From Prevotella sp. (GTDB lineage Bacteria > Bacteroidota > Bacteroidia > Bacteroidales > Bacteroidaceae): a DNA stretch of 49,633 nucleotides. The notes beneath the pieces are model-generated. The model saw nothing but the letters and a program-made list of their open reading frames with translations. It had not been told where the DNA came from and ran no database searches. How positions within the stretch are numbered: position 1 is the first letter of the stretch; every line of letters begins with the position of its first letter. The stretch spans positions 1-49,633 of the forward strand of contig JAFVGZ010000020.1 of the NCBI GenBank assembly GCA_017478025.1, read 5' to 3'. Positions 1-49,633 of the stretch are shown in pieces. A program made the translations under genes and the position numbers.

Positions 1-90
1 GTAGCGAGTGGATTCTACCCATACCCATTCATACTGACCTGTCGCTTCATTTAGGACACGATCTCTTTCACGTTTTACTTTTGTTCTCAT
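1..90 (-). CDS. N-terminal fragment of an unrecognised protein leaving the left edge
   Basis: An open frame reads leftward from an ATG at 90 through 30 codons to the window edge without a stop. The peptide begins MRTKVKRERDRVLNEATG and is rich in charged residues, including a QYEWVWVEST stretch. I do not recognise the family. A -7 box at 232-240 on the same strand and a hairpin immediately upstream of the ATG (91-119) support this as a real transcribed start. No Shine-Dalgarno sequence is obvious. Only the N-terminus is visible, so the function cannot be called. Confidence 0.45.
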   Translation of the reverse strand, partial: MRTKVKRERDRVLNEATGQYEWVWVESTRY

Positions 91-119
91 ACACTTTTGT
101 TTTAGGCATCCAAAAGTGT
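91..119. repeat. Perfect 9-bp inverted repeat abutting the start codon at 90
   Basis: ACACTTTTG (91-99) and CAAAAGTGT (111-119) are perfect reverse complements separated by 11 nt. The left arm touches the ATG of the leftward gene, so the structure could be an operator or an RNA hairpin that masks the start. Confidence 0.6.
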
Positions 120-231
120 CAAGTTTTTTTAGGGTAAGTCAATCTTCCAAGCTGGCTTTCCTTGTTGGTTTTGTCCACTTCTAAATGTAATGTTTTTTAC
201 TTTCTTTACTTGCGTAATGGGAAAATCGCGT

Positions 232-240
232 GCAAAGCTA
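232..240 (-). promoter_or_regulatory. Bacteroidetes -7 box (TAGCTTTGC)
   Basis: The minus strand reads TAGCTTTGC, matching TAnnTTTGC. It would start a transcript near 225 running into the leftward gene at 90. The leader would contain the end of a short frame that closes with TAA near 130. Confidence 0.5.
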
Positions 241-265
241 TGATTAAGTTTTGAGATACACAAGA

Positions 266-294
266 AAAAGAGGCAGAATTAATCCACCTCTTTT
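266..294. terminator. Candidate hairpin terminator
   Basis: AAAAGAGG (266-273) pairs with CCTCTTTT (287-294) across 13 nt, with A/T tracts on both sides so it could act in either direction. No convincing gene ends here, so it may be a relic of rearranged DNA. Confidence 0.45.
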
Positions 295-698
295 ATATAT
301 AGACTGATTTCCCCTAAAACCTTTCTCCTTAACTACTCAACAAAGTTACCGATAGATGTCGGTCCCCTGTCCCTATGGCATCTTTTGAATTCCACGTACT
401 TCCCTAACAAAAATTTCCCAGTATATAATTGATTTGTCCACAGGCTCAGGTTATTTTGAGATAGGATTCCACTATAGAAGAGTTTAACCCAACCAGTAGC
501 ACACCGCATTAAACCCTTCGGAGGATTGTTCCGTCACCATCGGAATACTGACAATTAAAGTATTTGAGTACGTTCTGAAAGTGAACCCTATTAAATAACA
601 TTCAACCAAAGTATGCAGAATTCGCTGCGAAATTACAGATTTTGAATGAGATTTCTAATTTTGTAACGCAATAATTAGGTTACTCTCCTTGTTTTTTG
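295..698. other. Gene-free stretch, probably decayed accessory DNA
   Basis: I find no long open frame with coding-like composition in either direction and no clear repeat larger than a short palindrome around the GAATTC at 620. The lack of genes and the terminator-like hairpin at its left edge suggest decayed mobile DNA, but no recognisable transposase or integrase remnant remains. Confidence 0.4.
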
Positions 699-707
699 TA
701 ACTTTGC
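699..707 (+). promoter_or_regulatory. Bacteroidetes -7 box (TAACTTTGC)
   Basis: TAACTTTGC lies about 65 bp upstream of an ATG at 773. An unusually strong Shine-Dalgarno sequence (AGGAGGA, about 758-764) sits in front of that ATG, so the unit looks built to be expressed. Confidence 0.55.
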
Positions 708-772
708 AAGTGATAATGGTAACAAACCATTTGAGTAAATTAATAACTAATAAATTAGGAGGAGCATTCACC

Positions 773-982
773 ATGTTAAATAGAAGATAACAAGCAAAGC
801 AACGAAAAAGTCCCATGCTACTGCAATTAGCACAGGACTTGCAGGAATTGTTTCCCGATAGGCGTTCCGAGTTGCCCCAGAACAATCGAGAATCTTATAG
901 TTCCGATGGTGCAAAGGTAGAAATTTTTCTTAATAACTGCACTAAGAGGTTCTCATATCGGGTATTATTTACAAACATTTAA
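773..982 (+). pseudogene. Small ORF with an in-frame TAA at codon 6
   Basis: After a strong AGGAGGA ribosome site the frame reads ATG, four codons (LNRR), then TAA (788-790). The same frame then stays open for 63 codons to a TAA at 980-982. An internal ATG at 815 would give a 55-residue product starting MLLQLAQDLQELFPDRRSEL. The product resembles no family I know. Either the stop has killed a small gene, or translation reinitiates at 815. A -7 box on the opposite strand (911-919) overlaps the frame and argues for caution about coding here. Confidence 0.35.
911..919 (-). promoter_or_regulatory. Minus-strand -7 box (TACCTTTGC) without a clear gene
   Basis: The minus strand reads TACCTTTGC, the commonest form of the Bacteroidetes -7 element. 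Downstream on that strand I see only a weak TTG-started 76-codon frame (885-655) with no family resemblance, so the promoter call is tentative. Confidence 0.3.
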
Positions 983-993
983 CAAACGACATA

Positions 994-1020
994 GGTGGAC
1001 CGTATTATAGGTGGTCCACC
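994..1020. repeat. 8-bp inverted repeat upstream of the DUF4417 gene
   Basis: GGTGGACC (994-1001) and GGTCCACC (1013-1020) are perfect complements separated by 11 nt, 60 bp upstream of the ATG at 1081. Its position suits an operator or leader hairpin. The 11-nt spacing equals that of the repeat at 91-119. Confidence 0.5.
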
Positions 1021-1080
1021 ATGTCAAGGTTTAATCAATTGAATTTTGAATGATAATTCAATGTTTAAGTATCGTTCGAT

Positions 1081-1812
1081 ATGACAAAGCCTACTAATCT
1101 TTTCAGCAAGAAGGAACTCTATCAAATGGAGCATACTCTTAAGGGCAGATCTATAAGAACATCCATGATTCCCAAGCACCGGAGGCGCAAGGTAATCTAT
1201 GACAACATGCACCTCATGGATGGGATGACTTTCACGACAAGACATTCTTTCCCTCAGATGCTTCCATACAATGGCGACACAGACTTTGAACTCGTTTCGT
1301 TTACTGACAGAAAAAAACACACAGGAAAAAACGAGGCTCTGTACTTCTTTCTTGACGACTATCGGTTTAGAGATCAGTTGTGGTGTGATCTGGAGCGTAC
1401 AACCTTCAGTATCTCCCATTACGATTACTTCTTTACTCCAGATTTCAGTTTGTGGCGAGACCTGCCCACAGAATACTACAATCTGCAAAACACTTTTCGC
1501 AATCGATTCGTAGGACTTTTCTGGCAACTCAGAGGTTTTAAGACTATCCCCACATACAGTTTTGGAGGTCTATCTTCTTTTTCTTATTGTCTTGAGGGAT
1601 TACCTTGTCATAGTGTTATTGCAGTCTGTGGGCTTAGTAATCGCAAAGATTTACAGGCTTACAATGTTTGGTGCTATGCACTTAGGCGTTTGGAAGAGGA
1701 GAAGCATCCTACTCTCATATTGGTGTATGGTCCTGAAATAGACATTCCAGACCTTCATACGCCGGTTAAATTCTTAGAAGATTTCATTTCAAAACGATTC
1801 AGACATGGATAA
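1081..1812 (+). CDS. DUF4417 family protein
   Basis: A 243-residue protein whose second half matches what I know of DUF4417: TPDFSLWRDLP (about 119-129), an N-F-R-N-R-F-V-G segment (138-145), GFKTIPTYSFGG (152-163) and SFSYCLEGLP (166-175). DUF4417 proteins are typically found in phages and mobile elements and have no established biochemical role. There is no signal peptide or membrane segment, so it is probably cytosolic. It is the first gene of a trio: its stop overlaps the next start by 8 nt, which implies translational coupling. No -7 box is visible directly upstream; an inverted repeat at 994-1020 may be regulatory. The first 80 residues are basic and could be a separate N-terminal segment. 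Confidence 0.75.
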   Translation: MTKPTNLFSKKELYQMEHTLKGRSIRTSMIPKHRRRKVIYDNMHLMDGMTFTTRHSFPQMLPYNGDTDFELVSFTDRKKHTGKNEALYFFLDDYRFRDQLWCDLERTTFSISHYDYFFTPDFSLWRDLPTEYYNLQNTFRNRFVGLFWQLRGFKTIPTYSFGGLSSFSYCLEGLPCHSVIAVCGLSNRKDLQAYNVWCYALRRLEEEKHPTLILVYGPEIDIPDLHTPVKFLEDFISKRFRHG

Positions 1813-2215
1813 CACTAAAAATCAACTGTGGGATGTTGACGCAAAGTTGTTTGCATCCATGAAGACAGAAAGCCTCACACCTAATGAAGCCAACTTCTTC
1901 AACAATATGCAGTTCAAGCAGGAATACGAGGTAACTGCCTTGAACGATCTGCTTGTATCTGAGTACGAAAATGACGATGAGATATACGTCATTCGTATGA
2001 ATTACGACGAATATGTCGTTGGTCATGGTATTGGAACCAATGGTGATCAGGAGATTCATTTTATGAATCTATCAGAGGCTTTGGCAGTCAACTTCAAAGC
2101 TGTGGGTTTCCTCAACCGTGACATTACTCTCTGGCAATGGCTTCGTGAGAAGGACTATACGATTGTAAATTATGGACGTAACTATGATTTAATCGAAAAT
2201 GGGAAACGGATCTGA
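1805..2215 (+). CDS. Acidic protein of unknown function, middle gene of the trio
   Basis: A 136-residue acidic protein with no recognised domain. It shows DDEIYVIRMNYDEYVVGHG (about 58-76) and a W-Q-W-L-R motif near residue 116. Its composition suggests a soluble cytosolic protein. The start overlaps the preceding DUF4417 gene by 8 nt, and its end overlaps the start of the histidine-rich gene by 17 nt, so all three are probably translated together. A small acidic partner beside a histidine-rich protein could be an inhibitor or immunity-type protein, but that is inference from size and charge alone. Confidence 0.55.
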   Translation: MDNTKNQLWDVDAKLFASMKTESLTPNEANFFNNMQFKQEYEVTALNDLLVSEYENDDEIYVIRMNYDEYVVGHGIGTNGDQEIHFMNLSEALAVNFKAVGFLNRDITLWQWLREKDYTIVNYGRNYDLIENGKRI

Positions 2216-2639
2216 CTTCTTTGAAAGAGATGCAGCAGGCAGACAATCAGAATATCAGTCAATATCGCCTGCAGTAATAATCAATGGCATAAAAGGCCAT
2301 TTGATAAAGCGTAAGGGAGATACCGATACTCACACCAATCTTCCATTTTATTCTAACACCTCTGATGTATATTTTAGGCAGGATGTGAATGGTGTTTGTC
2401 AAGCCAGAACATATATCGGCCATAATTTGAATCTTGATTTTGACTGGAGTCATGCGCATACCAACAGAGGAGACGGTCGTCATTTCCCAACAGGAGTAGT
2501 TCACGTACAGATTTGGGAAAAGCAAAGGGATGGTTCATTCAAACGATTGTCAAACGAAGCTCGTTTCATGAGTAACTACGAAATGAAGAAGTACGGCCCA
2601 ATCTTGAAATACTTCTGCCCAAGCGTAAAGTTCAGATAA
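2199..2639 (+). CDS. Histidine-rich protein of unknown function, last gene of the trio
   Basis: A 146-residue protein with a conserved-looking core: H75, the FDWSHAHTNRG segment (81-91, with H85 and H87), H95 in RHFPTG and H102 in GVVHVQIWE. Clustered His residues around an HxH pair followed by a VHVQ strand would fit a metal-dependent or RNase-type active site, but I cannot assign a family. The C-terminal part (ARFMSNYEMKKYGPILKYF) looks helical. The start at 2199 overlaps the upstream acidic gene by 17 nt, indicating coupling. A strong bidirectional terminator follows the stop directly. Confidence 0.55.
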   Translation: MGNGSDFFERDAAGRQSEYQSISPAVIINGIKGHLIKRKGDTDTHTNLPFYSNTSDVYFRQDVNGVCQARTYIGHNLNLDFDWSHAHTNRGDGRHFPTGVVHVQIWEKQRDGSFKRLSNEARFMSNYEMKKYGPILKYFCPSVKFR

Positions 2640-2641
2640 TT

Positions 2642-2677
2642 AAAGAAGCAGGACTGTTCACCAGCCCTGCTTCTTTT
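2642..2677. terminator. Bidirectional rho-independent terminator
   Basis: AAAGAAGCAGG (2642-2652) pairs perfectly with CCTGCTTCTTT (2666-2676) around a 13-nt loop. It separates the rightward trio from the convergent nuclease gene and carries T-rich ends on both strands. Confidence 0.8.
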
Positions 2678-2775
2678 GTCGTTATTCGCTCCTGTACAAT
2701 TCATCCAACGACTGCCATGCATCGGTTATTCTCTTCAGCCTGCCGTTCCAGTTACTACTATATTAATTACTTTCT

Positions 2776-3966
2776 TTATCTGTTCCCTTTTGCCCTGTTA
2801 TGCGTCTTGCACAGCATCTGACAGTTCTCTATGCTCGTTGCGCCGCCTTTGCTCCACGCCGTTACGTGGTCGGCATCCATTTCGTTGAATTTGTAAATCT
2901 TGGTGCGAACATTCTCATGTCCTTTGGCACACTCCGGACAATTTGAAATGCCTTGCTTTTTGGCCTCGTTTGTCTGGCGGGCATAGACAGTTTTCTTTAC
3001 GCTATCTTCAAAGATTCGGATATTGAGCAGACTTTTCTCTGTTTCGCCACCAAGCACAAACTCGAAGATGCCTCGTTTGTTGGTCACATACTCATCTGCA
3101 TACAGTTCGTCCACTCGTTGCTGCAACTGTGTCGGGTTATACGAATTTCCATGATACATCTCGTAGAACGCTCCCCATTCCAAACCTCTCATCTCGCTCT
3201 TTGGCTCACCGAACAGAGTCTTTGCCCATTCTATCACGGTATCAAAATATGTCTTTAGCTCTTCTATGCTATTCTCGTATCTGTGCCGGCTCATATAGCC
3301 TCCCACATTGTCTTCACCCTTTGACACCCATACAAGAGCTTCGTGAAGAATCTCTTGCCTATTAGCATTACCTTTTATGTAGCTACTCCATTTCTGCAAC
3401 TCTGGCCTGCGTGAATTGCTAAACACTTCCTTGGCCTTCGTAACGAAAGGCCCGCTATAGGTCGCGTTGAGCAGTTCTTGCTTGTTTAGCGGCACACCTG
3501 CTATGTTGATGGTCTCAAACCATTCTTTGATTTCCTTCTCCGTACCGTTACAGACATACACAAGCAGTCGGTAGTTGAGTATCTTGTCCCTCACATCCTC
3601 AGCCAGACCTGTAAAGTATTGCTCCATACCATACTTGTCCTTAATGGCGAACTTGCCTGTAACGAAACGCCCAATGCTCGTGATGCGTTGCTGACCGTCG
3701 AGTATCTCATATTCCGTTTCAGGCTTTTGATAATTCTCGTTACGGTTAAAGTATATCAGCCCTATCGGATAGTCTTTCAATATACTGTCTATGACAGCCG
3801 CTTCTTTTTTGCCTTCGTTCTCTGCATAGAGATAGTTGCGCTGGTACTCTGGCTGGATAGTCAGTTTGCCGGACCATCCAAACAGGCCTTTGCCCTCCAA
3901 CTGATTATAGACAAAACCCTCACATATTTCTTTTACCGTCAGGTCGGTTAGTAATGTCGTTTGCAT
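2776..3966 (-). CDS. DUF262 (ParB/Srx-fold) protein with C-terminal HNH nuclease
   Basis: A 396-residue protein. The N-terminal part has the DUF262 signature: IQPEYQRNY (37-45) and DGQQRITS (90-97), the ParB/sulfiredoxin-like motif shared with GmrS. The C-terminus is an HNH module: CPEC (343-346), the DADH histidine H367, N381 and a C-x-x-H pair (C386/H389) that would complete a zinc site. DUF262 proteins of the GmrSD type hydrolyse nucleotides to drive cleavage of modified DNA. Here the partner nuclease domain is HNH and lies in the same chain. Its ATG sits 2 nt after the end of the EcoRI-type methyltransferase gene, so both are co-translated, and the pair is best read as a restriction-modification-like module. 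Which DNA state is cleaved cannot be read from sequence. Confidence 0.8.
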
Positions 3967-3968
3967 AG

Positions 3969-5111
3969 CTATCGTTTTTTGCGGATTAGTATTCTTGCGT
4001 AAGGCTTTTGAGGCATCCCATTTTCATCTATATAATATAGTTGCCCATCCCTAAGACTTTTATTCAGTTTCTTCAATTCACGTGGATATGGTTTAACTCC
4101 CAACTTCTTGCCAGATTCCCCTTCAGCGATTCCTATAATATCAAATTGGTCGGGACAATATTTGTCAAGGAAGGAACGGGGCACCCCCATTATACCATCA
4201 TAATCAGAAGGTATAGCATCATAGTATGGAACCTCTATTGCATCGTAATTTTCGTAATGTATATACGATTTGCCTTTGACCTCTTTGTGTTTAGAGTAGA
4301 TAATGTTGTCTTCCATCGTCATAAGCGGAAGAGGTTCATGACGACGACCATGATCAATATTAGTATACCATCTAACTCCATTTACTCGCCAAAGAAATTG
4401 TCCCTCTTGGAAGTAAGCATTTTTAGGATTTGACATTTTTTCTGGGTCATAGATGGATGCATCTGCAATGAAAAAAGCAGCACCACTATTAAAGTAAGAA
4501 CTACCTAACCATATTTCTTTATCTTTGATATATGGAAATATTTCAGTATACGAGACAGCATTGATATTTCCTATAATCACAAATTGTTTCTTACCTTCCA
4601 TTATCCATGCGAAGAACTCCCTAAACAACGAGAAAGGTGGATTGGTAATAATAATGTCTGCCTCATCGCGCAGAGCTTTCACTTCATCGCTACGGAAATC
4701 CCCGTCACCCTCAAGATATTTCCAATGCAGGTCGTTTATGTTAAACTTGCCATCTTTGTTTATGTCTTCATCAAGCACGAATATCTTTCCATGTGTTCGG
4801 CTCTTGTCTGCATCATAATAAGGGCTATCGGTTTCAAATAGCGTAGGTTGCCAGTCCTTAATCTTCTTCGATTCCACGGCATAGCTCGTAGAAATGAGTT
4901 TCTTCAGCCCAAACGCATCAAAGTTCTGAGCAAAGAACTTTGTAAAGTTGCTCCATTCGGGATCATCACAAGGCAGTAAAATCGTTTTTCCACGAAACAC
5001 ATCCGGATTGTACTCCAGATAGGCATTCATCTCCTTCTGAATGTCAGAGTATTGTGTGTAGAACTCGTCATTCTTAGCAGTCTTAGCATTTGCAAGGTTA
5101 GTATTAGCCAT
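3969..5111 (-). CDS. EcoRI-type adenine-specific DNA methyltransferase
   Basis: A 380-residue protein of the EcoRI methylase family. KNDEFYTQ (13-20) and [10 protein letters not shown] (47-56) are the diagnostic N-terminal motifs, and TNPPF (156-160) is the catalytic N-PP-F/Y motif of amino-methyltransferases. The family methylates adenine N6 with S-adenosylmethionine. It is the first gene of a two-gene minus-strand unit with the DUF262-HNH nuclease 2 nt downstream, so it probably protects host sites from that nuclease. The nearest -7 box is at 5451-5459, leaving an unusually long leader of about 335 nt. The recognition site cannot be inferred. A solitary role in phage or plasmid protection is the alternative. 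Confidence 0.85.
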
Positions 5112-5450
5112 ACGATATACATTTATGCGTCAGCTTATCTTCGGAGGTGTGGGAAATGCCAAAGCACAAAAAGCATGGACGATATCTCATCCATACTTCA
5201 AGGCTTTAGCACATGCCCACAAAATCCAGATAAGTCACGTCCATGCATATCGCACAGACGCTTGCAACTTATTCTTTCGGATTTTGTTCTTTTGAATGTG
5301 CTAAATTCTGAAGTATTCCGAATAACAGCAAACGCTTGTTATATTTTTCCACGAAAATCATACTGCCACCCTGCGCTCAGGGGATTACACGGGCTGGCAC
5401 GAGGCCTGCCTCTGTAGGGAGTCGTTTACGACTGTTGGCTGTACTTGCCT
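5112..5450 (-). promoter_or_regulatory. Long potentially structured leader of the methyltransferase-nuclease unit
   Basis: Between the -7 box at 5451-5459 and the methyltransferase ATG there is no convincing ORF on the transcribed strand. There are several perfect stems: GTCG/CGAC with a 4-nt loop (5421-5432); CCCTG/CAGGG with a 4-nt loop (5369-5382) enclosed by TGCCA/TGGCA (5364-5368 and 5395-5399); and a 9-bp pair GCATGGACG/CGTCCATGC (5173-5181 and 5238-5246) near the gene. It may be an RNA control element or simply a decayed control gene. Confidence 0.4.
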
Positions 5451-5459
5451 GCAAAGGTA
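5451..5459 (-). promoter_or_regulatory. -7 box of the methyltransferase-nuclease unit (TACCTTTGC)
   Basis: The minus strand reads TACCTTTGC. It is the only consensus box upstream of the methyltransferase gene and faces it. Confidence 0.55.
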
Positions 5460-5503
5460 AGCAAAATTTCTTGAATGACAATGACAAGGAATGAAAAAAA
5501 TGT

Positions 5504-5648
5504 GTTTCAGTTTCAGTTGTTTCAGTTTAAAAAAAGGGTATTACATTTCTCTTATTTATTATATAACTTATTAATATATAGATAATTATATATATAATAG
5601 AGAAACCGACACCCCTCAAAAACAAACTGAAACAACTGAAACTGAAAC
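5504..5648. repeat. 145-bp hairpin element with perfect 25-bp terminal inverted repeats
   Basis: The arms 5504-5528 and 5624-5648 are perfect reverse complements. Each is built from iterated TTTCAG hexamers on one strand and CTGAAA on the other. They flank a 95-nt A/T-rich centre with partial internal pairing and no ORF. No transposase or clear target-site duplication is visible. A second element with different arms but almost the same dimensions lies at 49336-49497. Confidence 0.75.
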
Positions 5649-5948
5649 GATTCATGCTAATACATTTTCCCTAAAAGGCAATAAATCAACAAGTTAAACC
5701 TAAAACACACTCCGCAGGATTTAGAGCAGAAGTCCTCTATAGTCCCCAAAAAGTGACAAAAAGGGTGCAAAATGGGGCATTTTAGGGATGTGAAAACCCC
5801 GTTTCGTGCATTTTGATTGCCATTACAAGAGATTGATGCTCTCCACGAACATTCCTCCCTTCGCCGTTTTATCGCATTTTTTGCCCTTACTTATAGATGT
5901 GGAATGCATATTTTCGCCAAAAGATTTGTTATATTAAATAAAATCACC
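5649..5948. other. Gene-free stretch before the ATPase gene
   Basis: I see no coding-like frame or clear repeat here; it is A/T-rich spacer between the hairpin element and the ATPase promoter. Confidence 0.4.
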
Positions 5949-5957
5949 TACCTTTGT
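5949..5957 (+). promoter_or_regulatory. Promoter of the ATPase gene (-33 TTTG and -7 TACCTTTGT)
   Basis: TACCTTTGT at 5949-5957 is preceded by TTTG about 20 bp upstream, a full match to the Bacteroidetes -33/-7 arrangement, 43 bp before the ATG at 6000. Confidence 0.65.
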
Positions 5958-5999
5958 ACCCAAATGTTATGGTTGTAAAATTTACCGGCATAAAATTCT

Positions 6000-7358
6000 A
6001 TGAAGAGATTCTATGATAGGGTACGCGAGATGAACGAGCTCAGGGAATTGCAGCGTCAGGCGTACAACGATTATTCACGATTTGTTGTGCTCACAGGCAG
6101 AAGGCGTGTGGGTAAGACCAGTCTTGTGTATAGACTTATGAGTGAGACACAGGAGGATGCTCCCGGACTCTATTTTTTTGTTGGCAGAAAGACAGAAACC
6201 ATACTCGTCAGAACCTTTGTGCAAGAGGTTCGCGAACGACTCGGAGAGTTTGTCCCAGAGGGAATGAGCTCGTTTCGTGAACTCTTTCAGATGATACTGG
6301 AGATAGGAAAGCGCAAGAAGTTCACTCTGTTCATTGACGAGTTTCAGGAGTTTGATAATATCAACGCTGGTATCTTCAGCGACATACAGGAACTGTGGGA
6401 CAAATACAAAAAGCATACAAACGTATGCTTGATTGTGTCCGGTTCCATATTCCGTATGATGGAAAGGATATTCAAAGATGAAGAGCAACCACTCTTCGGA
6501 AGAGATGACTGTACCATAAAACTGCAGCCTTTCAATACGGAGACAATAAAGGAAATCCTTGGTGACTACAAACCCCAATACACCTCAGAAGACCTACTTG
6601 CCCTATGGACTATTACGGGTGGGGTGGCCCGTTACATTGAACTTCTGATGAACAACGGATGTACAGACGTAAAGAAGATGATTCACTACGTTTGTTCAAG
6701 CGGCGACAGTTATTTTGTGGATGAAGGCAAGAAGATTCTTATCCAGGAGTTTGGCAAACAATATGGCACGTATTTCAGCATTCTTGACCAGATAGCCCAC
6801 GGCGATGTGACGCAAAGTGAGATTGAGGGAGCTTTAGGAATGAAAAGCCTCGGCGGACAGATGAAGATACTGGAAGAAAAATACGGAATCATCAAGAAGA
6901 AACGCCCGATTGGTGCTAAAGAAGGCAGCCAGACAGTACGTTACGAGATACAGGACAACTTCTTCCGTTTCTGGTTCCGCTACATCAACAGATACTCTGC
7001 TCTCATCGAGTTGCAGAATATGCCAGCGTTGGAGCGCATCATGACCGAAGACTATACGACATTCTCTGGCATAGCTCTGGAACGATGGTTCCGTCAGAAG
7101 ATGATGGAGAGTTGCCGATACAAACAGATTGGAGGCTGGTGGCAAGCGAATGGTGTCAATTCCAAGGGTAACAAGGACGACTTCGAGATTGATATTGTGG
7201 CAGAAACGCTTGATGGTGATGTTGAAGCGTATGAGGTGAAGCGCAACCCTCAGAAGTACTCTCCTGCCCACTTGGAAGAGAAAGTCACAGAAATGAAGCA
7301 ACGCATATTCCGCGGTAAAGAAGTCACAAAGGGTGGCTTGTCTATGGAGGATATGTAA
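6000..7358 (+). CDS. AAA-family ATPase with C-terminal DUF234 nuclease-like domain
   Basis: A 452-residue protein. The Walker A motif GRRRVGKTS is at 33-41 and the Walker B motif LFIDEFQEF at 110-118. A winged-helix-like middle follows, and then a DUF234-type C-terminal region with FEID (about 396) and EVKR (about 411), the D...ExK pattern of a PD-(D/E)xK fold. Archaeal and bacterial ATPases of this class are common, are often mobile or accessory, and have no settled function. Its own promoter is at 5949. It is a lone gene facing away from the methyltransferase unit, and no terminator is obvious after it. A link to defence is possible but rests only on its location beside the restriction-like module. 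Confidence 0.85.
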   Translation: MKRFYDRVREMNELRELQRQAYNDYSRFVVLTGRRRVGKTSLVYRLMSETQEDAPGLYFFVGRKTETILVRTFVQEVRERLGEFVPEGMSSFRELFQMILEIGKRKKFTLFIDEFQEFDNINAGIFSDIQELWDKYKKHTNVCLIVSGSIFRMMERIFKDEEQPLFGRDDCTIKLQPFNTETIKEILGDYKPQYTSEDLLALWTITGGVARYIELLMNNGCTDVKKMIHYVCSSGDSYFVDEGKKILIQEFGKQYGTYFSILDQIAHGDVTQSEIEGALGMKSLGGQMKILEEKYGIIKKKRPIGAKEGSQTVRYEIQDNFFRFWFRYINRYSALIELQNMPALERIMTEDYTTFSGIALERWFRQKMMESCRYKQIGGWWQANGVNSKGNKDDFEIDIVAETLDGDVEAYEVKRNPQKYSPAHLEEKVTEMKQRIFRGKEVTKGGLSMEDM

Positions 7359-7923
7359 GGAGGTGCGGGGGCGGCGATGTTGCATAAGTCCTATGCATGA
7401 TTTTGTTTTAACTCCCTATGAAAAAACCTCTAAAAAATCGCGAAAACACCTTCTCGATAGCGAAAATGATGCTTCGTCGGGTCGCGAAGTAACTTTAAGG
7501 GGGTTAAAGTTACTCAGCGACACCCTTAAAGTTACTCCGGGACACCCTTAAAGTTACTCGCGGATGGGGTTAAAATTCGCCTATCCTGCGGCTTTGTTGT
7601 TCCATATTTACCCTTCGAAAGCCTGTATTTTTGACCCTTTAAGCGGTAACGGTCACTATGACAGAGAGTTACGTAAATCGCGATTTTTTGCGATTATACG
7701 CGAGCAGCAGATTTTTCGTGGAAAATATGCGACTGTAGAGCACGAATAATTATGCAAAATCTGCATAAATGTTGTTTTTGTCCTATTGCCGTTTAAGTAG
7801 GGCGTTCAATATGATGTACTCATTTTTACGCATAATACGAGTATGCACACAGGGGGGGCAATAGCTTTGAGTAAGGCAAATAACCACCTAAATTGACGCA
7901 GAGCCTAATCAGAATAGGATGAC
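7359..7923. other. Gene-free stretch with short repeats
   Basis: The two short open frames here (72 and 61 codons) show no family resemblance and I regard them as chance. The notable content is the TTAAAGTTAC array at 7489-7557, plus several short GCGATTTTTTGCG-like palindromes near 7680-7695. Confidence 0.45.
7489..7557. repeat. One inverted and three direct copies of TTAAAGTTAC
   Basis: GTAACTTTAA occurs at 7489-7498, followed by TTAAAGTTAC at 7504-7513, 7526-7535 and 7548-7557. The direct copies have an exact 22-bp period and share an ACTC-n-GACACCC spacer. The first two copies form a 10-bp palindrome around 5 nt. Confidence 0.7.
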
Positions 7924-8835
7924 TTACCATTCTTCCAGTTTTTTCTGTCTGAATTCTGTGGGAGACATGCCCAGGTGTTCCCTGACAAACTTACCGAAGA
8001 ATGAGAGGCTGGGGAAATCGAGCTCGGTGCAGATTTCCTTGATTGTTTTGTTGCTGTAGCGCAGTTGCTGGCGGATAGTGCCCACAGTGGTCTCGTGTAT
8101 CAAGTCAAGGGGCGGGCGGCCAGACTCGTCTTTCACGCACTTGGAGAGATACTTCGGGGTGATGTTCAGCATATTGGCAAAGACTGACACATTGCGCACA
8201 CGACCGTTGGATTCTGCTAACAGCGACATAAAGCGGCGATATACCAGCGTACTCTGACGTACGGAAGAATCTTTCTCCCTCGGCATGCTGTCGCTTTCAG
8301 CAATATCCCCCCTGCGTCTGTCAACAAACATCTGGAACTCCAGTATCATCGCCTGAAACAGCAGCCGCACCACGTCGTGCTGGAAACTGCCTTCTCCATC
8401 CTGTGTCTTGTTCATCAGCAACTGGTAATAGTGGCTGAGCCCCTGTCGTTCACGTTCAGACAAGGTGAACAGAGGATGCTCTTTGACGTATTCCATGTTC
8501 TGCCATACGAACTTGTGGAGATACAATGAGCTGTCGATGGCGCGCTGGGCGAAGGCGATCACCTTCACGTCTGCATTCTGACTGAGCAGAATCTCGCCAA
8601 TCACCTGTCCGGGCATATAGACAAAGAAGTCACCACCGCCAATACGATACTCCCGGTCCTCCACGACAACCTGCAAGCGTCCTTCCACGCATAGCACAGC
8701 CATCACGAAAGCCAGCTTGGTATTTTCGTAGTCCGACAGGTTCAGTCGGGTGATGTCGTCAATCACCAGCAAATCACCATCCTTATAGTCAAACAGGTGG
8801 TCCTTCCAAAGGTCGTCAAAGTCTATATGTCGCAT
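7924..8835 (-). CDS. AraC-family transcriptional regulator
   Basis: A 303-residue protein. A cupin-like sensor region occupies about the first 150 residues (GGGDFFVYMPGQV near 67-79). The AraC double helix-turn-helix spans about 200-300, including NMLNITPKYLSKCVKD and the closing signature FVREHLGMSPTEFR. It is divergent from the metallo-hydrolase gene at 9035, with 199 bp between them, so it probably controls that gene in response to a small ligand. Its -7 box at 8854-8862 leaves a leader of only about 10 nt. The ligand is unknown. Confidence 0.9.
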   Translation of the reverse strand: MRHIDFDDLWKDHLFDYKDGDLLVIDDITRLNLSDYENTKLAFVMAVLCVEGRLQVVVEDREYRIGGGDFFVYMPGQVIGEILLSQNADVKVIAFAQRAIDSSLYLHKFVWQNMEYVKEHPLFTLSERERQGLSHYYQLLMNKTQDGEGSFQHDVVRLLFQAMILEFQMFVDRRRGDIAESDSMPREKDSSVRQSTLVYRRFMSLLAESNGRVRNVSVFANMLNITPKYLSKCVKDESGRPPLDLIHETTVGTIRQQLRYSNKTIKEICTELDFPSLSFFGKFVREHLGMSPTEFRQKKLEEW

Positions 8836-8853
8836 ATCACCTATATTTTGCGT

Positions 8854-8862
8854 ACAAAGGTA
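8854..8862 (-). promoter_or_regulatory. -7 box of the AraC regulator (TACCTTTGT)
   Basis: The minus strand reads TACCTTTGT 18 bp upstream of the ATG at 8835, giving a very short leader. Confidence 0.6.
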
Positions 8863-8981
8863 GTCAAAAAATCCTATTTAAAGTGTTCTCTATGACTCTT
8901 TCAGAGAAAAAAACTTCCATAAGGTAGAGAATCTGCTACTTTGTGTGGAGTTCAGAACACCACGCTATCGGAATTTTGTAC

Positions 8982-8990
8982 TATCTTTGC
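8982..8990 (+). promoter_or_regulatory. -7 box of the metallo-hydrolase gene (TATCTTTGC)
   Basis: TATCTTTGC lies 45 bp before the ATG at 9035, followed by an A-rich leader typical of Bacteroidetes. Confidence 0.65.
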
Positions 8991-9034
8991 ACCCAGAAAA
9001 CAAAAATAGTTCAAATAATTAAATTGTAATTGTT

Positions 9035-9874
9035 ATGATGAAGATTCATGTTTTACACACCGGCGAAGTCCGTGTGTCACCCTATCTGCCGTTTGGCGGC
9101 GATAACTGCAACCTGCTGAAAGCATCTGGTATGACCACTCCGAAAAAAGACTGGATTTGGCTGCCTGTTTCTGTTTATCTGATTGAACACCCTAAAGGGC
9201 TGATACTCGTTGACACGGGCTGGCACCGTGATATGTCGCCTGAAGGCGTCTATGACAAGGCTGCCCAGATCAAGAGCCTCGGGTCGCGTGTATTATATAA
9301 TGTGAACCAGGGGCAGATTCCTTTGGGCGAGGCTGTTGATGAGCAATTGGAGACGATGGGCATCAAACCCGCTGACCTCGATTACGTGCTGCTGACGCAT
9401 CTGGACTGCGACCACGCCAACGGACTGCGTGCCGTGAAGGATGCCAAGCACATCATTGTGGCTCAGGAGGAACTGGACTGTGCCCGCAAGAACGGCTTCA
9501 TCCGCTATAAGAAGAAGTGGTGGGAGGGTGTTGACCTGCAGACCATCGAGTGGAACGGTACGGATGGTCCTGCCGGCAAATCATTCGACCTCTTTGGTGA
9601 CGGCAGCATCAAGATGATAAACATCCCCGGCCATTGCGACGGTCTCTGTGCTGTGAAGATAACCCGCGAGGATGGCAAATACGTGCTGCTCTTCTCTGAT
9701 GGAGGCTATGCCACGAAGTCATGGAAGGAGATGATCACCAGCGGTGTGTCGCTCGACAAGGAGATGCAGCGCAAGTCGCTCCAGTGGATTCGCGAACAGT
9801 CAATGGATGGCAACTGCATCGAGAGCCTCGCCACCCACGACACCGACATCAAACCGCATGTGATAGAGTTGTAA
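9035..9874 (+). CDS. Metallo-beta-lactamase-fold hydrolase, N-acyl homoserine lactonase-like
   Basis: A 279-residue cytosolic protein with the full metal-binding set: HLDCDH (122-127), H200 in IPGHCDG, D222 in FSDGG and H268 in ATHDTD. LVDTGWH near residue 57 is the usual strand-turn of the fold. The family includes quorum-quenching lactonases, but many members act on other esters or lactones, so the substrate is open. It starts at the first of two adjacent Met codons. It is divergent from an AraC regulator, has its own promoter at 8982 and a strong terminator at 9938, and is therefore a single-gene unit probably induced by that regulator. Confidence 0.85.
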   Translation: MMKIHVLHTGEVRVSPYLPFGGDNCNLLKASGMTTPKKDWIWLPVSVYLIEHPKGLILVDTGWHRDMSPEGVYDKAAQIKSLGSRVLYNVNQGQIPLGEAVDEQLETMGIKPADLDYVLLTHLDCDHANGLRAVKDAKHIIVAQEELDCARKNGFIRYKKKWWEGVDLQTIEWNGTDGPAGKSFDLFGDGSIKMINIPGHCDGLCAVKITREDGKYVLLFSDGGYATKSWKEMITSGVSLDKEMQRKSLQWIREQSMDGNCIESLATHDTDIKPHVIEL

Positions 9875-9937
9875 CCAAGGAGTTATGAGGGAGTTCATTG
9901 TCTAAAGAGGTAACGGAACATCATATTGGGACACCAT

Positions 9938-9979
9938 AAAGGTAGGCTACCTCCGTTGGGGAAGTAGCCTACCTTTTTT
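9938..9979 (+). terminator. Strong rho-independent terminator
   Basis: AAAGGTAGGCTAC (9938-9950) pairs with GTAGCCTACCTTT (9964-9976) and runs into T's. It ends the hydrolase transcript and, read the other way, can end the arabinofuranosidase transcript. Confidence 0.9.
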
Positions 9980-10029
9980 ATTATTATGTGAGTTCTATTA
10001 ATTTCTGTCTCAACAGACGCACGTCGTTA

Positions 10030-12033
10030 TTATTTGATAACGAAGACGTTGAATGACTTTGGCGCCACTTCTGTGTCTATCGTTGTGCCGTTGAGTGTTA
10101 CGTCGCTCTCCTTCGGGGTTATCTTCTCGGGGTTGTCGAGGGTGTTCTCTGCAACGGGGTCGCTGCTGGTGAGGGTGATGACCTTTGCGCCTGTGGCTTT
10201 CTTCAGACCCTTGAGGTTGAGCTTCACGGGCTGCGCCTTGTCGCTTACGTTTGCCACCTTGATGTAGATGCTGCCGTTGTTCTTGTCGCATACGGCTGAA
10301 GCAAAGAGTCCGTTCTGGTCCTCATCGCCGCAGACGTTGCGTCCGTTCATGGTGAGAGGCAGCACGTTGGTACCCTTATACTGTCCGTAGAGCTGCTGAA
10401 CGTAGTATGAGCAAGACTTGAACATGCGCAGGTTGTCATACCAAATCATGTCGGGACGCCATTGCCAGCCCTTGACGTGAGCGAAGAGTGGGGCGTAGGT
10501 GGCCATGTGAACTACATCGGCGTTGCGCTCAAAGCCGGTCATGAAGGCTGCCTCCATGAGCGAAGCGTTGAAGTGATTCCACTTCTTGCCCTTTCCGTGG
10601 CAGGCATATTCGCCGGCAAACACCTTCGGGCCCTTGCGGTCATAGTTGTCATAGCGATGACGGTTCACCTTGTCCATGAACCAAGCCTCGTTGCGATAGA
10701 AGTGCTCATCATAGAGGTCGGCCTTGAGCTCCTTCATCTTTGGCTGCAGCATGTCAAACTTCCATCCCTCTGAGTCGGGGCCTGTGGTGCCGATATACTT
10801 GATTTCCGGATGTTTCTTCTTCAGCACGTCGAGGAATTTCTTCAGTCTTGACGTGAAGGCAGGATTGTCCTTATAGTCCCATTGCTCGTTGCCCACTCCG
10901 AGATAATGCAGGTTGAACGGATCGGGGTGGCCCATATCTGCACGCACCTTACCCCAGGTGGTGTTGACGTCGCCGTTGGCAAACTCTATGAGGTCAAGGG
11001 CATCCTGAATGTATGGATCGAGGTCGTCAAGAGCCACGTGTACGGTCTTCTCGTCCTGAATCTCGTTCTGGAACTGGCAGGACAGGCCGCAAGAGATAAC
11101 CGGCAGGGCCTCACATCCGAAGTCCTCGCAAAGCTGGAAGAACTCGAAGAAGCCGAGGCCATAAGACTGATGATAGTCGGGAAAGAGACGATAGGGGAAT
11201 GTGTTCTCCCAGCGGTTTTCGTTCAGAGGACGGTTCTCCACGGGGCCTACGCTATTCTTCCATTGGTAGCGCTGGTCGAGGTCTGTACCCTCTACGATAC
11301 AACCTCCTGGGAAGCGGAACACTCCGGGCTTCAGGTCAAAGAGCGCCTGTGCCAGATCCTTACGCATACCGTTCTCGCGGCCCTTCCATGTGTCTGTAGG
11401 GAACATGCTGACATGCTCTATATCCACAGTCGTAAGCTTCTTCTGGCCTCTCTTTCCGGCAAGGAACAGACGCAGGTGAGCATCGTCGATGGTCTTCTTA
11501 GACTTGATGGTAATGCTGTATTTCTTCCAGTCCTGACCTTTCACATTGATAGTGTCAGAAGTGAATTCCTGGTGCTCGCCCATGGTGTCGTTATCCACGA
11601 GCTGCACGTACAGTTTTCCATCGCCTCCCTCTGGGCAACGTGCATAGAGCGAGAAGCGATAAGTCTCGCCCTTCTTTACGGCTACGCCGAAGAAGCCCTC
11701 GTTCTCCACGCCTGTGCGTTTGTGAACGTGTCCCGGGTCAGAGAGACGCAGATAGTGCGGGTTCTTGTCAAACGGGCCGCCTTGATCCATGACCTGGAAC
11801 TTGCCGAACGGAATCCATCCCATCAGGTTCTGTGGGAACTCAAACGAGCGGTTCTTAATCATTTCGGCATAGAGACCGCCGTCGGCAGCATAGTTGATGT
11901 CCTCAAAGAAGATGCCGTACATGGTGTTCTGTATCTTGGCACCTGGCTTTGATACTTTGACGGTCATCTCGTTGGCTTGCGCGTTGGCAAGCAGAGGTAG
12001 CGATAAAGCTAAGGATAATAAGATTTTTTTCAT
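10030..12033 (-). CDS. GH51 alpha-L-arabinofuranosidase, secreted
   Basis: A 667-residue glycoside hydrolase that removes terminal alpha-L-arabinofuranosyl residues from arabinan or arabinoxylan side chains. The start at 12033 is chosen because it begins a clear signal peptide (MKKILLSLALSLPLLANAQA); an upstream in-frame start at 12096 would bury it. An N-terminal carbohydrate-binding-like beta region precedes the TIM barrel. Catalytic residues are visible: acid/base E383 in GNEQ and nucleophile E475 in AGEY. The C-terminal beta domain reads EVAPKSFNVFVIK at the end. It stands alone without SusC/SusD neighbours, so it probably serves as an accessory periplasmic or surface enzyme. Confidence 0.9.
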   Translation of the reverse strand: MKKILLSLALSLPLLANAQANEMTVKVSKPGAKIQNTMYGIFFEDINYAADGGLYAEMIKNRSFEFPQNLMGWIPFGKFQVMDQGGPFDKNPHYLRLSDPGHVHKRTGVENEGFFGVAVKKGETYRFSLYARCPEGGDGKLYVQLVDNDTMGEHQEFTSDTINVKGQDWKKYSITIKSKKTIDDAHLRLFLAGKRGQKKLTTVDIEHVSMFPTDTWKGRENGMRKDLAQALFDLKPGVFRFPGGCIVEGTDLDQRYQWKNSVGPVENRPLNENRWENTFPYRLFPDYHQSYGLGFFEFFQLCEDFGCEALPVISCGLSCQFQNEIQDEKTVHVALDDLDPYIQDALDLIEFANGDVNTTWGKVRADMGHPDPFNLHYLGVGNEQWDYKDNPAFTSRLKKFLDVLKKKHPEIKYIGTTGPDSEGWKFDMLQPKMKELKADLYDEHFYRNEAWFMDKVNRHRYDNYDRKGPKVFAGEYACHGKGKKWNHFNASLMEAAFMTGFERNADVVHMATYAPLFAHVKGWQWRPDMIWYDNLRMFKSCSYYVQQLYGQYKGTNVLPLTMNGRNVCGDEDQNGLFASAVCDKNNGSIYIKVANVSDKAQPVKLNLKGLKKATGAKVITLTSSDPVAENTLDNPEKITPKESDVTLNGTTIDTEVAPKSFNVFVIK

Positions 12034-12128
12034 GTTGTATAGGTTGTTTAGTAAGTCAGTCTTTCTTTGATTATAAGCCTCAGAGAGGCACGCCACGCGA
12101 CACTCCCGGCTGGTTTTGTAATATCATC

Positions 12129-12220
12129 TCTCCCCCCTTGGGGAAGCTGGAGGGGGCTTCTCCCCTCAGGGGGAGCTGGAGGGGGCTTCTCCCCTTAGGG
12201 GGAGCTGGTGGGGGCTTCTA
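12129..12220. repeat. G/C-rich tandem repeat, about three 29-bp units
   Basis: Copies begin at GCTGG 12146, 12175 and 12204, with a partial unit before them. The unit alternates a CTCCCC tract and an AGGGGGAG tract, so each can fold back. The array runs up to the stop codon of the symporter gene at 12218-12220. Confidence 0.75.
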
Positions 12221-13234
12221 TTTCTCCTCGTCCCTGCTGCGGAACCATGTGGCGAGTATCGTGCCTGATATGGAATGCCAGGCGCAGCTGACTGCTGCGG
12301 GGATGACTGCCAAAGGACATGATACAGCAAAGAATGTTGATGCCAAAACCGTAGCAAGTCCGGCATTCTGCATTCCCACCTCGATGGATACGGTGCGCTT
12401 CTTGGCCTTAGAGAAGTTGAACAGCCGGCCTGCCGAATATCCCGTGAGGTAACCTAAGGAGTTGTGGCACAGCACCACGAGGAATACGACGAGGAAGAAC
12501 AGCACGCCTTCTGCCATGAGTTTGTCTCGCACGGCACTTATCACTCCTCCCACGATGCAGGCAAGTCCGAGGACGCTGAATGCGGGCATCACGGCCTGAG
12601 CTTTCTTGAATGAGGCGTTGCCGCCATAGAAGAGGTTGGCAAAGAAACCTATGGTGACAGGTAAGAGCGTAACAATCAGGATGTTGAGGAACATTCCGAT
12701 AGCATCTACTTCAACCTGCTGACCAGCCAGCCAGAGCACGAGCAGGGGAGTAACGACAGGTGCCAGCAGAGTGGAGACAGTTGTCATACCAACGGAGAAG
12801 GCTACGTCTCCGCGACAGAGGTATGACATGATGTTGCTTGACACACCTCCGGGACAGCAGCCCACGAGAATGATGCCCACGATGATCGGCTTGAAGTCAA
12901 AGCCCAGCATGTCTGTCAGAGTGGAGTGGAATAGGGTAGCAACGAGGTCGTCGGCTCCTACTGTAAGCGTCCATGCGATGAGGGGCATGAGCAGAAATTG
13001 TGCGCACGTACCTATCAATATATCAAAGGGGCGTGCCGCTAACGTCTTGATATCCTGCATGGTAAGTGTGAGACCCATAGTGAGCATGATGAACCCCAGA
13101 ATGCAAGACTGTATGGTGCCATGAACCCATGAGAACAGGCTTGGCACAAAATAAGTCACTACCGCTACTGCGATAATGAACCAGGAAGTGTATGTTGACA
13201 GCCATTGGCTGCAACGGAAGAGTATATTGTACAT
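12218..13234 (-). CDS. Bile acid:sodium symporter family (BASS) membrane transporter
   Basis: A 338-residue integral membrane protein with about nine to ten hydrophobic helices. The GFIMLTMGLTLTMQDIK segment (about 48-64) and GCCPGGVSSNIMSYL (about 126-140) are the BASS sodium-site motifs. Family members import bile acids, pantoate or keto-acids with sodium; the substrate cannot be told here. The -7 box at 13241-13249 lies only 7 nt upstream of the ATG, so the message is probably leaderless or nearly so. It is divergent from the etf operon. Confidence 0.85.
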   Translation of the reverse strand: MYNILFRCSQWLSTYTSWFIIAVAVVTYFVPSLFSWVHGTIQSCILGFIMLTMGLTLTMQDIKTLAARPFDILIGTCAQFLLMPLIAWTLTVGADDLVATLFHSTLTDMLGFDFKPIIVGIILVGCCPGGVSSNIMSYLCRGDVAFSVGMTTVSTLLAPVVTPLLVLWLAGQQVEVDAIGMFLNILIVTLLPVTIGFFANLFYGGNASFKKAQAVMPAFSVLGLACIVGGVISAVRDKLMAEGVLFFLVVFLVVLCHNSLGYLTGYSAGRLFNFSKAKKRTVSIEVGMQNAGLATVLASTFFAVSCPLAVIPAAVSCAWHSISGTILATWFRSRDEEK

Positions 13235-13240
13235 GTCGTG

Positions 13241-13249
13241 GCAAAGTTA
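13241..13249 (-). promoter_or_regulatory. -7 box of the symporter gene (TAACTTTGC)
   Basis: The minus strand reads TAACTTTGC just 7 nt before the start codon at 13234, implying transcription begins at or next to the ATG. Confidence 0.6.
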
Positions 13250-13311
13250 AGCATTTTCTTTTAATCGGCCAAATTTAGCCGAAATAATTTTGTCACCTCA
13301 TAAAAAATCAG

Positions 13312-13370
13312 TATCTTTGCGCCGACTAACCACTCTCGCAGTCACCCATGCTGAAACCTACATGCGAGAG
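13312..13370 (+). promoter_or_regulatory. Promoter and leader hairpin of the etf operon
   Basis: TATCTTTGC (13312-13320) is the -7 box. Directly downstream, CTCTCGCA (13333-13340) pairs perfectly with TGCGAGAG (13363-13370) across 22 nt, so the message starts with a stable hairpin about 50 nt before the etfB ATG. Confidence 0.65.
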
Positions 13371-13419
13371 AGGATAATCCGAACGGAATAATTAAACTAA
13401 CAATAATAAACAAAAATCT

Positions 13420-14229
13420 ATGAGTCTAAAAATTGTGGTACTGGCAAAACAGGTACCCGACACGCACAACGTGGGTCCGGATGCGATGACAGCCGAGGGA
13501 ACGATAAACCGTTCCGCGTTGCCCGCCATCTTTAATCCCGATGACCTGAACGCCCTGGAGCAGGCACTAATCCTGAAAGACAAGTTCCCCGGCTCCACCA
13601 TTACCGTCCTCACTATGGGACTTCCAAAGTCAGCAGACATCATCCGAGAGTCACTCTATCGCGGTGCCGACTGCGGCTATGTCGTAACAGACCGTTGCCT
13701 CGGAGGTGCCGACACGCTGGCTACGAGCTACACCCTGTCGCAAGCCATACGCAAGATTGGCGACTATGACATCATCCTCGGTGGCCGTCAGGCTATCGAT
13801 GGCGATACGGCACAGGTGGGACCTCAGATAGCTGAGAAGTTGGGATTGACGCAGGTGACCTACGCAGAGGAAATCCTGTCACTTGACCCAGAGGCCAAGA
13901 AGGTTGTCATCAAGCGCCACATAGATGGCGGCGTAGAGACCGTGGAGGCTCCATTGCCCTTGGTGGTGACGGTCAACGGCTCTGCCGCTCCGTGCCGCCC
14001 CGCTAATGCCAAGCGTATCATGGCCAACAAGAAGGCTGAGATTGCGGAGTGGAATGCGCAGGATATCAACTGTGATATGCAGCAGGTAGGCAAGACCGGT
14101 TCGCCCACAAACGTGAAGAAAGTGGAGAATATCGTGTTCAAGGCTAAAGAGAGCCGCACCATGAGTGGCTCTGACGAAGAGATAAACAGCCTGATGCAGG
14201 AACTTATTAAAGAAAAGATAATAGGCTAA
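13420..14229 (+). CDS. etfB: Electron transfer flavoprotein, beta subunit
   Basis: A 269-residue EtfB. The N-terminal LKIVVLAKQVPDT, the NPDDLNALEQAL segment and the GGRQAIDGDTAQVGPQIAE stretch (about 121-139) are typical of the family. EtfB pairs with EtfA to form the FAD/AMP-binding heterodimer that accepts electrons from acyl-CoA dehydrogenases or bifurcates them. It heads an operon with etfA and an acyl-CoA dehydrogenase, driven by the promoter at 13312 and carrying a leader hairpin. The spacer to etfA contains an unusual 3 x 16-bp tandem repeat. Confidence 0.95.
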   Translation: MSLKIVVLAKQVPDTHNVGPDAMTAEGTINRSALPAIFNPDDLNALEQALILKDKFPGSTITVLTMGLPKSADIIRESLYRGADCGYVVTDRCLGGADTLATSYTLSQAIRKIGDYDIILGGRQAIDGDTAQVGPQIAEKLGLTQVTYAEEILSLDPEAKKVVIKRHIDGGVETVEAPLPLVVTVNGSAAPCRPANAKRIMANKKAEIAEWNAQDINCDMQQVGKTGSPTNVKKVENIVFKAKESRTMSGSDEEINSLMQELIKEKIIG

Positions 14230-14240
14230 AGAGTAGAAAT

Positions 14241-14368
14241 CAGTAGTTAAGTAGTCAGGCAGTTGAGACATTACTGACTGAGTATTGAGAACATACGTAT
14301 AAGGCATCTTGTATCGTCTTAACTTCTGAACTCCTTAACTTCTAAACTCCTTAACTTCTAAACTCCTA
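14241..14368. repeat. etfB-etfA spacer: imperfect inverted repeat plus 3 x 16-bp tandem repeat
   Basis: CAGTAGTTAAG (14241-14251) pairs with CTTAACTTCTG (14318-14328) with one mismatch. AACTTCTAAACTCCTT-type 16-mers follow at 14321-14336, 14337-14352 and 14353-14368, ending just before the etfA ribosome site (AAGGA). AGTCAG/CTGACT (14253-14258 and 14274-14279) can also pair. The motif resembles the arms around the four-helix-bundle gene downstream. Confidence 0.65.
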
Positions 14369-14375
14369 AGGAATA

Positions 14376-15416
14376 ATGAATAATGTATTTGTATATTGTG
14401 AGATAGAGGGTACAAAGGTAAAGGACGTTGCCCTCGAACTTCTCACCAAAGGACGCAAGTTAGCCAATACTCTTGGCGTAGAATTGGAATGTATCATAGC
14501 CGGTTCCGGGCTTGACGGCGTGGAGCAGCAGGTAATAAAATATGGTGTTGACAAGGTGCACATCTTTGATGCCGAGGGTCTGTTCCCCTATACATCAAAT
14601 CCTCATACGGCACTCGTGGTAAATCTGTTCAAGGAAGAGAAACCACAGATTTGTCTTCTGGGTGCTACCGTTATAGGCCGTGACCTGGGACCGCGCGTAT
14701 CTTCAGCACTCTTCAGCGGACTTACTGCTGACTGTACGGAGTTGGAGATTGATGACTTTGACATGAAGGTAAAGGATGCTTCCGGCGAACTCGTCACAAA
14801 GCATTACGAGCAGCAGCTCATGCAGATACGTCCTGCCTTCGGCGGCAATATTGTTGCTACCATCGTCAATCCCGAGCATCGCCCACAGATGGCAACGGTT
14901 CGTGAGGGCGTGATGAAGAAAGAAGTGCTGGACGAGAACTATAAGGCAGAGGTCATACGTCATGACGTGGCAAAGTATGTGCCTGAGACAGAGTATGTCG
15001 TAAAGGTGCTTGACCGCCACGTGGAGCAGGCAAAGCACAACCTGAAAGGCTCGCCAATCGTCGTAGCCGGAGGTTACGGAGTGGGAAGCAAGGAAGGCTT
15101 TGACAAACTCTATGAGCTGGCAAAGGAGCTGCATGCAGAGGTAGGCGCCAGCCGCGCCGCCGTGGATGCAGGATGGATAGAGTCAGACAGACAGATAGGA
15201 CAGACTGGTATCACGGTACATCCGAAGGTGTATATCGCCTGCGGTATCTCCGGTCAGATACAGCATATCGCCGGTATGCAGGACTCTGGCATCATCATTT
15301 CCATCAATAGTGACCCAGATGCACCTATCAATACTATCGCCGACTACGTGATTAACGGAACTGTGGAAGACGTGGTTCCTAAGATGATAAAGTATTACAA
15401 ACAGAACAATAAATAA
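14376..15416 (+). CDS. etfA: Electron transfer flavoprotein, alpha subunit
   Basis: A 346-residue EtfA. The C-terminal FAD domain is clear: GGYGVGSKEGF (about 231-241), a GQTGITVHPKVYIACGISG stretch (about 272-290), QHIAGM and the INSDPDAPI motif (about 308-316). It forms the FAD-carrying half of the ETF heterodimer with EtfB. The start at 14376 follows AAGGA at a normal distance. Its stop is followed within 15 nt by the left arm of the inverted repeat that encloses the four-helix-bundle gene. Confidence 0.95.
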   Translation: MNNVFVYCEIEGTKVKDVALELLTKGRKLANTLGVELECIIAGSGLDGVEQQVIKYGVDKVHIFDAEGLFPYTSNPHTALVVNLFKEEKPQICLLGATVIGRDLGPRVSSALFSGLTADCTELEIDDFDMKVKDASGELVTKHYEQQLMQIRPAFGGNIVATIVNPEHRPQMATVREGVMKKEVLDENYKAEVIRHDVAKYVPETEYVVKVLDRHVEQAKHNLKGSPIVVAGGYGVGSKEGFDKLYELAKELHAEVGASRAAVDAGWIESDRQIGQTGITVHPKVYIACGISGQIQHIAGMQDSGIIISINSDPDAPINTIADYVINGTVEDVVPKMIKYYKQNNK

Positions 15417-15430
15417 AAAAGGAGTTAAAG

Positions 15431-15885
15431 GGAGTTAGAGGGAGATAGAAGTAGATAGAAGACATTAGGAATTAGCATGACACGTAATTTTGAAAACATA
15501 ATAGCATGGCAGAAAGCCCATGGCTTTGTTCTTGCAGTTTACAAAGTAACGAAAGACTTTCCTGAAGATGAAAATTTTGGATTGAAATCACAGTTCAGAC
15601 GTGCTGCCGTATCCATAGCCGCAAACATAGCAGAGGGATACAAAAAACTGAGCAAAGCTGACAAACTGCGTTTCTTTAATATATCACAGGGCAGTTTAGA
15701 GGAGTGTAGATACTATATTATCTTATCTAAAGACCTTGAGTATATCGACGAACAAACATTTAATCTATTGTCAGAAAAGAATTCTGATGCCAGTTATATG
15801 TTAAACTCGTACATAAAAGGCGTGTTGAATAACTCTGGAGTACAAGACTAATGTCCTCTATCTCCTTCTATCTTCTTCTAACTCC
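15431..15885. mobile_element. IVS-like element: inverted repeat enclosing a four-helix-bundle gene
   Basis: The arms 15431-15468 and 15848-15885 match as reverse complements at 34 of 38 positions. In RNA two of the four mismatches become G-U pairs, giving a near-continuous 38-bp stem that loops out the gene at 15477-15851. The weaker match continues a further 10 bp outward (15421-15430). This arrangement, a stem with an S23 gene in the loop, is that of intervening sequences in 23S rRNA genes. Here it sits between etfA and an acyl-CoA dehydrogenase gene. The mobile-element label is inference. Confidence 0.6.
15477..15851 (+). CDS. Four-helix-bundle protein (S23 / 23S rRNA-IVS family)
   Basis: A 124-residue protein of the four-helix-bundle family: IIAWQKAH (about 8-15), FGLKSQFRRAAVSIAANIAEG (about 36-56, the diagnostic helix-turn-helix region) and a GSLEECRYYI helix near 79-88. 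Family members are encoded in the loops of intervening sequences in 23S rRNA, and relatives (Avd) assist diversity-generating retroelements. No reverse transcriptase or rRNA is near. The gene is enclosed by a 38-bp inverted repeat whose right arm overlaps its stop codon. It splits the etf-acyl-CoA dehydrogenase operon. Its function is unknown; it may bind the RNA stem. Confidence 0.85.
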   Translation: MTRNFENIIAWQKAHGFVLAVYKVTKDFPEDENFGLKSQFRRAAVSIAANIAEGYKKLSKADKLRFFNISQGSLEECRYYIILSKDLEYIDEQTFNLLSEKNSDASYMLNSYIKGVLNNSGVQD

Positions 15886-15906
15886 TTCTAACTACATTAA
15901 AAAACT

Positions 15907-17694
15907 ATGGCAAATTTCTATATTGACAACCCCGAGATAAAATATCACTTGAGCCATCCTTTGCTCAAGCATATAGTAGATATGAAGGAGCGCAACTATG
16001 CCGATGCCGGCAAGTATGACTATGCTCCGAGTGATTTTGAAGATGCCCTTGACAGTTACGAGCGCGTGCTGGAGCTGGCCGGTGACGTGTGCGCCAACAT
16101 TATAGCGCCTAATGCAGAGAGCGTTGATATGGAGGGACCGCGTTGTGAGAACGGTCGCATGATATATGCCTCCAAGACCAATGAGAACCTCGACGCTACG
16201 CGCAAGGCTGGCCTGCATGGTGTCACTATGCCACGCAGATACGGCGGTCTGAACTTCCCTATGGCTGTCTATTCCGCTGTCAACGAGATGGTGGCTGCGG
16301 GCGATACCGGCTTTGAGAATATCTGGTCGCTGCAGGATTGTATAGAGACGCTTTATGAGTTTGGTGACGAAGACCAGCGCAAGCGTTTCGTGCCGCGTGT
16401 CTGCGAGGGCGAGACGATGTCTATGGACCTCACGGAGCCTGATGCCGGCTCTGATCTGCAGTCAGTCATGCTCAAGGCAACCTTTGACGAAGAGAATAAC
16501 TGCTGGAGACTGAACGGCTGTAAGCGCTTCATCACCAACGGCGACTCTGACATACACCTCGTTCTGGCACGCTCGGAAGAGGGAACACGTGACGGTCGCG
16601 GACTCTCTATGTTCATCTATGACAAGCGTGACGGAGGCGTTGACGTGCGTCGCATAGAGAATAAGCTCGGCATTCACGGTTCACCAACCTGCGAGCTCGT
16701 ATATAAGAATGCAAAGGCTGAGCTGTGCGGCTCACGCAAGTTGGGTCTCATAAAGTACGTCATGGGGCTGATGAATGGTGCGCGTCTGGGCATCGCAGGT
16801 CAGTCAACGGGTGTGTCGCAGATGGCATACAACGAAGCGCTGGCCTATGCCAAGGACCGCAAGCAGTTCGGCAAGGCTATCATCAATTTCCCGGCTGTCT
16901 ATGACATGCTCTCGACCATGAAGGCGAAGCTGGATGCAGGTCGTGCACTCTATTACGCCACATCACGTTTCGTTGACGTCTATAAGATACTTGAGGACAT
17001 AGAGCGTGAGCGCAAGGAAGCTGGCGAGAAGCTGACAGCCGAAGAGCGTGCAGAGTGCAAGGCCTTCTCACGTTTGGCTGATGCTTTCACACCTATCGCC
17101 AAGGGTATGACCTCTGAGTATGCCAACCAGAATACCTACGATGGCATTCAGGTACACGGCGGCTCAGGCTTCATGCTTGAATATGCCTGCCAGCGCCTGT
17201 ATCGCGATGCACGTATCCTCACTATCTATGAGGGTACGACACAGCTGCAGACCGTAGCAGCAGGACGCTATATCACCAACGGCTTCTATGGACAGGTGAT
17301 AGCAGACCTTCTGGAGAAAGGCGAGCAGGGCATGTCCCTCGCTCTTGCCACATCTTACTCTGCCGCTGAAGAAGTGCCGGCAGAGTGGTGTGCACCGGAG
17401 TTCGCTGCCCTCAAGGAGCGCATCGCAAAGGCTGCAGAGAAATACAACGCAGCCGTGGAATACACCAACGAGCAGAAGGACGACGAGTTCAAGGACCTCG
17501 TGATACGTCACCTCTACGAGATGGCATCAGATCTCATCATGGCTCTCTTGCTCATCGGAGATGCCAGCCGTTGTCCTGAACTCTTTGCTAAGTCCGCAAA
17601 GGTCTATACACGCTACGCCGCCGCAGAGATAGAGAAGCACTATGACTTCATCCTCTCAGCAAAGAGCGAAGACCTGGAAGATTATCGTAAATAA
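15907..17694 (+). CDS. Acyl-CoA dehydrogenase family flavoprotein, long form
   Basis: A 595-residue FAD enzyme that oxidises acyl-CoA thioesters and passes electrons to ETF. Visible are DLTEPDAGSDLQ (about 178-189), the FAD-pyrophosphate region, RKQFGKAIINFPAV, the QVHGGSGFMLEYACQRLYRD stretch and YEGTTQLQ, whose E442 is at the usual position of the catalytic base. It is longer than classic 380-residue members, with an inserted KILEDIERERKEAGEK segment and an extra C-terminal helical region of about 130 residues as in VLCAD-type enzymes. Co-location with etfBA identifies its electron acceptor. Its stop codon lies inside a 42-bp direct repeat. Confidence 0.9.
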   Translation: MANFYIDNPEIKYHLSHPLLKHIVDMKERNYADAGKYDYAPSDFEDALDSYERVLELAGDVCANIIAPNAESVDMEGPRCENGRMIYASKTNENLDATRKAGLHGVTMPRRYGGLNFPMAVYSAVNEMVAAGDTGFENIWSLQDCIETLYEFGDEDQRKRFVPRVCEGETMSMDLTEPDAGSDLQSVMLKATFDEENNCWRLNGCKRFITNGDSDIHLVLARSEEGTRDGRGLSMFIYDKRDGGVDVRRIENKLGIHGSPTCELVYKNAKAELCGSRKLGLIKYVMGLMNGARLGIAGQSTGVSQMAYNEALAYAKDRKQFGKAIINFPAVYDMLSTMKAKLDAGRALYYATSRFVDVYKILEDIERERKEAGEKLTAEERAECKAFSRLADAFTPIAKGMTSEYANQNTYDGIQVHGGSGFMLEYACQRLYRDARILTIYEGTTQLQTVAAGRYITNGFYGQVIADLLEKGEQGMSLALATSYSAAEEVPAEWCAPEFAALKERIAKAAEKYNAAVEYTNEQKDDEFKDLVIRHLYEMASDLIMALLLIGDASRCPELFAKSAKVYTRYAAAEIEKHYDFILSAKSEDLEDYRK

Positions 17695-17780
17695 GGCATA
17701 CAGATTGCGTATTGCTTTATGTAGCACAAAGATACCGCAAATAAGGCATACAGATTGCGTATTGCTTTATGTAGCACAAA
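17689..17780. repeat. Two 42-bp direct repeats, 50-bp period, overlapping a stop codon
   Basis: The identical segments 17689-17730 and 17739-17780 begin AAATAAGGCATACAG. The first contains the acyl-CoA dehydrogenase stop codon (17692-17694). The two copies are identical, so the duplication is probably recent. Confidence 0.9.
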
Positions 17781-17782
17781 CA

Positions 17783-17824
17783 GAAATCCCCGCATCGGAA
17801 TTGGCCGGTGCGGGGATTTCTTAT
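17783..17824 (+). terminator. Strong rho-independent terminator of the etf operon
   Basis: A 16-bp stem (17783-17798 with 17805-17820, one T-G pair) around a 6-nt loop is followed by T-rich sequence. Confidence 0.9.
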
Positions 17825-17895
17825 TGTGTATGTGATTAACCTTATACGATTAATGTTTAATCTTATACGATTAATGTTTTCAATCAGTCGTTTGA

Positions 17896-20460
17896 TTAGT
17901 CAAGCCACTTGATGTAGCAGAAGTCCTGACGATGTGGCAGGAGGTCATTCTTCGGGTACATGCGGATGCAGATCTTGTAAGAGCCTGCGTTGTTGGTAGC
18001 GAACTTACACTCGAAGGTGTAGAGGTTGCCTTCCTGCTTAACCATCTTGAATGGTATAACCTTGTGAACCTGACGGTCAGTATTTGACATGTCGTTCCTC
18101 AGAGCTACCATCTCAAGTCCTATTGCATCGTTGAGGCCCTGCTCGTCAATGACGTATGTGAGTGTGTACTCCTTACCTGTCTCAGCGCCGTTGGCGATTA
18201 CTGATGTGTCAGAAGATACTACGCTGATGCCGTCCCAACGCTCTGCCACGTTCTCCTTCCACTGTGCCAGATCCTTAGCCATCTGATAGTCCTTTGCGTT
18301 GACCTTCTTAGAGCGGGCTGCGAGCTTGGTGTAGAACTTAGAGTAGTAGTCATCAAGCTGGCGCTTCATGGTGTAGTGAGGAGCGATGGTAGCGATAGAG
18401 TTCTTGATAACCTGTATCCAGTCCTTTGAGATGCCCTTCTTGTCCTTGTTATAGTAAAGAGGTACAATCTCGTTCTCCAGGAGGTTGTAGATTGTAGTAG
18501 CATCGAGCTGATCCTGATAGCCCTGGTTCTCGTAGGTACGCTCCTGCTTGAGAGCCCATCCGGCACCCTTGCGGTAGCCTTCTACCCACCAACCATCAAG
18601 CACAGAGAGGTTTACGACACCGTTCATCTCTGCCTTCTCGCCTGATGTACCAGATGCCTCAAGAGGACGTGTTGGAGTGTTCATCCAGATATCCACGCCG
18701 CTGACGAGACGGCGAGCGAGCTGGAAGTCGTAGTCCTCAAGGAAGATAATCTTGCCGAGGAACTCAGGACGCTGGCTTATCTCATAGATGCGCTTGATGA
18801 GTCCCTGACCGGCTCCGTCAGCTGGGTGTGCCTTACCAGAGAAGAAGAACAGTACTGGCTTCTCAGGATTGTTCACAATCTTAGAGAGACGCTCCAGGTC
18901 GGTGAAGAGCAGGTGTGCACGCTTGTATGTAGCAAAGCGGCGGCAGAAGCCTATCATCAGCGCGTTAGGATTGATGCGCTCCAGGAGAGACACTACGCGT
19001 GCAGGGTCACCCTGATTCTTGAGCCAAGACTCAGCGAACTTGTCGCGGATATAGGTGATGAGCTTGTTCTTCAGAGCCATGCGGGTCTCCCATACCTCTG
19101 CGTCTGGGCAGTCATAGATGCCGTGCCAGAGGTCCTCGTTTGACTGGTCCTCATAGAAACCGGGCTTGAGGTACTTGTCATATACCTTACGCCACTCTGT
19201 AGCGCACCATGATGGGAAGTGTACACCGTTGGTAACGTAGCCCACGTGGTTCTCCTCAGGATAGTAGCCGTTCCAGATAGAAGAGAACATCTTCTGTGAA
19301 ACCCATCCGTGGAGCATAGAAACGCCGTTGACCTCCTGGCAGGTGTTGCAAGCGAAGGTTGACATACAGAAGCGCTCGTTGTCGTCTTCTGGGTTGATAC
19401 GGCCCATACCGATGAATTCCTTCCAAGAGATGCCGAGCATCTGTGGATAGCCGCCCATGTACTTGCCGAAGAGGTCCTTGTCAAAGTAGTCATGACCTGC
19501 AGGCACAGGAGTGTGTACGGTATAGAGAGAAGAAGCGCGAACTACCTCCATAGCCTGGTTGAAGGTGAGACCATCGCCCTGTATGTAGTCAACGAGACGC
19601 TGCAGGTTGCAGAGGGCTGCGTGACCCTCGTTGCAGTGATATACCTGCTTCTTGATGCCGAGCTTCTTGAGCATCAGCACACCGCCGATACCGAGAAGAA
19701 TCTCCTGCTTCAGACGGTTCTCCCAGTCACCGCCATAGAGGGCGTGGGTGATAGGACGGTCATAGTCAGAGTTCATATCGTTATCGGTATCAAGGAGATA
19801 CAGAGTAACGCGTCCTACGTTAGCCTGCCATACGAGTGCATGAACCATATAGTTCATGTAAGGCACGTCAACAACAACCTGATTGCCGTTCTCGTCAAGA
19901 GTCTTGGTGATAGGCAGAGAGTTGAAGTTCTGTGCATCGTAGTTGGCAATCTGCTGGCCGTCCATAGAGAGGCTCTGCTTGAAGTATCCAAAACGATAGA
20001 GGAAACCGATGCCGCACATATCTACGTTAGAGTCTGAAGCCTCCTTGATATAGTCACCGGCAAGCATACCGAGACCGCCAGAGTAAATCTTCAGAGAATT
20101 ATGTATGCCGAACTCCATAGAGAAGTAGGCTACAGAAGGGCGCTTTGTATCGGGCTTAACGGACATGTAGTCCTTGAAGTGTTTGTAAACAGCCTTTACA
20201 GAGGCCATAATCTTCTTATCCTTCACAATCTCTTCCTTGCGCTCATAGGAGAGGTTCTCCAGAAGCTGTACGGGATTGTGAGCTACTTGCTCGTAAACCT
20301 CGGCATCGAGAGAGCGGAACATCTCTCTTGCATCGTAGTTCCATACCCACCACATGTTGTGGGCAATCTCGTCAAGGCACTCCAACTCCTTTGGGAGTGT
20401 GGACTTTACATTCAGCTCCTTCCATATAGGAGCGTTGGCATAATCTGCTTTAATTTTCAT
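17896..20460 (-). CDS. glgP: Alpha-glucan (glycogen) phosphorylase, GT35
   Basis: An 854-residue phosphorylase of the DUF3417-containing bacterial/archaeal type. The N-terminal [14 protein letters not shown] segment is the DUF3417 mark. [18 protein letters not shown] (about 114-131) follows, and the pyridoxal-phosphate lysine is K609 in the [10 protein letters not shown] motif. It releases glucose 1-phosphate from glycogen. The C-terminal 120 residues form an extra beta domain. It lies 34 nt downstream of the glycogen synthase gene on the same strand with no separate -7 box, so both are transcribed from the promoter at 22384. Synthesis and breakdown enzymes therefore share one message. Confidence 0.93.
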
Positions 20461-20494
20461 TTGTTATACTTATATATAATAAGGTGTAAATTCT

Positions 20495-22183
20495 TTATTT
20501 CTCTGTATGTCTGTGGCGCAGCGCGAAATCGTAGGCCTGCCAATAGTACTTGATGAATTCGTTCCAAAGGGCTTTCTTTGACAACTTCTCGGCTGCGGCA
20601 CGGGCTTTCTTCACCTGTGCATCGCTAAAGAGGCTGTACTCCACGATAGTGTCCTTGATGGCCTCTGCCACGTCAAAATAGTTGTAATCGGTGCGGTGGA
20701 TGGTCTTCACGCCGTCTGTAATCTCGCTATATGCTCCGCCCTTCTCGCTGTTGGCCCAGAGTCCGAAGCCTGCCAGGTCTGTAGTGATACATGGCACCTT
20801 GAAGGCCACCGACTCCAGCGGTGTGTAGCCCCAAGGCTCATAGTATGAAGGATAGGCTGTGAGGTCCTTGCCGATGATGGCATCATAGTAAGGCATGTCG
20901 AGGATACCGTCGTTGCCGTTCAGATAGCATGGTATGAAGATGAGTTTCACCTTGTCCTCCTTACTGTTCCACATGCCCTTGGCTCTCATCATTTCGAGCA
21001 CGTTGTCATGATTCATATTGTAGAGCCAGTGCGTTATCATCGGGTTGTCCAGCGGAGTGTCGTATGTCTTACCCGCCTTCATGCGCTCATAGAGGTCCAG
21101 ACGCGGCTCGCCAACCCATGCAGGCACCTCAATCAGAGCCAGCACCGGCTTCTTCAGGCGCTCGTCAAAACGCAGGCTGTTCATAGCCTCTATAAAGACA
21201 TCGATACCCTTGTTGCGGAACTCATAGCGCCCAGAGGTACCCACGATAAGTGTGTCATCGGGAAATTCGCAGCCAGTCAGGGCGTTGGCCATCTGCAGCA
21301 GCTTCTTACGCACGGTACGGCGCTTCGTTGTGAACTTTGCACCCTTTGGCACGAAGTCATCCTCAAAGCCGTTAGGCAATACAAAATCAACGGGTTTGTC
21401 CAACAGTTCCTCACACTCTTTTGCTGTGATGTCAGATACGGTAGTAAAGCAATCCACGCCCAATGCTGTCTGCTTCTCAATGGAGTGCTTTGACTGCATA
21501 TTCAGCTCATCGGCCATCTGGTCACCTTTGTAAGCCCAAAGGTACTCGTAGAGAGGCTTCATGTTGCCTGCGATAGAGCGGCCGATAGATGTGGCATGGG
21601 TAGTGAATATTGTAGCGATATCAGGGAAATGCTTGCGAATGTACAAGGCACCCAGGCCGCACATCCATTCGTTGGCATGATATATCACCTTCTTGCTCTT
21701 GAGTTTCAGGAAACGATAGAGGCTTTCCACTACCAGTCCTGCGGCGTAGGAGAACATGCTCGCCTCGTCGTAGTCGCCATAGCCATGAAGGGAGTCAACC
21801 TTCCAGTCATTCCACAGGTTGGTGTAAATGCGGGTCTTCTCGAGGAAGAAAGGCTGAAAATCTACCAAGATAGCAATCGGCTGTCCCGGGATATCCCAAC
21901 GTCCCACCTTCACCTTCAGCGCCGTGTGGGTATGCACATACTGTGCTTTCTTCAGCCATTTCTGCCATTCGCTGAACAATGTCTCATCGGGGATGAAATA
22001 CGGACATTCTTGTTCTTTCCAACAGTCAGGGCCAATGAAGATGATATGGTCTGGCATAGCCTCCTGTAACGTCTTGGCACGAGTTGAAAGGACGGTATAG
22101 ATACCGCCGACTTTGTTGCACACTTCCCAGCTGGACTCAAAAATGTAATCTGGTCTCTCTAATGTTTCTGTATTTTTTTTCAT
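20495..22183 (-). CDS. Glycogen synthase, GT3 (eukaryote-like) type
   Basis: A 562-residue glucosyltransferase resembling the animal/fungal GYS family rather than bacterial GlgA: ESSWEVCNKVGGIYTVL near residues 16-32, HANEWMCG, TTHATSIGRS and the C-terminal PSYYEPWGYTPLES motif with its catalytic E-x7-E region. It extends alpha-1,4-glucan, normally from UDP-glucose in this family. The start at 22183 (MKKNTETLERPDY) is preferred over an upstream frame opening at 22309, because the extra 42 residues look like translated leader. It is the first gene of a two-gene unit with glgP. Confidence 0.92.
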   Translation of the reverse strand: MKKNTETLERPDYIFESSWEVCNKVGGIYTVLSTRAKTLQEAMPDHIIFIGPDCWKEQECPYFIPDETLFSEWQKWLKKAQYVHTHTALKVKVGRWDIPGQPIAILVDFQPFFLEKTRIYTNLWNDWKVDSLHGYGDYDEASMFSYAAGLVVESLYRFLKLKSKKVIYHANEWMCGLGALYIRKHFPDIATIFTTHATSIGRSIAGNMKPLYEYLWAYKGDQMADELNMQSKHSIEKQTALGVDCFTTVSDITAKECEELLDKPVDFVLPNGFEDDFVPKGAKFTTKRRTVRKKLLQMANALTGCEFPDDTLIVGTSGRYEFRNKGIDVFIEAMNSLRFDERLKKPVLALIEVPAWVGEPRLDLYERMKAGKTYDTPLDNPMITHWLYNMNHDNVLEMMRAKGMWNSKEDKVKLIFIPCYLNGNDGILDMPYYDAIIGKDLTAYPSYYEPWGYTPLESVAFKVPCITTDLAGFGLWANSEKGGAYSEITDGVKTIHRTDYNYFDVAEAIKDTIVEYSLFSDAQVKKARAAAEKLSKKALWNEFIKYYWQAYDFALRHRHTEK

Positions 22184-22383
22184 AATATAGAGCGTTGGGT
22201 AGAAGCTTGGAACATGAACTGATCCCACCTGCGATAATGGGTATGTTATCCCCTCTCCTTCACTTTCGCTTTTTTTTCGCGAGTTTTTAGGCTCTATTCG
22301 TCTAAACACCGCTATTTGTACTCGTTAATAAGCGAAGGAAAACGAAGGCGAAGCCAAATCATTCACATAATTTATTAATGCGT

Positions 22384-22392
22384 GCAAAGTTA
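22384..22392 (-). promoter_or_regulatory. -7 box of the glycogen synthase-phosphorylase unit (TAACTTTGC)
   Basis: The minus strand reads TAACTTTGC about 200 bp upstream of the chosen start, leaving a leader of roughly 190 nt with purine-rich direct repeats (CGAAGG-type). Confidence 0.6.
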
Positions 22393-23156
22393 GCATTTTT
22401 TTTTGAAACGCAGGGCCTGCTACTCTTTTTTATGTGTAAGATGCAGTAATTAATTGATTTTTATTATTCTGTAACAGTCCCACAAGTGCCCATTATCTTG
22501 AGGATTATGCATAATGCACTCAATTTAATTCATAATTCATAATGCTTAATTTGTGTAACACAAGTGTCCAACATCTGGAGGATTATGCATTATTTGGTTT
22601 TCATGATTATAAAAATTGACCGTAAGGCAAAAAAATGAGGATGCAAAAGCTAATCGGAATAGGGCGAAAATCAAAATCCCCCGATTTTACAAATTGTCAC
22701 TTTTTTAGCCAAAAAATGAACAAATTGTTATTTTGACTTTTACCACAAAAAAATGAAATCTAGAGCGGCGCATGTTGAAGAAAACGGAAATATAGAACAG
22801 GAAATTAACAATTCGGAGACCGAAAATCTATTTTTGGGGTATGGAAGTAGGTCAATTAGGGTGTCCGCGATGGTCAGGAAGACCCTTGTCGCAGGTCTAT
22901 TAGGGGGTAATAGTAGGTCTTTTACCCCAAAATTTGTGGCCTGTTTTTCGGTTTAGTTGTTCTGTTTTGATGGGTAAACCATCAAACACTCTGATGTTCA
23001 GCGTGTTAGCTATTCGTGCTCTCTCGTGCGATATTTGCGAGCTCGGGAACTTTTGCTCAGAAATTTGCCCAAATTTTGAAGGTTGAAAAATCGCGATTGT
23101 TACTTTTTTAACTAAAAAATGAACAAATTGTAAAATTGGGTTTGTTGCAAAAAACG
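22393..23156. other. Gene-free stretch with several decayed repeat families
   Basis: No convincing gene is present; the 67-codon frame at 22753-22956 has no family resemblance. Direct repeats of CACAAGTG...GAGGATTATGCAT lie at about 22480-22512 and 22559-22590. A 36-bp repeat occurs at about 22694-22729 and 23097-23132 with three mismatches. A modular AGGTCTATTAGGG series lies at 22847-22930. Confidence 0.5.
22694..23132. repeat. 36-bp direct repeats flanking about 370 bp
   Basis: The two copies read ATTGTCACTTTTTTAGCC... and ATTGTTACTTTTTTAACT..., both continuing into AAAAAATGAACAAATTGT, with 33 of 36 positions equal. The DNA between them has no identifiable gene. Confidence 0.55.
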
Positions 23157-24362
23157 CTATTTTCTGCTGCTTTTTGATGTGATTTCCTGGCGGCTGATGC
23201 TGGTGGCTACGGTGTAGGCCGTTGTCCAGGCTGCCTGAAAATTGAAGCCGCCGGTGACGCCGTCAATGTCGAGTACTTCTCCCGCGAAATAGAGATGTGG
23301 CACATGGCGGCTTTCGAGGGTGGAGAGATTTACGGCCTTCAGCGACACTCCACCACAAGTGACGAACTCATCCTTGAACGGTGCACGCCCCGCTATCTCA
23401 TAGACATCGTTCTGCAGGACATTGACAAGGCGGTTAATGTCTTTCTTGTTTATCTCTGCCCAACGTATTGAAGCCCGCTGCTCCAGGGATTTCTGCAAAA
23501 GATATGCCCACAAGCGCTGCTGCAAACCGAATGGACAATAGGACGATAGCTGCTTCTGGGCATGAAGCATCTGCTGTTCTTTTATTACGTCCCTTATCTC
23601 TTCCTCCGTCAGTTGCACCCACCTGATGCTTAGGGGGGAGAGGTATTCCCGTTCTGCCAGATAGCGTGCCGCATAGCTGGAGAGGCGCAGGATGGCAGGA
23701 CCGCTAACGCCCCAATGCGTTATAAGCAACGGACCGTCAGCACGCAACTTGCTCCCAGACAGCGTTGCCGTGACATCATTGACCACGAGGCCTTGCAGGG
23801 ATTGCAGCTGTTTATCGGCTACAGAAAAACTGAACAGCGATGGCACGGGGGGCTCTGTCTCATGCCCTGAGGCGGACAACCATTCCAGACCCTTTCTGCT
23901 TGGCGAACCGCCTGTTGTGACGGCTATATTGTCAAAGTCCTCAAGTTGTGACAGCGATGTTATCTTCTCACCTGTACATATCCTGACACCATACCTGCGG
24001 GCAAGGGAGAGGAAACAGTCTATGATGGCATGCGAATCCTGTGCCTTAGGAAACACACAATCATCATCCTGCGTCACCAATGGCACACCGTGAAGTTCAA
24101 ACCACTCGTAGGCATCCTTATAGTTGAAGACATTAAACAGCCGTTTCATCAGTCGATGTCCTCGTGGATAGACCTGCTGCAGATCTGACACGTTGGCAAA
24201 GGAATTGGTGCAGTTGCAGCGCCCACCACCACTCACCTCAACCTTCGTCAGCACACGCTGACTGCGCTCAAAGACGGTCACATCCATCTCCGGCATCATC
24301 TCTTTCAGGTTTACAGCCAGGAAGAACCCTGCTGCACCACCGCCTATTATCGCTGTTCTCAT
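23157..24362 (-). CDS. FAD/NAD(P)-binding oxidoreductase, HI0933/YhiN family
   Basis: A 401-residue flavoprotein. The N-terminal dinucleotide motif GGGAAGFFLAV sits at about 7-17, GGGRCNCTNS near 45-54 and the C-terminal FAD motif GEVLDIDGVTGGFNFQAAW near the end. The family is annotated as aminoacetone oxidase-like or YhiN flavoprotein, but its physiological role is unclear. I start it at 24362 because the -7 box at 24370-24378 overlaps the upstream in-frame extension to 24389, which would therefore not be transcribed. The message would be leaderless or nearly so. It has no evident operon partner. Confidence 0.88.
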   Translation of the reverse strand: MRTAIIGGGAAGFFLAVNLKEMMPEMDVTVFERSQRVLTKVEVSGGGRCNCTNSFANVSDLQQVYPRGHRLMKRLFNVFNYKDAYEWFELHGVPLVTQDDDCVFPKAQDSHAIIDCFLSLARRYGVRICTGEKITSLSQLEDFDNIAVTTGGSPSRKGLEWLSASGHETEPPVPSLFSFSVADKQLQSLQGLVVNDVTATLSGSKLRADGPLLITHWGVSGPAILRLSSYAARYLAEREYLSPLSIRWVQLTEEEIRDVIKEQQMLHAQKQLSSYCPFGLQQRLWAYLLQKSLEQRASIRWAEINKKDINRLVNVLQNDVYEIAGRAPFKDEFVTCGGVSLKAVNLSTLESRHVPHLYFAGEVLDIDGVTGGFNFQAAWTTAYTVATSISRQEITSKSSRK

Positions 24363-24369
24363 CATGGGT

Positions 24370-24378
24370 GCAAAATTA
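24370..24378 (-). promoter_or_regulatory. -7 box of the flavoprotein gene (TAATTTTGC)
   Basis: The minus strand reads TAATTTTGC 8 nt before the chosen ATG. This decides the start and implies a leaderless message. Confidence 0.55.
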
Positions 24379-24606
24379 CGAAAACTCAAGAGCTGAGCAA
24401 AATAAATTCACTTGTTTTTATGCTGAGACAGAGTAATTTCGCTGTTTTACCCCCAATGACCACGTTTTTGAGATCTATAACATGTCTCTGTAACTACACA
24501 GGTATCTGACAAGAACAAACACTTCCACCTTCGATATCTAAAGTCGAAAAATCAAGTTCTTTTACAAAAAAATGTCAATTATTGCTATGAAGTCAATAAA
24601 AATGAG

Positions 24607-24615
24607 TACATTTGC
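24607..24615 (+). promoter_or_regulatory. -7 box of the kinase-like gene (TACATTTGC)
   Basis: TACATTTGC lies 33 bp before the ATG at 24640 in an A/T-rich context. Confidence 0.5.
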
Positions 24616-24639
24616 AGCATAAAACCTATAATAGAGTCA

Positions 24640-25326
24640 ATGAATGGAGATAGTATTGAACGAATATCACAAGAACGCCAATGCCAAAATGAGACAGAAG
24701 GTGGAATATTGGAAAGCGCATCCGCTTTCGCGCAGCGAGTCCTTGAGGAGATTGAAGCTCTTGCGGGAACAACGGCTTGCAAGGCTGTCCAATTGGTAAG
24801 GCTCAAACAGTGGGCAAAAGAACAAGGCTGCTGGTTTGATGATTGTAGCCAGTTTGGTGATTACTTTGACCGTGGGTCAGAGAATGAAGTATATCTGTCT
24901 TTTGACCAGAAGGAAATTGTCAAGCTTAACGATTTCCGTTATGCTGACGACAACCTCACATCTTTTTTTGAACGGATCAAAATACACAACAAGTATTTTG
25001 ATGCTTGTCCTTATCGCATGATAGGCTTTGCCGAGAACCGAGACGGCAAAGTCTGTGCTGTACTGATACAACCATTTATAGTCGATGCTCGTCTTGCAAC
25101 AAAAGAGGAAATCCATGAGGAGTTCCTGCGCCTTGGTTTCAGCCCAGAGTATCATGGAGAATACTACACCAATGGGCAGTACGATATTTTCGATGCCGTG
25201 GACGGCAACGTGCTGAGAGATGACGAAGGCAATATGTTCTTCATTGACACAATTATCTACCCGTCCGATACTGGTGGCTACGATACCTATCATAGCCTTT
25301 CGCCTCGAAGCTGCAAGTCAAGGTGA
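24640..25326 (+). CDS. Polyvalent-type protein kinase domain, stand-alone
   Basis: A 228-residue protein whose residues about 60-210 match the kinase-like domain of phage and conjugative-element polyvalent proteins: GCWFDDCSQF, DRGSENEVYLS, IVKLNDFRYADDN (the K is the likely ATP-binding lysine), PYRMIGFAEN, VLIQPFI, YYTNGQYDIFDAVDGNV and FFIDT. In mobile elements this domain is usually part of much larger proteins. Here it is alone, with its own -7 box. The first 55 residues overlap a coding-looking frame in another phase (24644-24799), so the N-terminus may be frameshifted relative to an ancestral gene. The terminator at 25393 follows. It may be a remnant of an integrated element, or a domesticated kinase. 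Confidence 0.7.
   Translation: MNGDSIERISQERQCQNETEGGILESASAFAQRVLEEIEALAGTTACKAVQLVRLKQWAKEQGCWFDDCSQFGDYFDRGSENEVYLSFDQKEIVKLNDFRYADDNLTSFFERIKIHNKYFDACPYRMIGFAENRDGKVCAVLIQPFIVDARLATKEEIHEEFLRLGFSPEYHGEYYTNGQYDIFDAVDGNVLRDDEGNMFFIDTIIYPSDTGGYDTYHSLSPRSCKSR
24644..24799 (+). CDS. 51-codon overlapping ORF, basic and helical
   Basis: In the phase next to the kinase gene, a frame starts at ATG 24644 and runs to TAA 24797-24799. Its product is rich in Lys, Arg and Leu (KMRQKVEYWKAHPLSRSE...) and looks more like a coiled helical protein than random translation. It starts 4 nt after the kinase ATG and ends inside the kinase gene. Either it is a true small gene with the kinase starting later, or the 5' end of the kinase frame is the artefact. 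No family is recognised. Confidence 0.3.
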   Translation: MEIVLNEYHKNANAKMRQKVEYWKAHPLSRSESLRRLKLLREQRLARLSNW

Positions 25327-25392
25327 CTGGTTCCTGATGCTTGTTGAAAACAGTTCAATGAGCATTCTTTCCGATTTCCGTAAACAAAACAG

Positions 25393-25440
25393 AAACAGGG
25401 TTATGCCAAGAGTGACTTGCGTGTTGGCATAACCCTGTTT
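25393..25440. terminator. Strong hairpin terminator after the kinase gene
   Basis: A perfect 16-bp stem (25393-25408 with 25425-25440) is bordered by AAA on one side and TTT on the other, so it can act in both directions. Confidence 0.8.
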
Positions 25441-25450
25441 GTTGGATGAG

Positions 25451-25590
25451 GGATGATGGATGAAGCCCTCACTTGCTCCCCAGAGGGATGATGGATGAAG
25501 TCCTCACTTGCTCCCCAGAGGGATGATGGATGAAGCCCTCACTTGCTCCCCAGAGGGATGATGGATGAAGCCCTCACTTGCTCCCCAGAG
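25451..25590. repeat. Four tandem 35-bp repeats
   Basis: The units 25451-25485, 25486-25520, 25521-25555 and 25556-25590 start GGATGATGGATGAAG and end CTCCCCAGAG. Only one base (C/T in unit 2) differs. A degraded further unit follows to about 25616. The array lies 35 bp beyond the stop of the porin gene. Confidence 0.92.
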
Positions 25591-25625
25591 GGGGAGGGAC
25601 GATGGGTGAGGGTAGGGCAGAGTCT

Positions 25626-27017
25626 TTAGAAGTGGTAGTCTATACCGACACCGATGACGTTGTTGGTGCGTGAGTAGGTCTCTACGCCGTATGCCGCCTG
25701 CTTCTTGTAGTCGCTGTAGAGGCTGATGAAATAGCCTGCGTTCAGGCGTAGCTTCTCGTTGATATTCCATGCTCCGCCCATGCCGATGCTATAGCTGTCA
25801 CAGGCAAAGGAGGTGTTCTGCTGATAACCGTCAGAGAGGCCGTAGTCTGTGCGCTGACCACCACAGCTGACGGTGAACTTATCGTTGATGTCATACTCTA
25901 CACCTGCAAGAATTTCGTGGGTGCCGTGAGTCAGTTCGTTCTGACGGTCGTTGGCCATCTTGGCGTGTTTGTCGTCAAAGAAGTGATACTCTATGGTAGC
26001 ACGGAGCTTGGGCGTGAACTCATAGCCGGCAGCGACAGAGAGCAGCGCCGGCATATCATAGCGGGTCTTAACGCCGTCCTGATAAGGAGCGGTATATGTA
26101 GCCAGTCCGCTTTCTACGGTGGTCTTGATTTGTGATGCCGTAGCGATGGCTGCCTGTGGAGTCATGGCACCCATGGCAACCAGCTGTGCCAAAGGAGCCT
26201 CGACCAAATCAGCTGAGTTGAATGAGGCGTTCAGAGAGTTCGTCTTGTTCTCCGTGTTTATCTTGGTACGGAACTCATATTTCGCTGCCAGCGTGAGTTT
26301 TCCTTTGTGGAAGTTTATGCCAATCAAGGGTGCTACGCCCCAGCCTTTCTGGTCAACGTCAAGTGAGAGGTTTGCAAGATTGCCTATTGTGGAATGGTTG
26401 GCAATGACGTGACCGCGGTAATAGCCGTCGTAATAGTTGACACGGATACCAGCGGCAGCAGAGAGGCAGTCAAGAATCTTATAAGTGAAATTCACTTGTC
26501 CGCCATAGATGTATTGCTTACCCTTCATCTTAGAGTCAAAGGCATCAGGTGTCACAACGGGTGCAAAACCCTGTGTGGCGTCAGAGAGTCCCTTGGTGAC
26601 TGCGGTGATGGTGCTGCCCAGCAGTACGTTGAACATCGGCACACCATTGTCGTATTCCACAGAACCGCCGCTTCCCACGATGCCTATCATGGCGCTGAGA
26701 GCCCAGCGGTCGTGTTTGTAAGCGGCAAACAGGGCAGGTACGATAGGCGCAGACGCTTTGCCCTCATATTTTGTGCCATCCAACTCGATGTCGCGGTTTT
26801 GCCACGGCTTCTGAAAGTTGAGTGACAACTGCCAGCCCTCTTTGGTCCATGCCATACCGGCAGGGTTGGAGTAGGCGGCATCAATCTCGAATGTGGCACC
26901 GCGGGCCATCATACGGTCAAAGGCAACGTGATAGTTTGTGTTGGTCATCAAACCGCCGGCAAAGCTGCTGGCAGACAGTAGCAAGGAAATGCTTGCAGCA
27001 AGAATTCTTTTCTTCAT
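25626..27017 (-). CDS. OmpP1/FadL-family outer membrane porin
   Basis: A 463-residue beta-barrel protein for uptake of hydrophobic compounds. A signal peptide begins MKKRILAASISLLLSASSFA; the start at 27017 is chosen for it, an upstream frame start at 27053 being too early. The typical FadL N-terminal segment AAYSNPAGMAW follows (about 48-58), then repeated amphipathic strands, ending in an aromatic residue (GVGIDYHF) as outer membrane proteins do. Its -7 box is at 27085. Neighbours do not reveal a pathway. A 4 x 35-bp repeat lies at its 3' end. Confidence 0.9.
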   Translation of the reverse strand: MKKRILAASISLLLSASSFAGGLMTNTNYHVAFDRMMARGATFEIDAAYSNPAGMAWTKEGWQLSLNFQKPWQNRDIELDGTKYEGKASAPIVPALFAAYKHDRWALSAMIGIVGSGGSVEYDNGVPMFNVLLGSTITAVTKGLSDATQGFAPVVTPDAFDSKMKGKQYIYGGQVNFTYKILDCLSAAAGIRVNYYDGYYRGHVIANHSTIGNLANLSLDVDQKGWGVAPLIGINFHKGKLTLAAKYEFRTKINTENKTNSLNASFNSADLVEAPLAQLVAMGAMTPQAAIATASQIKTTVESGLATYTAPYQDGVKTRYDMPALLSVAAGYEFTPKLRATIEYHFFDDKHAKMANDRQNELTHGTHEILAGVEYDINDKFTVSCGGQRTDYGLSDGYQQNTSFACDSYSIGMGGAWNINEKLRLNAGYFISLYSDYKKQAAYGVETYSRTNNVIGVGIDYHF

Positions 27018-27084
27018 CGTGTTTGAATATAAACATATTGGATAGGAGAGCATAAAAAGGACTCTCCTTATCGGATTTCAGGCT

Positions 27085-27093
27085 GCAAAGGTA
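27085..27093 (-). promoter_or_regulatory. -7 box of the porin gene (TACCTTTGC)
   Basis: The minus strand reads TACCTTTGC with a TTG-containing T-tract about 22 bp further upstream, consistent with the -33/-7 pair. Confidence 0.7.
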
Positions 27094-27250
27094 GTGCTTT
27101 ATTTTTGTTTGTGTACAAAAAATGCTACAAAAACATTGCGAATGGGTGCATTATTGCTTGTTCCGTCCTATTGCGGGTACTAAATATCCTATGTTTGTTT
27201 AACGCAAATCGGCCATTAGACCAATATAAAATCTAATGACCGATTTGGAG

Positions 27251-28111
27251 TTATCGTAATTTGTTTCTGTAGTCCTGGGGTGTAAAGCCGATTGTTTTCT
27301 TGAATATACGTATGAAATATGACACGTCGTCAATGCCTATCTCCCGTGCTATATCCCTTACTGTCATATCTGTTGTCAGCAGCAAGCCCTGTGCATACTG
27401 CACCTTCTTCTGTATGATGTACCTCAGAGGCGGCATACCAAAGGCTGTCTTGAAGAGCCTCGTCAGGTGTGGAGGTGTGACATACGCCATGTCGGCCAGC
27501 TCTTTGAGTTTTATGTCTTTGCTCAGATTATGCTGGATATACTCAGCTACCAGCATCACGCGATCATCTTTTACTGACGCCTTCTCCGTTGAGTGTTTCA
27601 TGAAATAGGAGAACAATATCCACACGAGCCCCTGTAACTGCAGGCGCTCATACTCCGCCATGTTGCTCCACGATTCCGCGTAGGCCTTGTATGACTGGTG
27701 CTCGTCAAAGGACTGTGCCGACCGGTAGGGTAGGGACAGCTGAGGATAGAGGCTGCAATAGTTGTTGAAAAGCAGTACGGTAGCCTCGTTGGCTTTTACC
27801 TCAACGGGAAATTCGTAGCGGTCAAAGACGTCTGTCTTGTCCCTGTATTTCTCGTACACGAAGAGATAGTAAAAACCGAATCCTGGGTCACATTCATAAC
27901 TATGAGGCACGTATGTGGGCACGAGATACATATACCCGGGCCGTACCTCCACATCGCCCTGAGGCAGGTGAAGCATCGCACGCCCTTTGACGGCATAATA
28001 GAGCCGTACAAAGGGCGACGAAAGGTCACGCTCACCCCAATGGTGCTGAGTTTCGGCATAGCCTACGTTGAGCACCATCAGGTTCATTGATATGATGTTA
28101 AGTGAGTCCAT
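27251..28111 (-). CDS. AraC-family transcriptional regulator
   Basis: A 286-residue protein with an N-terminal cupin-type AraC_binding region (VRPGYMYLVPTYVPHSYEC, about 56-74) and two C-terminal helix-turn-helix motifs (about 185-285): KELADMAYVTPPHLTRLFK and the signature DVSYFIRIFKKTIGFTPQDYR. It is typical of sugar-responsive regulators in this phylum. No -7 box is obvious upstream. It lies between the porin and malic enzyme genes on the same strand, so its target is not evident. Confidence 0.9.
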   Translation of the reverse strand: MDSLNIISMNLMVLNVGYAETQHHWGERDLSSPFVRLYYAVKGRAMLHLPQGDVEVRPGYMYLVPTYVPHSYECDPGFGFYYLFVYEKYRDKTDVFDRYEFPVEVKANEATVLLFNNYCSLYPQLSLPYRSAQSFDEHQSYKAYAESWSNMAEYERLQLQGLVWILFSYFMKHSTEKASVKDDRVMLVAEYIQHNLSKDIKLKELADMAYVTPPHLTRLFKTAFGMPPLRYIIQKKVQYAQGLLLTTDMTVRDIAREIGIDDVSYFIRIFKKTIGFTPQDYRNKLR

Positions 28112-28210
28112 GTTATGTCCATATTATAATGTATGGTGCGTGCCACCATTTGAGACATGTGCGTCATTGCCCGCTTAATGAATGTCTCTACCACACTCGC
28201 TGATCAGAAC

Positions 28211-30493
28211 TTACTTTGTCAGTTTGTTCACGTATGCATCGATTACGGCTACGGCGGTGATGTTCACGATGTCTCGTACGCTCGAGTCGAAGTCTGTGAA
28301 GTGGATAGGCTTGTTCAGACCCATCTGTATAGGACCTATCACCTCCGTGTCGGGTGAGAATTGCTTGATGAGCTTGTAGGCAGAATTGGCTGCAGAGAGG
28401 TTGGTGAATATCATGGAGTTGACAACCTCATTGTGCAGTCTCAGGAACGGATACTTCTCATCGCGGCGCTCGTGATCCAATGCGAGGTCAACAGTCATCT
28501 CACCGTCAATCTTCAGGTCAGGATACTCCTCCTGCATCTCCTTCACCACATCGTGCATCAGGCGGGGCGAACCGTCCTTATCCACTCCGAAGTTAGAGTA
28601 GCTGATCATTGCAATCTTCGGCTCGTCGTTGAAGAAGCGTACCGTGTCGGCTGTGAGGCGTGCAATGTCCTTCAGCGACTCCTTGTCTGGCGAACGGTTC
28701 ACCAGCGTGTCGGCTATGTAGTATGTGCCGCGCTTTGAGTTCAGGATGTGCACGGTGCCGAAATGCTTGTATGGAGGACGTATGCCGATAATCTCCTTTG
28801 CCACCTTGATGGTGTTCGAGAACTTCGTATATACACCGGTAATGAATGCGTCAGCCTCGCCGGTTTCCACCATCATCATGCCAAAGTAGTTGCGCTCAAA
28901 CATCTTATCGTTGGCCTCCTCAAAGTTGTATCCCTCACGACAGCATTTGTCTGCCAGATACTGTGCATAGCGCTCACGGCGCTCACGCTCTTTGTCGTGA
29001 CGCAGATTTACGATTTCTATGCCCTCAAGCGATACGTCTAGCTCCTGTGCTTTCTTTGTTATCATCTCCTCATTACCCAGCAATATGGGGTGACACAGTC
29101 CCTCGGCCTTGGCCTGTGCAGCTGCCTTGATCATTGTGGGATGCAGACCCTCAGCAAATACCACGCGCTGCGGGTGCTTGCGGGCTGTCTCATAGAGACT
29201 CTGTGCCACGCTCGTCTCCAGTCCCATGCGGCGGCGCAAGGTGCGCTTGTACTCATCCCAGTCTGTTATCTCCTTGCGGGCTACGCCGGTCTCTATGGCT
29301 GCCTTGGCTACTGCAGCACTCACCTCGGTGATGAGGCGCGGATCTACAGGCTTCGGAATGAAGTAGTCACGACCGAAGGAGAGGTTGTTCACCTTATACA
29401 CCTGGTTTACCACATCGGGCACAGCCTGCTTTGCTAGCTCGGCGATGGCCTTCACGGCAGCCAGTTTCATCTCCTCGTTGATAGCCTTGGCATTCACATC
29501 CAATGCTCCGCGGAAGATATAAGGGAAGCCTATTACATTATTTATCTGATTAGGATAGTCCGAACGGCCCGTTGACATCAGCACGTCTGGGCGGCTGGCC
29601 ATAGCATCCTCGTACGAGATCTCCGGCACAGGGTTGGCCAAGGCAAAGACGATTGGGTCTTTCGCCATAGAGCGTATCATGTCAGGCGTGAGGACATTGC
29701 CTTTTGACAGTCCGAGGAACACGTCGGCACCGTTGATGGCCTCAGCCAATGTGTGTACATCGCGGCGGTCTGTAGCAAAGAACTTCTTCTGCTCCGTCAG
29801 GTTCTCGCGGTCAGAGGTGATGACGCCCTTAGAGTCCAGCATCAGGATATTCTCCCTCTTTGCTCCAAGAGCCACATAGAGCTTTGTGCACGAGATGGCT
29901 GCAGCACCGGCTCCGTTCACGACAATCTTCACGTCCTCAATCTTCTTGCCGTTCACCTCAAGGGCGTTGATGAGGCCTGCGCTTGAGATGATTGCCGTGC
30001 CGTGCTGGTCATCGTGCATCACAGGGATGTCCAATGTGCGCTTCAGACGTTCCTCTATATAGAAACACTCAGGCGCCTTGATGTCCTCCAGGTTTATGCC
30101 GCCAAAGGTAGGAGCAATTCTCTCCACTGCCTCGCAGAATTTCTCTGGGTCTTTCTCGGCCACCTCAATGTCAAAGACGTCTATGCCGCCGTATATCTTG
30201 AACAGCAGACCCTTACCCTCCATCACGGGTTTACCGCTCATGGCACCGATGTCGCCCAGGCCAAGGACGGCTGTGCCGTTCGATATAACGGCTACGAGGT
30301 TACCCTTGTCTGTATATTTATATACATCGTCAGGCTTGGCCTCTATCTCAAGACAGGGAAAAGCCACACCGGGTGAATAAGCCAGACTCAGGTCCGTCTG
30401 GGTGCGATAAGGCTTGGTGGGCATCACTTCAATTTTTCCGGGACGACCGCTCTTGTGATACTCTAATGCGGCCTCTTTTGTAATCTTTACCAT
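28211..30493 (-). CDS. maeB: NADP-dependent malic enzyme with C-terminal phosphotransacetylase domain
   Basis: A 760-residue two-domain enzyme. The N-terminal malic enzyme half (to about 420) shows [24 protein letters not shown] and the nucleotide-binding [12 protein letters not shown]. The C-terminal half (about 430-760) is phosphotransacetylase-like ([18 protein letters not shown] and a late [11 protein letters not shown] segment) and in MaeB proteins acts as an acetyl-CoA-sensing regulatory domain. It decarboxylates malate to pyruvate with NADPH formation. The start at 30493 ([13 protein letters not shown]) is chosen since the upstream 33 codons overlap the promoter at 30562 and read as leader. 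Confidence 0.93.
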
Positions 30494-30561
30494 GAGTGTG
30501 TATGTTGTGTTATAATGCAGATGCGTACTTTTACTGCATCCGTCAAGTTTATATTGCGGAT

Positions 30562-30570
30562 GCAAAGGTA
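30562..30570 (-). promoter_or_regulatory. -7 box of the malic enzyme gene (TACCTTTGC)
   Basis: The minus strand reads TACCTTTGC about 70 bp upstream of the chosen start. It is divergent from the tRNA promoter at 30633. Confidence 0.65.
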
Positions 30571-30632
30571 TAAAAAAAAATGTTATGTGCAAAATTTAAG
30601 CGCCTTTTCTTGCGTGTAAGAAAAAAAACATA

Positions 30633-30641
30633 TACCTTTGC
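30633..30641 (+). promoter_or_regulatory. -7 box of the tRNA-Ser transcript (TACCTTTGC)
   Basis: TACCTTTGC faces the tRNA, but lies about 196 bp before its 5' end, so the primary transcript carries a long leader. Confidence 0.65.
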
Positions 30642-30647
30642 AGCCAA

Positions 30648-30836
30648 TAAAAATGAGAGACTTCTTTGGCTCTCACTTACTCGGAAGGTTAATGCTACGG
30701 CCTTTACCTTCCTCACGTTCGGCCAAATGAGGAAATCTCTTTGGCTCTCACTTAATCGGAAAGCTAAGGTTGTGCCTTACTCCTGAAGAGTACTTATCTG
30801 TAGCTCATACGGATACACAAGGTGGCAATCGCACAA
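30648..30836 (+). ncRNA. Structured 5' leader of the tRNA-Ser transcript
   Basis: Between the promoter and the tRNA there is no credible ORF but several hairpins: TGAGAG/CTCTCA near 30654-30675, GGAAGGT/ACCTTCC (30683-30689 and 30706-30712) and GCCAAA/TTTGGC near 30722-30746. CTTTGGCTCTCACTTA occurs twice, about 77 bp apart. The second hairpin's arms equal the two strands of the tRNA acceptor stem. Whether this is a functional small RNA or a duplication scar is open. Confidence 0.4.
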
Positions 30837-30928
30837 GGAAGGTTGGCAGAGTGACCGAATGCGCTGGACTCGAAATCCGGTATACCCTTTATCGGGTATC
30901 GGGGGTTTGAATCCCTCACCTTCCGCCA
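30837..30928 (+). tRNA. tRNA-Ser (anticodon CGA)
   Basis: The acceptor stem GGAAGGT (30837-30843) pairs with ACCTTCC (30918-30924). The anticodon stem CTGGA/TCCGG holds a 7-nt loop with CGA in the centre. A long variable arm (TACCC...GGGTA) of the class II type marks serine. The T-loop reads GGTTTGAATCC. A CCA end is encoded at 30926-30928. It decodes UCG. Confidence 0.96.
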
Positions 30929-30956
30929 AAGGAGATAAGTTCTCCGCAAGAATAGT

Positions 30957-30999
30957 AAAAGAGGTCGTGTCTGTTACGTTATGACACATCCCCTTTTTT
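30957..30999 (+). terminator. Probable terminator of the tRNA transcript
   Basis: GTGTC (30967-30971) pairs with GACAC (30983-30987), flanked by weaker pairing of the AGAGG side with the CCCC side, and followed by six T's. Confidence 0.6.
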
Positions 31000-31029
31000 G
31001 TTTTCTTACTTATTCAAATATTAAACTGT

Positions 31030-31539
31030 ATGAGAACAAGACTTTTATCAGTAACATGCCTCTTTGCGGGAGTTTTGTTGTTTGGCTGCTCCACTATGAC
31101 CAAAGCGGAAGGGGAAACTAAGAAAGCACGGAAGGAAGCCAAGAAAGCGGAGAGGGCTGAGTATGTGGCAAAGGCTCTTGACAACAGGCATTACAAGATT
31201 GGCATCGACCTAATGATTACAAGGCGCATGGGTTCGAAGCCTGTGACGAGCGACTGGGAGCTGGAGGTGAAGGGCGATACGCTGGTGTCGTATCTGCCGT
31301 ACTTTGGTGTGGCCTATGAGGCTACGTACGGACGTAGTACCGGACTGGACTTCACCGCACCTATAAACAGCTACGAGGACAGCGGCTTTCACAAAGGAAA
31401 ACGCTCTATCCGCTTGCAGGCCAGAAGCGATGAGGACCTGATAGACTATTACATAGAAGTGACGAGCGATGGCAGTGCATTCATTGACGTTACTCCCCGA
31501 AAGCGAGAGGGAATCAGCTTTAGCGGGAATATGGAGTGA
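31030..31539 (+). CDS. DUF4251 lipoprotein
   Basis: A 169-residue protein with a lipoprotein signal: hydrophobic residues 4-18 and the lipobox LFGC with Cys20, so it is probably anchored to a membrane facing the periplasm or surface. A Lys/Glu-rich linker (KKARKEAKKAERAEY) follows. The rest (VTSDWELEVKGDTLVSYLPYFG, then YFGVAY and a late YYIEVTSDGSAFIDVTP) is what I know as DUF4251, a beta-rich Bacteroidetes family of unknown role. It lies just after the tRNA terminator with no evident -7 box. A strong terminator at 31567 follows. Confidence 0.8.
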   Translation: MRTRLLSVTCLFAGVLLFGCSTMTKAEGETKKARKEAKKAERAEYVAKALDNRHYKIGIDLMITRRMGSKPVTSDWELEVKGDTLVSYLPYFGVAYEATYGRSTGLDFTAPINSYEDSGFHKGKRSIRLQARSDEDLIDYYIEVTSDGSAFIDVTPRKREGISFSGNME

Positions 31540-31566
31540 AAAATGCACCGAAAACCGAACAGAAAG

Positions 31567-31608
31567 AAGACAATATGTGCTGTAAAAGTATCATATTGTC
31601 TTTTTTTT
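31567..31608 (+). terminator. Strong rho-independent terminator of the DUF4251 gene
   Basis: AAGACAATATG (31567-31577) pairs perfectly with CATATTGTCTT (31592-31602), followed by a run of T's. Confidence 0.9.
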
Positions 31609-31662
31609 ACTTGTTTTTATTCATTTTTTCAAAAAATGTTTATGTATGTGAAAAACTTTTTG

Positions 31663-31671
31663 TACCTTTGC
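31663..31671 (+). promoter_or_regulatory. -7 box of the structured RNA (TACCTTTGC)
   Basis: TACCTTTGC sits directly before the structured segment that starts at about 31675 and about 290 bp before the next ATG. Confidence 0.7.
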
Positions 31672-31674
31672 GGA

Positions 31675-31914
31675 GTGAGACCATGAGTTCTTTGAATTAC
31701 CCGAGGCCACAGAGCGGCAGATAAGTATGACGGTTGATAGCTTGGCATTCCTTCGTGTACATTATTATATATACAGGATGCTTGCCATGCATTACCTCAT
31801 AAAACTGGCGCCATTTCGGTGTAAAACGCGAAATGAATGGCAATCAGATATTCAACTGCGGCATCTCACCTTTCGCAAAAAGTAAAATGGATACCAAACG
31901 GCCTCCATTTTTTT
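31675..31914 (+). ncRNA. Multibranched structured RNA ending in a terminator
   Basis: The closing stem is built of four blocks in register: GTGAG/CTCAC (31675-31679 with 31865-31869), ATG/CAT (31683-31685 with 31862-31864), AGTT/AACT (31686-31689 with 31854-31857) and GAAT/ATTC (31694-31697 with 31850-31853). Inside are a long hairpin with GGCA/TGCC (31744-31747 and 31783-31786) and GTGTA/TATAC, and a second hairpin CATTTCG/CGAAATG (31812-31818 and 31829-31835). A terminator (AAAATGGA/TCCATTTT, 31884-31911, then T's) follows. It is either a stand-alone ncRNA (Bacteroidales-1/6S-like is one possibility) or a riboswitch-type leader of the PAP2 gene. Confidence 0.6.
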
Positions 31915-31958
31915 CGCGACAAGCAGGATTTGTTAACAACTTCAAAAAATCATAAACA

Positions 31959-33839
31959 ATGAAAAAAACTTTACTATTCCTTATGTCTCTCTTCTTCTGC
32001 GGTGCAGCAATGGCCACCGAAACAGAAGAAGCAACAGAGAGTACCGAACAGGAGTCATCTTATGAGTATGAGGCGCGCATGGAGTCATTGCGCAACACTC
32101 TGCAAAACGTCAGCAGCTATGGCAGCAAGTACAGTTCAGCCTACACCACACTGGATCAGAACTATTCCGCTGAAGCCGACACTACAATCGCAAAGCCCAA
32201 GAAGAAGTTCAAGTGGCTCGTAGAGCGTGATGGTATCAAGGGTCACAAGTTCATGGAAGATATGACGTGGGTTGGTGTACCTATATTCATTGCAGGTATC
32301 ATAGCCAAGAGTGAGAAGCACGCTTTCCGCCAGAACTACAATGACCGTCACACACACACACGTCTGGTGACCAATTTCAAGACAGGCATCGATGACTACA
32401 CGCAGTTCTTTGGTCCTGCTCTGACGCTCGGTCTTAAGATAGGCGGTGTGGAAGGTCGTTCTGACTGGACTCGTATGCTTGCATCGGCTGGTATGGGTTA
32501 CGCAGCAATGGCCCTCATGGTAAACACCATCAAATATACAGCCAGCGAGATGCGCCCCGATGGCAGTACAGCCAACTCATGGCCATCAGGACATACAGCT
32601 ACATCATTCGTTGGTGCTACGATCCTCCACAAGGAGTACGGTCTGACACGCTCACCCTGGTATTCTATCGCAGGCTACGGTGTGGCAACGGCAACGGGTG
32701 TCATGCGCGTGCTGAACAACCGTCACTGGGTGTCTGACATCCTCTCTGGTGCCGGTATCGGTATCCTCTGCGGTGAGCTGGGTTACGCCCTCAGCGACGT
32801 GATATTCAAGAAGAAGGGACTGCTCCGCGATGATTTGCACCGTGAGCACGGACTCTCTAATCACCCTTCATTCTTTCAGATCTCTATGGGTATGGGACTG
32901 GGCAGAAACGAGCTGAACTTCGGATTGGAGGATGATGAGGACAATCCGCTGAACCTGAAGTTCGGTACCTCAACGGTGGTAAGTGCAGAAGGTGCTTATT
33001 TCTTCAATAAGTACGTAGGTCTGGGTGGACGCCTTGCTGTCAAGAGCTCACCAATCAAGGGTTGGAACAACTTCCTCAACACAGCACAGGTAGGTGCACG
33101 CGACTATGCAGAGTACCTCGGAGAACTTGACAAAGAATTCTTCCCCGGAACGAACACCGTAGCAAATACCGTCACCGAATACGAGCTGACCATTGAGAGC
33201 GATCACATGACCGAGTTTGTCGGCAGCGTAGGTCTGTACTTCAACATTCCTCTGTCAAAGCGTTTCACACTTGGCCTGAAGGGTCTCGTGGGTCGCAGCG
33301 TGATGCAGTCACTCGACATTGACGGTCGTTCTAAGGGTAAGGTGCTCGACGTAGCATACGACCTCTACAAGAACGAGATGAAGGGTGAGATGCAGTACTT
33401 CCTGAATGATCAGCACGTTGACTATGATTTCAATAAAATCAATGACGGAATGACATCAATGAATGCTCTCGAAAACCTGCAGAGCTTCGTCAATATCTGC
33501 GATATCAGCGTGGCACGTGCAGATGACGGAACCGAGAAGACATACTCAGCAGAGTGGGACTTCCTCACCGTAGATGGTAAGGGCTCTACATCGTGGGGCA
33601 CAGGTATATCGCTGGCATACGACTATAAGGACTCATACACGTGGAAGATATTCTGTGACTTCGACTACACAGAGAAGACCTTCACGCTGAACTACAATCC
33701 TTACGGACATCTGCAGTATGCTATGCCGGATATGATAGAGCTCTATCGCCTGCTGCAGGAACCGCTTTCCGCAAGCTATAGCATCAGAAAGAAGATGAAC
33801 TCATGGGTATTGGGCGGCTCTTTCGCAATCACATTCTAA
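31959..33839 (+). CDS. PAP2-family phosphatase fused to a C-terminal beta-barrel-like domain
   Basis: A 626-residue protein with a signal peptide (MKKTLLFLMSLFFCGAAMA). All three PAP2 phosphatase motifs are intact: K192...RP (199-200), PSGH (209-212) and R250...H256...D260. The segments around them are hydrophobic as in lipid-phosphate phosphatases. After about residue 300 the character changes to alternating amphipathic strands (FFQISMGMGLGRNELNFGL, VGSVGLYFNIPLSKRFTLG) and the chain ends in Phe (GGSFAITF), the outer-membrane barrel signature. The combination suggests a lipid or lipid A phosphatase linked to the outer membrane; that is inference. A structured RNA with a terminator lies upstream. 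Confidence 0.85.
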   Translation: MKKTLLFLMSLFFCGAAMATETEEATESTEQESSYEYEARMESLRNTLQNVSSYGSKYSSAYTTLDQNYSAEADTTIAKPKKKFKWLVERDGIKGHKFMEDMTWVGVPIFIAGIIAKSEKHAFRQNYNDRHTHTRLVTNFKTGIDDYTQFFGPALTLGLKIGGVEGRSDWTRMLASAGMGYAAMALMVNTIKYTASEMRPDGSTANSWPSGHTATSFVGATILHKEYGLTRSPWYSIAGYGVATATGVMRVLNNRHWVSDILSGAGIGILCGELGYALSDVIFKKKGLLRDDLHREHGLSNHPSFFQISMGMGLGRNELNFGLEDDEDNPLNLKFGTSTVVSAEGAYFFNKYVGLGGRLAVKSSPIKGWNNFLNTAQVGARDYAEYLGELDKEFFPGTNTVANTVTEYELTIESDHMTEFVGSVGLYFNIPLSKRFTLGLKGLVGRSVMQSLDIDGRSKGKVLDVAYDLYKNEMKGEMQYFLNDQHVDYDFNKINDGMTSMNALENLQSFVNICDISVARADDGTEKTYSAEWDFLTVDGKGSTSWGTGISLAYDYKDSYTWKIFCDFDYTEKTFTLNYNPYGHLQYAMPDMIELYRLLQEPLSASYSIRKKMNSWVLGGSFAITF

Positions 33840-33883
33840 TGTGTAATGACATGTAATCCACCTCTGTGGAATAGCGTATAATG

Positions 33884-33927
33884 TTATCCCCTCGCAACAA
33901 TTTCTGTTGTGAGGGGATAAGTTTTTT
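33884..33927. terminator. Bidirectional terminator between convergent genes
   Basis: A 16-bp stem (33884-33899 with 33905-33920, one G-T pair) with a 5-nt loop is followed by TTTTTT on the plus strand. It serves the PAP2 gene and probably the convergent MFS gene. Confidence 0.85.
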
Positions 33928-33970
33928 GTGACGTTATCGATAAAACACGGTTTGGGTCTTCTCCGTTACT

Positions 33971-35278
33971 CTATCTCAGGCGATTACGGAGATATGAACC
34001 TCTCACGTGGGCGAAGTAGAATGCCACTCCGCAGAAGTTTACGATAGATGCTACCCAGAAGGCTGCGTTATAGCTGTACAGTTCCGTCACCACTCCTCCT
34101 ACGACAACGCCGAGACCTATACCTACGTCCCATGACGTGAGCATGGATGAGTTTGCTGTGCCGCGACGGTTGTTGGGGGCAAGGTTCACGAACATTGTCT
34201 GCACTGCCGGGAACATGTGGCCGTTGCCCAGACCCAGGATTACGGCACAGCCGAAGAATCCCCAGTAGTTGTGTATGGCAGCGAAGGCGAGGTAGCTGAA
34301 TACCGAAACGCACATGCCGAGAGTGGCGTTGCGCACCACTTCGCCGCGACGCAGGGACTTGCTGCCCATCAGACGCGCCGTCATGAGGCTGAGTGAGAGA
34401 ACGAGGAAGAAGGCTGCAGCTCCGCTGGTCATACCCAGCTGCTCCTTGGAGTAGATGGCGATATAGGTGGACAGCACACCGTAGGAGAATGACAGGCACG
34501 CCAGCATCAGTCCTACGCTCCAGCCCTTGACAAGGAAAAAGCGGTCAAGGGTCTTGAGATAGTGCAACAGGTCGTGGTGGTACAGGGAAAGGATGTGCCG
34601 TGCATGCTTCGTGTCCTCGCTGTTGTCCTCCACTGTGTCGGCAGAGGCGGCTCCTAATGTCTGCTTTGCTTCCTGCACAGCGTTGCGTTTCGTGGTGGTG
34701 CGAACGGTGACGGTGCTGTTGATGAGAAATCCCGTCAGAGCGGTAAGGAAACTCAGCAGAAAGATAAGGTCGTAGTTTCCCAATGTCTCATAGATAGCCA
34801 GACCGACAGAGGGCGATATTGCTGTTGCGAGATTGTTGCTCAGTCCATAGAACCCTATGCCCTCAGCGCGACGTTCCACAGGTAGCACATCGATGGCTAC
34901 GGTGCTGTTGCTGACGGTAGTGGCGCCAAAGGGCGCGCCGTGGAGAGTGCGGATAATGGCAAAGAGAATCAGCGAGCCGCCGATGAGATAACCCAAGAAG
35001 AACCCCGCAAAGAGCCCGTAACTGACGAGCAGCACGGTCTTGCGGTTGTAGGTATCGACGATGTAGCCGCTGAACAGACGCGCAACCAGAGCCATCACCG
35101 TATAGCCCGACAGGACAACACCGATGGTATGCTTGCCCGCGCCGAATTGCTCTGACAGGTACAGGGGCAGAATAGGCATCACCAGCATGAAGGAAAAGAA
35201 TATCATGAAGTTTGCCAACCACACTTTCGTGTAGTTGGCATTCCATAGCTTTGGTATCGTCTGATTCTGCAATTCCAT
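33971..35278 (-). CDS. Major facilitator superfamily transporter
   Basis: A 435-residue protein with about twelve hydrophobic helices. An MFS loop motif (SGYIVDTYNRKTVLL, about 68-82) follows helix 2, and the NRRGTANSSMLTSWDVGIGLG region lies in the second half. The helices are interrupted by a charged central loop (about 200-235), as in drug/sugar exporters. The substrate is not recognisable. The ATG at 35278 is preferred to the TTG at 35290. It lies 24 nt downstream of the SulP gene on the same strand and is probably co-transcribed from 37073. Confidence 0.85.
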   Translation of the reverse strand: MELQNQTIPKLWNANYTKVWLANFMIFFSFMLVMPILPLYLSEQFGAGKHTIGVVLSGYTVMALVARLFSGYIVDTYNRKTVLLVSYGLFAGFFLGYLIGGSLILFAIIRTLHGAPFGATTVSNSTVAIDVLPVERRAEGIGFYGLSNNLATAISPSVGLAIYETLGNYDLIFLLSFLTALTGFLINSTVTVRTTTKRNAVQEAKQTLGAASADTVEDNSEDTKHARHILSLYHHDLLHYLKTLDRFFLVKGWSVGLMLACLSFSYGVLSTYIAIYSKEQLGMTSGAAAFFLVLSLSLMTARLMGSKSLRRGEVVRNATLGMCVSVFSYLAFAAIHNYWGFFGCAVILGLGNGHMFPAVQTMFVNLAPNNRRGTANSSMLTSWDVGIGLGVVVGGVVTELYSYNAAFWVASIVNFCGVAFYFAHVRGSYLRNRLR

Positions 35279-35302
35279 AAAGTGGGGCAACGGAGAAGGC
35301 GA

Positions 35303-37012
35303 TTATTTCTTCGTATCGCGTTCCTTGAGATATGCAATACACTCCTCAAAGGTCTTGAAGGTATGCTCTTTGGGGATGAGTGCAGGGATGATATGCGTCT
35401 TGCGCATTATCGCATTTGCCTGTGGCTGAATGATAGTCATCAGCACCTCTATGCCCTTGGCCTGCAGGTCCTTGATGGCTGTCTCCATAGCATAGGCTCC
35501 TGACTGGTCCATGAACGTGACGCGCCTCATACGGATGATGACTGTGTTGACATCCTTTGGCACATCGTGCATCACCTTGTTGAAACCTGTGATGGAGCCG
35601 AAGAATACCGGTCCCCCGAGACGCTGGATATAGACGTGCTGCTTCATATCGTCGGTCACGCCGCTCTCATCATTCCACGGGATAGTCCTGTCAAACTCCT
35701 GTTGCAGGGTGACACCGCCATACTGACGCTCTATCAGGTCACCGGCACGCATCATGAAGAGGAAGCAGGCTATCACCATGCCAATACCCACAGCGGTCAG
35801 CAGATCCACGAATACCGTCATCAGGAACACCACGATGAGCACAAAGGCATCGGCCTTGGGGATGTGTGTCAGGTCGCGGAAGCCGCGGAAATCTATGATA
35901 CCCCAGCCAACGGTGATGAGGATGCCTGCCAACACAGCCAGCGGCACATACTTCACCAGTGAGCCGAGCCCGAGCAGGATGGCCAGCAGCAGAAGGGCGT
36001 GAACCATACCAGAGAGCTGTGTACGACCGCCGCTCTTCACGTTGACAACGGTACGCATCGTGGCACCTGCTCCAGAGATGCCGCAGAACAGTCCGGCAAA
36101 GGCGTTGCCGATGCCCTGACCGATGAGCTCGCGGTTGCTGTTATGCTTCGTTTTGGTGAGATTGTCGGCCACGACAGAGGTCAGCAGTGTGTCAATGCTG
36201 CCCAGGCCTGCCAGTGTGAGACCCGGCACGATGGCTGCCTCAATAGCTTTCAGCCAGTCAATGCTGCCCAGGTCGATAGCGTCCTTCATGAACAGAGGCA
36301 GGGGCAGACCAGCGGGAATGTCGCCGATGGTCATAGCAGAGTCGTAGGAAAGACCAACGGAAACCAGCGTCATCACAATCAGAGCCACCAGTGTGGAAGG
36401 CACCTTCTTCGTGATGCGCGGTATAGCGAGTATCAGCAGGATGGTGCCGATACCTATCATCAGGGCCATGAGGTTGATGCTCTGTGAGCAGGCCTCAGGG
36501 AACTGCGCTATCATGTCGATAGTGCTGACGGGTGACTTGCGGCCTATCAGCGGATAGAGCTGCTGCAGGATGATGATGACGCCGATGCCGCTCATGAATC
36601 CTGAGAGAACGGGGTAGGGGATGTACCTCACGTATTTGCCGATGCGTATCAGTCCGAAGAGAATCTGGAACAGTCCGCAGAAGATGCCTGCCAGCGACAT
36701 GGCTATCAGCACAGTGCCGATGTTGCCGCCACTTGCAGTCCATGCGCCGCTGATGATAGAGGCCGTGATGACCGTCATAGGGCCCGTAGGACCGGAAATC
36801 TGTGAGTGAGTGCCGCCGAAGAGAGAGGCGAGGAAGCCCAGCAGGGTGGCTCCCACAAGGCCTGCCAGAGCTCCGATAGAAGAAGCCTCGGGGCTGTCAA
36901 TGCCGCCAAAAGCCTGAATACCGAAGGCAAGGGCTAAGGGAAGTGCCACAATGCCAGCAGTGATACCACCGAAGATATCACCCTTGATGTTGTTTGTCTT
37001 AATGAATGCCAT
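35303..37012 (-). CDS. SulP-family inorganic anion transporter with STAS domain
   Basis: A 569-residue membrane protein. The N-terminal SulP core has GGITAGIVALPLALAFGI (about 14-31), GPTGPMTVI near 72-80 and AGLGSIDTLLTSVVADN near 260-276. A cytosolic STAS domain occupies about 430-550 (VIIRMRRVTFMDQSGA near 480-495). SulP proteins move sulfate, bicarbonate or similar anions. The start at 37012 (MAFIKTNNIKGD) is chosen, the upstream 12 codons lying in leader. Its -7 box is at 37073. The downstream MFS gene follows 24 nt after its stop. Confidence 0.9.
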   Translation of the reverse strand: MAFIKTNNIKGDIFGGITAGIVALPLALAFGIQAFGGIDSPEASSIGALAGLVGATLLGFLASLFGGTHSQISGPTGPMTVITASIISGAWTASGGNIGTVLIAMSLAGIFCGLFQILFGLIRIGKYVRYIPYPVLSGFMSGIGVIIILQQLYPLIGRKSPVSTIDMIAQFPEACSQSINLMALMIGIGTILLILAIPRITKKVPSTLVALIVMTLVSVGLSYDSAMTIGDIPAGLPLPLFMKDAIDLGSIDWLKAIEAAIVPGLTLAGLGSIDTLLTSVVADNLTKTKHNSNRELIGQGIGNAFAGLFCGISGAGATMRTVVNVKSGGRTQLSGMVHALLLLAILLGLGSLVKYVPLAVLAGILITVGWGIIDFRGFRDLTHIPKADAFVLIVVFLMTVFVDLLTAVGIGMVIACFLFMMRAGDLIERQYGGVTLQQEFDRTIPWNDESGVTDDMKQHVYIQRLGGPVFFGSITGFNKVMHDVPKDVNTVIIRMRRVTFMDQSGAYAMETAIKDLQAKGIEVLMTIIQPQANAIMRKTHIIPALIPKEHTFKTFEECIAYLKERDTKK

Positions 37013-37072
37013 TTGAAATACAATCTGTGTGTGCCGTGAATGTGGCACACTGTATGAGAAACTAAATAGGGT

Positions 37073-37081
37073 GCAAAGGTA
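37073..37081 (-). promoter_or_regulatory. -7 box of the SulP-MFS unit (TACCTTTGC)
   Basis: The minus strand reads TACCTTTGC about 60 bp upstream of the SulP ATG. Confidence 0.65.
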
Positions 37082-37186
37082 CTACAAAAATATGAAACGG
37101 CCAATTATCAGTAAGATAAATTGACCTCCGTCTGTTAAGTTTTTCTTTTTTCGGATTATCTCTTGCACGGGAACAGTTTTTTTTCT

Positions 37187-37195
37187 ACCTTTGCA
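37187..37195 (+). promoter_or_regulatory. -7 box of a candidate small RNA (TACCTTTGC)
   Basis: TACCTTTGC faces right. The next gene has its own box at 37491, so this promoter appears to serve a non-coding transcript. Confidence 0.6.
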
Positions 37196-37202
37196 CGCCG
37201 AG

Positions 37203-37398
37203 ATCGTACTGGTTCGATAGGGATACTCATCAAATAAATCGAAAACCCCAGGACATGTCTTCCTTGCCAATGGCGGGCCACAAATAAGTCGTTCTGACCA
37301 AGCTATATGCCGGTGGATTACAGCAGCGGGAAGCCCCTGAAACATTTTCTTAAAGGAGTTTTCATCACATCATCAGTGCGGTCTCATTTTTTTTGTGC
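37203..37398 (+). ncRNA. Candidate small non-coding RNA
   Basis: The transcript from the box at 37187 would cross about 190 nt without a credible ORF. Local stems are GGTTCGAT with ATCG/AACC (37212-37219 and 37239-37248, two bulged A's), the palindrome GACATGTC (37253-37260) and CAG-C-GGG/CCC-CTG near 37323-37340. A T-run at 37388-37395 could end it. I cannot match it to a known family; a 6S or Bacteroidales-type RNA is possible. Confidence 0.4.
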
Positions 37399-37490
37399 AA
37401 TGCCGTGAAGTCAGCGGTGCCATTTGGACTTTGCTGATGCAAATAAGATAAAAAAGGTTAAAACCCTTTGTTAATCCGTAGAAAAGTGCT

Positions 37491-37499
37491 ATCTTTGCC
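37491..37499 (+). promoter_or_regulatory. -7 box of the glycogen debranching operon (TATCTTTGC)
   Basis: TATCTTTGC lies 69 bp before the ATG at 37568. Confidence 0.65.
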
Positions 37500-37567
37500 C
37501 TTGATTTATGATAAGTCATAAATAAGACCCAATTTTCAAGTCTATTACTAAAACCGTATAACAACCT

Positions 37568-39553
37568 ATGAGCTACCTAAAGTTTCAAAAGGCCCTGATG
37601 ACTAATCTGCAGGAATCCCTGAGGAGGGAGTATCTGCGCACAAGCCGTTCGGGAGCCTATTCTTCCAGTACTGTAGTGGATTGTAACACGCGCAAGTATC
37701 ACGGACTCTTCGTGGTGCCTATTCCGAGCATCGACGACGTGAACCATGTGCTGCTCTCTTCGCTCGACGCTTCGGTGGTGCAGCATGGAGCCGAGTTCAA
37801 TCTCGGCCTTCACCTGTATCAGGGCGGAGTGTGCAGTCCTAACGGTCACAAGTACATCAGAGAGTACAACTGTGACAGAGTGCCGACAACGATTTATCGT
37901 GTCGGCGGTGTGATGCTGCGCAAGGAGACAATCATGCAGAATTATGATGATCGCGTAATGGTGAGATACACCGTAGATGACGCCCACTCTCCCGTGACGC
38001 TGCGTCTGCGCCCATTCCTGGCTTTCCGCCGTTGCGATGAGCTGACACACGAGAACTATAAAGCCAAGCGTGATTACACCGAAGTGCCTGGAGGTATCAA
38101 GACTACTATGTATGAGAACTATCCGGAACTCTATATGCAGTTGTCTAAGAAGAACGAATTTGTCTTCAATCCAAACTGGTATAAGGGTCTGGAGTATTAC
38201 AAGGAGGCTGACCGCGGATATGAGTGCATAGAAGACCTCTACGTGCCCGGCTACTTTGAGATTGAGATGAAGAAGGGTGATGAGGTGGTGTTCACCGCAT
38301 CGCTCGATGAATGTAAGCCGACAGGGCTGAAGAAGCTGTTCCAGGAGGGAGTGGATGTTCGCAGGCCACGCGACAATTTCTACAACGCACTCGTGGCAGC
38401 AGCTCACCAGTTCCACTACAAGGAGACCCCGAAGGGCGCAAAGAATCCTAAGAAGGTTGCTGAGGAGGACAAGGAGCACTACCTGCTGGCAGGCTATCCT
38501 TGGTTTAAGGTACGCGCGCGTGATACCTTTATATCTCTCCCCGGTCTGACACTGGCAACCAATGAGGAGGACTACTTCAGGGCTGCGATGAAGACAGCCG
38601 AGAAGGGCTTGCGCGAGTTTATGACGGGCAAGCCGCTCACGGTCTCTATCTATGAGATTGAGCAGCCCGATGTGATGCTATGGGCAGTATGGGCCATCCA
38701 GCAGTATGCCAAGGAGGTGACGCTGCCTAAGGCTATAGAGGATTATGGCAAGCTGGTGCTGGACATCATACAGTATATAGAGAAAGGCAAGCACTTCAAC
38801 TTGGAACTGCGTGACAACGGCCTGCTCCACATTGAGGGACGCGACAAGCCTATGACCTGGATGAACAGTGTGGCAAACGGCAAGCCGGTTGTGCCGCGCA
38901 CAGGTTTTGTGGTGGAGATTAACGCCCTGTGGTACAACGCATTGAAGTTTGGCGCTGAGGTGTATTCCTCAAAGGGTGAGGGCGCTAAGGCTGCCCACTT
39001 CGAGGAACTGGCAGCAAGGGCCAAGACTTCGTTCCAGCAGACATTCATCACTCCTGCCGGCTATCTGTTTGATTACCGTGAGGATGGCATAGAGGATTGG
39101 AACGTGCGTCCTAATCAGATCTTTGCCGTTGCTCTGGATTACTCTCCATTGGAGCCGCAGCAGCAGAAGGTGGTACTTGATTTCTGTACCCGCGAGCTGC
39201 TGACACCTAAGGGACTGCGCACCCTCTCGCCAAAGAGCGGCGGATATAACCCGATGTACGTGGGCCCGCAGGTGAAGAGAGACTATGCTTACCACAACGG
39301 TACGGCGTGGCCTTGGCTCGGAGGCTTCTACATGGAGGCGTGTCTGAAGATTTACAAGCGCACCCGCCTGAGCTTCGTACAGAGACAGATGGTCGGCTTC
39401 GAGGACGAGATGATGTACCACGCTACAGGCACCATCTCAGAGCTCTTTGACGGCAACCCGCCATTCCACGGACGCGGAGCAATGGCCTTTGCCATGAATG
39501 TGGCAGAGATACTGCGCACCATGAAGATTATTGACCGTTTTATACAGGACTAG
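37568..39553 (+). CDS. Glycogen debranching enzyme (amylo-alpha-1,6-glucosidase type)
   Basis: A 661-residue protein. The N-terminal GDE_N domain shows RTSRSGAYSSSTVVDCNTRKYHGL (in two adjacent blocks, about 24-47). The C-terminal alpha/alpha barrel (about 290-655) has GYPWFKVRARDTFISLPGL, EDWNVRPNQIFA, AYHNGTAWPW and FDGNPPFHGRGA. It removes alpha-1,6 branches from glycogen. The usual WGRD before T-F/M-I reads RARD here, a small departure worth noting. It is the first gene of an operon with GT4, GH57 and DUF4301 genes (spacers of 25, 53 and 48 nt), driven by the box at 37491. The same order of debranching enzyme, GT4 and GH57 is known from other Bacteroidetes. Confidence 0.92.
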   Translation: MSYLKFQKALMTNLQESLRREYLRTSRSGAYSSSTVVDCNTRKYHGLFVVPIPSIDDVNHVLLSSLDASVVQHGAEFNLGLHLYQGGVCSPNGHKYIREYNCDRVPTTIYRVGGVMLRKETIMQNYDDRVMVRYTVDDAHSPVTLRLRPFLAFRRCDELTHENYKAKRDYTEVPGGIKTTMYENYPELYMQLSKKNEFVFNPNWYKGLEYYKEADRGYECIEDLYVPGYFEIEMKKGDEVVFTASLDECKPTGLKKLFQEGVDVRRPRDNFYNALVAAAHQFHYKETPKGAKNPKKVAEEDKEHYLLAGYPWFKVRARDTFISLPGLTLATNEEDYFRAAMKTAEKGLREFMTGKPLTVSIYEIEQPDVMLWAVWAIQQYAKEVTLPKAIEDYGKLVLDIIQYIEKGKHFNLELRDNGLLHIEGRDKPMTWMNSVANGKPVVPRTGFVVEINALWYNALKFGAEVYSSKGEGAKAAHFEELAARAKTSFQQTFITPAGYLFDYREDGIEDWNVRPNQIFAVALDYSPLEPQQQKVVLDFCTRELLTPKGLRTLSPKSGGYNPMYVGPQVKRDYAYHNGTAWPWLGGFYMEACLKIYKRTRLSFVQRQMVGFEDEMMYHATGTISELFDGNPPFHGRGAMAFAMNVAEILRTMKIIDRFIQD

Positions 39554-39578
39554 GATGTTTCACTCTTAATTCATAATC

Positions 39579-40883
39579 ATGAAAGTATTAATGTTCGGTT
39601 GGGAGTTCCCTCCAAAGATATATGGCGGTTTGGCTGTTGCCTCCTACGGCATCACAAAAGGCCTTGACGCACAGGGCGATGTGCAGACCACGTTCTGTAT
39701 GCCGCGTCCATGCGGTGATGAGGAGAAATTCCTGAAAATAATAAATATGAGTCAGGTACCTATTGCCTGGCGTGACGTTCAGTACGATAATATCAAGGAT
39801 CGCTTTGTGGGACATACGGCAGAGGATTACTACCGTTTCCGTGACCACATCTATGCCGATTTCAACTACATGCAGGGCCTGGATGACATGGGATGCATGG
39901 GCTTCGCCGGAGGATATCCCGGCAACCTGCACGATGAGATAAACAATTTCTCTATCATCGCAGGTGTGCTGGCTCGCTCTGAGCAGTTTGACATCATTCA
40001 TGCCCACGACTGGCTGACCTATCCTGCCGGCGTGCACGCAAAGCTCGTCAGCGGAAAACCTCTCTGCATACACGTTCATGCTACTGACTTTGACCGCTCT
40101 CGCGGCAAGGTGAACCCTACCGTCTATTCCATCGAGAAGAACGGTATGGATCATGCTGACTGTATCATGTGTGTGTCTGAGCTGACACGACAGACGGTCA
40201 TCAATCAGTATCATCAGGACCCTCGCAAGTGCGTGGCAATGCACAACGCCGTGTATCCTCTCTCTCAGGAGTATCTCGACATCGTGCCCCACAAGATACC
40301 AAACGAGAAGGTTGTCACATACCTCGGACGTATCACCATGCAGAAGGGACCGGAGTATTTCATCGAGGCGGCAAAGCTCGTGCTGCAGCGTACTCAGAAC
40401 ATACGCTTCTGCTTCGCCGGTTCAGGCGATATGATGGCGTCTATGATAGAGCTCGCGGCAGCTTACGGTATCGCTGACCGCTGCCACTTCCCGGGATTCC
40501 AGCGTGGCAAGCAGGTCTATGAGTGCTACAAGAACTCTGACGTATTCGTAATGCCTTCCGTTTCAGAGCCTTTCGGCATAGCGCCGCTTGAGGCTATGCA
40601 GTGCGGATGCCCAAGTATCATATCCAAGCAGTCCGGTTGCGGAGAGATCCTCACCAACGTGCTGAAGGTGGACTATTGGGACATACACGCTATGGCCGAC
40701 GCTATCTACTCTGTCTGCATGAACCAGAGCCTGCACGACTATCTGGCCGAGGAGGGCATGAAGGAGGTGGCTGGCATCACATGGGAGAAGGTAGGTCTGC
40801 GCATACGACAGTGCTATGACCAGCTGCTCGCCAAGGGATGGTTCGACCACGAAGAGTATCAGAGAAACTATATTCCTAACTAA
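39579..40883 (+). CDS. Family 4 glycosyltransferase of the glycogen cluster
   Basis: A 434-residue GT-B enzyme. The N-terminal GWEFPPKIYGGLAVASYG (about 7-24) binds the acceptor side, and IIHAHDWLTYPAG and HVHATDFDRS follow. The nucleotide-sugar half has TYLGRITMQKGPEYFIEA and the E-x7-E motif SEPFGIAPLEAMQCG. It resembles glycogen/starch synthase-like GT4 proteins, so an alpha-glucan chain is its likely acceptor; the exact linkage is not readable. It is co-transcribed between the debranching enzyme and GH57 genes. The spacer before it carries no promoter. Confidence 0.88.
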   Translation: MKVLMFGWEFPPKIYGGLAVASYGITKGLDAQGDVQTTFCMPRPCGDEEKFLKIINMSQVPIAWRDVQYDNIKDRFVGHTAEDYYRFRDHIYADFNYMQGLDDMGCMGFAGGYPGNLHDEINNFSIIAGVLARSEQFDIIHAHDWLTYPAGVHAKLVSGKPLCIHVHATDFDRSRGKVNPTVYSIEKNGMDHADCIMCVSELTRQTVINQYHQDPRKCVAMHNAVYPLSQEYLDIVPHKIPNEKVVTYLGRITMQKGPEYFIEAAKLVLQRTQNIRFCFAGSGDMMASMIELAAAYGIADRCHFPGFQRGKQVYECYKNSDVFVMPSVSEPFGIAPLEAMQCGCPSIISKQSGCGEILTNVLKVDYWDIHAMADAIYSVCMNQSLHDYLAEEGMKEVAGITWEKVGLRIRQCYDQLLAKGWFDHEEYQRNYIPN

Positions 40884-40936
40884 AATCATCACGGTGGAAA
40901 TTGACACCCCCGTCTAAAACTAAAAAATACTTTCCT

Positions 40937-42334
40937 ATGAAGACAATATGCATGTATTTTGAGATCCATCAGATAACGCATCTCAAACGTTACCGTTTCT
41001 TTGACATCGGTACAGACCATTACTACTACGATGACTACGAGAATGAGCGCAGCATCACATACATAGCCGAAAACTCCTACATGCCGGCCCTCTCCGCCAT
41101 TCAGGAGATGATAAGGACCAGCGAAGGCGCATTCAAGGTCGCATTCTCACTCTCAGGCGTGGGCATGGAGCAGCTGGAGATGCATGCTCCTCAGGTGCTC
41201 GACAAGCTGCAGGAACTCAACAGCACCGGCTGCGTGGAGTTCCTCACAGAGCCATACTCTCACGGCCTCGCAGGACTGGCTAACGAGGAGTCGTTCAAGC
41301 GCGACATTGAGAAGATGTCTGACAAGATAGAGCAGTACTTCGGCAAGCGTCCTACGGTGATGCGCAACTCTTCGCTCATCTATACCGACGACATCGGCGC
41401 ACAGGTGGCAGCACTCGGTTACAAGGGTATGCTCACAGAGGGTGCCAAGCACGTGCTGGGATGGAAGTCACCTCACTTCGTCTATAACTGTAACCTGGCT
41501 CCTTCGCTGAAGCTCTTGCTGCGCGATGTGAACCTGTCTGACGATATCTCACTGCGCTTCTCCAACACCTCTTGGGACCGCTATCCTCTCTTTGCTGATA
41601 CCTATATCAACGATATCGCATCATGCCCGGAGTCAGAGCAGGTGGTGAACATCTTTATGGAACTCTCTGCTCTCGGTATTGCACAGCCGTTGTCAAGCAA
41701 CATCCTTGAGTTCCTCAAGGCTCTGCCTGCTTGCGCTAAGGACAGAGGTCTGGAGTGGGCTACACCTTCTGAGGTGTTTGACCGGTTCCCGTCAGTAGGT
41801 TCTATCGATGTGCCCGACACTCTCTCATGGGTTGACGAGGAGCGTGACTGCTCCGTATGGCTGGGCAACCAGATGCAGCGCGAGGCATTCAACAAGCTCT
41901 ATAGCGTGGCTGACCGTCTGCTCATCGCCAAGGACCCACGACTGTTGCAGGATTGGGACTATCTGCAGGCATCCAACAACTTCCGCTTCATGACCACAAA
42001 GCCAAGCAACTGGTGGATTGACCGCGGTATCTATGACGGCGCATTCGATGCTTTCACGAACTATATGAACATCCTTGGTGACTTCATCTCTCGTGTGCGC
42101 ACCCTCTATGGCGGCATCGACAACGAGGAGCTGGAGAACATGCTTACCACTATCACCAACCAGGGTAAGGAGATAGAGACCAAGACCAAGGAGATAGAGC
42201 GTCTGCAGGCAAGACTGGCTAAGTTTGAGGAAGCAGATATAGAAAAGGAAGCTAACAGAAAGCCCGCTGCCAAGAAAGCCGCAGCCAAGAAGCCCGCAGC
42301 CAAGAAAGCCGCAGCCAAGAAAGCCGAGGAGTAG
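40937..42334 (+). CDS. GH57 alpha-glucan-active enzyme with a Lys/Ala-rich tail
   Basis: A 465-residue GH57 protein. MKTICMYFEIHQ at the N-terminus carries the family's H-x-P/Q-like start, TEPYSHGLAGL is near 110-120, and MRNSSLIYTDDIG is near 146-158. GH57 enzymes are alpha-amylases, 4-alpha-glucanotransferases or branching enzymes; in this cluster an amylolytic or transferase role on glycogen is likely. The start at 40937 matches the family; the frame opens earlier at 40901. The last 30 residues are an unusual run of AAKK units (PAAKKAAAKK), histone H1-like, preceded by a coiled-coil-like EIETKTKEIERLQARLAKFEE segment. The tail may bind polyanions. Confidence 0.88.
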   Translation: MKTICMYFEIHQITHLKRYRFFDIGTDHYYYDDYENERSITYIAENSYMPALSAIQEMIRTSEGAFKVAFSLSGVGMEQLEMHAPQVLDKLQELNSTGCVEFLTEPYSHGLAGLANEESFKRDIEKMSDKIEQYFGKRPTVMRNSSLIYTDDIGAQVAALGYKGMLTEGAKHVLGWKSPHFVYNCNLAPSLKLLLRDVNLSDDISLRFSNTSWDRYPLFADTYINDIASCPESEQVVNIFMELSALGIAQPLSSNILEFLKALPACAKDRGLEWATPSEVFDRFPSVGSIDVPDTLSWVDEERDCSVWLGNQMQREAFNKLYSVADRLLIAKDPRLLQDWDYLQASNNFRFMTTKPSNWWIDRGIYDGAFDAFTNYMNILGDFISRVRTLYGGIDNEELENMLTTITNQGKEIETKTKEIERLQARLAKFEEADIEKEANRKPAAKKAAAKKPAAKKAAAKKAEE

Positions 42335-42382
42335 AAGTAATCTGTAATCCGCTAACCAAATAAAAAATGCAAACCTAATTTT

Positions 42383-43897
42383 ATGCAACAGCAAGATATT
42401 CAACAGCTTCAGGCAAAAGGCATTACTGAGGCTCAGATAGAGAAACAGATTCAACAGTTTCAGACAGGTTTCCCATTCCTCAAGATAGAGGCTCCGGCAT
42501 CTATCGGCAGAGGCATCATAGCCCCCACAGAGGGTGAGATTGCCGGATACGTAAAGGCGTGGGAGGACTATAAGGCCTCAGGCAAGAAGATCGTGAAGTT
42601 CGTACCGGCATCAGGCGCTGCCAGCCGTATGTTCAAAGACATCTTCAGCTTCGTAGATGCCGATTACGATGTGCCGACTACCGATTTCGAGAAGAAATAC
42701 TTTGCCGACCTGGAGAAATTCGCATTCTATGACGAGCTGGACGCAGCATGTCAGAAGAATGAGGGCAAGGGCATCAAGGCTCTGCTGGCAGAGGGCAACT
42801 ACAAGGCCGTTGCCGCCAATATGCTCAAGGCCGAGGGACTGAACTACGGCCAACTGCCAAAGGGCATGCTGCTCTTCCACAAATATCCCGAAGGGCCGCG
42901 CACTCCTATGGAGGAGCACCTCGTGGAGGGAGCGCTCTATGCCGCTTCAAAGGGCGAGGCGAATGTCCACTTCACCGTGTCACACGAGCACCTGCCGTTC
43001 TTCAAGCAGAAAGTGGCTGACAAGATGCAGCAGTACGCTGACAAGTATGGCGTGAAGTACAACATCTCCTTCTCTGAGCAGAAGCCATCAACCGATACGG
43101 TGGCAGTAAATCCCGACAACACCCTCTTCCGCAATGCCGACGGTTCGCTGCTCTTCCGCCCAGGCGGTCACGGAGCACTCATCGAGAACCTCAACGAGAT
43201 TGACGCCGATGTGATATTCATCAAGAACATCGACAACGTGGTGCCCGACAGGCTGAAGCCCGAGACGGTGCAGTGGAAGCAGGTCATCGCAGGTGTGCTC
43301 GTCACACTGCAGCAGAAAGCGTTTGAGTACCTCAACGTCCTGGAGAGCGGTAAGTACGACCATGCGAAGCTCGAGGAGATGATACGCTTCGTACAGCAAG
43401 ACCTCTGCTGCCGCAAGGCTGACATCAAGGAGCTGGAGGATGCGGAGCTTGTCATCTATCTCAAGCAGAAGCTCAACCGTCCGATGCGTGTCTGCGGCGT
43501 GGTAAAGAACGTCGGCGAGCCTGGCGGCGGTCCGTTCCTCACATACAATCAGGACGGCACCGTAAGCCTGCAGATACTCGAGTCATCACAGATAGACAAG
43601 AGCAACGCCGAATACATGCGTATGTTCACCGAGGGCACACACTTCAACCCCGTTGACCTCGTCTGCGCTGTCAAGGACGCATCAGGCAAGCCATACAACC
43701 TGCCTGACTACGTAGATCCCACAACAGGCTTCATCTCCTCCAAGTCCAAGAACGGCAAAGAGCTGCGCGCTCTTGAGCTGCCAGGACTCTGGAACGGTGC
43801 AATGTCCGACTGGTCAACAGTCTTTGTAGAAGTTCCGCTCGGCACCTTCAACCCCGTAAAGACCGTCAACGACCTCCTGCGTGACCAGCACCAGTAA
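42383..43897 (+). CDS. DUF4301 family protein
   Basis: A 504-residue cytosolic protein of DUF4301. KFVPASGAASRMFK (about 73-86) is the family mark, resembling the G-rich nucleotide-binding loop of sugar-nucleotidyltransferases. KGMLLFHKYPEGPRTPMEEHL (in two parts, about 160-180), RPGGHGALIENLNEIDADVIFIKNIDN (in two parts, about 258-284) and GEPGGGPF (about 376-383) follow. Enzymatic function is not established. It follows the GH57 gene by 48 nt on the same strand and could share the operon, but sugar metabolism is only hinted at by position. Confidence 0.85.
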   Translation: MQQQDIQQLQAKGITEAQIEKQIQQFQTGFPFLKIEAPASIGRGIIAPTEGEIAGYVKAWEDYKASGKKIVKFVPASGAASRMFKDIFSFVDADYDVPTTDFEKKYFADLEKFAFYDELDAACQKNEGKGIKALLAEGNYKAVAANMLKAEGLNYGQLPKGMLLFHKYPEGPRTPMEEHLVEGALYAASKGEANVHFTVSHEHLPFFKQKVADKMQQYADKYGVKYNISFSEQKPSTDTVAVNPDNTLFRNADGSLLFRPGGHGALIENLNEIDADVIFIKNIDNVVPDRLKPETVQWKQVIAGVLVTLQQKAFEYLNVLESGKYDHAKLEEMIRFVQQDLCCRKADIKELEDAELVIYLKQKLNRPMRVCGVVKNVGEPGGGPFLTYNQDGTVSLQILESSQIDKSNAEYMRMFTEGTHFNPVDLVCAVKDASGKPYNLPDYVDPTTGFISSKSKNGKELRALELPGLWNGAMSDWSTVFVEVPLGTFNPVKTVNDLLRDQHQ

Positions 43898-43906
43898 AAA
43901 CAGGCA

Positions 43907-43986
43907 TAAGTAGCAGGCCCAAGAAAAATAAGTAACAGGCCCAAGAAAAATAAGTAACAGGCCCAAGAAAACAAGTAACAGGCCTC
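43907..43986. repeat. Tandem 22-bp repeat, about 3.5 units
   Basis: AAGTAACAGGCCCAAGAAAAAT-type units repeat directly after the DUF4301 stop. The first copy is degenerate (AAGTAGCAGGCCC) and the last truncated (AACAGGCCTC). Confidence 0.8.
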
Positions 43987-44013
43987 TGTTATATAATTCA
44001 TATTCCGCAAGTG

Positions 44014-44201
44014 CGCCCTGAAAGGGCAAAAGCTTATAGCCCAGGGCAACGCCCTGGGTTTTTATGTGGTGTGTAATCACGCCCTGTAAGGGCAAAAGAA
44101 GTTCATTCATGTCGTTCTGCTGCCCTTACAGGGCGTGGTTACTATTTGCTTTCATACCCAGGGCGCTGCCCTGGGCTATATGCTTTTGCCCTTTCAGGGC
44201 G
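44014..44201. repeat. REP-like cluster: 80-bp inverted arms built of small palindromes
   Basis: The arm 44014-44093 and the reverse complement of 44120-44201 align over about 80 bp with scattered mismatches. Both contain GCCCTGAAAGGGC, the AGCCCAGGGC...GCCCTGGG hairpin and GCCCTGTAAGGGC. About 26 nt separate the arms. No Y1-type transposase is nearby. The cluster lies between convergent genes and could also act as a terminator. Confidence 0.85.
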
Positions 44202-44224
44202 TTTTCCTACTTGCGAAAGTCGAG

Positions 44225-45886
44225 TTACACAGTCTTATTTTTCCTCGACAGATACTCAATAGCCAATACTGGCCATAGAGGCACTTTGCGTATGTTTGTC
44301 CTGACAGCAGGGATGTCGCACAACAGGAAGATGGATGCCAATAGCATGGCAAACCAGATGACGTAACCATAGACCTGCTTTATTGCCACAAGCATCATGG
44401 AGTGTAAATAACTATCCCCCATGAACTCTCCGAAGTTTTTGGCGACGCCAAACGGCGGGGACGAGCTGAGATGTGAGAGGTCGAGGTGTGTGAGCGTCAA
44501 CTGGCGACCATAGTTCATCATGTCCTCATTCAGGAAATGCGAGAAGATTGTGGTATAGAAACCATAGCCCATGGCTCCGGCCAGATACATGTGGGGGATA
44601 TTGAATACGAATAACCCCATGAAGAACATCTCAAGGCTGGGTACCGACTCATCTAATGCCCACATCAAGGTTGGCGCAAGAATGCCATAGCCAAAGCCGC
44701 GTAGCATTATTGCCAGCCGGTATTGCTCGATGTTTACCGACATACCTACCGTAGAGTACATGAGCAGGGCGTAGGCACTAATGGACAGGAAGGCGAAGCC
44801 TATCAGTTTCCACACCTTCCACTTCATTACCTTGAGCCAATAGAGGTCAAGCGCTATGCCAACATACATCCCCGGTAATGCCCATAGATACTGATTCTCC
44901 TTGGTAAGCTCCTCAAGTCTGATGACCTCCGAGTAGAGTATCTCCTCAAGTGTATGCTCGGCACCAAAAGCCAATTCTGCCAATACGGTAACGATAAGAA
45001 TGGGCACCACGTTGCGGCACTTCAGCAGGTGCAGCTCTACGTACGGATAGCGATTGTGTATCAGCCGGTAAAGTGTGAGCCCCGCAAAGACGAGCGTCAA
45101 TGCCCCTACCATTCTTATATGATAGTTTTCGAACCACCTATAGTGATCGCCATAGACGAAGATATATGAGAACAGGAGCATCGTGACGCAGATGAGCAGC
45201 GCGCCTTGCCAGTCGGTTCCCTTTAGCGAAAACCTGTTTGGCATGGGGCAAAATGGGCGGCACAGAACAATCTGCGTCAGCAGCACAAACGACATGGTGC
45301 CTATGGTAAAAGCGTGCATCATCTGCCATGTAAAATGGTGTCCCATCCAGGCAGCAAGCCATCCACCACCCTCGATGGCGGTGAGAAGTATGATGTGGAG
45401 CACGGGGAAGAACACGGCAAAGTCGCGCTTGGGCGTAATCCATAGCTGGATGTTGCTCATACACTCAAACGTGCCCTGTATCTTGGCTATACCTGCAACG
45501 AAACATGCCACAACGAGTACGGGCATCGAGTGGCTATGCATGGTGATGAGGTTACAGATGCCCATCACGATAGCCGAGGTGCACAACAGCTGTTGATTGG
45601 TGAATCGGAATTTCATCCTGAACAGCATGGGGAACCACATTGCCATACCGGCAAGCGTGGCATAGAGTAGAAACATCACATCCTCAATCATAAAGTTCGT
45701 GGTGCCGCGTATCTCGTCGAGGGCCCCCAGATACATGCCTCCAGAGAACTGGAAGCACAGGGCCGTAAGGACGTATATCCAGGGTTGCAACCTGCTTGGC
45801 ACCCACCCCTTCATCATCGGCATGCAGAAAGGCATACCCGTAGGTGGCGGCGAGGCCTTCATCAAGAATTCCGTCAGTTTTCCCAT
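44225..45886 (-). CDS. MFS-family efflux permease (tripartite pump, inner membrane part)
   Basis: A 553-residue membrane protein with about fourteen hydrophobic helices, as in EmrB/DHA2-type exporters, although the classic DHA2 sequence motifs are weak. A long polar segment near 470-510 separates the last helices. It is the last gene of a three-gene unit with the HlyD-type adaptor 2 nt upstream and a TolC-type channel before that, so it most probably powers drug or toxic-compound export across both membranes. No regulator gene is next to it. Confidence 0.85.
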   Translation of the reverse strand: MGKLTEFLMKASPPPTGMPFCMPMMKGWVPSRLQPWIYVLTALCFQFSGGMYLGALDEIRGTTNFMIEDVMFLLYATLAGMAMWFPMLFRMKFRFTNQQLLCTSAIVMGICNLITMHSHSMPVLVVACFVAGIAKIQGTFECMSNIQLWITPKRDFAVFFPVLHIILLTAIEGGGWLAAWMGHHFTWQMMHAFTIGTMSFVLLTQIVLCRPFCPMPNRFSLKGTDWQGALLICVTMLLFSYIFVYGDHYRWFENYHIRMVGALTLVFAGLTLYRLIHNRYPYVELHLLKCRNVVPILIVTVLAELAFGAEHTLEEILYSEVIRLEELTKENQYLWALPGMYVGIALDLYWLKVMKWKVWKLIGFAFLSISAYALLMYSTVGMSVNIEQYRLAIMLRGFGYGILAPTLMWALDESVPSLEMFFMGLFVFNIPHMYLAGAMGYGFYTTIFSHFLNEDMMNYGRQLTLTHLDLSHLSSSPPFGVAKNFGEFMGDSYLHSMMLVAIKQVYGYVIWFAMLLASIFLLCDIPAVRTNIRKVPLWPVLAIEYLSRKNKTV

Positions 45887-45888
45887 TG

Positions 45889-46914
45889 CTACTCTACCTT
45901 ACAAACAACATTATAGCCACCATGCAACTTCTTCACCTCGTCCGTTGCATCTATCCTCACACGTACCGTCACGCGTTGTTCCACCTTGACGAAATTGCCT
46001 GTGGCATTGTCGATAGGAATCAGCGAGAAGGCACTACCCGTAGCATCGCTGATGCGCTCGACCACTCCTGTATATTCTACGCCAGGAACGGCATCGGCAG
46101 TAAAACGCACCTTGTCGCCTACTTTGATATTCGGCATCTGCGACTCCTGATAGTTTGCCTCCACCCATTTCTCATTCTTGTCAACGATGCTTACCATTGT
46201 CTGACCGGGATTCACCAACTGGCCCACATGTATATCCTTGCTGCCCACCACACCGTCGCAGGTGGCGATGATATAGCAGTACGACAGGTTCAGACGGGCT
46301 AAATCCACCTGTGCACGAGCCAGTTCTGTGGCAGCTTCAGAGGCAGAGAGATGATGCCCCTGTTCTGCAACAACAGCCGTCTGCGTGTTGCGCGAACGCA
46401 GCATCTGCTCATATCCTGCCTTGGCACTCAGAAAACGTGTATGCACATTGTCATACTGCTGCTGCGTCACGGCATCCTGTTGCAACAGTTTCTGAAAGCG
46501 CGCGTCCTCCCTCTGGGCATTCTCCATCTGCACACGAGCGGCCTCGATGCCTGCCTCGGTCACGCTAATACTGGTCTTGGTGGTATTGATGCTGCTTGCC
46601 GTGCCCTGCGAACCGCGCTTCGCACGAGCAAGATCGGCCTCTGCCTGTGCCAGGCGAAGACGGAACTCGGCATCTTCTATGATAACGAGCGTGTCGCCCT
46701 TCTTCACCTCCTGAAATTCAGTAAATCGCACCTCGCGTATGAACCCCTGCACGCGGCTGTTCTGAGGCACTATGTTTTGGCATACGCGGGCATTGTCCGT
46801 CACTTCGCCACTGCCAAAATACATAAACTGACTGACGGCATATGCTACACCACATGCTATGCAGATTATTATGATAGCATTATAAAAGTAGATTGATATC
46901 TTATTCTTTTCCAT
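45889..46914 (-). CDS. HlyD/EmrA-family membrane fusion protein
   Basis: A 341-residue adaptor with one N-terminal membrane helix (about 8-29), a barrel-sandwich half (RVQGFIREVRFTEFQEVKKGD, in two parts), a long coiled-coil hairpin rich in Ala, Gln and Arg (about 85-205), the second lipoyl half (ATCDGVVGSKDIHVGQLV) and a beta-barrel (IKVGDKVRFTADAVPG). It bridges the MFS permease and the TolC channel. The stop is 2 nt before the permease start, so both are translationally coupled. Confidence 0.92.
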   Translation of the reverse strand: MEKNKISIYFYNAIIIICIACGVAYAVSQFMYFGSGEVTDNARVCQNIVPQNSRVQGFIREVRFTEFQEVKKGDTLVIIEDAEFRLRLAQAEADLARAKRGSQGTASSINTTKTSISVTEAGIEAARVQMENAQREDARFQKLLQQDAVTQQQYDNVHTRFLSAKAGYEQMLRSRNTQTAVVAEQGHHLSASEAATELARAQVDLARLNLSYCYIIATCDGVVGSKDIHVGQLVNPGQTMVSIVDKNEKWVEANYQESQMPNIKVGDKVRFTADAVPGVEYTGVVERISDATGSAFSLIPIDNATGNFVKVEQRVTVRVRIDATDEVKKLHGGYNVVCKVE

Positions 46915-46921
46915 CTTGTGC

Positions 46922-48304
46922 TTAAAGTGTATTTGTTATATATTTGAGTTTAAAATAGTTATAAAGCATGTTAATACGTGCGTTCACCAAGGCCATATCT
47001 GCTGAGAGTTTCATGTTTGAGGCATCAAGCATATCCGTCAGCAAGGCCAGGTCGTTGTCATAACGGTTCTTGACCACCTCATAGTTCTGATCAGCCAGCT
47101 CCACCTGTTTCTCCTGTGTACTGACCTCAACAGCGCTGGTCAGCAGATTAGTATAGCCTGCCTGTACACCGTTCTCTATGCCTTCACGCGCCAACTGCAC
47201 ACTTTCGCGAGCCTCAGTGTTTTCATGCCTTGCCTTACGGATAGTATGCTTGTTTTTCCAAAGGCTTGACAGACTGTATTTCACTCCTATCCCGACAAAC
47301 CACACGTTGACGTTGGCATTCTTTGGAATCAGGTCGTAGGTATAGGGACCTGTCAGGTTATTCTCTGCAACTACAGCCACTGATGGTCGCGATGCCGCAC
47401 GAGCGTTCCTGACCTTCTGTTCCGACACTTCTGTGGCAAGTGAAGCCTGACGGATGCCTATATTGTTTTCCGCAGCTGTCCGTTGCCACAGTTCTTCGGA
47501 GGCAAGCGCCTTGAGCGCCATACCTTCCTCTTCGAGCGACTGCGTATCCACCTCGAAATCCTCTCCCTCAGGCAGGTGGATTGTTGTGCTGAGCTGATGA
47601 CGGATAATCTTCTGCGCATCGTCTGTTTGTGTCTTCGAAAGCTCAAGGCTCTGCAGCTGCAGTTCATATCGCGTTATGTCGTTCTTCAACACCGTTCCCT
47701 GTTCTCTGCGCGCCTTCATCTGTTCGATTACTTTTTCTGTCAGCTCTATGTTTCTTGCTATTACCTCCGACTGGTTCCGCAGTTTGCAGAGGTCAAGGTA
47801 ATAACCGGTAATCAGGAAACGCACCTCCTGACGGTTCTTCTCTACGTCAAGCTCTGCCAACTGGTGCCCCAGCTTTGCCATTTCAATGCCGGAGCGGATA
47901 GCACCGCCGGCATAAATCACCTGAGTCGCCCGGGCAGTGAAGCTGTTGCCCCAATGCGGTGTCGGCTGCTTGCCATTCTGCACCTGCTGAGGTCCAAGTC
48001 CCGGAACGATATACTCCGTAGTGCCGCTCGTAGAAAAACCTCGCGACATCAAGACAGCATTGCCCGTATAAGAGCCCTGCACGCTCAATTCAACACTTGG
48101 CAGCAACGCCGATTTTGCCGATGCCACCCCTTCTTCTGATGCCTTCAATGCCGCTTCGCTGACCTTAATGCGTTGACTCTGTTGGTCTGCCAGATCATAA
48201 AACGACTTAAGACTCATCCGTTGCTGTGCATACGAAGGTACACAGCAACTTGCTCCGACTATCATCGAAATAGCCAAAGTACAAATAAACTTGTGCTTAC
48301 TCAT
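46922..48304 (-). CDS. TolC-family outer membrane efflux protein
   Basis: A 460-residue protein with a signal peptide (MSKHKFICTLAISMIVGASCC) and two TolC repeats of long helices: SQRIKVSEAALKASEEGVASAK (in two parts, about 43-64) and VELADQNYEVVKNRYDNDLALLTDMLDA late in the chain. It forms the outer-membrane channel of the pump. It is the first gene of the efflux unit; the adaptor starts 7 nt after its stop. The -7 box at 48495 leaves a leader of about 185 nt. Confidence 0.92.
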   Translation of the reverse strand: MSKHKFICTLAISMIVGASCCVPSYAQQRMSLKSFYDLADQQSQRIKVSEAALKASEEGVASAKSALLPSVELSVQGSYTGNAVLMSRGFSTSGTTEYIVPGLGPQQVQNGKQPTPHWGNSFTARATQVIYAGGAIRSGIEMAKLGHQLAELDVEKNRQEVRFLITGYYLDLCKLRNQSEVIARNIELTEKVIEQMKARREQGTVLKNDITRYELQLQSLELSKTQTDDAQKIIRHQLSTTIHLPEGEDFEVDTQSLEEEGMALKALASEELWQRTAAENNIGIRQASLATEVSEQKVRNARAASRPSVAVVAENNLTGPYTYDLIPKNANVNVWFVGIGVKYSLSSLWKNKHTIRKARHENTEARESVQLAREGIENGVQAGYTNLLTSAVEVSTQEKQVELADQNYEVVKNRYDNDLALLTDMLDASNMKLSADMALVNARINMLYNYFKLKYITNTL

Positions 48305-48494
48305 TAAAAAGAAAAATTGTATTCTTATAATTCATTACTCGTTGAAAAAAACTTCCCTCGGAAATACGAATAATGAACTGTCATGGTTCGGACAAACCTT
48401 ACGTTTGACACAATGCGCTACAAACCTCTCTGATTAGGGAATAAATCAAGAAAAGAATTTCGAGCACTATTTATTGCGAAATCCAAAATCGGGT

Positions 48495-48503
48495 GCAAAG
48501 TTA
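48495..48503 (-). promoter_or_regulatory. -7 box of the efflux operon (TAACTTTGC)
   Basis: The minus strand reads TAACTTTGC, preceded by a T-rich tract, about 190 bp upstream of the TolC-family ATG. Confidence 0.65.
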
Positions 48504-48591
48504 CAAAAAAAATGCCGAACCACCAAAAAAACACATAAAACTCCACATCATTTGCGACGTCTTCGCCCTCCAAAAACACGAAAGTACCATG

Positions 48592-48766
48592 TTCAATGGT
48601 CAATGCTCAATGTTCAATGTTCAATGTTCAATGTTCAATCCTCAATGGTCAATCCTCAATGGTCAATGTTCAATGTTCAATCCTCAATGTTCAATCCTCA
48701 ATGGTCAATCCTCAATGTTCAATGCTCAATGTTCAATGTTCAATGGTCAATGGTCAATGGTCAATT
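48592..48766. repeat. Heptamer minisatellite, 25 units of nTCAATn
   Basis: Twenty-five consecutive 7-mers share TCAAT. Only the two bases between successive TCAAT cores vary, and these take almost exclusively the forms GG, GC, GT and CC. Because 21 bp is three units, all frames stay open and encode repeats such as FNVQCSM; I regard these as non-coding by-products. Confidence 0.95.
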
Positions 48767-49335
48767 CGTGTAAAAGACACCTTCATCCGCATGGTTATTA
48801 TTCCTATTCTTCGCTCATTTCTTTCTTTTCATAGGTGCTCAGGCGCTTCGCGGAGTCTTCCAATTTCTTTCAATCCCTCCTCCGATTTCTTTTTCGTTAT
48901 CAGATAGCCCAACTGCGCGAGCTTATTATTCCTATTATTCCAATTTCTTTCAATTTCTTTCAATTCTTCCGTCCTTCATTTCTGTTTGCAAAGGTACTCA
49001 TTATTTCTTTCCGTTTCTGAAAAACTCGAAAAAACTGCATTACTTTAACATCCGTTTACACGATATTTTAACATTTCTCCATGCTTCGATGCTCCATATC
49101 GCAAAGGTAGATGAATAAGCCCCTGAAAGCATATAAATAGCAAGGCAATCGCATTGAGATAACGACCTAAAAACAAAGGTTTTACACTGTAAAACGCCCG
49201 CTTTGAAAACGGCTGAAAATGTGGAGGTTACAAAGATTTTCAGTAAACTAACGGATACCAGCGCAATGTTTGGTTTTATACATATTGTTAACAAATGAAA
49301 GAAAATTTAACAATGTATATATAATGTATGAAAAA
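48767..49335. other. Gene-free stretch with pyrimidine-rich repeats
   Basis: The left half has iterated CAATTTCTTT-type repeats (about 48860-48970). A minus-strand -7 box (49101-49109) has no clear gene after it. The 84-codon minus frame (49294-49040) looks like chance. I find no RNA gene. Confidence 0.45.
49101..49109 (-). promoter_or_regulatory. Orphan minus-strand -7 box (TACCTTTGC)
   Basis: The minus strand reads TACCTTTGC. Downstream lies only repeat-rich DNA for more than 300 bp, then the heptamer array, so any transcript would be non-coding. Confidence 0.35.
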
Positions 49336-49497
49336 GGGGGAAAAAAGGGAAAAAGGGGAAATGGGGACTTTAAGCTATTTGGAAGTAGTGGAGTGTATAT
49401 AAAATAAATAAATTTATTCGCGCGTACATTATTATAAAATAGAAAAACTATCTAAACCCTTATTTTCCCCTTTTCCCCTTTTTCCCTTTTTTCCCCC
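49336..49497. repeat. 162-bp hairpin element with G/A-tract and C/T-tract arms
   Basis: The arms 49336-49361 and 49472-49497 are perfect 26-bp reverse complements, composed only of G and A runs on one side and C and T runs on the other. With one mismatch the pairing extends to 31 bp (49336-49366 and 49467-49497). The 100-nt centre is A/T-rich with TATATAAAATAAATAAATTTATT. The geometry matches the element at 5504-5648 although the arm sequences are unrelated. Confidence 0.85.
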
Positions 49498-49522
49498 CCA
49501 GACTGTCCGAGAACTCCCATTT

Positions 49523-49633
49523 TTAGTGGGATTCAAGCTTGTTTCTGACTAATTTCAAAGCCATATAAAGGCCTCTGCCATGAGGCAGATTCCATCGTTG
49601 ATTTTTGCATGTTGACAAGTTTCGCGCTCCTGA
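49523..49633 (-). other. Open frame entering from the right edge, possibly a gene end
   Basis: On the minus strand 36 codons are open from the window edge to a TAA at 49523-49525, ending ...LYMALKLVRNKLESH. This could be the C-terminus of a gene lying outside the window, but it is too short to judge and no family is recognisable. Confidence 0.2.

Follow-up and report, generated by a model that had tools for sequence, protein, structure and literature searches.

Among the intervening sequences (IVSs) of rRNA genes are forms that lack an open reading frame (ORF). The accessible part of one account places IVSs in both 16S and 23S rRNA genes, and describes the role of the rRNA IVSs and of S23 as still unknown (PMC4990558). 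S23 genes have already been annotated between protein genes as well: in the available portion of a report on Flavobacterium columnare, a four helix bundle protein is encoded between guanylate kinase and nicotinic acid mononucleotide adenylyltransferase (PMC5524665). The element described here is an S23 gene positioned between etfA and an acyl-CoA dehydrogenase gene (acd) of a Prevotella genome, within a stretch of 49,633 nucleotides that was analysed as a whole and is called the window. The run of genes to which it belongs has the following parts.

13420..14229, + strand, etfB, first gene of the run (PF01012)
14230..14375, + strand, etfB-etfA spacer, S23-free and hairpin-like, with 16-nt CTTAACTTCTAAACTC repeats on its 3' side and a GAC tip (by eye)
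14376..15416, + strand, etfA (electron transfer flavoprotein alpha), the upstream host gene (PF00766/PF01012)
15418..15468, + strand, 5' stem arm, a tandem decamer (R)GGAG(A/T)TAGA followed by the apical motif GACATTAG
15477..15851, + strand, S23 / four-helix-bundle gene, 124 aa (PF05635, TIGR02436)
15848..15898, + strand, 3' stem arm, CTAATGTCC plus pyrimidine-rich decamer repeats
15907..17694, + strand, acyl-CoA dehydrogenase (acd), the downstream host gene (PF12186, PF00441, PF02770, PF02771)

The inverted arms, at 15418-15468 and 15848-15898, are 51 nt long, 84% complementary, and 379 nt apart. In the RNA fold of 15400-15912, the centroid consists of 43 arm pairs (5+23+7+8, with three 1-nt interruptions), all of which are standard pairs; the minimum free energy of -139 kcal/mol corresponds to a z-score of -6.6, and none of 100 shuffles is as good. 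An earlier reading, made from the sequence only, had reported 38-bp arms with 34 matches and two G-U pairs, and 36 of those 38 positions pair in this fold; its placement of an S23 gene between etfA and the acyl-CoA dehydrogenase gene, enclosed by the arms, also holds in coordinates and counts. The S23 start codon is located 8 nt inside the stem tip, and the S23 stop codon falls within the 3' arm. The hairpin in the etfB-etfA spacer is weak by the same measures (arm score 22, threshold 26; fold z -1.8). The window S23 protein scores 130.2 bits with PF05635 (cut-off 33.8) and 123.8 bits with TIGR02436 (cut-off 24), and it matches, by sequence only, the solved S23 structures 2gsc (E 2e-15) and 2rld (E 6e-7). 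As a DGR Avd it falls below both models used, with 34.3 against a cut-off of 80 for DivGenRetAVD and 32.7 against 40 for bAvd. Its closest named relatives belong to Prevotella and other Bacteroidales, many of them of ruminant guts. A search of the window for rRNA found none, and the etfA-acd element is flanked by protein genes rather than placed in a 16S or 23S gene. (A different RNA, the Bacteroidales-1 RNA, a suggested 6S RNA, is matched at 37202-37389 of the window with 98 bits.) As argued below, the etfA-acd S23 element is probably a mobile "looped-out" gene cassette, the mRNA counterpart of the rRNA IVS.

The source genome (2.93 Mb, 43 contigs) contains two further single-domain S23 genes (L002 and L003), whose arms differ in sequence. 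The S23 gene at kdgK-eda has arms of 34 nt that are 94% complementary and of the AATTTTGAATTTTG type, and that at pta-ackA has arms of 33 nt that are 100% complementary and of the AAGTGAAGAGTGAA type; both genes lie in sense with their neighbors. (We take these neighbors to be kdgK, eda, pta, and ackA from recognition of their translations; the Pfam scan covered the etf and dehydrogenase genes.) Thus, the three single-domain S23 genes of this genome have three unrelated arm sequences and one layout. The genome also encodes two S23 fusion proteins, L004 and L005, which are long and give weaker matches, and which are both within the genus count of 120 given below; L004 has CCGGA repeats on both sides (score 35) and is counted with arms, and L005 (score 22) is counted without. 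As a separate observation, L005:1018-1761 (- strand) combines in one protein an S23-like stretch of 28 bits, which is below the cut-off, with a topoisomerase-type zinc ribbon (PF01396, 36.6 bits).

Of the genomes searched, PF05635 is present in 104 of 120 for the genus, in 111 of 149 for the order, and in 116 of 148 for the phylum. The genus sample, which is made up of 29 returned loci and 80 fetched stretches covering the listed matches to about E 2e-28, minus three near contig ends, leaves out the weaker tail of the listed PF05635 matches; its 114 loci yield 121 S23 ORFs at 120 distinct places, L058 and L131 holding one place that is counted once. Arms were scored as matched when the upstream and downstream flanks form inverted repeats with a score of at least 26. 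A search for further S23 genes with matching arms, which the earlier reading had proposed, is answered by 106 of the 120 genus genes at this threshold, compared with 6.7% of 3000 mispaired flanks and 15 of 205 neighboring genes of the same loci. Arms are found at 27 of 29 order-wide loci (5% of mispaired flanks) and at 17 of 30 phylum-wide loci (3.7%), which leaves 14 of the 120 genus genes and 13 of the 30 phylum-wide ones without arms at threshold; it should be noted that the order and phylum sets, like the site sets below, are the best 29-30 loci per search and therefore lean to strong matches. In loci from named genomes the figure is 76 of 79 (one more was dropped for a short flank), with a mispaired rate of 35% that arises because close relatives share arm types; eight of the 79 are elements of the genus set, and without them the figure is 68 of 71. 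In two loci, L039 and L084, S23 is interrupted by a stop, beyond which the reading was not extended. An Rfam search of 40 hand-picked S23 loci (34 of the genus, six of the order) found no rRNA. Judged from these comparisons, the arms and the S23 gene recur as one unit, in sense, in the spacers of many operons. In one genome (G117), a segment of 1,070 bp is present in two copies that are 99.5% identical, carry the same S23 gene, and lie about 18 kb apart (L079 and L080).

Occupancy was compared at three spacers, each represented by the 30 best loci of its search, source genome included, with class counts that are our own reading of the outputs and cargo families that were checked. At etfA-acd, S23 is present in three loci, DUF559 in two, PDDEXK_3 in one, and a gene-free hairpin (score at least 26) in three; the spacer is 19 nt or shorter in 13, and eight are of other kinds. 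The comparison of etf loci that had been suggested for this element thus finds it not to be fixed among the window's own locus and 29 relatives. At pta-ackA, seven loci have S23, three PDDEXK_3, two a hairpin only, 15 a spacer of at most 63 nt, and three something else. The corresponding counts at kdgK-eda are four with S23, two with a hairpin only, 21 with a spacer of at most 82 nt, and three others; the S23 gene of L218 at this site has an arm score of 23, below threshold. The S23 proteins of pta-ackA form four groups in the tree, three of them in one 10-tip clade and the fourth at its far side, which argues for at least two entries into this spacer. Those of kdgK-eda form three far-apart groups, and the kdgK-eda protein of L226 shares a clade with three pta-ackA proteins (support 0.96). 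The three relatives that are nearest in etfA among the 60 searched (G001, G008, and G021; 91-93% identical) have no S23 there. The window S23 is nearest in the tree to other etfA-acd copies, and so the window copy may be old at etfA-acd and have been lost in these three near relatives. Among the genomes compared, the cassette is seen to be present at given spacers in some and absent in others, with different S23 lineages in one spacer. The earlier view of an IVS-like unit in an mRNA spacer stands as far as paired arms, S23, and sporadic presence are concerned; the idea of one moved IVS gives way to a common class.

The 120 S23 genes of the genus are strongly biased in orientation: 101 read in the same direction as both neighbors (> S23 >), three are antisense to them (< S23 <), nine lie between convergent genes (> <), five lie between divergent genes (< >), and two have one neighbor missing, with gene calls that come from a crude greedy ORF choice. 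Because background gene pairs are themselves mostly co-directional (303 of 391), the telling figure is the 101 in sense versus the three in antisense, a bias that could perhaps reflect selection for expression and not a trace of movement. The median dN/dS of S23, 0.06 over 60 pairs, indicates strong purifying selection on the protein. Both this selection and the sense orientation suit an ordinary operon gene that sits between attenuator hairpins and has no mobility. This explanation is also favored by the neighbors of the 70 distinct S23 proteins encoded at the 80 best named loci, of which 21 lie beside etfA and acd and four more beside etfA alone, so that part of the family has possibly been inherited in place. 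It is opposed by presence and absence at three sites, by the separate S23 lineages in one spacer, and by the same unit at unrelated sites, and we hold it to be quite improbable; presence and absence disfavor it for the whole family, although it may apply to single old copies like that of the window.

The position of the stem bears on a second alternative. For the 27 etfA-acd elements that score at least 36, the median distance is 6 nt from stop codon to stem and 17 nt from stem to start codon; geometry was parsed for 45 elements over the three sites, with two 5'-side outliers of 195 and 617 nt. The corresponding distances for the window element are 6 nt from the etfA stop to the stem base and 13 nt from the stem base to the acd start. 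Spacers that are short and lack an insert have lengths of similar magnitude. The predicted stem base is thus seen to lie a few nucleotides past the upstream stop codon and just ahead of the next start codon. The earlier reading had understood the stem as an RNase III processing site that would split the etf message and set the level of etfBA versus acd, with S23 as a passenger. The long, near-perfect stem speaks for this, and the accessible parts of published reports describe cleavage by RNase III of rRNA IVS stems of such layout (PMC4990558) and Correia elements of Neisseria to which RNase III can bind, with cleavage or protection as the outcome (PMC2649163). However, tight S23-less operons are common at etfA-acd (13 of 30 loci), so uncoupling is not generally needed; the strong purifying selection on S23 is unlike that of a mere passenger; and the stem geometry restores spacing instead of disturbing it. 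Looping-out accounts no less well than uncoupling for a stem base placed so near to the stop of one gene and the start of the next. Processing as the main function of the element is in our judgment rather doubtful, and it and a looped-out cassette are not mutually exclusive.

The arms of different elements are built from different units, among them GGAGTTATAA, AGTTTAGAGTGG, GGTACGGG, AGGTGAG, and TAATGCA, and within an element they match. At etfA-acd (n=30), an element's own arms score a mean of 50.7 compared with 28.3 for swapped arms, and at pta-ackA (n=11) the values are 56.8 and 23.3; in both cases the difference is reached in none of 20,000 permutations, which ignore phylogeny. At the stem tip, the combinations GAC/GTC and GCC/GGC account for 62 of 66 scorable elements, four being discordant, in a count that examined 110 tips (44 undetermined) using text patterns chosen after the alignment had been seen; a narrower count was also made over 36 loci. 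By parsimony, the tip has changed at least five times on the 5' side and three on the 3' side. The sequence-only reading had regarded conservation of the arms as a pair, by compensating changes, as decisive, and such conservation is what is found, since own arms beat swapped arms at orthologous sites and the tip swap is coordinated in 62 of 66. Among 10 closely related orthologues aligned in register, the counts of covariation are level with those of shuffles and do not exceed them, and consequently the case rests on the wider comparison; in the same group, 86.5% of cells are paired, versus 41-53% if one arm is slid by 1 to 3 columns. (An RNAalifold analysis of covariation over 24 orthologues, which gave only nine arm pairs, was rejected because MAFFT had aligned the repeats of two arm classes in a shifted register.)

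Arm similarity was also compared across sites. For 47 pairs of elements from different genomes, with close S23 proteins and non-homologous flanks, the median arm similarity is 0.41; for 49 pairs from the same genome with distant S23 proteins it is 0.15 (Mann-Whitney p 9e-13, the pairs not being independent). These pairs were obtained through a six-frame flank comparison of elements scoring at least 30, with 5 of 98 dropped for short flanks. A first version of this test was dropped because its flank-homology filter was leaky and some pairs were the same site. When 700 nt on each side are considered, alignment is confined to the ORF and parts of the arms for L098/L055 and for L117/L131. By these comparisons, the arms track the S23 subfamily and not the host genome. 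This finding bears on whether pre-existing minisatellite hairpins have served as hot spots for S23 insertion, so that arms and gene would have separate histories. S23-free hairpins do occur in the same genome and the same spacers, as this explanation would have it; yet arm sequence follows S23 subfamily rather than genome (0.41 versus 0.15), and many loci at S23 sites have a short spacer without a hairpin. Such hot spots have, in our estimate, a small probability.

The arms of the window element are tandem copies of the 10-nt unit (R)GGAG(A/T)TAGA, which has six matches in the window versus 0.03 expected. By our grouping of the 30 matches listed, the decamer is dispersed at roughly 17 places of the genome, and only that of the window coincides, by coordinates, with a PF05635 match. 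The places include gene-free short-loop hairpins (L012, L018, L024, L027, L032, and L034); others resemble single arms. The S23-free hairpin L012, of 151 nt, has relatives that include its loop: L034 is 81% identical over 1-132 and L032 76% over 12-109. Twelve S23-free decamer places, hairpins and single arms together, were oriented: five lie between convergent genes, three are < <, two are > >, one is < >, and one has no called upstream gene. These places are not typical of operon spacers, and so such repeats also do something else. Dispersal at roughly 17 places, and the relatedness of L012 to L034 and L032 with loop included, are consistent with a DNA transposon or MITE-like element, whose arms would be terminal inverted repeats for a transposase acting in trans and whose RNA hairpin would be incidental; inverted-repeat ends and tandem repeats are joined in BrickBuilt of Porphyromonas gingivalis, according to the available part of its description (PMC4596501). 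In contrast to the fixed ends recognized by one enzyme, the arms vary widely between S23 subfamilies with pairing kept; the sense bias of 101:3 and the ending of the stem at stop and start codons also argue against this origin, which we consider unlikely.

Several other repeats are found in the window. Positions 22680-23140 hold a MITE-like stretch of 461 bp between two genes; its inverted ends, 44 nt long, match imperfectly (80%), and it contains no ORF of at least 70 aa. At 49336-49497, near the contig end, is a hairpin whose arms are tandem repeats (GGGAAAAA type, 39 nt, 90%), and at 44014-44201 are nested palindromes, 46 nt that are 96% complementary around a second, 28-nt hairpin. A minisatellite of 7/42-nt units (ATGTTCA) with 25 copies of the 7-nt unit occupies 48589-48765, and 25448-25592 contains 4.1 copies of a 35-nt tandem repeat with 98% matches.

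For the mobile looped-out cassette, the following series of events is envisaged. The S23 gene would be co-transcribed with etfBA-acd. The 5' arm, which has more G than C in 81 of 85 cases, is C-poor and would remain free of structure until transcription reaches the 3' arm, about 400 nt further on; the arms would then pair in the mRNA, holding the ~380-nt gene in a loop. With the arms paired and the gene looped out, the distance from the etfA stop to the acd start would be much like that in an empty operon, and because this spacing would be kept, insertion would be nearly neutral. S23 would be translated from the loop and probably binds the tip of its own stem, which would favor persistence or movement of the element. 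The stem is probably trimmed by RNase III, as are those of rRNA IVSs.

Other genes lie in similar hairpins. PDDEXK_3 genes have matched arms at 24 of 30 loci, compared with 4.9% of mispaired flanks, and 20 of the 30 have the arrangement > >. Of 16 small DUF559 proteins, 13 are encoded within matched arms (the other 14 of the 30 loci, with ORFs of more than 220 aa, were set aside), but 46% of mispaired flanks also reach threshold, since the DUF559 arms all share CCCCTCCC, and the match is therefore not element-specific. PDDEXK_3 genes are thus carried in hairpins like those of S23, and DUF559 genes less clearly so. (At 12129-12219 of the window are 29-nt repeats rich in GGGGGAG that, by eye, are like the CCCCTCCC arms around DUF559 genes.) Tentatively, and as something close to an even call, these elements may form a general class of intercistronic mobile cassettes, each with one small gene (S23 or PDDEXK_3/GxxExxY, perhaps DUF559) and self-matching arms composed largely of short tandem repeats, inserted in sense between the stop and start codons of an operon and folded out by an RNA stem; the rRNA IVSs would be its rRNA-resident branch.

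If most S23 genes of the phylum live in matched-arm mRNA cassettes, they would provide hundreds of natural replicates in which pairing, cutting, and the effect on flanking genes could be measured. They would also be insertions that, through RNA folding, keep their own damage small, and they would account for many of the "four helix bundle" and GxxExxY genes annotated inside unrelated operons. No earlier description of such a cassette was found in the open-access literature, preprints not being covered.

Comparison with known systems shows what is shared and what differs. In the S23 / four-helix-bundle protein family (2gsc, 2rld), the window protein is an S23 above both family cut-offs, and the enclosing arms are what is added. 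Like the rRNA IVS, the etfA-acd element has an S23 ORF in the loop of a stem formed by complementary flanks, and its presence is sporadic; the sizes are also comparable, 428 nt for the Coxiella IVS versus 481 nt for the etfA-acd element. In the accessible part of its description, the Coxiella IVS has tandem heptamers (GACAGAT) in its 5' part before the ORF, a likeness to the tandem repeats seen here; the IVSs lie in 16S/23S genes, whereas the cassettes lie in mRNA spacers between protein genes, and the Coxiella ORF is said to be under reductive evolution, whereas the S23 of the cassettes is under strong purifying selection (PMC4990558). The BrickBuilt MITE of P. gingivalis resembles the cassettes in that it is an intergenic element of Bacteroidales with tandem repeats and inverted-repeat ends, but it is built from one 23-nt unit in a tandem array, and the available text mentions no enclosed gene (PMC4596501). 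Unlike those of BrickBuilt, the repeats of the cassettes make up the two arms around a gene and vary from element to element; as for MITEs, the decamer arms are common to places within the source genome, but arms differ between S23 subfamilies. The Correia/NEMIS elements of Neisseria, as covered in the accessible parts of two reports, are likewise dispersed hairpins beside genes on whose RNA RNase III acts (PMC2649163, PMC2229807). These elements are 107 or 155 bp long, with 24-bp terminal repeats, and the portion available describes short ORFs fused to neighbors and mentions no separate loop gene (PMC2229807).
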